Source of the DNA: Clostridia bacterium
GTDB taxonomy: Bacteria; Bacillota; Clostridia; Oscillospirales; CAG-272
DNA length: 35,516 nucleotides
Assembly (NCBI GenBank): GCA_017463125.1
Contig: JAFTPV010000010.1
Span: 1-35,516 of the forward strand
Direction of reading: 5' to 3'
The translations under genes and the position numbers were made by a program. Under the pieces are notes generated by a model. That model worked only from the letters and a program-made list of their open reading frames with translations. It ran no database searches and was not told the DNA's origin. This document shows positions 1 through 35,516 of this stretch, one piece after another (within the stretch, counting starts at the first letter, position 1; each line of letters begins with the position of its first letter).

Positions 1-56
1 AGGGCGACCTTCTTAGAATAGACACCAGAACCGGCGAGTATCTTGAAAGAGCTTAA
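1..56 (+). CDS. efp: Elongation factor P, C-terminal end (5' part outside window)
   Basis: Only the last 17 codons are present, reading in the frame that starts at base 3 and ending at TAA 54-56. They encode GDLLRIDTRTGEYLERA, which matches the conserved end of bacterial EF-P (IRVDTRTGEYxxRA) in domain III. EF-P binds between the P and E sites of the ribosome and relieves stalling at proline runs. A hairpin terminator follows at once. The identification rests on a short but very characteristic tail. Confidence 0.85.
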   Translation, partial: GDLLRIDTRTGEYLERA

Positions 57-69
57 TCGGTAAATTTTC

Positions 70-102
70 AAAATGCTCTCCGTCTGTTTCGGGGAGCATT
101 TT
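70..102 (+). terminator. Rho-independent terminator after efp
   Basis: A 12-bp stem, AAAATGCTCTCC against GGGGAGCATTTT with one G-T pair, ends in TTTT. It lies 14 bases after the efp stop codon. Confidence 0.8.
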
Positions 103-130
103 CTACAATAATTATTAAGGAGAAATAAAA

Positions 131-586
131 ATGGGAATTACAGAAAATGCAGCATACATCAAGGGCCTTTTTGAAGGCTATGAGATCGATAAGACCACGA
201 AGGAAGGGAAGATCATCGGCGAGATACTCACTCTCCTTTGCGACATGGCTGATAAGATTGCGGCTCTAGAGGCTGACAACAAGGAGCTTCACGAGTACGT
301 AGAGGAGCTTGATCAGGATCTTGGCGCTGTTGAGGAAGAGCTTTACTTTGACGACGAGGACTACGAGGATTACGACGACCTTAACGATGACGAGGATTAC
401 GACGGCGAGGAGTGCGAGTACTTTGAGCTTGAGTGCCCCTCCTGCGGTGAGATCATCTGCTTTGACGACTCTCTTTCTACCGATGAGATAACCTGTCCCG
501 CTTGCGGCGAGAAGATCACCGACATTGAAATTTGCGACGGTGACTGCGACGCGTGCGACGACGATGAGTGCAAGAGCGCACAATAA
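131..586 (+). CDS. CD1247-type protein: coiled-coil N-terminus, acidic linker, C-terminal zinc ribbon
   Basis: This 151-residue protein has three parts. Residues 1-70 resemble the CD1247 N-terminal domain of Clostridia (start pattern AAYIKGLFEGYEID, then a heptad-rich helix ending in EYVEELDQDL). Residues about 73-98 are almost entirely Asp, Glu and Tyr. The C-terminal part carries CPSCGE and CPACGE, two CxxC knuckles that should bind one zinc, followed by a Cys/Asp-rich tail (CDGDCDACDDDEC). AAGGAG lies just upstream of the ATG. The neighbouring efp is a common partner of this family in Clostridia, as far as I recall. Its molecular function is unknown to me. A terminator follows, so it is probably transcribed alone or by read-through from efp. 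Confidence 0.75.
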   Translation: MGITENAAYIKGLFEGYEIDKTTKEGKIIGEILTLLCDMADKIAALEADNKELHEYVEELDQDLGAVEEELYFDDEDYEDYDDLNDDEDYDGEECEYFELECPSCGEIICFDDSLSTDEITCPACGEKITDIEICDGDCDACDDDECKSAQ

Positions 587-602
587 TTTTTGCTTTACTG
601 AT

Positions 603-659
603 AAATCTCAAGGCTTTCGGCAATTTTCTAATAGATTTTCTGACAGCCTTGAGATTTTT
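603..659 (+). terminator. Rho-independent terminator after the CD1247-type gene
   Basis: A perfect 13-bp stem, AAATCTCAAGGCT (603-615) and AGCCTTGAGATTT (645-657), encloses a long loop and ends in a T run. Confidence 0.8.
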
Positions 660-700
660 CTATATTTTTAATTTTTACGTTGACATTTAGGAGACACATA

Positions 701-3283
701 ATGAAATCAAAATTTGGTTTTTTAATTTATATCGCCTCTTTTGTGCTTTCCGCTTTGCTCCTTTCTTCATGTGACAGCCTGCTATCCGCAGAAGAATGTA
801 CACACGAAGATAACGACGGCGATCTCTCTTGCGACCTTTGTGGTGAGGCCGTTGAACAAACAGTCAACACTCCAGAGGAGCATGTTCACACACCTCTTGA
901 TCCTGTTAGCGAAAATTTGACTCCCGCAACATGTGCCGCTGACGGTAAATACGATGAGGTAGTATATTGCTCGGGCTGTTCTCTCGAAATATCAAGAACC
1001 GAAAAAGAAGTTTCCAAATTAGAGCATACACCCGGTGAGGCAGTGGAAGAAAATTACCAAGCAGCAACATGTACCGCAGATGGCTCGTACGACGAGGTCG
1101 TGTATTGTACCGCTTGCCCCGCTGAAATATCAAGGACAACAGTAACAGTTTCCAAATTAGAGCATACACCCGGTGAGGCAGTGGAAGAAAATTCCAAAGT
1201 AGCAACATGTACCGCAGATGGCTCGTACGACGAGGTCGTGTACTGTACCGCTTGCCCTGCTGAAATATCAAGGACAACAGTAACAGTTTCCAAATTAGAG
1301 CATACGCCCGGTGAGGCAGTTGAAGAAAATCCCGTTGCGGCAACCTGTACTGTCGACGGATCATACGATTCTGTTGTTTATTGTAAGGATTGTCCAAAAG
1401 TGCTTTCAACAGAGCACGTAGTTGTTGGTGCGGTCGGTCATACACCGGGTATCGAAATGGATATAAACATAATACCTTCTACTTGTACAGAAAACGGCAG
1501 TTTTGATCATGTTGTATATTGCTTAAATTGTACGTTTCCTATTTCCACAACTCATCACCAGAGCGTGCTTGCTCCGCATGAAGAAGATACACCGGTATCT
1601 GAAAAAATCGTAGACGCAACCTGTACTACTGAGGGTTCTTACGAAGAGGTGATTTATTGTACCGAATGTCCTTACGAATTTTCAAGAACCGAAAAGACGA
1701 TAGATAAGCTTCCTCACAGCTTTGTTAATGACATCTGCGAGATTTGCTATGAGCCAAGAGTGAGTGATGGGCTTAAAATGACACTTAGCAGCAACGGTAC
1801 ATACTACATAGTAAAGGGCAGGGGCGACTGCGAAGACACGGAAATTATTATTCCCTCAACTTACGAGGGACTGCCCGTTAAGTCGATTTACGCAAAGGCT
1901 TTTGAAAATGACACAAAAATTAAAAGCCTTGTTATCTCCGAGGGAATTGAAAAGATAAACAACAGAGCGTTCTATGGTTGCACAGGTCTTGAATACCTAT
2001 TGATTCCCTCTACTGTTACACAGCTTGGTAACGAGGCCTTTGCTGAATGCGAAGCAATTAACACGGTCGACTACCTTGGAAGCGGTACAATCGGAGCAAA
2101 TGCATTTAGCGGTTGTACATCTCTTGTTGAAATTGTTATACCGGAGGGCGTTACCGAAGTTGGTAGCGAGGTCTTTGAATATTGCTTTGCTCTTAAATCG
2201 GCTATATTTGAGGGAAGCGACACCTCTATTGGTGAGTATGCCTTTTCTCACTGTTCTTCTTTAACTGATATTAAGCTTCCACCGGAATTACCTACTATTC
2301 CCGAGGGGTGTTTCTCTAGCTGTTACGCTCTTCAGAAGATTGATATCCCAACAAAATGGATGTGGAAATTCCACGCAGGTGCTTTCAGAGATTGCTCAAA
2401 TCTTGTTTCCATAACCGTTCCCGAGGGGGTTGACTCGATTGGTACAAATGCGTTCTACGGCTGTACAAAGCTTGTTGAGGTAATTAATCATAGCAATCTT
2501 GAATTCTTCGTTGGCTCTGATAGCGACGGCGGAATTGCAGAAAATGCTATCGAGGTTCATTCCGGTGAGAGTAAAATTGTAACGGTAGATGAATTTACGT
2601 TCTTTGTAGGAAATGATGCGAATTATCTCGTTTCTTATAACGGTAATGACACGGTATTAGTTCTTCCCGAAAGCTTTATGGGCGAGGATTACGTTATATC
2701 AAAGAAGGTCTTTTCTTATACAACGATTACCGAGGTTCTTATTCCTGCATCTGTTACTGCAATAAACGATGAGGCCTTTTACGGATGCTACAACCTGGAG
2801 AGGGTATCCTTTGAAGATGGTTCAAGGCTTGCATTTATAGGCGAATCGGCATTCTACTATTGCCGTAAGCTTTATGACATTACCATTCCCGAGGGTGTAA
2901 CTGTTATTTCAGCCAACGCTTTTCACGAATGTTATTCTATAAGCTCTATAGTGCTTCCGTCAACTCTTAAGGAAATCGGCAAGAGGGCATTTATTTACTG
3001 TTCCAAACTCAATACTATTATATTTGCTCCCCAGAGCAAGCTTAAAACTGTTGGTGAGTCTGCGTTTGAGTATGCGTATGTTTGCGACGTATACTACGGC
3101 GGAACGGTTGAGGGCTGGGCCGATATTGATATAAGCACAGAGGGCTCGGCAGAATCTCCCGAAACTAAAAACAACAAGCTGATTAATGCTGACAGGTATT
3201 ACTATGCGGCAAGCAAGCCTGAGGATACAGAATATACATATTGGCATTATGATAATGACGGCAATATAGCCGTTTGGGAATAA
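701..3283 (+). CDS. BspA-like leucine-rich-repeat surface lipoprotein with six Cys repeats
   Basis: The 860-residue protein starts at ATG 701, which has AGGAGA six bases upstream; the TTG at 680 is in frame but has no ribosome site. Residues 1-24 are a lipoprotein signal peptide ending in lipobox LSSC, with Cys24 as the likely lipidated residue. Residues about 70-350 hold six repeats of some 43-48 residues with the pattern HTPG...ATCTADGSYDEVVYCTACP. Each repeat has one Cys and then a CxxC pair, a likely metal or disulphide module. Residues about 360-830 are BspA-type (LRR_5) repeats of the form AFYGCTGLEYLLIPSTVTQLG. Such proteins are usually displayed on the cell surface of gut bacteria and are linked to adhesion. 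It stands alone between two terminators. The ligand is unknown. Confidence 0.85.
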   Translation: MKSKFGFLIYIASFVLSALLLSSCDSLLSAEECTHEDNDGDLSCDLCGEAVEQTVNTPEEHVHTPLDPVSENLTPATCAADGKYDEVVYCSGCSLEISRTEKEVSKLEHTPGEAVEENYQAATCTADGSYDEVVYCTACPAEISRTTVTVSKLEHTPGEAVEENSKVATCTADGSYDEVVYCTACPAEISRTTVTVSKLEHTPGEAVEENPVAATCTVDGSYDSVVYCKDCPKVLSTEHVVVGAVGHTPGIEMDINIIPSTCTENGSFDHVVYCLNCTFPISTTHHQSVLAPHEEDTPVSEKIVDATCTTEGSYEEVIYCTECPYEFSRTEKTIDKLPHSFVNDICEICYEPRVSDGLKMTLSSNGTYYIVKGRGDCEDTEIIIPSTYEGLPVKSIYAKAFENDTKIKSLVISEGIEKINNRAFYGCTGLEYLLIPSTVTQLGNEAFAECEAINTVDYLGSGTIGANAFSGCTSLVEIVIPEGVTEVGSEVFEYCFALKSAIFEGSDTSIGEYAFSHCSSLTDIKLPPELPTIPEGCFSSCYALQKIDIPTKWMWKFHAGAFRDCSNLVSITVPEGVDSIGTNAFYGCTKLVEVINHSNLEFFVGSDSDGGIAENAIEVHSGESKIVTVDEFTFFVGNDANYLVSYNGNDTVLVLPESFMGEDYVISKKVFSYTTITEVLIPASVTAINDEAFYGCYNLERVSFEDGSRLAFIGESAFYYCRKLYDITIPEGVTVISANAFHECYSISSIVLPSTLKEIGKRAFIYCSKLNTIIFAPQSKLKTVGESAFEYAYVCDVYYGGTVEGWADIDISTEGSAESPETKNNKLINADRYYYAASKPEDTEYTYWHYDNDGNIAVWE
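1013..1331 (+). repeat. 138-bp tandem repeat inside the lipoprotein gene
   Basis: Copies begin at 1013, 1151 and 1289, a constant 138-base (46-codon) period. The first two are almost identical in DNA, differing mainly at the AATTACCAAGC / AATTCCAAAGT segment. The third follows the same sequence for about 43 bases and then diverges. Near identity at synonymous sites points to recent duplication or gene conversion. Confidence 0.9.
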
Positions 3284-3290
3284 CCGTCTT

Positions 3291-3324
3291 TTGCGCCGGG
3301 AGCTTTTCCGGCGCAAATAATTTT
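3291..3324 (+). terminator. Rho-independent terminator after the LRR lipoprotein gene
   Basis: A perfect 9-bp GC-rich stem, TTGCGCCGG (3291-3299) and CCGGCGCAA (3308-3316), is followed by ATAATTTT. It starts eight bases after the stop codon. Confidence 0.8.
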
Positions 3325-3366
3325 AGTATATATGTTACAGTTTTTGAAATATTTTTTTAGAAACTA

Positions 3367-3395
3367 TTGACAAAAGTAATTTTTGGTGTTATAAT
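3367..3395 (+). promoter_or_regulatory. Consensus sigma-A promoter of rplU-prp-rpmA
   Basis: TTGACA (3367-3372) and TATAAT (3390-3395) are both perfect and are separated by 17 bases. Transcription should begin near 3402, leaving a leader of about 80 bases. Confidence 0.92.
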
Positions 3396-3401
3396 ATATC
3401 G

Positions 3402-3484
3402 ACGCTTATTGATAGGCTAGAAAAGTATGGGCGTTCGTCCGTCGCCTATGATAGCGATTTTACACGAAAGTGAGGTGCTTTTTC
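3402..3484 (+). ncRNA. Probable structured 5' leader of rplU (L21-leader type)
   Basis: The stretch between the promoter and the rplU start can fold: ATAGGC (3412-3417) pairs with GCCTAT (3444-3449), and an alternative pairing is GGCG (3430-3433) with CGCC (3443-3446). L21 operons of low-GC Gram-positives often carry an autoregulatory leader (Rfam L21_leader). Whether this one belongs to that family is inferred from position and foldability only. Confidence 0.45.
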
Positions 3485-3793
3485 ATGTTCGCTATTTTCG
3501 TAACAGGTGGAAAGCAGTACAAGGTTGCCGAGGGTGACGTTATCTTCGTAGAGAAGCTTGGCGTTGCTGAGGGCGAGAAGGTTACGTTTGACAAGGTTCT
3601 CTGTGTTAACGGCGAGACTTTGTCTGTTGGTACTCCCTATGTAGAAGGCGCAACTGTAGTTGCAAACGTTGTTAAGAACGGCAAGTCCAAGAAGATCGAC
3701 GTTATCAAGTATAAGTCCAAGAAGAACGAAAAGAAGAAGATCGGTCATCGCCAGGACTATACCAAGATTCAGATCGAAAAGATCGAGGGCTAA
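3485..3793 (+). CDS. rplU: 50S ribosomal protein L21
   Basis: This is a 102-residue protein starting [14 protein letters not shown], the signature L21 start, followed by conserved GDVIFVEKL and the C-terminal [23 protein letters not shown]21 binds 23S rRNA in the large subunit. ATG 3485 is chosen because GAGGTG lies eight bases upstream and the protein then begins like the family; an in-frame ATG at 3470 would add five residues that are not family-like. It is the first gene of the L21-Prp-L27 operon and follows a perfect sigma-A promoter. Confidence 0.97.
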
Positions 3794-3801
3794 TCTGAAA
3801 A

Positions 3802-4158
3802 ATGACAACAATCACATTCTATAAGACTGACGGCTATTATTACGGTTTTGAGGAGCAGGGACATACTGGCTTTGCTGAATCCGGCGAGGATATTCTATGC
3901 TCGGCGCTCTCCGCTATGACGATGTTGCTTATCAACACTATCGAGATTTCTTATGCCTCGACGGTTGATTACACCATTGACGAAAAAACCACAGATATTC
4001 GCCTGATAGCGAAATCCGCTCTCCCAAAATACGAGAGTGATGTAAAGAAGCAATACGCTGTATCCGGTCTTATACAGGCTTATTTCTATCAGCTAATGGA
4101 TCTTGTTGAGGAATATTACGATTACCTTGACGTTAAAGAGATCGAGCGAGAGATTTAA
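3802..4158 (+). CDS. prp: Ribosomal-processing cysteine protease Prp
   Basis: This 118-residue protein (YsxB family) lies between the L21 and L27 genes, its conserved place in Firmicutes. The catalytic pair is visible: His21 in EQGHTGFAE and Cys33 in GEDILCSALS. Prp removes the N-terminal leader of L27 so that the mature protein can reach the peptidyl-transferase centre. Its substrate here has the matching cleavage sequence (see rpmA). The gene starts eight bases after the rplU stop, so translation of the two is probably coupled. Confidence 0.93.
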   Translation: MTTITFYKTDGYYYGFEEQGHTGFAESGEDILCSALSAMTMLLINTIEISYASTVDYTIDEKTTDIRLIAKSALPKYESDVKKQYAVSGLIQAYFYQLMDLVEEYYDYLDVKEIEREI

Positions 4159-4191
4159 GCAACTACTAATAATTATGGAGGTACACGAAAA

Positions 4192-4470
4192 ATGTTAAAG
4201 CTTAGTTTACAGTTCTTCGCTCACAAGAAGGGCGTTGGTTCTACCAAGAACGGTCGTGATTCCGAGTCCAAGCGTCTTGGCGTTAAGAAGGCTGATGGTC
4301 AGTCTGTTATCGCCGGCAACATTATAGTAAGACAGCGCGGTACTAAGATTCATCCCGGTACGAATGTAGGTATCGGCTCTGACGATACTCTCTTTGCTCT
4401 TGTTGACGGTACTGTTAAATTCGAACATATCACCGGTGGCAAGAAGCAGGTTAGCGTTTACGCTGACTAA
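4192..4470 (+). CDS. rpmA: 50S ribosomal protein L27 with Prp-cleaved leader
   Basis: The 92-residue protein begins MLKLSLQFF and then [21 protein letters not shown], the normal mature L27 start. The nine-residue leader matches the Prp cleavage motif of Firmicutes, with the cut expected after Phe9. L27 reaches into the peptidyl-transferase centre through its N-terminus, which is why the leader must be removed. GGAGGT lies nine bases before the ATG. A strong terminator closes the operon. Confidence 0.97.
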
Positions 4471-4478
4471 TAATAGCA

Positions 4479-4507
4479 AAAAAGAGTAGGTTCGTCTACT
4501 CTTTTTG
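4479..4507 (+). terminator. Rho-independent terminator of rplU-prp-rpmA
   Basis: A perfect 11-bp stem, AAAAAGAGTAG and CTACTCTTTTT, encloses the loop GTTCGT and is followed by GTTTT. Confidence 0.9.
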
Positions 4508-4544
4508 TTTTAATATGCACTTTTAATATAATAAGGAGAAAAAA

Positions 4545-5564
4545 ATGGCAATCCTCGTAACAGGCGGAACCGGTTATATCGGCTCGCACACTACCGTTGA
4601 ACTTCTTTCTAAAGGAGAAGAGGTAATTATCGTTGACAATCTTTCAAACAGTAAGCTCTGTGTTCTTGACAGAATCGAGAAGATCACAGGTAAGCGCCCC
4701 ACCTTTATCAAGTGCGACCTTCTTGATATGGAAACGCTTGATAAGGTATTTGCAGATCATCCTGCTATCGACTCGGTTATCCACTTTGCCGGTCTTAAGG
4801 CTGTAGGTGAGTCCTGCTCTCTCCCTCTTCTTTATTATCACAATAATCTGACGGGAACCTTTAATCTGCTCGAATGTATGCTGAAATACAAGGTTAATAG
4901 AATAGTTTTCAGCTCTTCCGCAACCGTTTACGGTCTGCCGAAATCCGTTCCGATTAGAGAGGATTTCCCCCTTTCGACGACTAACCCCTACGGTGAAACA
5001 AAGCTTATGATCGAGCGTATTCTCAAGGATACGGCTGCCGCTAATCCCGATCTTTCGGTTTGCGTTCTTCGTTATTTCAATCCTATCGGCGCTCACGAGT
5101 CCGGCCTTATCGGCGAGGATCCCAGAGGTATTCCCAATAACCTGCTTCCTTATATTGCCAAGGTTGCAGCAGGTAAGCTCGAGTGCCTTTCCGTTTTCGG
5201 CGACGATTATGATACAAAAGACGGCACCGGCGTGCGCGATTATATCCACGTCGTTGACCTCTCTCTCGCTCATCTCAAGGCTCTTGAATATACCGAGAAA
5301 TATCAGGGAATTGATTACATAAACGTCGGTACGGGTAACGGATATTCCGTACTCGAGATGGTTAAGGCGTTTGGTGATGTTTGGGGCTCTCCCGTGAATT
5401 ATAAGATCGCACCCCGCCGTCCCGGTGACATTGCCGAGTGCTATGCAGATCCTACTAAGGCGTATAATACTCTCGGTTGGCGCGCAGAGCGCGACCTTAA
5501 GAAAATGTGCGAGGACTCTGCAAGATGGCAAAAGCAGAATCCCGACGGTTATCCGGACGATTAA
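4545..5564 (+). CDS. galE: UDP-glucose 4-epimerase
   Basis: The 339-residue protein is a short-chain dehydrogenase-type epimerase that interconverts UDP-glucose and UDP-galactose using bound NAD. The NAD site GGTGYIGSH starts at residue 7. The catalytic residues are Ser124 (SSSATVYG), Tyr149 and Lys153 (PYGETK). The substrate-binding segments [12 protein letters not shown] and [10 protein letters not shown] are present, and the length is normal for GalE. AAGGAG lies before ATG 4545. It has a terminator on each side and therefore looks monocistronic. It may supply sugar nucleotides for cell-surface glycans. Confidence 0.95.
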
Positions 5565-5576
5565 AATCAAAAGAAA

Positions 5577-5607
5577 AAAAGAGGCAGACTACGCTTTGCC
5601 TCTTTTA
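5577..5607 (+). terminator. Rho-independent terminator after galE
   Basis: A perfect 10-bp stem, AAAAGAGGCA (5577-5586) and TGCCTCTTTT (5597-5606). It sits in the 62 bases between galE and the HAD gene, so the latter may depend on partial read-through or on a promoter inside galE. Confidence 0.85.
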
Positions 5608-5626
5608 ATTTAGAAAGGAAAAAATC

Positions 5627-6418
5627 ATGTCACTTTCTGAAAAAAAGCTGTTTCTTTTAGATATGGACGGCACTATATATCTTGACTCGGAGCTATTCGA
5701 CGGCACGATGGATTTTCTCCGCGAGGTGAAGGCAAGGGGCGGACGTTATCTCTTCTTAACTAACAATTCCTCGAAGAGCGCGTCAGCTTATGTCGATAAG
5801 CTTTCGCGTATCGGAATTGAGAGTTGTGAGAATGATTTTCTCACCTCTACGTACGCTACAATTCTTTATATTAAGGATAAATATCCGGGCAGAAGGTTTT
5901 ACGCGCTTGGTACAGAGTCTTTTGTTAATGAGCTTTTGAAAGCCGGGGTTGACGTTACGACAGAGCTGTCTGACGATGTTTTTGGCATCGTTATGGGTAA
6001 CGATAACGAGCTGACCTTTAAGAAGCTGGAGGACGCCTGCAAGCTCCTGCTCCGTGATATTGTCTATATTGCAACAAATCCCGACTGGGTCTGTCCCACC
6101 GCCTTTGGTTACGTTCCGGACTGCGGCTCTGTGGCAGAGATGCTTTGGCGCGCGACGGGCAAGCGTCCGACCTTCATCGGTAAGCCTGAGCCCGAGATGA
6201 TATATCTCGCGCTTGAAAAATTCGGTTATAAAAAATCCGAGGCTATAATGATAGGTGACAGGCTATACACCGACATTGCTTCCGGTTACAACGCAGGTAT
6301 TGATACTATATTCGTGCTTTCGGGTGAGGGAACTCTCGATGACCTGAAAAGCAGCGAGGTAAAGCCTACCTACGTTATGCAGAATATAAGAGAAGTATAT
6401 AACAAAATTAAGGATTAA
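5627..6418 (+). CDS. HAD-superfamily IIA phosphatase (NagD/YutF-like)
   Basis: This 263-residue protein has all four HAD motifs: nucleophile motif DMDGT at residues 12-16 (Asp12 forms the phospho-enzyme, Asp14 is the acid/base), TNNSS as motif II, the Lys in GKPEPEMI as motif III, and GDRLYTDI as motif IV. The layout with a long C2A-type cap between motifs II and III is that of the NagD / p-nitrophenylphosphatase subfamily. Substrates of this group are small phosphorylated metabolites; the exact one cannot be read from the sequence. The next gene starts four bases after its stop, so the two are co-transcribed and probably coupled. Confidence 0.88.
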   Translation: MSLSEKKLFLLDMDGTIYLDSELFDGTMDFLREVKARGGRYLFLTNNSSKSASAYVDKLSRIGIESCENDFLTSTYATILYIKDKYPGRRFYALGTESFVNELLKAGVDVTTELSDDVFGIVMGNDNELTFKKLEDACKLLLRDIVYIATNPDWVCPTAFGYVPDCGSVAEMLWRATGKRPTFIGKPEPEMIYLALEKFGYKKSEAIMIGDRLYTDIASGYNAGIDTIFVLSGEGTLDDLKSSEVKPTYVMQNIREVYNKIKD

Positions 6419-6421
6419 AAA

Positions 6422-8026
6422 ATGATAACAGTAAATAATCTCTCATTTCAGTTTGGCGGTCAGCTGCTTTTTAAGGACGTTGACCTGAAATTCACGCCGG
6501 GTAACTGCTACGGCATAATAGGAGCAAACGGCGCGGGTAAGTCAACCTTCCTTCGTATCCTCTGCGGCGAGCTTGAGCCGACGAAGGGCGAGGTGTTTAT
6601 CCCGGATACCGTCAGAATGTCGGTTCTTAAGCAGGACCACTTTGCTTATGAAGAATACAGCGTCCTTGATACCGTTATAATGGGTAACAAGCGTCTTTAT
6701 GATATTATGAAGGAAAAGGACGCCATATATGCAAAGGAGGACTTTACTGATGAGGACGGCATTAGAGCCTCGGAGCTCGAGGGCGAGTTTGCCGAGCTTA
6801 ACGGCTGGGAGGCGGAGTCCGACGTTTCAAAGTTGATACAAGGCCTTGGTCTTACTGACGATTATCTATACTTGCAGATGTCAGATCTAAAGGAGTCCGA
6901 GAAGGTAAAGGTACTACTAGCACAGGCGCTTTTCGGAAACCCGGATATAATTCTGCTTGACGAGCCTACAAACGGTCTTGATATTGACGCGGTTATGTGG
7001 CTTGAGGGCTTTCTTTCCGACTACTTCGGAACAGTTCTCGTTGTTTCCCACGACCGTCATTTTCTCAACGACGTTTGCACAAATATCGTCGATATCGACT
7101 ACTCGGGAATAAAAATGTACGTTGGTAACTATGAGTTTTGGTATGAGTCAAGCCAGCTTATCCAGCGTATGATAAAGATGCAGAACAAAAAGAATGAAGA
7201 AAAGATTGCCGAGCTTCAGAGCTTTATCTCTCGCTTCTCTGCGAATAAATCCAAGTCACGTCAGGCAACCTCGAGAAGAAAGCTACTTGACAAGCTAACG
7301 GTTGAGGAGCTTCCCGCATCGTCGAGAAGATATCCCTTCATCGGCTTTGATATGGACAGAGAGCCTGGTAAGGAAATACTTCACGTTGAGGGGCTTACAA
7401 AAACTCTTAACGGCCAAACGCTCTTCAAGGATCTTACCTTCCACGTCTTTAAGGAGGATAAAATAGCGATTCTCGGAAACGAGCTTGCGACAACCGCTCT
7501 TTACAATATCTTAAACGAGAAGGACACCGCTGACTCGGGCGAGTTCAAGTTCGGTGTTTCGATAACCACCTCGTATTTTCCCCACGATAATACCGAATAT
7601 TTTGAAGGACACGATGAATCCATTCTTGATTGGATGCGTCAGTATTCAAAGGACCAGACCGAAACCTATCTTCGCGGATTTCTCGGTAAGATGCTCTTCT
7701 CAAACGAGGCGGTATTCAAGCCTGTAAACGTCCTCTCTGGCGGCGAAAAGGTAAGATGTATGTTCTCGAGAATGATGATGTTCGGCTCGAATATGCTGAT
7801 TATAGACCAGCCGACAGATCACCTTGACCTTGAGTCCATAACCGCTGTCAATAACGGTATGCAGAGCTTTAAGGGCAACATCCTCTTCTCGTCCCACGAC
7901 TACGAGATACTTAACACCGTTGCAAACAGGATAATCGAAATATTACCTGATGGCAGTTTTATTGACAGACCCGGAACGTACGAGGAATATCTCGAATATA
8001 AAAAAGCACATGCAATTAATAGCTAA
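6422..8026 (+). CDS. ABC-F family ATPase (YkpA/YbiT type) with degenerate second ATP site
   Basis: The 534-residue soluble protein has two ABC domains joined by a charged linker (about 245-305) and no membrane segments, which is the ABC-F pattern of ribosome-associated ATPases. Domain 1 has an intact Walker A (GANGAGKST, 34-42), Walker B DEPTNG (180-185) and switch His210, but its signature reads LKESE (156-160) in place of LSGGQ. Domain 2 has an intact signature LSGGE (438-442) and His492, but its Walker A region reads GNELATT (352-358, no Lys) and its Walker B is DQPTDH with Gln463 in place of the catalytic Glu. ATP site I is therefore complete and site II is not. The degenerate second Walker A is shared with YkpA, as I remember that family. 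Such proteins are thought to act at the ribosomal E site; resistance activity is not indicated. Confidence 0.9.
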   Translation: MITVNNLSFQFGGQLLFKDVDLKFTPGNCYGIIGANGAGKSTFLRILCGELEPTKGEVFIPDTVRMSVLKQDHFAYEEYSVLDTVIMGNKRLYDIMKEKDAIYAKEDFTDEDGIRASELEGEFAELNGWEAESDVSKLIQGLGLTDDYLYLQMSDLKESEKVKVLLAQALFGNPDIILLDEPTNGLDIDAVMWLEGFLSDYFGTVLVVSHDRHFLNDVCTNIVDIDYSGIKMYVGNYEFWYESSQLIQRMIKMQNKKNEEKIAELQSFISRFSANKSKSRQATSRRKLLDKLTVEELPASSRRYPFIGFDMDREPGKEILHVEGLTKTLNGQTLFKDLTFHVFKEDKIAILGNELATTALYNILNEKDTADSGEFKFGVSITTSYFPHDNTEYFEGHDESILDWMRQYSKDQTETYLRGFLGKMLFSNEAVFKPVNVLSGGEKVRCMFSRMMMFGSNMLIIDQPTDHLDLESITAVNNGMQSFKGNILFSSHDYEILNTVANRIIEILPDGSFIDRPGTYEEYLEYKKAHAINS

Positions 8027-8043
8027 AACAACTTAAAAATGAG

Positions 8044-8082
8044 CCTCTTTTTCGTAAATTTTGCGGAAAAGAGGATTTTTTT
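8044..8082 (+). terminator. Rho-independent terminator after the ABC-F gene
   Basis: The stem CCTCTTTTTC (8044-8053) and GGAAAAGAGG (8065-8074), with one G-T pair, is followed by ATTTTTTT. Confidence 0.85.
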
Positions 8083-8167
8083 GTACATATTGTACACTTT
8101 TTGTTATCATTGACAGAAAAATTTGGAACCCAAGTGTACTTACAGACGCTGAAATTCGATGTACAAT
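8082..8167 (+). promoter_or_regulatory. TGTACA-rich control region upstream of the replisome-organiser-like gene
   Basis: TGTACA occurs at 8082, 8091 and 8160, and TGTACT at 8135. The first two form TGTACATATTGTACA, a tight pair of palindromes. The 8160 copy overlaps a possible -10 box TACAAT (8162-8167), which has CTTACA 17 bases upstream as a weak -35. A repressor binding TGTACA repeats would be well placed here. The promoter call is weak; the motif repetition is directly visible. Confidence 0.45.
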
Positions 8168-8198
8168 ATATATAAAAATGCTATTTAAGGAGAAAATT

Positions 8199-8915
8199 AT
8201 GGCAAGTAGAAGAATGTTAAACACGGATTTAATAAAGTCGGATCGCTTTTGCGCTCTACCGACTCAGGCGCAGGCGCTGTACCTGCATTTGAATTTAGAG
8301 GCGGATGACGATGGGCTGGTGGGGCGCACCTCGGCTCTTATGCGTTCCTTGCGAATTCAAAAAAAGTTTTTGACTATGCTTGAGGAGCAGGGATATATTA
8401 TCTGCTTCGATTCGGGTATCGTCGCTATAACTCACTGGCATCTTCACAACAAAATACGGGAGAGCAGATACACGCAAACTCAATACACGGATGAAATTTC
8501 CAAACTAGAAATTGATGAAAAATCTCTATACGTTTTACGCAAAATACCTGAGGCTTCGGAATTTTCTTGTATACAAAATGTTGACAGCTTGTCCTCCCAG
8601 TGTAGAAAAGGTAATGTAAGTATAGAAAAGGAAAGCTTAGAAGAGGTCAGCGAAGTTAATGTTAGTAGCTGCGCCGGCGAAAAGCTTTCATCCGAATACT
8701 CTGATAGACTCAGCTACACCGAAAAACAAAAATACAGGCACTTTATCAATCAAGTAAACCTGTATTTTATGCAGCAGTATTCAACTATTGATACTGAGGA
8801 ATTTATAAAATATAACGAGCAACGGTGCTGGCGAGGTAAGAGAGGTGAGAGCGTCAGGGATAATTACAAGCAGTATATTGACGCCTGGATGAGCCGCGAT
8901 TACTCGCAAATTTGA
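8199..8915 (+). CDS. Phage-type replisome organiser / DnaD-like N-terminal domain protein
   Basis: The 238-residue protein starts at ATG 8199 with AAGGAG upstream; the reading frame is open further back to 8061, but that part overlaps the previous terminator and has no ribosome site. Residues 1-75 (ASRRMLNTDLIKSDRF, then PTQAQALYLHLNLEADDDG) match the winged-helix start of phage replisome organisers and related replication-initiation proteins. HWHLHNKIRESRYTQT follows. The middle is Ser/Glu-rich and low in complexity. The end (KYNEQRCWRGKRGE, then YIDAWMSRD) resembles the C-terminal part of such proteins. No other phage gene is next to it, so it is a lone, possibly domesticated, gene or prophage remnant. 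Codons look more AT-rich than in its neighbours. Its stop abuts the convergent transporter gene. Confidence 0.65.
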   Translation: MASRRMLNTDLIKSDRFCALPTQAQALYLHLNLEADDDGLVGRTSALMRSLRIQKKFLTMLEEQGYIICFDSGIVAITHWHLHNKIRESRYTQTQYTDEISKLEIDEKSLYVLRKIPEASEFSCIQNVDSLSSQCRKGNVSIEKESLEEVSEVNVSSCAGEKLSSEYSDRLSYTEKQKYRHFINQVNLYFMQQYSTIDTEEFIKYNEQRCWRGKRGESVRDNYKQYIDAWMSRDYSQI

Positions 8916-9905
8916 TTAAATCATTGGTGCTCCGAAAAGCTCGGTCATAAGCGCATACATAAGAGGGATAGTTATAACGCATATCGTATGAGAAATCATA
9001 GCCATGCCTGCGCCGGTCTTAGGATTTCCGTCATAGGCAGCAGGGAACACCACCGTATTGAGTCCGAGTGGGGCCGCTACCGCAAAAAAGCAAAGGAAGA
9101 GAACCGTATTGCCAATATTTAGACCGAGAGCTATATTTGCCAGCTCCTTGATGCCAAACAGAGCTGCGATAAGAACCGCCGGCAGTATGATAAGGCGTAA
9201 AACCGTTGCGATATACACCTTCTTATCCGTGATCATTTCCTTAAATGGATACGACGCAACGGTAAAGCCTGCGAGAATCATTGCCAAAGGCCCCATACAG
9301 CTTTTGAGAGCGTCGAGAGTGTTGACGGCAAATCCCGGCAAAATGTTGAATGCACCGGTAAGTCCTGCGATAACACCGAGAACAAGACCTACTATTGACG
9401 GATTCAAAAGATCCTTCCACATATTCTTCTTACCCGCGCTTTTTGGAATAAGCGAGTTAAGTCCCCAGGTGTAAATACCTATAGTCAGAGGAAAGGTGTA
9501 GAGCTTATAATAGGAGAGCATTGCGTCACCGAACATTCCAAGCACCAGCGGGTCGCCGACGTATCCGGAATTTGCAAAGGCGAGCGCATATTTATATACT
9601 CCGCGCTCCATACCCTTTTCCTTCGCGAAAAGAGGCGCAAGTCCTACCGCGATGGTGATAGCGATTAGCATTACCACCGTTGCGAGTACAATGTTTACTA
9701 TATGTGTGGATATTGTATCCGGTGTGCAGTTTCTGCCCATAGTAACAAAGCTTAGTGCAGGGAAGATAACGTTGGTTTCAAGCTTTGCCAGCACCGTCGC
9801 GGAGTTATCCGGCAGAACGCCAAGCTTTTTGATTATATAACCTATCGCTATGCAGGAAAAGAGCATTAGCATAGGATCGAGTGTAGTTATGAACGCTTCA
9901 AGCAT
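8916..9905 (-). CDS. AEC (auxin efflux carrier) family transporter
   Basis: This 329-residue membrane protein has about ten hydrophobic segments in two halves, the AEC/bile-acid-transporter-like fold. Recognisable family features are LETNVIFPAL near the N-terminus, ALAFANSGYVGDPL in the middle and LGLNTVVFPAAYDGNPKTGAGMAMISH near the C-terminus. Bacterial members export or import organic acids such as malate or malonate; the substrate here is unknown. ATG 9905 is chosen because AAGGT lies just upstream; a TTG at 9962 would place coding sequence over a hairpin and has no ribosome site. It follows rpsA on the same strand. Its stop codon directly abuts the stop of the convergent plus-strand gene. 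Confidence 0.87.
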   Translation of the reverse strand: MLEAFITTLDPMLMLFSCIAIGYIIKKLGVLPDNSATVLAKLETNVIFPALSFVTMGRNCTPDTISTHIVNIVLATVVMLIAITIAVGLAPLFAKEKGMERGVYKYALAFANSGYVGDPLVLGMFGDAMLSYYKLYTFPLTIGIYTWGLNSLIPKSAGKKNMWKDLLNPSIVGLVLGVIAGLTGAFNILPGFAVNTLDALKSCMGPLAMILAGFTVASYPFKEMITDKKVYIATVLRLIILPAVLIAALFGIKELANIALGLNIGNTVLFLCFFAVAAPLGLNTVVFPAAYDGNPKTGAGMAMISHTICVITIPLMYALMTELFGAPMI

Positions 9906-9921
9906 ATCAATTACCTTATGT

Positions 9922-9953
9922 AGAAATAGTGGCGCACCGATGGGCGCGCCACT
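9922..9953 (-). terminator. Weak terminator-like hairpin between rpsA and the AEC transporter gene
   Basis: A perfect 8-bp GC-rich stem, AGTGGCGC (minus strand 9953-9946) and GCGCCACT (9935-9928), is followed on the minus strand by ATTTCT, a poor T run. It starts 13 bases after the rpsA stop and may only attenuate transcription into the transporter gene. Confidence 0.5.
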
Positions 9954-9965
9954 TAAAAACAAATA

Positions 9966-11150
9966 TTAGATAGAGCCTACGATGTAGGGAGCCATGTCAG
10001 CTCTCTCCTGCGCGAGTCTTTCAGCCTCAGTAGCCTCTTCTGCCTCTCTCTGTGCCTTCTCGGCAGCACGGGCTTCAGCAGCAGCTGCACGCTCAGCCTC
10101 TTCAACAAGAGCACGGATAGAGAGCGCGAGCTTTCTGTTCTCGTCGTCGATCTCAACGATCTTAACGTCAACAACGTCGCCAACCTTAAGAACGTCAGAA
10201 GGAGCGTTTATTCTCTGGGTAGAGATTCTGGAGATGTGGATAAGACCGTCAACGTCCTCGTAAACCTCTGCAAATGCACCGAAGGGCATAAGAGAAACGA
10301 TCTTTGCGGAAACTACGTCACCCTCCTTGTACTGCTGTGTAAACTTATACCAGGAGTCCATCTCCTGCGTCTTGTAGCCAAGAGAAATTCTCTTCTTTTC
10401 TACGTCAAGCTCCTTGATGAATACGTCGATCTGCTGACCAACGGAAACAACCTGTGAGGGATGCTTAATTCTCTTCCAGGAAAGCTCGGTGTTGTGAACC
10501 ATACCGTCAACACCGCCGATATCAACGAACGCGCCGTAGTTAGTAAGATTTTTAACAGTACCCATAAAGTGCTGTCCAACCTCAAGGGTCGCCCAAACAG
10601 CCTCTTCAGCGGCACGCTTTTCTGCATTAATAATAACTTTGATAGAACCGAGAGCCTTCTTCTTCTGCGCGTCAAATTCGATGAGCTTTACTCTCTGGGT
10701 AGTACCTACGAGAGCGTTGAGGTCTCCGCCCTTTGCAACACCGGTCTGAGATGCGGGAATAAATACGTTATTTCCTTCATAAGCGAGAAGAACGCCGCCC
10801 TTGATAGCGGAAACGACCTTGCCCTCAAGGATTTCTCCGTTGTCATAAGCCTCCTTAATGACAACCCAGCTGTTATCAGCGTCAACTCTCTTCTTGGAAA
10901 CGGTAGCAAGACCCTTGCCGTCCTCGACACGAATAACAAATACCTCTACCTCATCGCCAACCTTGAACATATCAGCGAGCTTCGCGTTAGGATCGTCCGT
11001 GATCTGCTCTTTGGTGAGCACGCCGGTAAACTTGGCGCCAAGGTCGAGCTTTATCTCATTTTCACCGATGGTGAATACGGTACCGGTAACTGTTTCTCCT
11101 GTATGTAAAGTTTTGAGTGAGCCTTCCAGCATTTGACTAAAGTTTTCCAT
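9966..11150 (-). CDS. rpsA: Ribosomal protein S1-type protein, four S1 domains
   Basis: The 394-residue protein has four S1 RNA-binding domains at about residues 17-88, 105-172, 192-260 and 276-345, then an Ala/Glu-rich helical tail. Domains 3 and 4 are the most typical (VKNLTNYGAFVDIGGVDGMVH and SLMPFGAFAEVYEDVDGLIH). S1 proteins help bring mRNA to the 30S subunit. The start MENFSQMLEGSLKTLHTGE resembles the start of the S1 half in clostridial IspH-S1 fusion proteins. The frame is open upstream of ATG 11150 back to the ispH stop and encodes the missing end of IspH. A GGAGG lies 11 bases before ATG 11150, so separate initiation is possible. Confidence 0.9.
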   Translation of the reverse strand: MENFSQMLEGSLKTLHTGETVTGTVFTIGENEIKLDLGAKFTGVLTKEQITDDPNAKLADMFKVGDEVEVFVIRVEDGKGLATVSKKRVDADNSWVVIKEAYDNGEILEGKVVSAIKGGVLLAYEGNNVFIPASQTGVAKGGDLNALVGTTQRVKLIEFDAQKKKALGSIKVIINAEKRAAEEAVWATLEVGQHFMGTVKNLTNYGAFVDIGGVDGMVHNTELSWKRIKHPSQVVSVGQQIDVFIKELDVEKKRISLGYKTQEMDSWYKFTQQYKEGDVVSAKIVSLMPFGAFAEVYEDVDGLIHISRISTQRINAPSDVLKVGDVVDVKIVEIDDENRKLALSIRALVEEAERAAAAEARAAEKAQREAEEATEAERLAQERADMAPYIVGSI

Positions 11151-11207
11151 AGTTATAAAAACCTCCGTTATTATACCGTCGGGCGTGGAAGCACCCGCGG
11201 TTATTCA
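11151..11207 (-). other. In-frame TGA and stranded IspH C-terminal codons joining ispH to rpsA
   Basis: On the minus strand the ispH frame reads K-S-A-TGA (11207-11205), then continues in the same frame as I-T-A-G-A-S-T-P-D-G-I-I-T-E-V-F-I-T and into ATG 11150 of rpsA with no other stop. GITAGASTP is the conserved C-terminal motif of IspH, so TGA stands where Gly is expected; GGA to TGA is a single-base change. TGA is an ordinary stop elsewhere in this window, for example at 8913, 19695 and 34381. Confidence 0.9.
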
Positions 11208-12017
11208 TGCGCTCTTTGCGCTGTCAGGAAAATCAGTTTTAAGCTCTGCTGCCGATTCAATCCATTGAGTATGCGGACAAGCCTCACGGCACAGCTTGTA
11301 TAGCTTTTCCGTATTTGAGCTGTCCTTACCGCCAACGACTATCATAACGTCGGATTTATTTGCAAGCCTTATAGCTTCGTTCTGACGATTTTCAGTGACA
11401 TTACATATTGTATCAAAAATTTTCGCGTTTGTATATAGTTTTTTGAAAAATTTTTTAATTTTTATGAATTCCAACAAATTTTGAGTTGTTTGAGAGCATA
11501 AAATGGGTATTTTGCCCTCTAAATCCAGAGCCGTAGCTTCTTTGTAGCTCGTAATAATTGCCTTCTTGCCATAAGCATAGCTTATGATGCCTTGGGATTC
11601 AGGGTGGTCGTGTGAGCCGAAGAGTACGAAATAGGTGCATTCGTTGGTGTTTTCATCGGCAATTTTATGAATCCTTTTGACAGATGGGCAGGTCATATCA
11701 ATTACGGTAAAATTTGGGTGCGAGTCGGCAAGCGCCATAAGCTGCGAGTGAATTTCCTTTGTAATACCGTGAGTCCTTATTACAAGGGTTGTTGGCGACT
11801 CTTCGCCGTCGTCAAGAATTTCTTTGATTTCCGTCAGCGTTACGGAACGTACGCCCAGAGCTGCCAGGGACTCGTTATATATTCTGTTGTGAATCAAATG
11901 TCCAAGCGTGAAAATTCGCTCGTTTAATTTGCGCTCATTGATAAGACGCGTTATTTCCGCGTCAGCACGCTTAACACCCGGGCAGAAGCCCGAGCCCTTT
12001 GCTACCGTGATATTCAA
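11205..12017 (-). CDS. ispH: 4-hydroxy-3-methylbut-2-enyl diphosphate reductase, lacking its C-terminal motif
   Basis: IspH (LytB) performs the last step of the MEP isoprenoid pathway, reducing HMBPP to IPP and DMAPP with a [4Fe-4S] cluster. The 270-residue product keeps the three cluster cysteines (GSGFCPGVKRA, IDMTCPSVKRIH, TICNVTENRQ), active-site HPE (SHDHPESQG) and the diphosphate-binding SSN (KDSSNTEK). It ends at TGA before the ITAGAS segment, whose Ser also contacts the substrate in E. coli IspH. The remaining codons continue in frame into rpsA. The start is TTG 12017, overlapping the TGA of the cmk gene. The protein would be full-length only with read-through, so activity of the truncated form is doubtful. 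It may be a strain-specific nonsense mutation or a base error. Confidence 0.9.
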   Translation of the reverse strand: MNITVAKGSGFCPGVKRADAEITRLINERKLNERIFTLGHLIHNRIYNESLAALGVRSVTLTEIKEILDDGEESPTTLVIRTHGITKEIHSQLMALADSHPNFTVIDMTCPSVKRIHKIADENTNECTYFVLFGSHDHPESQGIISYAYGKKAIITSYKEATALDLEGKIPILCSQTTQNLLEFIKIKKFFKKLYTNAKIFDTICNVTENRQNEAIRLANKSDVMIVVGGKDSSNTEKLYKLCREACPHTQWIESAAELKTDFPDSAKSA

Positions 12018-13327
12018 CGCTTCTTGCCGCCCTTGCGCTTCGGTATGGGAGCAGGGAGGGAGGAGTAGTCACCCATTTCGACTACTGCGTTAAAGATTTT
12101 TTCGGTTGCGGCTCTATATTCTGCCGTACCGCCGTTCTCAAAGCCAAGCTCCGAATTTTTAATAACCTTACCGAAGATTACCTCGACGCGTTTTAAGAAG
12201 CCGTATCTGCCGCCCTTAATTTTTATGCACACGGGAAGCACGTCGCAGCCCGAATGGTAGGCGATAAGCCCTGCGCCGTGATGTATAGACGTTTTTGCGG
12301 GGTCAACGCCGGGGAATCTGTGTCCCTGCGGGAATATGGACAGCACCTTTCCTGCCTCTGCAGCGGCAACTGACGCTTTTATTGCTCCGACGTCACCGCT
12401 GCCTCTGTCAACCTTGATTGCACCCAGCGCTTTTACGATAGTGCCAAGCAGGGGAACGGAGAAAAGCTCCTTTTTAGCTACGAAGGTAAGCTGACGGGGG
12501 CATACCGCGCCTATCGAGATAACGTCAATCGCTCCGATATGGTTAGCACAGAGAATGAGTCCGCCGTCCATTGGTACGTTTTCGATCCCTGTGGCTTTAA
12601 CACGCATAACCAGCCTGTAAATAGGCGCGACTATGGGCTTTGCGAAGGAATAAAAGTTTCTGACCTTGGATTTTTTCTTAACGATCTTGAGAATGGACTT
12701 GCAGGTTTCCTCCTCCGTCATATCGGAGTTATCTATGAGTATCGCATCCTCTGCCTTGACGCAGGGCGCAACGGCGCGTGTGGAGTCGTTTTTATCCCTT
12801 TCGACCATCTCGTTATATACCTGCTCGTAGGACACCTCGCTGCCCTTTGCGAGAAGCTCCTTGTACCTGCGCTTTGCTCTTGCCTCTGCGGAGGCGGTGA
12901 GAAATATCTTTACCTCAGCGCTTGGGAGAATAACCGTGCCTATGTCACGGCCGTCCATTATTACGCTGTTTCGTTTAGCGGTGCTTCTCTGCGTTTCGAG
13001 CAGATATTCGCGCACCTCAGGGATAGCGCTGACGGCTGATGCCGCCATTGAAACCTCCGGAGTTCTGATAGCGTCACCCTTGTCCTCACCGTTAAGGAGT
13101 ATAACCTGTCTGCCGTCCTGAAATTTCAGTTCCAGCGTTATCTCGTCAAGCAGGGAAACGACAGTGCCATTGTCCTTGGGAGATACGCCCTTATTAAGTA
13201 CGTAAAGACCGATGTTTCGATAAAGAGCCCCTGTATCAACGTAAATGATTCCGAGCTCACGCGCCAACGCCTTGGCAACGCTGGATTTGCCGGCACCGCC
13301 GGGACCGTCTATTGCAATTCTAATCAT
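12014..13327 (-). CDS. cmk: Cytidylate kinase / lysophosphatidate acyltransferase (PlsC) fusion
   Basis: One 437-residue frame encodes two enzymes. Residues 1-218 are cytidylate kinase, which phosphorylates CMP and dCMP: Walker A GPGGAGKSS (8-16), DTGALYR (31-37) and the CMP-binding MDGRDIGT (124-131). Residues about 225-425 are a PlsC-type 1-acylglycerol-3-phosphate acyltransferase: catalytic NHIGAID (262-268, the NHx4D motif) and FPQGHR (332-337) in place of the usual FPEGTR. A basic tail ends the protein. In many Clostridia cmk and plsC are separate neighbours before ispH-S1, so the fusion follows existing gene order. The stop overlaps the TTG start of ispH by four bases. Confidence 0.92.
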   Translation of the reverse strand: MIRIAIDGPGGAGKSSVAKALARELGIIYVDTGALYRNIGLYVLNKGVSPKDNGTVVSLLDEITLELKFQDGRQVILLNGEDKGDAIRTPEVSMAASAVSAIPEVREYLLETQRSTAKRNSVIMDGRDIGTVILPSAEVKIFLTASAEARAKRRYKELLAKGSEVSYEQVYNEMVERDKNDSTRAVAPCVKAEDAILIDNSDMTEEETCKSILKIVKKKSKVRNFYSFAKPIVAPIYRLVMRVKATGIENVPMDGGLILCANHIGAIDVISIGAVCPRQLTFVAKKELFSVPLLGTIVKALGAIKVDRGSGDVGAIKASVAAAEAGKVLSIFPQGHRFPGVDPAKTSIHHGAGLIAYHSGCDVLPVCIKIKGGRYGFLKRVEVIFGKVIKNSELGFENGGTAEYRAATEKIFNAVVEMGDYSSLPAPIPKRKGGKKR

Positions 13328-13361
13328 AACTGTTTACCTTTCGATATAATTCTGCCGTATA

Positions 13362-14618
13362 TTAAGTTTGGGATATTGCAGAATTCATTCCTGCAAGGTA
13401 CCCCGTTGAAAACGCTATCTGTAAATTGAATCCACCCGTGTAGGCGTCAACGTCGATAATCTCGCCTGCAAAATACAGGCCGGAAATCAGCTTTGATTCC
13501 ATTGTTTTTGGTGAAATTTCTTTTACATCAATACCGCCGGAGGTTATTATTGCCTCCTCGATAGGCCGAAGGGCCTTGAGCGGAATTTCCATAGACTTAA
13601 GATTACGGAGTATAGCTCTTCGTTCCTCCTTAGTAATAGAGTTCACCTTTTTTCTCGGGTCAATACACACAAGGGTAACAAACGGCTCTATCATCTTTTG
13701 GGGAAGAAGCTCCGAGAGTGAATTTATAAAGTCCTTATTGGCATTTTTTGAAAAATCCGATAAGAGTCTATTATCAAGGGTCTTTTCATCAAGCGCGGGC
13801 TTCAGGTCGATAAGGAGCGTGAGAGCCGATATGTCCGTTTCCTTAAGTCTTGCCGAGGCGGAGAGTATAACAGGTCCCGTCACTCCAAAATGCGTAAACA
13901 TCATCTCGCCAAAGTCGGAATACAAGAGCTTTGCTTCCTTCGTTACCACTTTAATTCCCACGTTTTTAAGTGAGAGCCCCTGCATTTGTCTGCAAAGAGG
14001 GGAGTCGGATTCGATAGGAATAAGGGAAGGGGTAATGGGAGTTACGGTATGGCCGAGTCTTGATACGAGCTTATACCCCGAGCCGTCAGAGCCCGTTAAG
14101 GGATAAGATCTGCCTCCTGTGGCGATTATTACCTTATCAAATTCGTATTCACCGCTGCCTGTAGTTACAAGAAAAAGCTCATCTCGCTTTTCGATGCGTT
14201 TAACCTTCTCGTATATTATTTTCGCGCCGTCGCAGTAGCGGCGCATAGCATCAACTATCGTTTTTGCCTTATCGTCCGAGGGAAAAACTCGGTTTCCTCG
14301 CTCGGTTTTTAGATTAACGCCAAGAGATTCAAAAAGTGTCATCGTGTCCTCGGGGGACAGCTCGTTCAAGGCGGTGTAAAGAAAACGCGGATTCCTTGTT
14401 ACGTTGTTCATAAATTCCTGTACCGTGCAGTTGTTTGTAACGTTACAGCGGCCTTTGCCTGTTATCGCCAACTTTTTACCAAGATGGGTCATACTCTCGA
14501 ATATAGTTACAGAGGCTCCGTATTTGTGTGCCGTTCCGGCAGCCATCATTCCTGCGGCGCCGCCGCCCACAACGCAAACACGCACGGGAGTATAATTATC
14601 GCTTTGCATACACGTCAT
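13362..14618 (-). CDS. FAD-binding oxidoreductase of the YhiN / HI0933 (aminoacetone oxidase-like) family
   Basis: This protein of about 418 residues has a Rossmann FAD-binding start (VRVCVVGGGAAGMMAAGTAH), then KLAITGKGRCNVTNN, the most typical stretch of the HI0933 family, ATGGRSYPLTGSDGSG, and the C-terminal FAD contact GEIIDVDAYTGGFNLQIAFSTG. The physiological substrate of the family is unclear; the aminoacetone oxidase name comes from one member. ATG 14618 is chosen because GAGGAG lies 13 bases upstream; ATG 14609 and TTG 14639 are alternatives. It overlaps the end of the RpiR regulator gene and is followed 34 bases later by cmk-plsC, so all are likely one operon. Confidence 0.87.
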   Translation of the reverse strand: MTCMQSDNYTPVRVCVVGGGAAGMMAAGTAHKYGASVTIFESMTHLGKKLAITGKGRCNVTNNCTVQEFMNNVTRNPRFLYTALNELSPEDTMTLFESLGVNLKTERGNRVFPSDDKAKTIVDAMRRYCDGAKIIYEKVKRIEKRDELFLVTTGSGEYEFDKVIIATGGRSYPLTGSDGSGYKLVSRLGHTVTPITPSLIPIESDSPLCRQMQGLSLKNVGIKVVTKEAKLLYSDFGEMMFTHFGVTGPVILSASARLKETDISALTLLIDLKPALDEKTLDNRLLSDFSKNANKDFINSLSELLPQKMIEPFVTLVCIDPRKKVNSITKEERRAILRNLKSMEIPLKALRPIEEAIITSGGIDVKEISPKTMESKLISGLYFAGEIIDVDAYTGGFNLQIAFSTGYLAGMNSAISQT

Positions 14619-15453
14619 ATTCGTCCCAAATCTCCTCAAGCCTCTCGAATCTCTCGCTTATCTTGTCTCCGCATCTGGCACTTATTTCTACCACGATGGC
14701 GTTAATGATGCTCAAAGGTGCAACCAGCGAGTCCATAAACGACGCCATATCCGACTGCGCCGTGATAAGATAGTTTGCGTACTCCGCAAGAGGTGATACG
14801 GCGGAATCAGTGAAAACTACAACTTCTGCATCGTTATTTCTTGCGTATTTTACAGCGTTTACCATTTTTGAAGAATATCTAGGGAATGAGAAGGCTATAA
14901 AAACGTCCTCGCTGCTGATAGAGAACATTTGCTCAAATACCTCTGCTGAGGAGGTGGGGTTTACAAATTTCACGTTATCAAAGATAAGAGATAGGTGGTA
15001 ATAGAGAATTCTAGCGATAGGCTCGGTGCTTCTTGCACCCGCGATATATATAGTCTTTGCGCGAAGAATCGAGTCTACGGAGCTTGTAAAAACGTTTCTG
15101 TCAAAGGTATCAAGTGTGTAACGGATCTTGTTTATATCAGACTCCATAACGGTTTCCAGAACGTCAGCTCGTCCTATACGCTGCTTTGTTACCTCGATAC
15201 GCTGTGTGGGAGTGAGCTTTATTCTGACAAGCTCCTGAACCGCGCGCTGAAACTCCGAATATCCGGAAAAGCCAAGCTCGCTTGCAAACCTTACGACAGT
15301 TGATTCTGAAACGCCGACCATTGCGGCAAGCCTTGCGGCAGTCAAGTACGCTGCCTTATCATACGACTGAAGGATTGCGTCCGCGATTTTCTTTTGTCCT
15401 TTTGAAAAGGACGGTAATTTTGTCCGAATTATCTGTGAAATGTCCTCTGCCAT
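14596..15453 (-). CDS. RpiR/MurR-family transcriptional regulator (HTH + SIS)
   Basis: The 285-residue protein has an N-terminal RpiR helix-turn-helix domain (residues 1-80, with AARLAAMVGVSESTVVRFASELGFSGYSEFQ) and a C-terminal SIS sugar-phosphate-binding domain (about 115-250, with IYIAGARSTEPIARI and AFSFPRYSS). Such regulators sense phosphosugars, often from amino-sugar metabolism. No sugar gene is adjacent; instead it heads a run containing an FAD enzyme, cmk-plsC, ispH and rpsA, and it overlaps the first of these by 23 bases. Its promoter and a palindrome upstream suggest autoregulation. Confidence 0.9.
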   Translation of the reverse strand: MAEDISQIIRTKLPSFSKGQKKIADAILQSYDKAAYLTAARLAAMVGVSESTVVRFASELGFSGYSEFQRAVQELVRIKLTPTQRIEVTKQRIGRADVLETVMESDINKIRYTLDTFDRNVFTSSVDSILRAKTIYIAGARSTEPIARILYYHLSLIFDNVKFVNPTSSAEVFEQMFSISSEDVFIAFSFPRYSSKMVNAVKYARNNDAEVVVFTDSAVSPLAEYANYLITAQSDMASFMDSLVAPLSIINAIVVEISARCGDKISERFERLEEIWDEYDVYAKR

Positions 15454-15505
15454 TGATACGACCCCGCTTTCAATGTTAAATCAAATTTTTCGATAAGCAA
15501 ATAGT

Positions 15506-15534
15506 ATTTTAACATATTTTATTTCATTTTACAA
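15506..15534 (-). promoter_or_regulatory. Sigma-A promoter of the rpiR operon
   Basis: On the minus strand TTGTAA (15534-15529), a 17-base spacer and TAAAAT (15511-15506) lie about 50 bases before the rpiR start codon. The whole region is AT-rich. Confidence 0.7.
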
Positions 15535-15553
15535 TACTTTTAGAGAAAAAATG

Positions 15554-15570
15554 AATGAAATTCTTTCATT
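15554..15570. promoter_or_regulatory. Palindromic operator candidate upstream of the rpiR promoter
   Basis: AATGAAA and TTTCATT form a perfect 7-bp inverted repeat with a 3-base centre, 20 bases upstream of the -35 box. A further AATGAAAT-like half-site lies inside the promoter spacer. RpiR proteins bind such palindromes; binding by this one is inferred. Confidence 0.55.
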
Positions 15571-15574
15571 TTAC

Positions 15575-15613
15575 AAAAAAAGTGACGGCCCGAAGAATGT
15601 GATGGACCGTCAC
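15575..15613 (-). terminator. Rho-independent terminator of the Crp/ABC importer operon
   Basis: On the minus strand GTGACGGTCC and GGGCCGTCAC form a 10-bp stem followed by seven T. It starts six bases after the ATPase stop and insulates the operon from the rpiR promoter region. Confidence 0.92.
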
Positions 15614-15619
15614 AGGATA

Positions 15620-16204
15620 TTAAATTTTCAGAGCTACGGCGTCAAGCTCGGATAAATCAGCCTCGTTATGAGTGACTAAAATAACCAGGCGTCTTTTGCT
15701 CTCTTCTTTGATTATTTCTTTTACAATAGAGGCGTTTTCGGCGTCTAGCTCCTTTGTCGGCTCGTCGAGAAGCAGTATTGGAGCATCTCTCAAAAACGCG
15801 CGCGCTAGCGTCACTCTTTGGCGCATACCACCCGACAGCTCCTCGGGGAAAAGATGTGTATCTTCCTCACTGAAGCCGAGCCTCAAAAGCATATTCGTTG
15901 CTTTCTTTACAGCCGCATCGTCTGGCTTATCGTGATTTGCAAAAATTACGTTATCGATAGTAGTAAGGGTTGGTAAGAGTCTTGGCTCTTGGAAGGCGTA
16001 AGAAACGTTTTTTATTCCTCCGCCGACGATCTCGCCCTCAAAATCATTATCCAGCCCCGAAATCAAACGCAACAGAGTAGTTTTACCCTTGCCGCTCTCA
16101 CCGCAGATAGCGTAAATTCCCGTATCGGAAAATTCATAGGAAAGAGAGGAAAATATCCTTTTTTCATCAAAGGATTTACTTACGTTTTTCAGTATCAGTG
16201 CCAT
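15620..16204 (-). CDS. ABC importer ATP-binding protein (SsuB/TauB/ThiZ type)
   Basis: This 194-residue ATPase has Walker A GESGKGKTT, Q-loop FQEPRLLPTLTTIDNV, signature LSGGMRQRV, Walker B ILLLDEP and switch His in VTHNEAD. The QEPRLLPW-like Q-loop is typical of nitrate/sulfonate/taurine and thiamine-precursor importers. ATG 16204 is chosen because GGAGGGGG lies about ten bases upstream and the protein then begins MALILKNVSKSF; the frame is open further back. It overlaps the permease gene by 29 bases, indicating coupled translation. At 194 residues it is shorter than the usual 240-260, missing the C-terminal end. Confidence 0.88.
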   Translation of the reverse strand: MALILKNVSKSFDEKRIFSSLSYEFSDTGIYAICGESGKGKTTLLRLISGLDNDFEGEIVGGGIKNVSYAFQEPRLLPTLTTIDNVIFANHDKPDDAAVKKATNMLLRLGFSEEDTHLFPEELSGGMRQRVTLARAFLRDAPILLLDEPTKELDAENASIVKEIIKEESKRRLVILVTHNEADLSELDAVALKI

Positions 16205-16967
16205 AGAATGCGTACCCCCTCCTTTTCTTCGTAAGCGCTGCAAGAGCAAGCCTTGCAAGGCGCTCAAACGCAATGCTGAAAATTATGACGACAAGCGTCC
16301 AGGCAAAAACCTCGGCAGTAAGAAGATTATATTTTGCATCGTTGATATACTGTCCTATCGAGTTTTTTGTATAAGCTATTATTTCTGCGGCAATCTCGGA
16401 TTTCCAAGCAAGGCCGACGGATGTAATAAGAGCGGGTATAAAGAATTTAAGAAGCGTGGGGAGAGTTAGGAGCCTGAATTTTTTTAACCTCGAGAATTCG
16501 TAGGCACGGCACATCTCCTCCGTGTCCTTATCAATTGAACTGTAAGCGTCAAGAACGTTTTGCCATATTATCGGCATAACCATCAGTACCGCAACGACGA
16601 TAGCGATAGCGTCACCTGAGAGTAGTATCCAGAAAACAACGATAAAGGACGCAACGGGCGTTGCCTTGATTACCGAGATAATCGGAGATAGGAGAATACG
16701 GACAAATTTTACGTGATGGGATAGTATTGCGAGTCCCACACCGAGAAATACGCCTATAAGAAGCCCAAAGATAACTCTAAAAACCGTATAAAGCGCCACT
16801 CTGTAAAATTCGGGGGAGGTTATTAAGCGCGAGAGTGCTGAAAGCGTATCCGAAACGCTCGGTAAAAAGTAGGGTCGGTCCATAAGCATGGCGCATATCT
16901 GCCAAGCGGAAACCCAAAAAACTATCGAAATTAAGGATAAGAATAAAGCCTTAAGCTTATTTTTCAT
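16176..16967 (-). CDS. ABC importer permease (SsuC/TauC/ThiX type)
   Basis: This 263-residue protein has about six membrane segments and the BPD_transp_1 fold. The EAA-loop region AYEFSRLKKFRLLTLPTLLKFFIPALITS, followed by GLAWKSEIAAEII, identifies the nitrate/sulfonate/taurine permease group. Start ATG 16967 overlaps the end of the binding-protein gene by 11 bases; ATG 16979 is an in-frame alternative. It forms the membrane channel for the partner ATPase and lipoprotein encoded on either side. The substrate is not decidable from sequence. Confidence 0.88.
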   Translation of the reverse strand: MKNKLKALFLSLISIVFWVSAWQICAMLMDRPYFLPSVSDTLSALSRLITSPEFYRVALYTVFRVIFGLLIGVFLGVGLAILSHHVKFVRILLSPIISVIKATPVASFIVVFWILLSGDAIAIVVAVLMVMPIIWQNVLDAYSSIDKDTEEMCRAYEFSRLKKFRLLTLPTLLKFFIPALITSVGLAWKSEIAAEIIAYTKNSIGQYINDAKYNLLTAEVFAWTLVVIIFSIAFERLARLALAALTKKRRGYAFYGTDTEKRK

Positions 16968-17970
16968 AATAGAACGCATCGTCGGGCGAGGGAAGCGCAA
17001 GCTCTGTGTAGAAGGTCTTAAGAGTGCTCTTCATTTCAGCGCCGTCAATGTATGAAATAGCGTCACCAAGGTTTGAAAGCGCCGATTTTGCAGCAGGCTC
17101 AGCCGCCATAATACCTGCGTCCGCAATGTATTTTGCCGACGTGTTAAGATTATCAAGGTTTCCTATAAAATTAACAGAGGCTTCGTATTCTGTGAGGAAT
17201 GCTGCAAGCTCGTCGGGGTTCTCGTCAATGAATTTCTGAGTCGTTACGATGCAACCCATAGCAATGGGAGGGTTACCCTCTATGCTCTCGTATGCTTCAC
17301 CGAGATCGATATCCACGCTATAAGAAATTTCATCAGCCTTGCCGGCCTTGTTTATAGCAAGCTTTGCCGCAGTGATAAGAGGCTCGGGAATTACGGCAAA
17401 GGGAAGCGTGCCGTTTATTACTTGCGCCTGAACGTCTGCGGGCTTTACCATCTCCTTCGTGCCGTCGGGGGTAGTTGTTGAAACAGTGATGTCAAGTCCG
17501 AGCTTTGATATAATGTACTCGAGGATTATCTTTGGCGTACCGTTCTTGCAGGTGTAGATCGTCTTGCCCTCAAGTTCTGAAAGAGAGGCTACGTTATTGT
17601 CCTTATCGGAAATAAGGAAAAGTGAGTTGAGGCAGTTTATAGCTAAAACTCGAATAGAAGAATCAACAGTTTTGTAATACGCGGCCGCCTCGTTTGTTGG
17701 CAGGCAGATTACGTCAACCTCGCCTTTTGTGAGATCAGCCTTTGCGTCGGCGGTATCAGCGTAAGCGGTGAAGGCGTACTTGTCGTTCCCCTCCTTGCCA
17801 CCGTTGTCGTTGATGAGCTTTGCCATGCCCATACCGGTTGGCCCGGACATAAATCCGACGTTAATCTTTGTCGGCGTGCTGTCGCCGTTATCTCCGCCAC
17901 CGTTGTCACAGGCGGCAAAGGCAAAGATAGACATTGTGATAAGTAAGAGTGTTGCGATGATTTTTTTCAT
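16957..17970 (-). CDS. ABC importer substrate-binding lipoprotein (NMT1/SsuA-like)
   Basis: This 337-residue protein begins with a lipoprotein signal peptide whose lipobox is FAAC with Cys21, followed by a Gly/Asp/Asn-rich linker (DNGGGDNGDSTPTK). The body has the two-lobed periplasmic-binding layout of NMT1/SsuA proteins: KINVGFMSGPTGMGMAKL at the start, DVICLPTNEAAAYYK and the hinge region KNGTPKIILEYIISKLGLD. Family substrates include sulfonates, nitrate, taurine and pyrimidine precursors. Its ATG overlaps the stop of the Crp/Fnr gene as ATGA, so the regulator and importer are one transcript. Confidence 0.87.
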   Translation of the reverse strand: MKKIIATLLLITMSIFAFAACDNGGGDNGDSTPTKINVGFMSGPTGMGMAKLINDNGGKEGNDKYAFTAYADTADAKADLTKGEVDVICLPTNEAAAYYKTVDSSIRVLAINCLNSLFLISDKDNNVASLSELEGKTIYTCKNGTPKIILEYIISKLGLDITVSTTTPDGTKEMVKPADVQAQVINGTLPFAVIPEPLITAAKLAINKAGKADEISYSVDIDLGEAYESIEGNPPIAMGCIVTTQKFIDENPDELAAFLTEYEASVNFIGNLDNLNTSAKYIADAGIMAAEPAAKSALSNLGDAISYIDGAEMKSTLKTFYTELALPSPDDAFYYEK

Positions 17971-18635
17971 TTTGAAAATTCCTCCAGCCCTTCCGGGTCT
18001 TTTATAAAAATTTTTTTATTATCGTAAGTAATAAGTCCCGCGCCGACGAGTGAATCTATGGCACGGTAAACCGATGCGCGCCCTGCGCTTATCTTCTCGG
18101 CGCACCGCAGGCAGTTTAAGGGAAATTCCACCCCGTACTTTTCATACTCGTAGAGCAAAAATGCACCAAGCTTTCTTTCTACAGTTCCTTGCGAGAATGT
18201 GTCAAGCTTTCTGTTGAGGAAGAGGATTTTACGCGATAAAAACTCTATTACGTTCATTGAGATTTCGGGGTGCGCTTTTATCATTGAAAAAATGCTTTCT
18301 TTCTCGAAAAACAATACTGCCGTGTTTTTTTTTGCGTAAATCTCGGTTGGAAAGCTTTCCTCCTCGGTGAATACTGCCATAACTCCGAAGCTGTCGTATT
18401 GGGTTAGGGTGTTGAATATAACGTTTTTTGAGTCGGCAGAGCTGCGTCTAACCTCACATTCACCCGAGAGCACAAAGCCAACCATTCTATAAAACTCGTG
18501 CGGGGAAAAAATGCACTCGCCTTTTTTATACTCAAGTATCCTCGGTTGATTCTCGCTGACGATAGCCTCTGCTTGCTCGCGGTTCATACCGGAAAACAGA
18601 AACAACCTTGTAAAATCGTATGCGTCCTTTTTCAT
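17967..18635 (-). CDS. Crp/Fnr-family transcriptional regulator
   Basis: This 222-residue protein has an N-terminal cyclic-nucleotide-binding-like beta roll (about 20-130, with GECIFSPHEFYRMVGFVLSGECEV), the long dimerisation helix, and a C-terminal Crp-type winged helix (ISAGRASVYRAIDSLVGAGLI as recognition region). ATG 18635 has AGGAG upstream; an in-frame start at 18677 lacks one. It heads the operon for an ABC importer and probably responds to the imported compound or to redox state. A CxxC (NCLRC) lies just before the DNA-binding domain, but the four-Cys pattern of FNR is not evident. A 16-base palindrome sits at its expected transcription start. Confidence 0.9.
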   Translation of the reverse strand: MKKDAYDFTRLFLFSGMNREQAEAIVSENQPRILEYKKGECIFSPHEFYRMVGFVLSGECEVRRSSADSKNVIFNTLTQYDSFGVMAVFTEEESFPTEIYAKKNTAVLFFEKESIFSMIKAHPEISMNVIEFLSRKILFLNRKLDTFSQGTVERKLGAFLLYEYEKYGVEFPLNCLRCAEKISAGRASVYRAIDSLVGAGLITYDNKKIFIKDPEGLEEFSK

Positions 18636-18650
18636 TTTTTCTCCTAAAAG

Positions 18651-18666
18651 TGTATCATCTGATACA
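18651..18666. promoter_or_regulatory. Palindromic operator at the start of the Crp/ABC operon
   Basis: TGTATCATCTGATACA has perfect 7-base arms around a 2-base centre, a size suited to a Crp/Fnr dimer. It covers the predicted transcription start, immediately after the -10 box, which is a repressor position. Binding by the adjacent regulator is inferred. Confidence 0.7.
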
Positions 18667-18667
18667 G

Positions 18668-18696
18668 ATTTTATCATATTTCTTCCTATTTGTCAA
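18668..18696 (-). promoter_or_regulatory. Sigma-A promoter of the Crp/ABC importer operon
   Basis: On the minus strand TTGACA (18696-18691), a 17-base spacer and TAAAAT (18673-18668). Confidence 0.88.
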
Positions 18697-18749
18697 TAGT
18701 AGGAGCATATTTTTTTCTCCTTACCTTGAATATTTTATACGAAAGGTAC

Positions 18750-18778
18750 TTGAAATTCGTAAAAGTATGTGCTATACT
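18750..18778 (+). promoter_or_regulatory. Sigma-A promoter of the cdaA operon
   Basis: TTGAAA (18750-18755), a 17-base spacer and TATACT (18773-18778), 64 bases before the cdaA ATG and divergent from the Crp promoter. Confidence 0.82.
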
Positions 18779-18842
18779 ATAATAGTATTATTATTTACGC
18801 GCGACCATCGCACGCAATTTAACAAATAGAAAGGAAATTTCT

Positions 18843-19697
18843 ATGTACGGTTTACTCAGCGCCGAAACGAAAAGCTTTGCCGAAGCCTTGGCATCGTTTT
18901 TTGATTTTGCAAAGGGTGCATTTTCAGAGCATTTTACCATCGCAGACGCGGTTGACATAATTTTATTGACTATACTTTTCGGTTGCGTTTTCAAGTTCGT
19001 TATTAATAAAAAGGCGGGGGCGCTAATTTTCGGTATCCTCGTATGCCTTGTATTTTACGCTCTTGCCTCTTTTTTCAATCTTACGGGAATCAGGTATATT
19101 CTCTCGGGAGTATTCCAGATAGGTGCGCTGGCGTTGGTTATCATATTCCAGCCGGAGATAAGAGAGCTGCTTGAGAAGCTCGGGGCGGGCTCGCTTAACG
19201 GTATCCGTAATTTCGGCGATTCCTCTCACGGAAACAAGATTAAATATAAGAATATCGACTCGATCTGCAAGGCTGTTCATATTCTCTCCATGCAGAAAAC
19301 GGGCGCGCTTATTGCAATAACGAAGAACACAAGCCTTGACGATATTATACATACCGGCACGCTTATCAACGCGGATATAAGCGACACCCTTATCAGAAAC
19401 CTCTTTTACGATAAATCACCTCTGCACGACGGAGCGGTTATAATAGATAACGGCAGGATTGCCTCTGCTGCTTGTATCCTTCCTTTAACAAAAAGAACGA
19501 CCTTTGATTTTGAAATAGGAACACGTCACAGGGCAGCCATCGGACTTTCCGAGTCTAGCGACGCTATCGTTATCGTCGTTTCGGAGGAAACGGGCATTAT
19601 CTCGGTTGCCAAGGACTCAATTCTCACGCGTGAGTTCACCAACGAGTCGCTGCGACAGCTTCTTATCAAGGAGCTTATCAGGGAAGAGCGTCACTGA
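18843..19697 (+). CDS. cdaA: Diadenylate cyclase CdaA
   Basis: This 284-residue protein makes c-di-AMP from two ATP. Residues about 35-105 hold three membrane helices, followed by the DAC domain with DGA (196-198, in SPLHDGAVII) and RHR (228-230, in GTRHRAAIGLSE), the two catalytic motifs. c-di-AMP controls potassium and osmolyte balance and cell-wall homeostasis. The hydrophilic N-terminal stretch of about 30 residues before the first helix is longer than usual. GAAAGGAA precedes the ATG. In most Firmicutes cdaA is followed by the regulator cdaR and glmM; here only a very short membrane protein follows. Confidence 0.95.
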   Translation: MYGLLSAETKSFAEALASFFDFAKGAFSEHFTIADAVDIILLTILFGCVFKFVINKKAGALIFGILVCLVFYALASFFNLTGIRYILSGVFQIGALALVIIFQPEIRELLEKLGAGSLNGIRNFGDSSHGNKIKYKNIDSICKAVHILSMQKTGALIAITKNTSLDDIIHTGTLINADISDTLIRNLFYDKSPLHDGAVIIDNGRIASAACILPLTKRTTFDFEIGTRHRAAIGLSESSDAIVIVVSEETGIISVAKDSILTREFTNESLRQLLIKELIREERH

Positions 19698-19753
19698 CGC
19701 TGAATTACAGTTACAAATCCCATACCGTGCCTTTAGGGCAGAATGGAGCTTAA

Positions 19754-19912
19754 ATGAAGAATAAATTTTCAGGTAAAAAAATCGGCGCGGTGCTTTCGCT
19801 TTTAGCATCGGTTGCGGTAGCCGTCCTGTTTTGGCTTTTCGTTAAATACAGCGAGTCGGGCGGTGCCCCCCTCTTTGCAGCAATGCCGGATCTGTTTGGT
19901 ACTCTGCTATGA
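19754..19912 (+). CDS. 52-residue single-span membrane protein resembling the CdaR (YbbR) anchor
   Basis: The product is 52 residues: a basic N-terminus (MKNKFSGKKIG), one hydrophobic helix (about 11-30, ending in LFWLFVKY) and a short hydrophobic tail. The helix with an aromatic end resembles the N-terminal anchor of CdaR/YbbR (the LLSLLLAIILWFYV type), the normal neighbour of CdaA, but no YbbR domain follows. GGAG lies five bases before the ATG and the stop overlaps the next start as ATGA, so it is probably translated. It could be a reduced CdaR, a remnant, or an unrelated small protein. I do not recognise a characterised family. Confidence 0.65.
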   Translation: MKNKFSGKKIGAVLSLLASVAVAVLFWLFVKYSESGGAPLFAAMPDLFGTLL

Positions 19913-21525
19913 GCAAGGATACCCGCATTATTATCGTTAATAATGTAAAATTGCCGATAAACGCCTCTCATAAAGAGGCGTTTATCGTTGCAAGACGAAG
20001 GCTGTCTTCGCTCGGCGTCAAGGTGCAGAATTCCGATTGCTATATATATAGAAAAAGCGTTGACGCAAGACGAAAAACGGAGATAAGCTTCGTTTATTCG
20101 GTAGCCTGTAAATCCGAGGCTGATATAAATGACGAGCGTCTTTCAAAAAACGGTATGGCACGTCTTTTACCCGGTGAGCTTACACCGATAATATCCGGGA
20201 ACGTGACATCTGCCCCGCCCGTTGTCGTCGGCACAGGTCCTGCGGGATTGTTTGCCGCCCTTCTTCTTGCAGAGCACGGTTACGCCCCGATAGTCCTTGA
20301 GAGAGGTGGCTCGGTTAAGGAAAGACACGAGGCAGTAAGACGCCTTCGTGAATTCAAAATACTTGACCCAAACACTAATATTCAGTTCGGCGCAGGGGGT
20401 GCCGGCACATTTTCTGACGGAAAGCTTGTCACACGGGTAAACGACCCGCTTTTATCCTACGTTCTTTCTCGATTCGTGGAGTTTGGCGCTCCCGAGGATA
20501 TAAAATTTATTGCGAAGCCGCATATAGGAACGGATATACTGTCCGTTATCGTTGACAGGATGCTCTTGCATATTGAGTCGCTCGGCGGCAAAGTTTTATA
20601 TAATACTAAATTTCTCTCCGTATGCTCCGATGGCGGCGTAGTCAAAGGAGTTGTTACGGACAAGGGTGAGATTGATTGCTCGTCTGTTATACTCGCAATA
20701 GGACATAGCGCAAGAGATACCTACGAATATTTGATAAATGCCGGCTTTGCCGTTGAGCCGAAGCCGTTCTCCGTAGGTATGAGAATAGAGCATCGCACCG
20801 AGGATATTGACCGTGCTATGTACGGTAGCTTTGCAGGCGACCCAAGACTTTCTCATGCCGAGTACGCGCTTTCTCATAACACGAAGGAGCGCGGTGTCTA
20901 CACGTTCTGTATGTGTCCCGGGGGCGAGGTGGTTGCCGCTACGAGCGAGGAGGGCGGCGTTGTCGTGAACGGAATGAGCGAGAACGCAAGAAGCGGAGTT
21001 AATTCAAATTCAGCCGTCGTATGCTCGGTGTTCCGTGAGGATTACGGCAATACGCCGATCTCTGCAATAGAATTTCAAAGAAAGATTGAGCGCGCGGCAT
21101 TTACGGCAGGCGGCTCTGACTATTCGGCGCCGATTATCACGGTTTCCGATTTTTTAGACGGCACGCTTAGGCGCGAGCCGAAGAGAATTATTCCTACGTA
21201 TATGAACGGTAACGGCGTAAGGCTCGCAAGACCCGAGAGCTATCTTCCTGAGTTTACCGTAAACGCAATAAAAGGCGCGCTTTCCGTCTTTGATAAAAAA
21301 ATAGAAGGCTTTGCGTCGGCTGACGCAGTCCTCACGGGCGCTGAAACAAGAACCAGCGCGCCTATAAGAATTTTACGCAACCCCGAAACTCATCTCGCAG
21401 TGGGCTTTAAGAATTTTTATCCGGCAGGCGAGGGGGCAGGATACGCAGGGGGAATAAGCAGTGCCGCACTAGACGGCATCAAGGTTGCTCTTTCACTTAT
21501 GAAGGAGATCGGGCCGTTAAAGTAA
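19909..21525 (+). CDS. FAD-dependent oxidoreductase of the COG2509 family
   Basis: The 538-residue protein has an N-terminal domain of about 95 residues (INASHKEAFIVARRRLSSLG) typical of COG2509, then an FAD Rossmann motif VVVGTGPAGLFAALLLAEHG (residues 105-124), RGGSVKERHEAV, NIQFGAGGAGTFSDGKL and the C-terminal PAGEGAGYAGGISSAALDG. The reaction is unknown for the family; it is common near glmM and cdaA in Clostridia, as far as I recall. The ATG overlaps the preceding mini-gene stop by four bases. A GCCGTTA/TAACGGC hairpin spans its stop codon without a T run. Confidence 0.88.
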   Translation: MSKDTRIIIVNNVKLPINASHKEAFIVARRRLSSLGVKVQNSDCYIYRKSVDARRKTEISFVYSVACKSEADINDERLSKNGMARLLPGELTPIISGNVTSAPPVVVGTGPAGLFAALLLAEHGYAPIVLERGGSVKERHEAVRRLREFKILDPNTNIQFGAGGAGTFSDGKLVTRVNDPLLSYVLSRFVEFGAPEDIKFIAKPHIGTDILSVIVDRMLLHIESLGGKVLYNTKFLSVCSDGGVVKGVVTDKGEIDCSSVILAIGHSARDTYEYLINAGFAVEPKPFSVGMRIEHRTEDIDRAMYGSFAGDPRLSHAEYALSHNTKERGVYTFCMCPGGEVVAATSEEGGVVVNGMSENARSGVNSNSAVVCSVFREDYGNTPISAIEFQRKIERAAFTAGGSDYSAPIITVSDFLDGTLRREPKRIIPTYMNGNGVRLARPESYLPEFTVNAIKGALSVFDKKIEGFASADAVLTGAETRTSAPIRILRNPETHLAVGFKNFYPAGEGAGYAGGISSAALDGIKVALSLMKEIGPLK

Positions 21526-21603
21526 CGGCAACGGCGCCGGAGTGGTAAAAAACGACGGCGCCCTAAGGTTGATAAAAATATGGAAGGCGGGAGAAATCCC
21601 ACT
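21513..21603 (+). other. Intergenic segment with several short inverted repeats before recJ
   Basis: GCCGTTA (21513-21519) pairs with TAACGGC (21523-21529). GGCGCC occurs at 21533 and 21557. GGGA-GAAA-TCCC forms a small hairpin with a GNRA-type loop at 21589-21600, and AGTGG (21541-21545) can pair with CCACT (21599-21603) around it. No T run is present, so it is not a normal terminator; a structured leader is possible. Confidence 0.35.
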
Positions 21604-21616
21604 ACGGTTAAAATAA

Positions 21617-23812
21617 ATGATAAACATCACTGAAAATAAGGAGAAGCACTGGATAATCAAATCCGAGGGCGACGTCGGAACTAGCAACGCCGTTTCCAAA
21701 ATTGCCTTTGAACTTGGGATAAATCCGATAATCGCAAGACTCCTTTACAACAGAGGCTACACCACGCCGGACGCGGCTAAATCCTTTATCTATATGGAGA
21801 GTGAGATGCTTCACAATCCGTTTATGATGAAGGATATGCAGCTTGGTGTTGACAGAATAAGGCGGGCTGTCGAGGGGGGCGAAAAAATAACTGTTTACGG
21901 AGATTATGACGTTGACGGAGTTACCTCGGTTTGTACCCTTTACCTTTACTTAAAGTCGCTCGGCGCGGATATTAATTATTATATCCCCAACAGAGCAGGC
22001 GAGGGATACGGTGTATCGAGCGCGGCAATAGACGCCATAGCCGAGGACGGCACGACATTGATTATCACGGTTGATACCGGTATTACGGCAAACGCCGAGG
22101 TGGATTACGCAAAGGGGGTCGGTGTTGATTTTGTTATAACCGATCACCACGAGTGCAGGGACGATATTCCAAACGCTGCGGCAGTTATAAATCCGCATAG
22201 ACCCGACTGTCCCTATCCTTTTAAGGAGCTTGCGGGTGTCGGCGTAGTATTCAAGCTTATATGCGCTTACGAGGAGTCTGCGTTTTCAAAAAACAGACGC
22301 GCTGCTGCCGAGAAGATATTCTCGGAGTATTCCGACCTTGTTGCAATAGGTACTATAGCTGACGTTATGCCGATAAAGGATGAGAACCGTATTATTGTCA
22401 GGTACGGTCTTAATATGATTGAAAATACGCGCAGACTAGGTCTTGGCGCACTTATTGACGCGACCCAGGCTCGCGCCGACGGCCAAAAGACTCATCATAA
22501 AAAGAAAAAAGTTAAGATAACGTCGGGATTCATCGGTTACACGATAGCTCCAAGAATAAACGCGGCAGGAAGGATAAGAACGGCCTCTATGGCGGTTGAG
22601 CTTTTCCTTACCGATGACGCACGCAAGGCGGCGGAGATTGCAGACGAGCTTTGCAGAACTAACAGAGAGCGTCAGGCTGAGGAAAACAAGATAATGAAGG
22701 AAGCTCATAAGATGATAGAGAGCTACGACATTGAGAAAAATCCCGTAATAGTCCTAGATGCTGATAATTGGCATCACGGCGTTATCGGAATTGTTTCCTC
22801 AAGAATTACCGAGAAATATTTTCGTCCCTCAATTCTTGTTTCCTTTGAGGGAAACGAGGGCACGTCAGTATCGGACGAGGACGTCGGAAAGGGCTCGGGA
22901 CGCAGCATAAAGGGGATGAACCTCGTTGACGCACTCTATCATTGCAGTGAGCATCTCGTTAAGTTTGGTGGTCACGAGCTTGCGGCAGGTCTTTCGGTAA
23001 CGCGCGCATCTCTTCCGAAATTCCGCGAGATGATTAATAAATACGCAAGAGAAAAGCTCTCTGATAGTGATATGGTACCGACAGTCGAGGCTGATTACGA
23101 GATAGCCTTTTCAGATATAAATCTGGCTTTGGCAAAGGGGATACAGATGCTCGAGCCGTACGGAGTCGGAAATCCCGTTCCCGTCTTGGTTTTACGCGGC
23201 GTTTCTCTGCTTGAGTTGTCCGGTATCAGTGACGGCAAGCACACGAAGCTCGTCGTTGGCGATGGACGCCACAGCGTATCCGCAATGTATTTTTCCAATT
23301 CACCAGAATCGCTCGATCTCTATGTAGGCGATAAAATCGATGTTCTCTTTAACCTTGATATAAACGAATGGGGTGACAGAGAATCGGTTCAGCTGATCGT
23401 CAGGGACGTTAAGCCCGCGAAATCACAGGAGGAGATCTTTGCCGCAGAGCGTAAGAGATTTGATGAGATTCGTGGCGGTGCGCGCTTTACCGAGAGTGAA
23501 GGGATTATTCCGACCAGAGATGATTTTGCCGCCGTTTATAAATTTATGCTTGCCCAACAGCGAGCAGGCCACACGACCCTATCTCACAGAGATATTACCT
23601 CGCGTTTTACCGGTGAGGCTGACACGCGAGTGATAGGCTACGCAAAGCTGAAGGTTATCATTATGGTATTTAAGGAGCTTAATCTCGTGTCGATAGAAGA
23701 GGAGTCTGACGAGGTATACAGCTTCGACATACATTACACCTCGTCCAAAACCGAGCTTGAAAAATCAACGCTTCTGCGCAGACTTCGCCAGCAGCTCATA
23801 CGACAGGCTTAA
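21617..23812 (+). CDS. recJ: Single-stranded-DNA-specific exonuclease RecJ
   Basis: The 731-residue DHH-family 5'-3' exonuclease works in recombination and mismatch repair. Motifs are YGDYDVDG (94-101, metal-binding Asp96, 98 and 100), VDTGI, ITDHHE (DHH at 176-178), INPHRPDCPYP, and DHHA1 with GSGRSIKGMNLVDAL and FGGHELAAGLS. The OB domain follows. After residue about 600 comes an extra helical, winged-helix-like region ending LRRLRQQLIRQA, as in Firmicutes RecJ. A Lys/His-rich insert (THHKKKKVK) sits near residue 292. The start at 21617 lacks a good ribosome site, so the N-terminus is uncertain. Confidence 0.93.
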   Translation: MINITENKEKHWIIKSEGDVGTSNAVSKIAFELGINPIIARLLYNRGYTTPDAAKSFIYMESEMLHNPFMMKDMQLGVDRIRRAVEGGEKITVYGDYDVDGVTSVCTLYLYLKSLGADINYYIPNRAGEGYGVSSAAIDAIAEDGTTLIITVDTGITANAEVDYAKGVGVDFVITDHHECRDDIPNAAAVINPHRPDCPYPFKELAGVGVVFKLICAYEESAFSKNRRAAAEKIFSEYSDLVAIGTIADVMPIKDENRIIVRYGLNMIENTRRLGLGALIDATQARADGQKTHHKKKKVKITSGFIGYTIAPRINAAGRIRTASMAVELFLTDDARKAAEIADELCRTNRERQAEENKIMKEAHKMIESYDIEKNPVIVLDADNWHHGVIGIVSSRITEKYFRPSILVSFEGNEGTSVSDEDVGKGSGRSIKGMNLVDALYHCSEHLVKFGGHELAAGLSVTRASLPKFREMINKYAREKLSDSDMVPTVEADYEIAFSDINLALAKGIQMLEPYGVGNPVPVLVLRGVSLLELSGISDGKHTKLVVGDGRHSVSAMYFSNSPESLDLYVGDKIDVLFNLDINEWGDRESVQLIVRDVKPAKSQEEIFAAERKRFDEIRGGARFTESEGIIPTRDDFAAVYKFMLAQQRAGHTTLSHRDITSRFTGEADTRVIGYAKLKVIIMVFKELNLVSIEEESDEVYSFDIHYTSSKTELEKSTLLRRLRQQLIRQA

Positions 23813-23834
23813 CACAATTTTTAGGTATTTTCTT

Positions 23835-26048
23835 ATGTATATTGAAATGAATTCGCTTCTCGACTTTTTGAATAAGAGCGAGAAAAATTACGACATAGCA
23901 AAAATCACGGCGGCTTATAATTACGCCGATTCTCTGCACGCAGGTCAGTTCCGCTTAAGTGGTGAGCCATACATCAGCCACCCGGTAGCCGTAGCTCGTA
24001 TCGTTGCGGAGCTTGGACTTGATACCGATTCTATCTGCGCGGCGCTTCTTCACGACACGGTTGAGGACTGCGCTGATAAAACTAACCTCGAGATACTAAG
24101 GAAAATGTTCGGAACCGACGTTTCGATGCTGGTTGACGGACTTACGAAGATAATTCAGGTTCAGGTTGCGGATAAGGAAGAAGCACATATCGAGAATATT
24201 CGTAAAATGCTTCTTGCAATGAACCGCGATATCCGCGTTATATTTATCAAGCTTTGCGATCGCCTTCACAATATGCGTACCCTCTCGGCAAAGAAGGAGG
24301 ATAGGCAAAGGGCAATCGCGCTTGAAACGATGTATATCTACGCCCCTCTTGCTCACAGGCTCGGTATCCAGAAAATAAAGCAGGAGCTTGAGAACCTGAG
24401 TTTATTTTACCTTGATAGCGTAGGCTATGAGGAGGTCCACGAGGCAATAGACAGAAAATACGGTCAGAGCTTTACCTTCATCGAGGAGGCAAAGCAGATT
24501 CTTTGCGAAAAGCTGCGTGAGAACAAAATTGAATTTGAGATAGTAGGACGTATAAAGTCAGTTTACAGTCTTTACCGCAAGATGTACTCGCAGAACAAGG
24601 CCTTTGATGAAATATACGATTTTTACGCTTTAAGGATAATTGTTGAAACCGAGCTTGAGTGCTATACCGCACTTGGTCTTGTTCACGAGATGTTCAAGTC
24701 CATACCCGGTAGATTCAAGGACTATATCTCAACCCCCAAGCCCAATCTTTACCGTTCTTTACACACAACGGTTATCGGTCACAGCGGAATACCATTTGAG
24801 GTTCAGATAAGAACTAGGGCGATGCACGAGGAGGCTGAATACGGTATCGCGGCGCACTGGAAATATAAGACGGGGGAGAAGGCCGGCACCAACATTGACG
24901 AAAAGCTGCGCTGGATTGCCCAGCTTCTCGAGTCTGACGAAAACACGCGCGACCCCGACGAATTTATCCATTCGTTTAAGACGGATATTTTCCACGATGA
25001 AACCTTCGTCTTTACCCCCAAGGGTGACGTTATATCCTTGCCCCAGGGCTCTACCGCGATAGATTTCGCTTACGCTATTCATTCCGCAGTCGGTAATAAG
25101 ATGGTCGGAGCGAAGATAAACGGCGTTATAGTTCCTATCGACAAAACTCCGCAAAACGGAGATATTATTGAGATACTTACCTCTCAGTCTGCAAAGGGGC
25201 CGAGCCGCGATTGGCTTAAGATTGTGAAAACGGGTCAGGCGAGAAGTAAGATTCGCCAGTGGTTCAAGAAGGAACGCCGCCCCGAGAACATTCTTGTCGG
25301 ACGCGCCGAGGTGGAGAAGGAGCTGCGTAAGCTGGCAAGGAATATTTCCGATGCAGAAATGGACGAAATAATTTCTGTTATCGCCAAGCGCGTAGGTATT
25401 AATACCGCTGATGATTTCTATAACACTCTCGGCTTTGGCGGTATAACTCTGCAAAGATTTATTCCTAAAATCAAGGAAGAGATAGATAAGAGATTTGCAG
25501 ACGAGGAGCTGCCGGCAACCGCAGAGGAGGAGATCAACAAGCTTAAGCTTCAGGCGTACAGCAAGAAGGTCAAGGCTTCCGCAGGCATTATAATTGACGG
25601 TGAGCGCGGCTGTCAGGTCAAGTTTGCAAAATGCTGTAACCCCTTACCCGGTGATAAGATCGTCGGATTCATCACGCGCGGTTTCGGTGTTTCTATACAC
25701 AAGAGTGATTGCCCCAATGTCATTCAGTCAAGAAATGAAGAAAATCTTGCAAGATGGGTGAAGGCAGAGTGGGAGAGCGACGCCGCCTCTATGCAGTCCG
25801 GTGAAACCTATGAGGCAAAGATACAGATAAAAGCGGAGGACGGTATCGGCGTTATTGCCGGTATCTCGGTTGCTCTTGCCGATATGCGAGTTTCCATAAC
25901 TCAAATTAATACCCAGGTGAATAAGGCAGGGGATACTATAATCAACGTCGGCGTAACCTGTAAGAGTGTATCTCATTACGATTCCATAGTGTCGAGGCTA
26001 CGCTCTGTTCCCAAGGTTCTTTCCGTCAGCCGAGGCTATTCCAACTAA
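23835..26048 (+). CDS. rel: Bifunctional (p)ppGpp synthetase/hydrolase
   Basis: The 737-residue protein has the full Rel layout. The HD hydrolase domain has His49 and His73-Asp74 (YISHPVAVARI, LLHDTVED). The synthetase domain has GRFKDYISTPKPNLYRSLHTTV and FEVQIRTRAMHEEAEYGIAAHWKYK. A TGS domain (VFTPKGDVISLPQGSTAIDFAYAIHS), a zinc-finger-like region with CCNPLPGD, and a C-terminal ACT domain follow. RFKD in the synthetase domain and an intact HD fit a bifunctional enzyme, not a RelA-only one. ATG 23835 is chosen (AGGT upstream, family-like start); the frame is open back into recJ. recJ-rel-dtd-hemZ is a usual clostridial order. Confidence 0.95.
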   Translation: MYIEMNSLLDFLNKSEKNYDIAKITAAYNYADSLHAGQFRLSGEPYISHPVAVARIVAELGLDTDSICAALLHDTVEDCADKTNLEILRKMFGTDVSMLVDGLTKIIQVQVADKEEAHIENIRKMLLAMNRDIRVIFIKLCDRLHNMRTLSAKKEDRQRAIALETMYIYAPLAHRLGIQKIKQELENLSLFYLDSVGYEEVHEAIDRKYGQSFTFIEEAKQILCEKLRENKIEFEIVGRIKSVYSLYRKMYSQNKAFDEIYDFYALRIIVETELECYTALGLVHEMFKSIPGRFKDYISTPKPNLYRSLHTTVIGHSGIPFEVQIRTRAMHEEAEYGIAAHWKYKTGEKAGTNIDEKLRWIAQLLESDENTRDPDEFIHSFKTDIFHDETFVFTPKGDVISLPQGSTAIDFAYAIHSAVGNKMVGAKINGVIVPIDKTPQNGDIIEILTSQSAKGPSRDWLKIVKTGQARSKIRQWFKKERRPENILVGRAEVEKELRKLARNISDAEMDEIISVIAKRVGINTADDFYNTLGFGGITLQRFIPKIKEEIDKRFADEELPATAEEEINKLKLQAYSKKVKASAGIIIDGERGCQVKFAKCCNPLPGDKIVGFITRGFGVSIHKSDCPNVIQSRNEENLARWVKAEWESDAASMQSGETYEAKIQIKAEDGIGVIAGISVALADMRVSITQINTQVNKAGDTIINVGVTCKSVSHYDSIVSRLRSVPKVLSVSRGYSN

Positions 26049-26070
26049 TTAAATTTTATCGGAGATTTAT

Positions 26071-26529
26071 ATGATTGCTGTAATTCAGAGAGTTAATAAC
26101 GCAACCCTTTATTCAGACGGTGAATTCACCTGTAAAATTGATAAAGGATTATATATTCTTCTCGGCGTTGCAAAGGGGGACTGTGAGTCTGACGCTGTTG
26201 CCCTTGCCGAAAAAATATCAAAGCTGCGTATATTTTCTGACGAAAACGACCGAATGAACCTGTCCGTAAACGATATATCCGGTGAGGTTATGGCGGTATC
26301 AAACTTTACGCTTAACGCAAATTACGCTCACGGCAACCGCCCTGATTATTTCGGCTCGGAGGAGCCGGCAAGGGCCTCGGCGCTCTTTGATTTCTTTGTA
26401 GAAAGAATGAAGGAGAGAGTCAAATACTGCTGTGCGGGAATATTCGGCTCTGATATGCGTACCGATATGTCAACTGACGGTCCCGTTACTATCGTTATGG
26501 ATTCAAAAATACTTTTGAAGAAGGGATAA
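26071..26529 (+). CDS. dtd: D-aminoacyl-tRNA deacylase, with altered signature motifs
   Basis: This 152-residue protein is a Dtd homologue (MIAVIQRVNNATL start, LLGVAKGD, KISKLRIFSDE). Dtd removes D-amino acids, and Gly, from mischarged tRNA. The SQxxL motif reads SNFTL here, and the NxGPVT motif reads TDGPVT; the Gly-Pro that makes the cis peptide in the active site is kept. Length is normal. It is 22 bases after rel and four bases before hemZ, so it is part of the same operon. The changed Gln and Asn may alter activity, although the fold should be unaffected. Confidence 0.9.
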   Translation: MIAVIQRVNNATLYSDGEFTCKIDKGLYILLGVAKGDCESDAVALAEKISKLRIFSDENDRMNLSVNDISGEVMAVSNFTLNANYAHGNRPDYFGSEEPARASALFDFFVERMKERVKYCCAGIFGSDMRTDMSTDGPVTIVMDSKILLKKG

Positions 26530-26533
26530 GAGA

Positions 26534-28036
26534 ATGATACTTAATGTAAGTGGTGATATTAACCGCTATTACGTGCAAACCTTGTGCATGGTTTTCTTTC
26601 CCGGGACAACCTTCGGTCAGAACGAGCAGTCGGCAGACGGAGTTCCGGAGGTCACGGTTGACGTAAGCCGTGATATGACCGACAATTCCGTAACAGCCTA
26701 CGCCTGTATAAAGCTCAACGATAAGATTTGTGAAGCTACCGAAACTGTCAATGCGGACGAGCCTATAACTATTGCTACACACGAAGCGATTGCCGTCGGA
26801 CGAGCGATATTTGCAGCGGGTAACGACCTGCTTGGGCACACACCCCCTTGGGGAATCCTTACGGGCGTAAGACCTGCAAAGGTTGCCGCAGGGCTTCTCG
26901 GTATGGGTAAGGGCGTCATAAAGACGAAAAAAATACTGCGTGACGAGTATTTCCTCACACCGCAGAAGGCGGCACTTGCCGTTTCTGTTGCCTCGGCAGA
27001 GATGAAGCAGATTAAAAAAATGGCAGAGAACAGCTGCTCGCTTTACATATCAATTCCGTTTTGCCCGACGCGCTGTGCCTATTGCAGCTTTGTTTCGTAT
27101 ACCACAAAGCGCTTGCTATCGATGATTGACGAGTATCTTGAGGCGCTTCTTTGTGACCTTGATGATACCTTTGATACTATTAAAAGGCTCGGTATGACAG
27201 TCAGCACCGTCTATATCGGCGGAGGTACGCCTACGACACTCTCGACCGAGGGGCTTGTTCGCCTGTTTAATAAGATTGAAGAGCATATCGACCCCGCCAC
27301 GCTTCTTGAATTTACACTTGAAGCCGGCAGACCCGATACTATAACTAAGGAAAAGCTTGATGCTGCAAGGGAACACGGCGTAACGCGTATCAGTGTCAAT
27401 CCCCAGACGCTTAACGATAATATCCTCGAGGAGATAGGAAGAAGGCACACGGTAGAGGACTTCTACCGCGCTTATGCTCTTGCAAAGGAATCCGGCATCA
27501 AGGATATAAACGTTGATCTTATTGCCGGACTTCCCGGTGACGATTTTAAGAATTTCTCTGAAACTATTGATAAGATAATTGAGCTTAAACCGACTAACAT
27601 AACCGTCCATACCTTCTCCGTAAAGAAGGCGTCTGACGTTTTAAGAAATAACTCGGGCGCTTACTCTCTTACCGGAGGTGACGCCGCAAAGAGCGTTTCT
27701 TATTCGCAAATAAAGACGAAATTCGCCTCATACAAGCCTTATTATATGTATAGGCAGAAGAATACCGTCGGAAATCTTGAGAACGTCGGCTTCTCGCTTG
27801 ATGGGCACGAGGGACTTTACAACATATATATGATGGAGGAGATACAGACGATATTTGCCGTTGGTGCAGGTGCGGTTACCAAGCTTGTCAAGTGCTCCGA
27901 TCCCTTCGTCACAAAGCCCGAGATGAAGAGACTCTTCCGCCCTAAATATCCTTACGAATATCTTCGTATGACAGATGAGGCAAAGGAGAAGCAGAAATCG
28001 GAAATCTTCGAGTTTTTTGCAAAGGGCGCGGAATAA
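26534..28036 (+). CDS. hemZ: Oxygen-independent coproporphyrinogen III dehydrogenase-like HemZ
   Basis: The 500-residue radical SAM protein carries the cluster motif CPTRCAYC (Cys177, Cys181, Cys184), the glycine motif YIGGGTPTTLS and the HemN/HemZ region RISVNPQTLNDNILEEIGRRH. The N-terminal extension of about 165 residues, including LGHTPPWGILTGVRPAKV, separates HemZ from HemN and HemW. HemZ is placed in anaerobic porphyrin synthesis, though some clostridial members sit in genomes without full haem pathways. A terminator follows, ending the operon. Confidence 0.92.
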   Translation: MILNVSGDINRYYVQTLCMVFFPGTTFGQNEQSADGVPEVTVDVSRDMTDNSVTAYACIKLNDKICEATETVNADEPITIATHEAIAVGRAIFAAGNDLLGHTPPWGILTGVRPAKVAAGLLGMGKGVIKTKKILRDEYFLTPQKAALAVSVASAEMKQIKKMAENSCSLYISIPFCPTRCAYCSFVSYTTKRLLSMIDEYLEALLCDLDDTFDTIKRLGMTVSTVYIGGGTPTTLSTEGLVRLFNKIEEHIDPATLLEFTLEAGRPDTITKEKLDAAREHGVTRISVNPQTLNDNILEEIGRRHTVEDFYRAYALAKESGIKDINVDLIAGLPGDDFKNFSETIDKIIELKPTNITVHTFSVKKASDVLRNNSGAYSLTGGDAAKSVSYSQIKTKFASYKPYYMYRQKNTVGNLENVGFSLDGHEGLYNIYMMEEIQTIFAVGAGAVTKLVKCSDPFVTKPEMKRLFRPKYPYEYLRMTDEAKEKQKSEIFEFFAKGAE

Positions 28037-28068
28037 CTCCAAAAAAATATAATAATATTATTATAAAT

Positions 28069-28110
28069 GAAGAGATTTGCTAATATATTTTAGTAAATCT
28101 TTTCTTTTTT
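28069..28110 (+). terminator. Rho-independent terminator after hemZ
   Basis: Stem AGATTTGCTA (28073-28082) and TAGTAAATCT (28091-28100), one G-T pair, extendable by flanking GAAG/TTTC, then TTTCTTTTTT. The T run touches the ribosome site of the next gene. Confidence 0.82.
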
Positions 28111-28123
28111 GGAGGAAAAACAA

Positions 28124-29710
28124 TTGTCAGAGAGGTTAAAAAATACGGAGCGTGAACGGTACGGCGTTCTTGGCGGAGCAATTTCACTCTCACTATCCAC
28201 GCTGATAGTAAAGCTGCTCGGAGTCTTTTATAAGGTGCCGCTTGCCGCAATACTCGGTGACGTGGGAATGGGGTATTTTAACTCGGCGTATACGGTTTAC
28301 GCATTTTTCTACCTTTTGTGTACGGCAGGTGTACCAAAGGCAATAATGATACTTATATCAGAAAAAACGGCGGAGAATAAAGGTGAAGAAATCAAAAAAA
28401 TAATGCATATAGCCTTCCGCGCCTTTTTGCTACTCGGGGTAGGAGTATGTGCGGCGTTTATAATATTTTCACAGCCGCTTTCCGCATTTATAGGTAACAG
28501 TAACTCGCGCGCTACTATGCTTGCTGTAGCGCCATCTATTATTTTCGTTTCACTCTCCGGCGTTTTGCGCGGCTATTTAAGCGCGGGTATGAGAATGGTG
28601 ACGATAGCCTTCTCACAAATAGTGGAAGGGGCGGGGAAGCTGGTTTTCGGACTCGTGCTTGCACATTTAGGTTCGACACTAGGTATGCCTCTTCAGATAA
28701 TATCCGCTATGACGATATTAGGCGTTACACTCGGCTCCGCTTTTGGATTCATTTTCTTGTATATTATGTCTAAAAACGAAAAAACAAGTAATAATTCAAG
28801 GCAGAAATATAAGTTTGGTGAAATAAAAGCGACTTTAGCTGCTATACTGAAAATTTCCTTACCGATAACCCTAAGCGGCGCTCTTATGAGTATTACCGGT
28901 ATAATTGACTTAAGTCTTATAATGCGCCGTCTTGAGTCGATAGGCTATACAGCCTCGGAGGCGGCAGGACTGTACGGAAATTATACGACACTGGCCGTTT
29001 CTATTTTCAACCTTATTATATCAATAATAACACCGATATCTCTTGCCTTTATGCCAGTATTTACGAGAGCTTCTGCGGGAGGTGACGAGCTGACCTTCTC
29101 CTCCTCGTTAAAAAGCGCTCTGGATCTGTCAATGGTGGTATCCGCACCGCTTATGATAGGCTCGGTGGTATATTCCAAAGAAATATTAGCTTTGCTCTTC
29201 GGAAATTCCGGCATAGATGTCGGCGCTCCGCTTCTCTCGATGCTCTCGGGCGGCGTAATATTTATGTCGGCTCTTCTCGTTACCAATTCAGCTCTTGAAT
29301 CCCGAGGCCATACGGGTGTGCCGCTTTTTGCAATGCTCGTCGGCTCTGCCGTAAAGCTTATTGTAAGCGGTATGCTCTTAGGTAACGAAAACTACGGTAT
29401 TTCCGGAGCTCCTTTGGGTACTGTAATATCGTACGGCGTATCTTTAATTATTTCCGTTATCGCGCTCGCCAAGGTGACCGGAAGCGGTGTTCCTCTATTT
29501 TCGACGGTCGTATTACCTCATATTACAGCGCTTGCCTCGGTTATGACCTCACGGTATATTTACGACAGGTTTTTATCTTCCTCTGGCGCGTCCTCACTCT
29601 TTGTTGCAATAGGCCTTTGTGCCTTGATATATCTGGTTTTTTCTCTTTCTTTGGGTGCTATAACAAAGCGCAAGTTGAAAATAATAGCAAAATATACAAA
29701 TTTCAGTTAA
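28124..29710 (+). CDS. SpoVB/MurJ-type lipid flippase (MOP superfamily)
   Basis: The 528-residue integral membrane protein has about 14 hydrophobic segments, beginning YGVLGGAISLSLSTLIVKLLGVFYKVPLAAILGDVGMGYFNSAYTVY, the usual start of the SpoVB/YtgP group. These flip lipid-linked cell-wall or spore-cortex precursors. The start is TTG 28124, since GGAGG (28111-28115) lies eight bases before it; the frame is open to 28109 but that would put the start on the ribosome site. Sporulation genes yabP and yabQ nearby fit a spore role, but a vegetative lipid II role is equally possible. Confidence 0.87.
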   Translation: MSERLKNTERERYGVLGGAISLSLSTLIVKLLGVFYKVPLAAILGDVGMGYFNSAYTVYAFFYLLCTAGVPKAIMILISEKTAENKGEEIKKIMHIAFRAFLLLGVGVCAAFIIFSQPLSAFIGNSNSRATMLAVAPSIIFVSLSGVLRGYLSAGMRMVTIAFSQIVEGAGKLVFGLVLAHLGSTLGMPLQIISAMTILGVTLGSAFGFIFLYIMSKNEKTSNNSRQKYKFGEIKATLAAILKISLPITLSGALMSITGIIDLSLIMRRLESIGYTASEAAGLYGNYTTLAVSIFNLIISIITPISLAFMPVFTRASAGGDELTFSSSLKSALDLSMVVSAPLMIGSVVYSKEILALLFGNSGIDVGAPLLSMLSGGVIFMSALLVTNSALESRGHTGVPLFAMLVGSAVKLIVSGMLLGNENYGISGAPLGTVISYGVSLIISVIALAKVTGSGVPLFSTVVLPHITALASVMTSRYIYDRFLSSSGASSLFVAIGLCALIYLVFSLSLGAITKRKLKIIAKYTNFS

Positions 29711-29769
29711 GTAATATGGAAAATAAGACGAATTTTTTTTGAAAAGGACTAAAAAAACCAATATTTCTA

Positions 29770-29798
29770 TTGCAATTTTGCTTTTTAGTTGTTATAAT
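29770..29798 (+). promoter_or_regulatory. Sigma-A promoter of the HU gene
   Basis: TTGCAA (29770-29775), a 17-base spacer and a perfect TATAAT (29793-29798), 38 bases before the ATG. Confidence 0.88.
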
Positions 29799-29836
29799 TT
29801 TACTAGAATTCATTTTTTGAAAGGAAGTATAAACCA

Positions 29837-30112
29837 ATGAACAAGACAGATCTCATCAACGTAGTTGCTCAGGAGGCTGAGCTCACCAAGAAGGATGCAG
29901 AGGCTGCTGTAAACGCAACTATCGCAGCTATCGCAAACGCTCTTAAGAGCGGCGACAAGGTTCAGCTTATCGGCTTCGGTACTTTTGAGGTAAAGGCTGT
30001 TGCTGAAAGAGAAGGCCGCAACCCCAAGACCGGCGAGACCATCAAGATCGCTGCTGCAAAGAAGCCCGCTTTCACAGCTTCCAAGGTTCTTAAGGATCAG
30101 GTGAACGCATAA
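29837..30112 (+). CDS. hup: DNA-binding protein HU
   Basis: This 91-residue protein has the HU start [25 protein letters not shown] and the DNA-binding arm [21 protein letters not shown], with the intercalating Pro in RNPKTG. HU is an abundant nucleoid protein that bends DNA. The codons are strongly biased to preferred ones, as expected for high expression. It has its own strong promoter and AAAGGAAG ribosome site, and the S4 gene starts three bases after its stop. Confidence 0.97.
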
Positions 30113-30115
30113 TTT

Positions 30116-30370
30116 ATGCGCCTTGACAAATACCTAAAGGTCTCAAGACTTATAAAGCGGCGCACGGTTGCCAACGACGCCTGTGACTCCGAGCGCATTT
30201 CTGTAAACGGAAAGAGCGCAAAGGCCTCGTATAACGTAAAGGTTGGTGATATTATCACCGTTTCCTTTGGCACAAGAAGCGTTTCCGTCAGAGTTCTTGA
30301 TATTAGGGAAACTACTAAAAAAACAGAGGCCGTCGGTATGTACGAGGTTATATCCGACGATTATGCATAA
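30116..30370 (+). CDS. rqcP: S4-domain RNA-binding protein RqcP (YabO)
   Basis: This 84-residue protein is a single S4 RNA-binding domain (MRLDKYLKVSRLIKRRTVANDACDSERISVNGKSAKASYNVKVGDII). In Bacillus RqcP (YabO) works with RqcH to add alanine tails to chains on stalled 50S subunits. The neighbours HU, yabP and yabQ give the same order as the B. subtilis yab region, which supports orthology. No ribosome site of its own is clear, so translation is likely coupled to hup. Confidence 0.9.
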   Translation: MRLDKYLKVSRLIKRRTVANDACDSERISVNGKSAKASYNVKVGDIITVSFGTRSVSVRVLDIRETTKKTEAVGMYEVISDDYA

Positions 30371-30380
30371 TATCTATTTT

Positions 30381-30418
30381 CAGCGCATATTCTTTATCAG
30401 AATGTGCGCTGTTTTTTT
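30381..30418 (+). terminator. Rho-independent terminator after hup-rqcP
   Basis: A 12-bp stem, CAGCGCATATTC (30381-30392) and GAATGTGCGCTG (30400-30411), with one G-T pair, then seven T. Confidence 0.92.
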
Positions 30419-30448
30419 ATTTGCGCGCAATAGAAAGCGGAGTTTGTT

Positions 30449-30715
30449 ATGAGTGATACTAATAAAGAGGGGTGTGTGACCTTAAAGGACAGACGTCTTT
30501 TGAAGATAAGCGGCGTTAAAGGAGTACTTGGATTTGGAGAGGATTTTATCACGCTTGATACCGACCTTGGCAGATTATGTGCCGAGGGGCGAGATATGAA
30601 GATTTTGAGTCTAGAAAAGGATGCGGGTGAGATTGTTGTAACAGGTGAAATAGACACGCTTTATTATTCCAAGCAAAAGCACATAAAGGGCATTTTGTCA
30701 AAATTTAATACATGA
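30449..30715 (+). CDS. yabP: Sporulation protein YabP
   Basis: This 88-residue protein matches the YabP/YqfC family (LKDRRLLKISGVKGVLGFGEDFITLDTDLGRLCAEGRDMKI). In Bacillus it is made in the mother cell during sporulation. GGAG lies seven bases before ATG 30449. The stop overlaps the yabQ start. It is separated from hup-rqcP by a strong terminator, so it probably has its own sporulation promoter; I could not identify one with confidence. Confidence 0.9.
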   Translation: MSDTNKEGCVTLKDRRLLKISGVKGVLGFGEDFITLDTDLGRLCAEGRDMKILSLEKDAGEIVVTGEIDTLYYSKQKHIKGILSKFNT

Positions 30716-31257
30716 TAAGCTACACCTTTACTGAAATATTTAATTCTTTGCTTTCTGCCCTTGTTTTTGGTAGCGTTTTTTCGCTTTTTTGCTCGATATG
30801 CAGGCTGGCAAGGCTATATTTTGGAATGCTTCTTTCGGCGCTTTACGGCAGCGTGGTGTATGACGGGAAACTTTTTTCAAGGCCGGATCTTAATAGATTT
30901 GAAAGGCGACATCGGGAGAGCAGGCTTATATCCGAGATTTCTGCGTTCTTTTCAGTCGTACTCTTCTTTTGGGGAATAATTCTCATCTCCTATCTGACCC
31001 TCGACGGCGACGTAAGAATATATCTTGTGATATTTGCTTTTCTGGCGTTTCTTATTTCCGAGAGGCTTTTCTCACGTTTTTTTATCAAAATCCTGTGCTT
31101 CGGATTCGAGTTGATATTATTTTCCTTTACTGTGATTTTGCGGATAATTATTCTGCCGTTTAAGATAATTTTCTCTTTTTTGAGCAAAATAGTACGTAAA
31201 AACAGTATTTTGACAAAAATTACACCGTTTACTACCCTTGACAAGCAGTCAAAATAG
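30712..31257 (+). CDS. yabQ: Spore cortex biosynthesis membrane protein YabQ
   Basis: This 181-residue protein has four or five hydrophobic segments and the YabQ-type start (FNSLLSALVFGSVFSLFCSICRLARLYF). YabQ is needed for spore cortex formation in Bacillus. The start overlaps the yabP stop as ATGA. The C-terminal tail is basic (FLSKIVRKNS). The last codons (LDKQSK) carry the -35 box and spacer of the glycogen operon promoter. The next gene of the Bacillus cluster, divIC, is absent here. Confidence 0.85.
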   Translation: MISYTFTEIFNSLLSALVFGSVFSLFCSICRLARLYFGMLLSALYGSVVYDGKLFSRPDLNRFERRHRESRLISEISAFFSVVLFFWGIILISYLTLDGDVRIYLVIFAFLAFLISERLFSRFFIKILCFGFELILFSFTVILRIIILPFKIIFSFLSKIVRKNSILTKITPFTTLDKQSK

Positions 31258-31266
31258 TGGTAAAAT
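31238..31266 (+). promoter_or_regulatory. Sigma-A promoter of the glg operon, inside the end of yabQ
   Basis: TTGACA (31238-31243), a 17-base spacer and TAAAAT (31261-31266). The -35 box and most of the spacer lie within the last yabQ codons; a start near 31273 gives a leader of about 40 bases. Confidence 0.87.
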
Positions 31267-31314
31267 ATATATGATAAATATATTCATAGATATAAAGAGG
31301 AAGGAACATATAAA

Positions 31315-33225
31315 ATGAAGGATAACCGACTGCCAAATTATCTCTTTCATCAGGGAACAAATTTTTATGCCTATGAATATCTCGGCTGCACGCTTCAAAG
31401 GAGTGAGGGTGGCTATATCTATACCTTTAGAACCTGGGCTCCGTCTGCAAAATCGGTGGGGCTCATATCCTCTTTTTCGGGCTGGGACACGCCTCTGTAT
31501 TTTCAGAGGATAGACGCATCGGGCGTTTGGGAGCTTGAATATACCAGCGAGCGTTCTCTTGAAAAAGAGGCGTACAAATTCAGAATCTCCTCCGATCGCG
31601 GCACCTTTGATAAAGGCGACCCTTACGCGAGGTTTTCACGCGGTGGTGCTGACGGCGCATCATTAATCTTTGCCGACTCGTCGTTTGAGTGGAGCGATGG
31701 TGAGTATCTTGAATATAGAAAGCGCACCGTTACTCAAAACGATGGCGCATATCTCTCCGTACCGCTGAATATTTATGAGATGCATTTTGGCAGCTTTATG
31801 CGCCACGAGGACGGTAGACCCTTATCCTATCGCGAGATGGCAGTGATTCTTCCGTCTTATATAAAGAAGATGGGCTACACCCACGTTGAGTTCCTGCCTC
31901 TTCAGGAGCATCCCTATGACGGCTCTTGGGGCTATCAGGTATGTGCCTTTTACGCACCGACATCCCGCTTTGGCGATCCGGACGATTTCAGGTTTTTGAT
32001 AAATTCGCTTCATACGGCCGGCATCGGCGTAATAATGGACTGGGTTCCCGCACATTTCCCGAAGGACAGATGGGGACTTTACGAGTTTGACGGCGGTCCT
32101 CTCTACGAGTATCAGGGCAAGGACAGGCAGGAGTCGAGCTCCTGGGGCACGAGATTTTTTGACCTTGGCAGAGAAGAGATTCAGTCCTTCCTCGTGTCTA
32201 ACGCGCTCTATTTTATGCGCGAGTTTCATATTGACGGCCTCAGAGTTGACGCCGTTGCATCAATGATATATCTTGATTACGACAGACTGCCCGGTGAGTG
32301 GATTCCAAACGTACACGGCGGCAGGGAAAACCTCGAGGCGATAGCCTTTATTAAAAAGCTGAATCAAGCCGTCTTTGCCGAGTTCCCCGATGCGCTTATG
32401 ATTGCGGAGGAGTCAACGGCATTTGGCGGAGTTACGCACCCCGTCTCCGATGGCGGCATAGGCTTTAATCTCAAGTGGAATATGGGCTTCGCTAACGATT
32501 TTTACGACTATGTGGCAACAGACCCCTTGTTCAGAAAGCACAAGCACACGGCACTTAATTTCCCGCTTATGTACGCCTTTTCCGAAAACTACTGTATGCC
32601 CATATCTCACGACGAGGTGGTTCACGGTAAAAAGTCCTTTATCGACAAGATGTTCGGCTCCTACGAGGACAAGTTCTTAACGGCAAGGGTCGCTCTTATG
32701 ACCTATTTAACCTATCCCGGAAAGAAGCTGCTCTTTATGGGCACTGAGTTTGCACAGTTCAGAGAGTGGAACTTTGACGATTCTCTTGAGTGGTTTATGC
32801 TGGATTACGAAACGCACAGAGCCTTTCGTGATTACGTTATAGCGCTTAACGCCTTTTATCTCAGAACAAAAGAGCTTTGGGAGCTTGATTTTTCTCCCGA
32901 GGGCTTCAGGTGGCTTTTAGCTGACGAGGCTGACAAAAACCTCGTGGCGTTCAGAAGATATTCAAAGAGCGGGGAATATATTACGGTAATTCTCAATTTC
33001 TCAGGTGCGGAGCAGACTGTTCGTATTGATACGGCACCCGCAAAGGAGCTGTCCGTAATCTTCGACACGGGTAACACATCCCTTGACGAGAGGCACTTCC
33101 CGATAGTTAAAGAGGGCTTATCCTGCTTTGCCGAGGTTAAAGTAGGACGCCTGTGCGGTATGATTCTCCGTGAGCAAACCGATAAAATCATTATTAAAAG
33201 AAAAATAAAAAAACAATTAAGATAA
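31315..33225 (+). CDS. glgB: 1,4-alpha-glucan branching enzyme
   Basis: This 636-residue GH13 enzyme adds alpha-1,6 branches to glycogen. A CBM48-type N-terminal domain (about 30-120, with TFRTWAPSAKSVGLISSFSGW) is followed by the catalytic barrel. Catalytic residues are Asp312 (GLRVDAVAS), Glu365 (MIAEEST) and Asp433 (PISHDEVVHG). DWVPAHFPKD is the conserved region I with the branching-enzyme pattern. A C-terminal beta domain and a basic end (KRKIKKQLR) follow. GAGGAAGGA precedes the ATG. It is the first gene of glgBCD. Confidence 0.95.
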   Translation: MKDNRLPNYLFHQGTNFYAYEYLGCTLQRSEGGYIYTFRTWAPSAKSVGLISSFSGWDTPLYFQRIDASGVWELEYTSERSLEKEAYKFRISSDRGTFDKGDPYARFSRGGADGASLIFADSSFEWSDGEYLEYRKRTVTQNDGAYLSVPLNIYEMHFGSFMRHEDGRPLSYREMAVILPSYIKKMGYTHVEFLPLQEHPYDGSWGYQVCAFYAPTSRFGDPDDFRFLINSLHTAGIGVIMDWVPAHFPKDRWGLYEFDGGPLYEYQGKDRQESSSWGTRFFDLGREEIQSFLVSNALYFMREFHIDGLRVDAVASMIYLDYDRLPGEWIPNVHGGRENLEAIAFIKKLNQAVFAEFPDALMIAEESTAFGGVTHPVSDGGIGFNLKWNMGFANDFYDYVATDPLFRKHKHTALNFPLMYAFSENYCMPISHDEVVHGKKSFIDKMFGSYEDKFLTARVALMTYLTYPGKKLLFMGTEFAQFREWNFDDSLEWFMLDYETHRAFRDYVIALNAFYLRTKELWELDFSPEGFRWLLADEADKNLVAFRRYSKSGEYITVILNFSGAEQTVRIDTAPAKELSVIFDTGNTSLDERHFPIVKEGLSCFAEVKVGRLCGMILREQTDKIIIKRKIKKQLR

Positions 33226-33237
33226 GGAGCGACAAAA

Positions 33238-34383
33238 ATGTATTTCAAAAAAGAATGTATAGCGATGCTGCTTGCCGGCGGACAAGGCTCTCGCTTATAC
33301 GACCTTACCAAGCAAATCGCAAAGCCTGCAGTTTCCTTCGGAGGCAAATACAAAATCATCGATTTCCCTCTCTCAAATTGCATCAATTCGGGTATTGACA
33401 CCGTAGGCGTCCTTACTCAATATCAGCCCTTGGCGCTTAACGAGTACGTTGCCAACGGCGCACCCTGGGACCTTGACAGAATGAGAGGCGGTCTTTCTGT
33501 TCTTCCTCCTTATCAGGGTAACAAGCATTCCGACTGGTATAAGGGTACCGCTAACGCTATATACCAGAACATTAATTTCATAAAGCAGTATAATCCCGAA
33601 TACGTGCTTATTCTTTCGGGCGACCATATCTACCGTATGGATTACAGACTTATGCTCGAGCAGCATAAGAAAACTGGCGCCGTCTGCACGGTTGCGACCA
33701 TAACCGTTCCTATCGAGGAGGCATCGAGATTCGGTATCTGTAATACTAACAGTGACGGCTCTATCTACGAGTTTGAGGAGAAGCCCAAGAAGCCTAAAAA
33801 TAATCAGGCGTCAATGGGTATATATATCTTCAACACAGATACTCTTATCGAGTATCTCGAAACAGACGAGGCTGATGAAAATTCCTCCAATGACTTCGGT
33901 AAAAATATTATCCCCAATCTTCTTAACAACGGTGAGAAGCTCTATTCTTATAAATTTGAAGGATATTGGAAGGACGTAGGAACCATTTCGTCCCTTTGGG
34001 AAGCGAATATGGACCTTATCGGCGACAAGCCCGTTCTTAATCTTGCCGATCAGCATAAGCGTATTTATTCAAAAAATACTGCCCGTCCTCCTCAGTACAT
34101 CGGACCGAAGGCTACCGTCGTAAACTCTCTCATCTCCGAGGGCTCGAAGATCTACGGAAGAGTAGAGAACTCTATTCTCTCGGGCGGCGTTATCGTCGAG
34201 GCAGGAGCCGTCGTCAAGGATTCGGTTATTATGGATGACGTAGTAGTAAAGAAAAACGCTGCGGTATATTCTGCAATAGTTGATGCAGATTCCGTTATCG
34301 AGAGTGGTAAGACTGTCGGTACTGAAAACGCGGGTAAGGATAACATCACGGTTATCGCCAGCGGCAGCGTTATTGCAGGTTGA
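33238..34383 (+). CDS. glgC: Glucose-1-phosphate adenylyltransferase, catalytic subunit
   Basis: This 381-residue protein makes ADP-glucose from ATP and glucose 1-phosphate, the committed step of glycogen synthesis. The nucleotide loop is GGQGSRL (14-20), followed by [42 protein letters not shown] and [20 protein letters not shown] lies near the start of the left-handed beta-helix domain with hexapeptide repeats. The Thr of GGxGTRL is Ser here, a mild change. It starts 12 bases after glgB and is followed 21 bases later by glgD, its regulatory partner in Firmicutes. Confidence 0.96.
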
Positions 34384-34404
34384 TGAAAGGAAGGAGTAAT
34401 AGAA

Positions 34405-35516
34405 ATGGCTATCAGTGCAACAGGAATAATTTTCTCCAGCTTAAATAACAATACCTTATCCAGACTCACCTCTGACAGAACGGTTGCGGCAATCCCCTTT
34501 GCCTGCCGTTACAGACTCATTGATTTTGCACTTTCCAATCTCGTAAACGCTAACATCTCTAATATAAACATAGTTGCAAATTATAATTACCGCTCGCTTC
34601 TTGAGCATATCGGAAGCGGTAAGGATTGGGATCTTGCAAGACGTAAGAGCGGCGTTAATATCATATCTCCGTTCCAGACCGCCGTTAATTCGGAGTCAAA
34701 GGTCTTTGCTACAAGAATGGAAGCTCTGAAGAATATGAAGGAGTATATTGCGGAGTTTACCGAGGAGTTCGTAGTAATGATGGACTCCGATATAGTTCTT
34801 AACATAGATATTGCCGACGTTATCGCAAAGCACGAAAAAACTGGCGCAAATATCACAATAGTTACTCAGACTATGAAGCCCGACACGGTTGTAAAGCACC
34901 CGAGAATGATGATCTCCTCGGTTGCAGGCAAGGTAACCGATATTGCCATGTCACAGGAATATAACGAGAAAAACCCCGAGCTTTCGCTCAACATTTTTGT
35001 AATGCGTACGCAGTACCTGCGCCGTCTTATCGAGGAGGCAGAGGCGTATAATCTTGCAAGCCTTACAACCTTTATGCTCAAGAACTGCAAGTCCTCAAAT
35101 TACAGAACCTATAAATATTCCGGCTTCGTAGCCTCGGTTTCCTCATTTACCGATTACTATCAGTATTCGATGGAGCTCGTTAAGAGCGATAAGGCGCGTG
35201 ACTCCATATTCGGTAAAAAGGAATTTCCGATATTCACGAGAGTACACAACTCCGCGCCGACAGCGCATAAACAGAATGCTAAGGTTGAAAACTCTATGAT
35301 CGCCGACGAGTGCGTTATTGAAGGAACGGTTATAAATTCCGTTATTTTCCGTGACGTTAAGGTCGAGGCGGGCGCTGTGGTTAAAAATTCGGTTCTGTTT
35401 CACGGAACTCATATCGGGAAGGACGCAAGCCTTAACTGCATCGTCACCGATAAGGATGTTTTCGTAACCGACGGCGTAACGCTTTCGGGTAATGATAATA
35501 TGCCGTTCTATATCCA
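34405..35516 (+). CDS. glgD: GlgD, regulatory subunit of ADP-glucose pyrophosphorylase (3' end outside window)
   Basis: The first 370 codons are present. The protein begins MAISATGIIFSSLNNNTLSRL, with the nucleotide loop of GlgC replaced by a non-consensus SSLNNNTLSRL, as expected for the GlgD paralogue. RYRLIDFALSNLVNANI aligns with the GlgC substrate region, and the C-terminal beta-helix ([36 protein letters not shown]) is entered before the cut. In Firmicutes GlgD forms a complex with GlgC and raises its activity. GGAAGGAG lies eight bases before ATG 34405. Confidence 0.95.
   Translation, partial: MAISATGIIFSSLNNNTLSRLTSDRTVAAIPFACRYRLIDFALSNLVNANISNINIVANYNYRSLLEHIGSGKDWDLARRKSGVNIISPFQTAVNSESKVFATRMEALKNMKEYIAEFTEEFVVMMDSDIVLNIDIADVIAKHEKTGANITIVTQTMKPDTVVKHPRMMISSVAGKVTDIAMSQEYNEKNPELSLNIFVMRTQYLRRLIEEAEAYNLASLTTFMLKNCKSSNYRTYKYSGFVASVSSFTDYYQYSMELVKSDKARDSIFGKKEFPIFTRVHNSAPTAHKQNAKVENSMIADECVIEGTVINSVIFRDVKVEAGAVVKNSVLFHGTHIGKDASLNCIVTDKDVFVTDGVTLSGNDNMPFYI

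Follow-up and report, generated by a model that had tools for sequence, protein, structure and literature searches.

In-frame nesting of the ribosomal protein S1 gene rpsA at the end of ispH: a proposed reading of a clostridial locus with an isolated TGA

The ispH-rpsA locus

The window, the whole stretch of DNA analyzed here, is 35,516 nucleotides long and comes from contig JAFTPV010000010.1 of a Clostridia bacterium (assembly GCA_017463125.1). On its minus strand, a cytidylate kinase-acyltransferase gene (12014-13327) is the 5′ neighbor of ispH (11205-12017), which, as judged from its open reading frame and motifs, starts with TTG, encodes 270 amino acids, and ends at a TGA (11205-11207) where the nearest relatives have GGA. 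Eighteen further codons (ITAGASTPDGIITEVFIT; 11151-11204, minus strand), identical in DNA sequence to those of the related genome G041, link ispH in frame to rpsA (9966-11150, minus strand), which begins with the ATG at 11150 and encodes 394 amino acids with four S1 domains. Past the TGA, the frame reads ITAGASTPDGIITEV into rpsA, and the next stop is the TAA at 9968-9966. IspH and S1 domains are adjacent and in the same frame; this frame is interrupted here by the TGA, while in most relatives it runs without interruption. The TTG start of ispH overlaps the stop codon of the cytidylate kinase-acyltransferase gene (TTGA, window positions 12014-12017, minus strand), an arrangement that suggests translational coupling.

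A sequence-only reading of this DNA had described an ispH split by an in-frame TGA, with the frame open into rpsA. Both the sequence and a match to PF02401 that runs across the TGA (profile positions 1-266, one TGA inside) bear this out; when the ORF is cut at the TGA, the match covers only positions 1-241 of 267. The truncated ORF retains the HPE and SSN motifs of IspH as well as its three Cys, and is without the C-terminal ITAGASTP segment. Alignment to solved IspH structures, with E. coli residue numbering anchored on Cys12, places the AGAS serine at E. coli Ser269 and the TGA codon at Gly263. IspH ending at the TGA would lose the segment with the substrate-contacting serine, as had been proposed.

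Candidate signals for rpsA lie inside ispH. A Shine-Dalgarno sequence, GGAGG (11162-11166, minus strand), is written within the ispH frame, and the rpsA ATG follows 11 nt later. Upstream of it, a candidate σ70-like promoter (11407-11435, minus strand) consists of TATACA (11435-11430), a spacer of 17 nt, and TACAAT (11412-11407), with an extended TG at 11415-11414. An A/T tract on the 5′ side of this promoter (11438-11464, minus strand) may be UP-element-like. Separately, a TATAAT at window positions 11170-11175 (minus strand) directly precedes the rpsA Shine-Dalgarno sequence (GGTATAATAACGGAGG); no -35 element was seen with it, and it recurs in several relatives. An Rfam scan of the window returned nothing at gathering scores, and a search of viral contigs with the ispH-rpsA junction gave no match.

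The TGA in relatives and the constraint on ispH

We compared the locus across related genomes. In the host genus, ispH was found in 49 of 69 genomes, and a stop at the TGA codon was seen in the source genome alone. At this codon, the four nearest relatives (loci L013, L014, L009, and L021) have GGA, and the other relatives aligned have a codon for Gly, Ser, or Ala. From 5 bases before the TGA site to 121 bases after it, that site is the sole difference between the source genome (G000) and G041, although across the whole genes the two share only 73% (ispH) and 86% (rpsA) DNA identity. These comparisons bear out the earlier proposal that the locus is one base away from the fusion. Since the 54 bases from the TGA to the rpsA ATG equal those of G041 and code for the conserved end of IspH, the observation is more than chance.

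Stops within ispH are rare. Across the class, where ispH was found in 106 of 118 genomes, a stop inside the ispH match occurred in the source genome alone. Within the host genus, 2 of 50 ispH matches contained internal stops, namely the source TGA and a TAG at another codon in genome G030 (locus L004, position 1777). This TAG arose independently, is in frame, and lies 309 nt before the embedded promoter of that locus; the promoter, Shine-Dalgarno sequence, and rpsA downstream of it are intact. Control genes from the same genus had no internal stops (0/68 ispG and 0/49 rpsA matches), a difference that is suggestive only.

Along the source branch, constraint on ispH has been normal. In a two-ratio codon model with 7 taxa (chosen from 11 that were parsed, G059 not among these), ω was 0.213 on the source branch and 0.238 elsewhere (2ΔlnL 0.15), and ω = 1 on the source ispH branch was rejected (2ΔlnL 25.4). 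Pseudogene decay of ispH thus found no support in the branch test. The MEP partner ispG is intact in the source genome. Neither a second ispH nor a mevalonate pathway, both raised by the sequence-only reading, came to light: the source genome (91.8% complete) contains no second ispH, and HMG-CoA synthase, the sole mevalonate enzyme sought, had no match in the 69 genus genomes. Together, the normal constraint, the intact ispG, the single ispH, and the missing HMG-CoA synthase indicate that ispH either functioned until recently or does so even now.

We also considered whether the genus is losing ispH. Of the 69 genomes, 20 lacked ispH, 20 lacked rpsA (E up to 1e-40), 18 lacked both, and 3 lacked ispG. 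As ispH and rpsA are missing together in 18 genomes, a specific loss of ispH was rejected. The ispH-rpsA locus seems to drop out mostly as a block, probably during binning.

From these comparisons, the TGA would most likely be an isolated base error, a minor allele, or a very recent nonsense mutation. Because IspH is normally indispensable, any of these is favored over a settled state. Such a state, in which the TGA is real and fixed, functional IspH has recently been lost, isoprenoids come from an outside source or a bypass, and S1 is made from internal signals, strikes us as unlikely. It would accommodate the sequence as given, the intact S1 signals, and the independent TAG in a second genus member, but is at odds with the retention of ispG, the unmatched HMG-CoA synthase, the normal constraint on the source branch, and the absence of any further stop in ispH. 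It does gain from the quality of the assembly: the 35 ABC-domain matches in the source genome are all free of stops, which argues against an assembly that is poor throughout and hence against a base error.

Start and promoter signals of rpsA within ispH

To evaluate the signals inside ispH, we compared observed counts with those expected when codons are recoded synonymously so that the protein is preserved. GGAGG followed by ATG is kept in all 82 distinct fused junctions, against 20.5 expected. This holds in the host genus (30/30 versus 8.85), in the family (25/25 versus 7.21), and in the class (27/27 versus 4.47). In the fused genes, the motif reads GGAGGT. The spacing ranges from 5 to 14 nt and is 11 nt, a longish distance, in 78 junctions. 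Before the GAG stands a codon for K, E, T, M, Q, L, or R, yet this codon ends in G in every fused junction, and the Glu codon itself is GAG in 82 of 82 junctions versus 45% elsewhere. Thus, a Shine-Dalgarno sequence and an in-frame internal start codon are conserved beyond what the protein demands. The 82 junctions exclude duplicates (L001, L111, L112, and L114) and repeated junctions (L024, L063, and L124), and L050, L061, L070, and L142 also stand outside them; by eye, L050, L061, and L070 share the Shine-Dalgarno sequence and the ATG. The sequence-only reading had offered the GGAGG before 11150 as a site where S1 could re-initiate after a tolerated nonsense mutation. A usable start does lie there, but its conservation in 82 of 82 fused junctions means that it is not a rescue.

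Loci in which the two genes are not fused are consistent with this picture. At four loci, the two genes overlap but are read in different frames, and S1 starts at the same GGAGGT plus ATG. These loci represent about two events, as L028 and L116 (G035 and G049) are near-identical and L131 and L142 belong to one family. In all of them, ITAGASTP is complete in ispH, and the ispH stop falls shortly 3′ of the rpsA ATG. Relatives with a true stop and a complete, separate IspH, which the sequence-only reading had held would count against a broken fusion, therefore exist, but their stop follows the ITAGASTP motif. The Shine-Dalgarno-ATG pair was found inside ispH at none of the five loci where rpsA is separate (L151 and L155) or unseen (L148, L149, and L150, which lack any S1 match over some 1.2-1.3 kb). 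The ispH of L148 has GGAGG at the junction position, and the ATG is absent.

The second signal is the embedded promoter. When synonymous conservation was measured along the two genes, the top three of 45 bins covered the junction and codons 181-195 of ispH, the latter being where the candidate promoter lies. Two bins in rpsA ranked next, and then ispH codons 196-210. The pattern T[AG]TACA-N17-TACAAT, which was defined after inspecting these same loci, occurs at all 30 distinct loci of the genus, where recoding predicts 0.25, and at 25 of 27 distinct family loci, where it predicts 0.66, with L019 and L151 outside the count. The promoter letters are thus conserved beyond protein constraint in the genus and family. 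In other families of the class, the strict pattern was found at 0 of 29 loci, as it was at 0 of 4 control loci, which include L155, where rpsA is a separate gene; an extended -10 occurred at 8 of the 29 (3.16 expected). Of the 61 loci carrying the promoter, 45 place the -10 element 256 nt before the rpsA ATG, as does the source genome. A whole-genome scan for the promoter pattern plus ATG, counting matches wherever they are placed, scored 206 of 246 family genomes and 2 with a reversed-pattern control; ispH was found in 228 of the same 246. By consensus alone, the embedded promoter is weak, as a consensus-only search of the region gave 3 sites compared to 2.0 expected from shuffles, and the argument for it comes from conservation. 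As the loci are related and are mostly best-scoring matches, none of these counts is independent. In this sample, the S1 start signal appears to be class-wide, while the promoter appears to be a trait of the host family.

One locus of the host family has a different arrangement. In L155 (G088), where ispH and rpsA are separate, the gap between them (1266-1463) contains TATACA-N17-TAGAAT with TG before the second hexamer. This promoter-like site lies 168 nt, and a GGAGG 10 nt, before the rpsA ATG, and the ispH is without the embedded promoter form. Although a single case, this is what a signal set displaced out of ispH would look like.

It is quite improbable, in our estimation, that the GGAGG, the ATG, and the promoter-like letters are by-products of protein conservation and codon bias, with S1 made only as a fusion. 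TIC is part of the IspH cluster site, EV is common at the end of IspH, and roughly one recoding in four retains the Shine-Dalgarno-ATG pair, yet the observed counts for both signals are far above the recoding expectation. Moreover, a D-to-G change at L004 leaves TACAAT intact, the frame-overlapping loci are forced to use the S1 start, and the L155 signals stand between separate genes.

Reading of the locus and known systems

We examined whether the TGA could be translated. A tRNA-Sec search of the source genome returned 11 matches, none above the family cut-off, and ARAGORN types all 11 as ordinary tRNAs (Gly, Ser, Leu, Phe, Arg, and His). Selenocysteine insertion at the TGA thus found no support: this genome, at 91.8% complete, has no tRNA-Sec above cut-off. 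Among 40 tRNA hits of the source genome, one of which ARAGORN did not recognize, a TCA anticodon was absent. A weak tRNA-like match, L110 (G000:C25:10828-10891), goes unrecognized by ARAGORN. Since tRNA-Trp, tRNA-Ala, and tRNA-Ile were not found among the typed hits, the tRNA set is incomplete; these three are probably in missing or collapsed regions. RF2 scores over its cut-off in the source genome, and TGA terminates six other listed ORFs of the window, including the adjacent cytidylate kinase gene, which has Pfam support, in keeping with the earlier view that the genetic code as a whole is unaltered. Reassignment of UGA to Gly or Trp found no support: RF2 is present and no TCA tRNA was identified (the Trp tRNA itself was not found). 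A scan of GTDB r220 for a TGA in this motif, with a pattern limited to TCN serine and S-T/A-P forms and possibly excluding the source genome, gave 5 matches, none in ispH.

Programmed read-through or recoding of the TGA to yield the fusion, an option that the sequence-only reading had listed, found no positive support and is very improbable: the open frame and the 18 codons identical to those of G041 are compatible with it, but an rpsA leader predicts that identity equally, the tRNA searches (of an incomplete set), RF2, and the GTDB r220 scan speak against it, and a near-cognate Trp is unlikely to fit a site that holds Gly, Ser, or Ala.

A model that accommodates these data, to which we assign a probability of roughly 0.7, is that rpsA in the host family is a complete gene nested in the end of ispH and sharing its frame, and that the TGA is isolated and not recoded. 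Under this model, three signals would belong to rpsA itself: a promoter inside ispH some 260 nt upstream (a feature of the host family), a Shine-Dalgarno sequence formed by ispH codons, and an ATG. IspH-S1 would come from the long frame and free S1 from the internal signals. In the source genome, a change of GGA to TGA would stop IspH with 18 codons still to go to the S1 start, so that on paper neither the fusion nor the final active-site segment of IspH remains. S1 would be untouched, since the TGA would fall within the untranslated leader of the S1 transcript. The sequence, its conservation, and the constraint are observed; promoter use, free S1, and the origin of the base we infer.

If rpsA is nested in this way, free S1 should be made whatever happens to ispH, and a self-contained rpsA would permit breaks in ispH or in the frame without loss of the ribosomal protein. 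As frame-split relatives exist, the IspH-S1 fusion is evidently dispensable. Going further, and with less confidence, we lean toward the view that the clostridial IspH-S1 "fusion" is two superposed genes, with most S1 made free from an internal start (and, in the host family, from a strong promoter inside ispH) and the fusion a minor or regulated product. On this view, the source TGA and the frame-split relatives are cases in which S1 is retained although the fusion is gone. Should free S1 come from the internal signals, S1 dosage need not follow IspH, the role of the IspH-S1 hybrid needs rethinking, and many genome annotations miss a separate S1 start and, in the host family, a promoter.

In E. 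coli, the cmk-rpsA operon has rpsA promoters both before and within cmk. The likeness lies in an rpsA promoter inside the preceding gene; in E. coli, however, the genes are separate, whereas here the reading frames are joined. Other internal promoters occur in C. ljungdahlii operons (PMC6203783), and the portions available of PMC5348791, PMC6203783, and PMC3603445 do not settle whether rpsA is nested.

The only paper on the IspH-S1 fusion that our literature search returned is PMC4746011, and reports of nested rpsA signals were not found in the texts covered. The available text of PMC4746011 describes the IspH-RPS1 fusion as a "Rosetta stone" protein, a genuine hybrid that connects isoprenoid synthesis with the ribosome, and handles the product as one hybrid protein; the words "internal," "start codon," "Shine," and "promoter" are absent from its main text. 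That fusion has the same two domains and four S1 repeats as our locus, in one frame as in the relatives, while in the source genome the frame is cut by the TGA.

Initiation at internal in-frame starts is known from Cas11b (PMC11899642) and RpnS (PMC10327210), as far as the accessible parts of those papers describe it. As in those systems, the shorter product here would begin within the longer frame and be read in the same frame. Unlike Cas11b and RpnS, the product encoded within is a ribosomal protein, which in the host family apparently has a promoter of its own as well.
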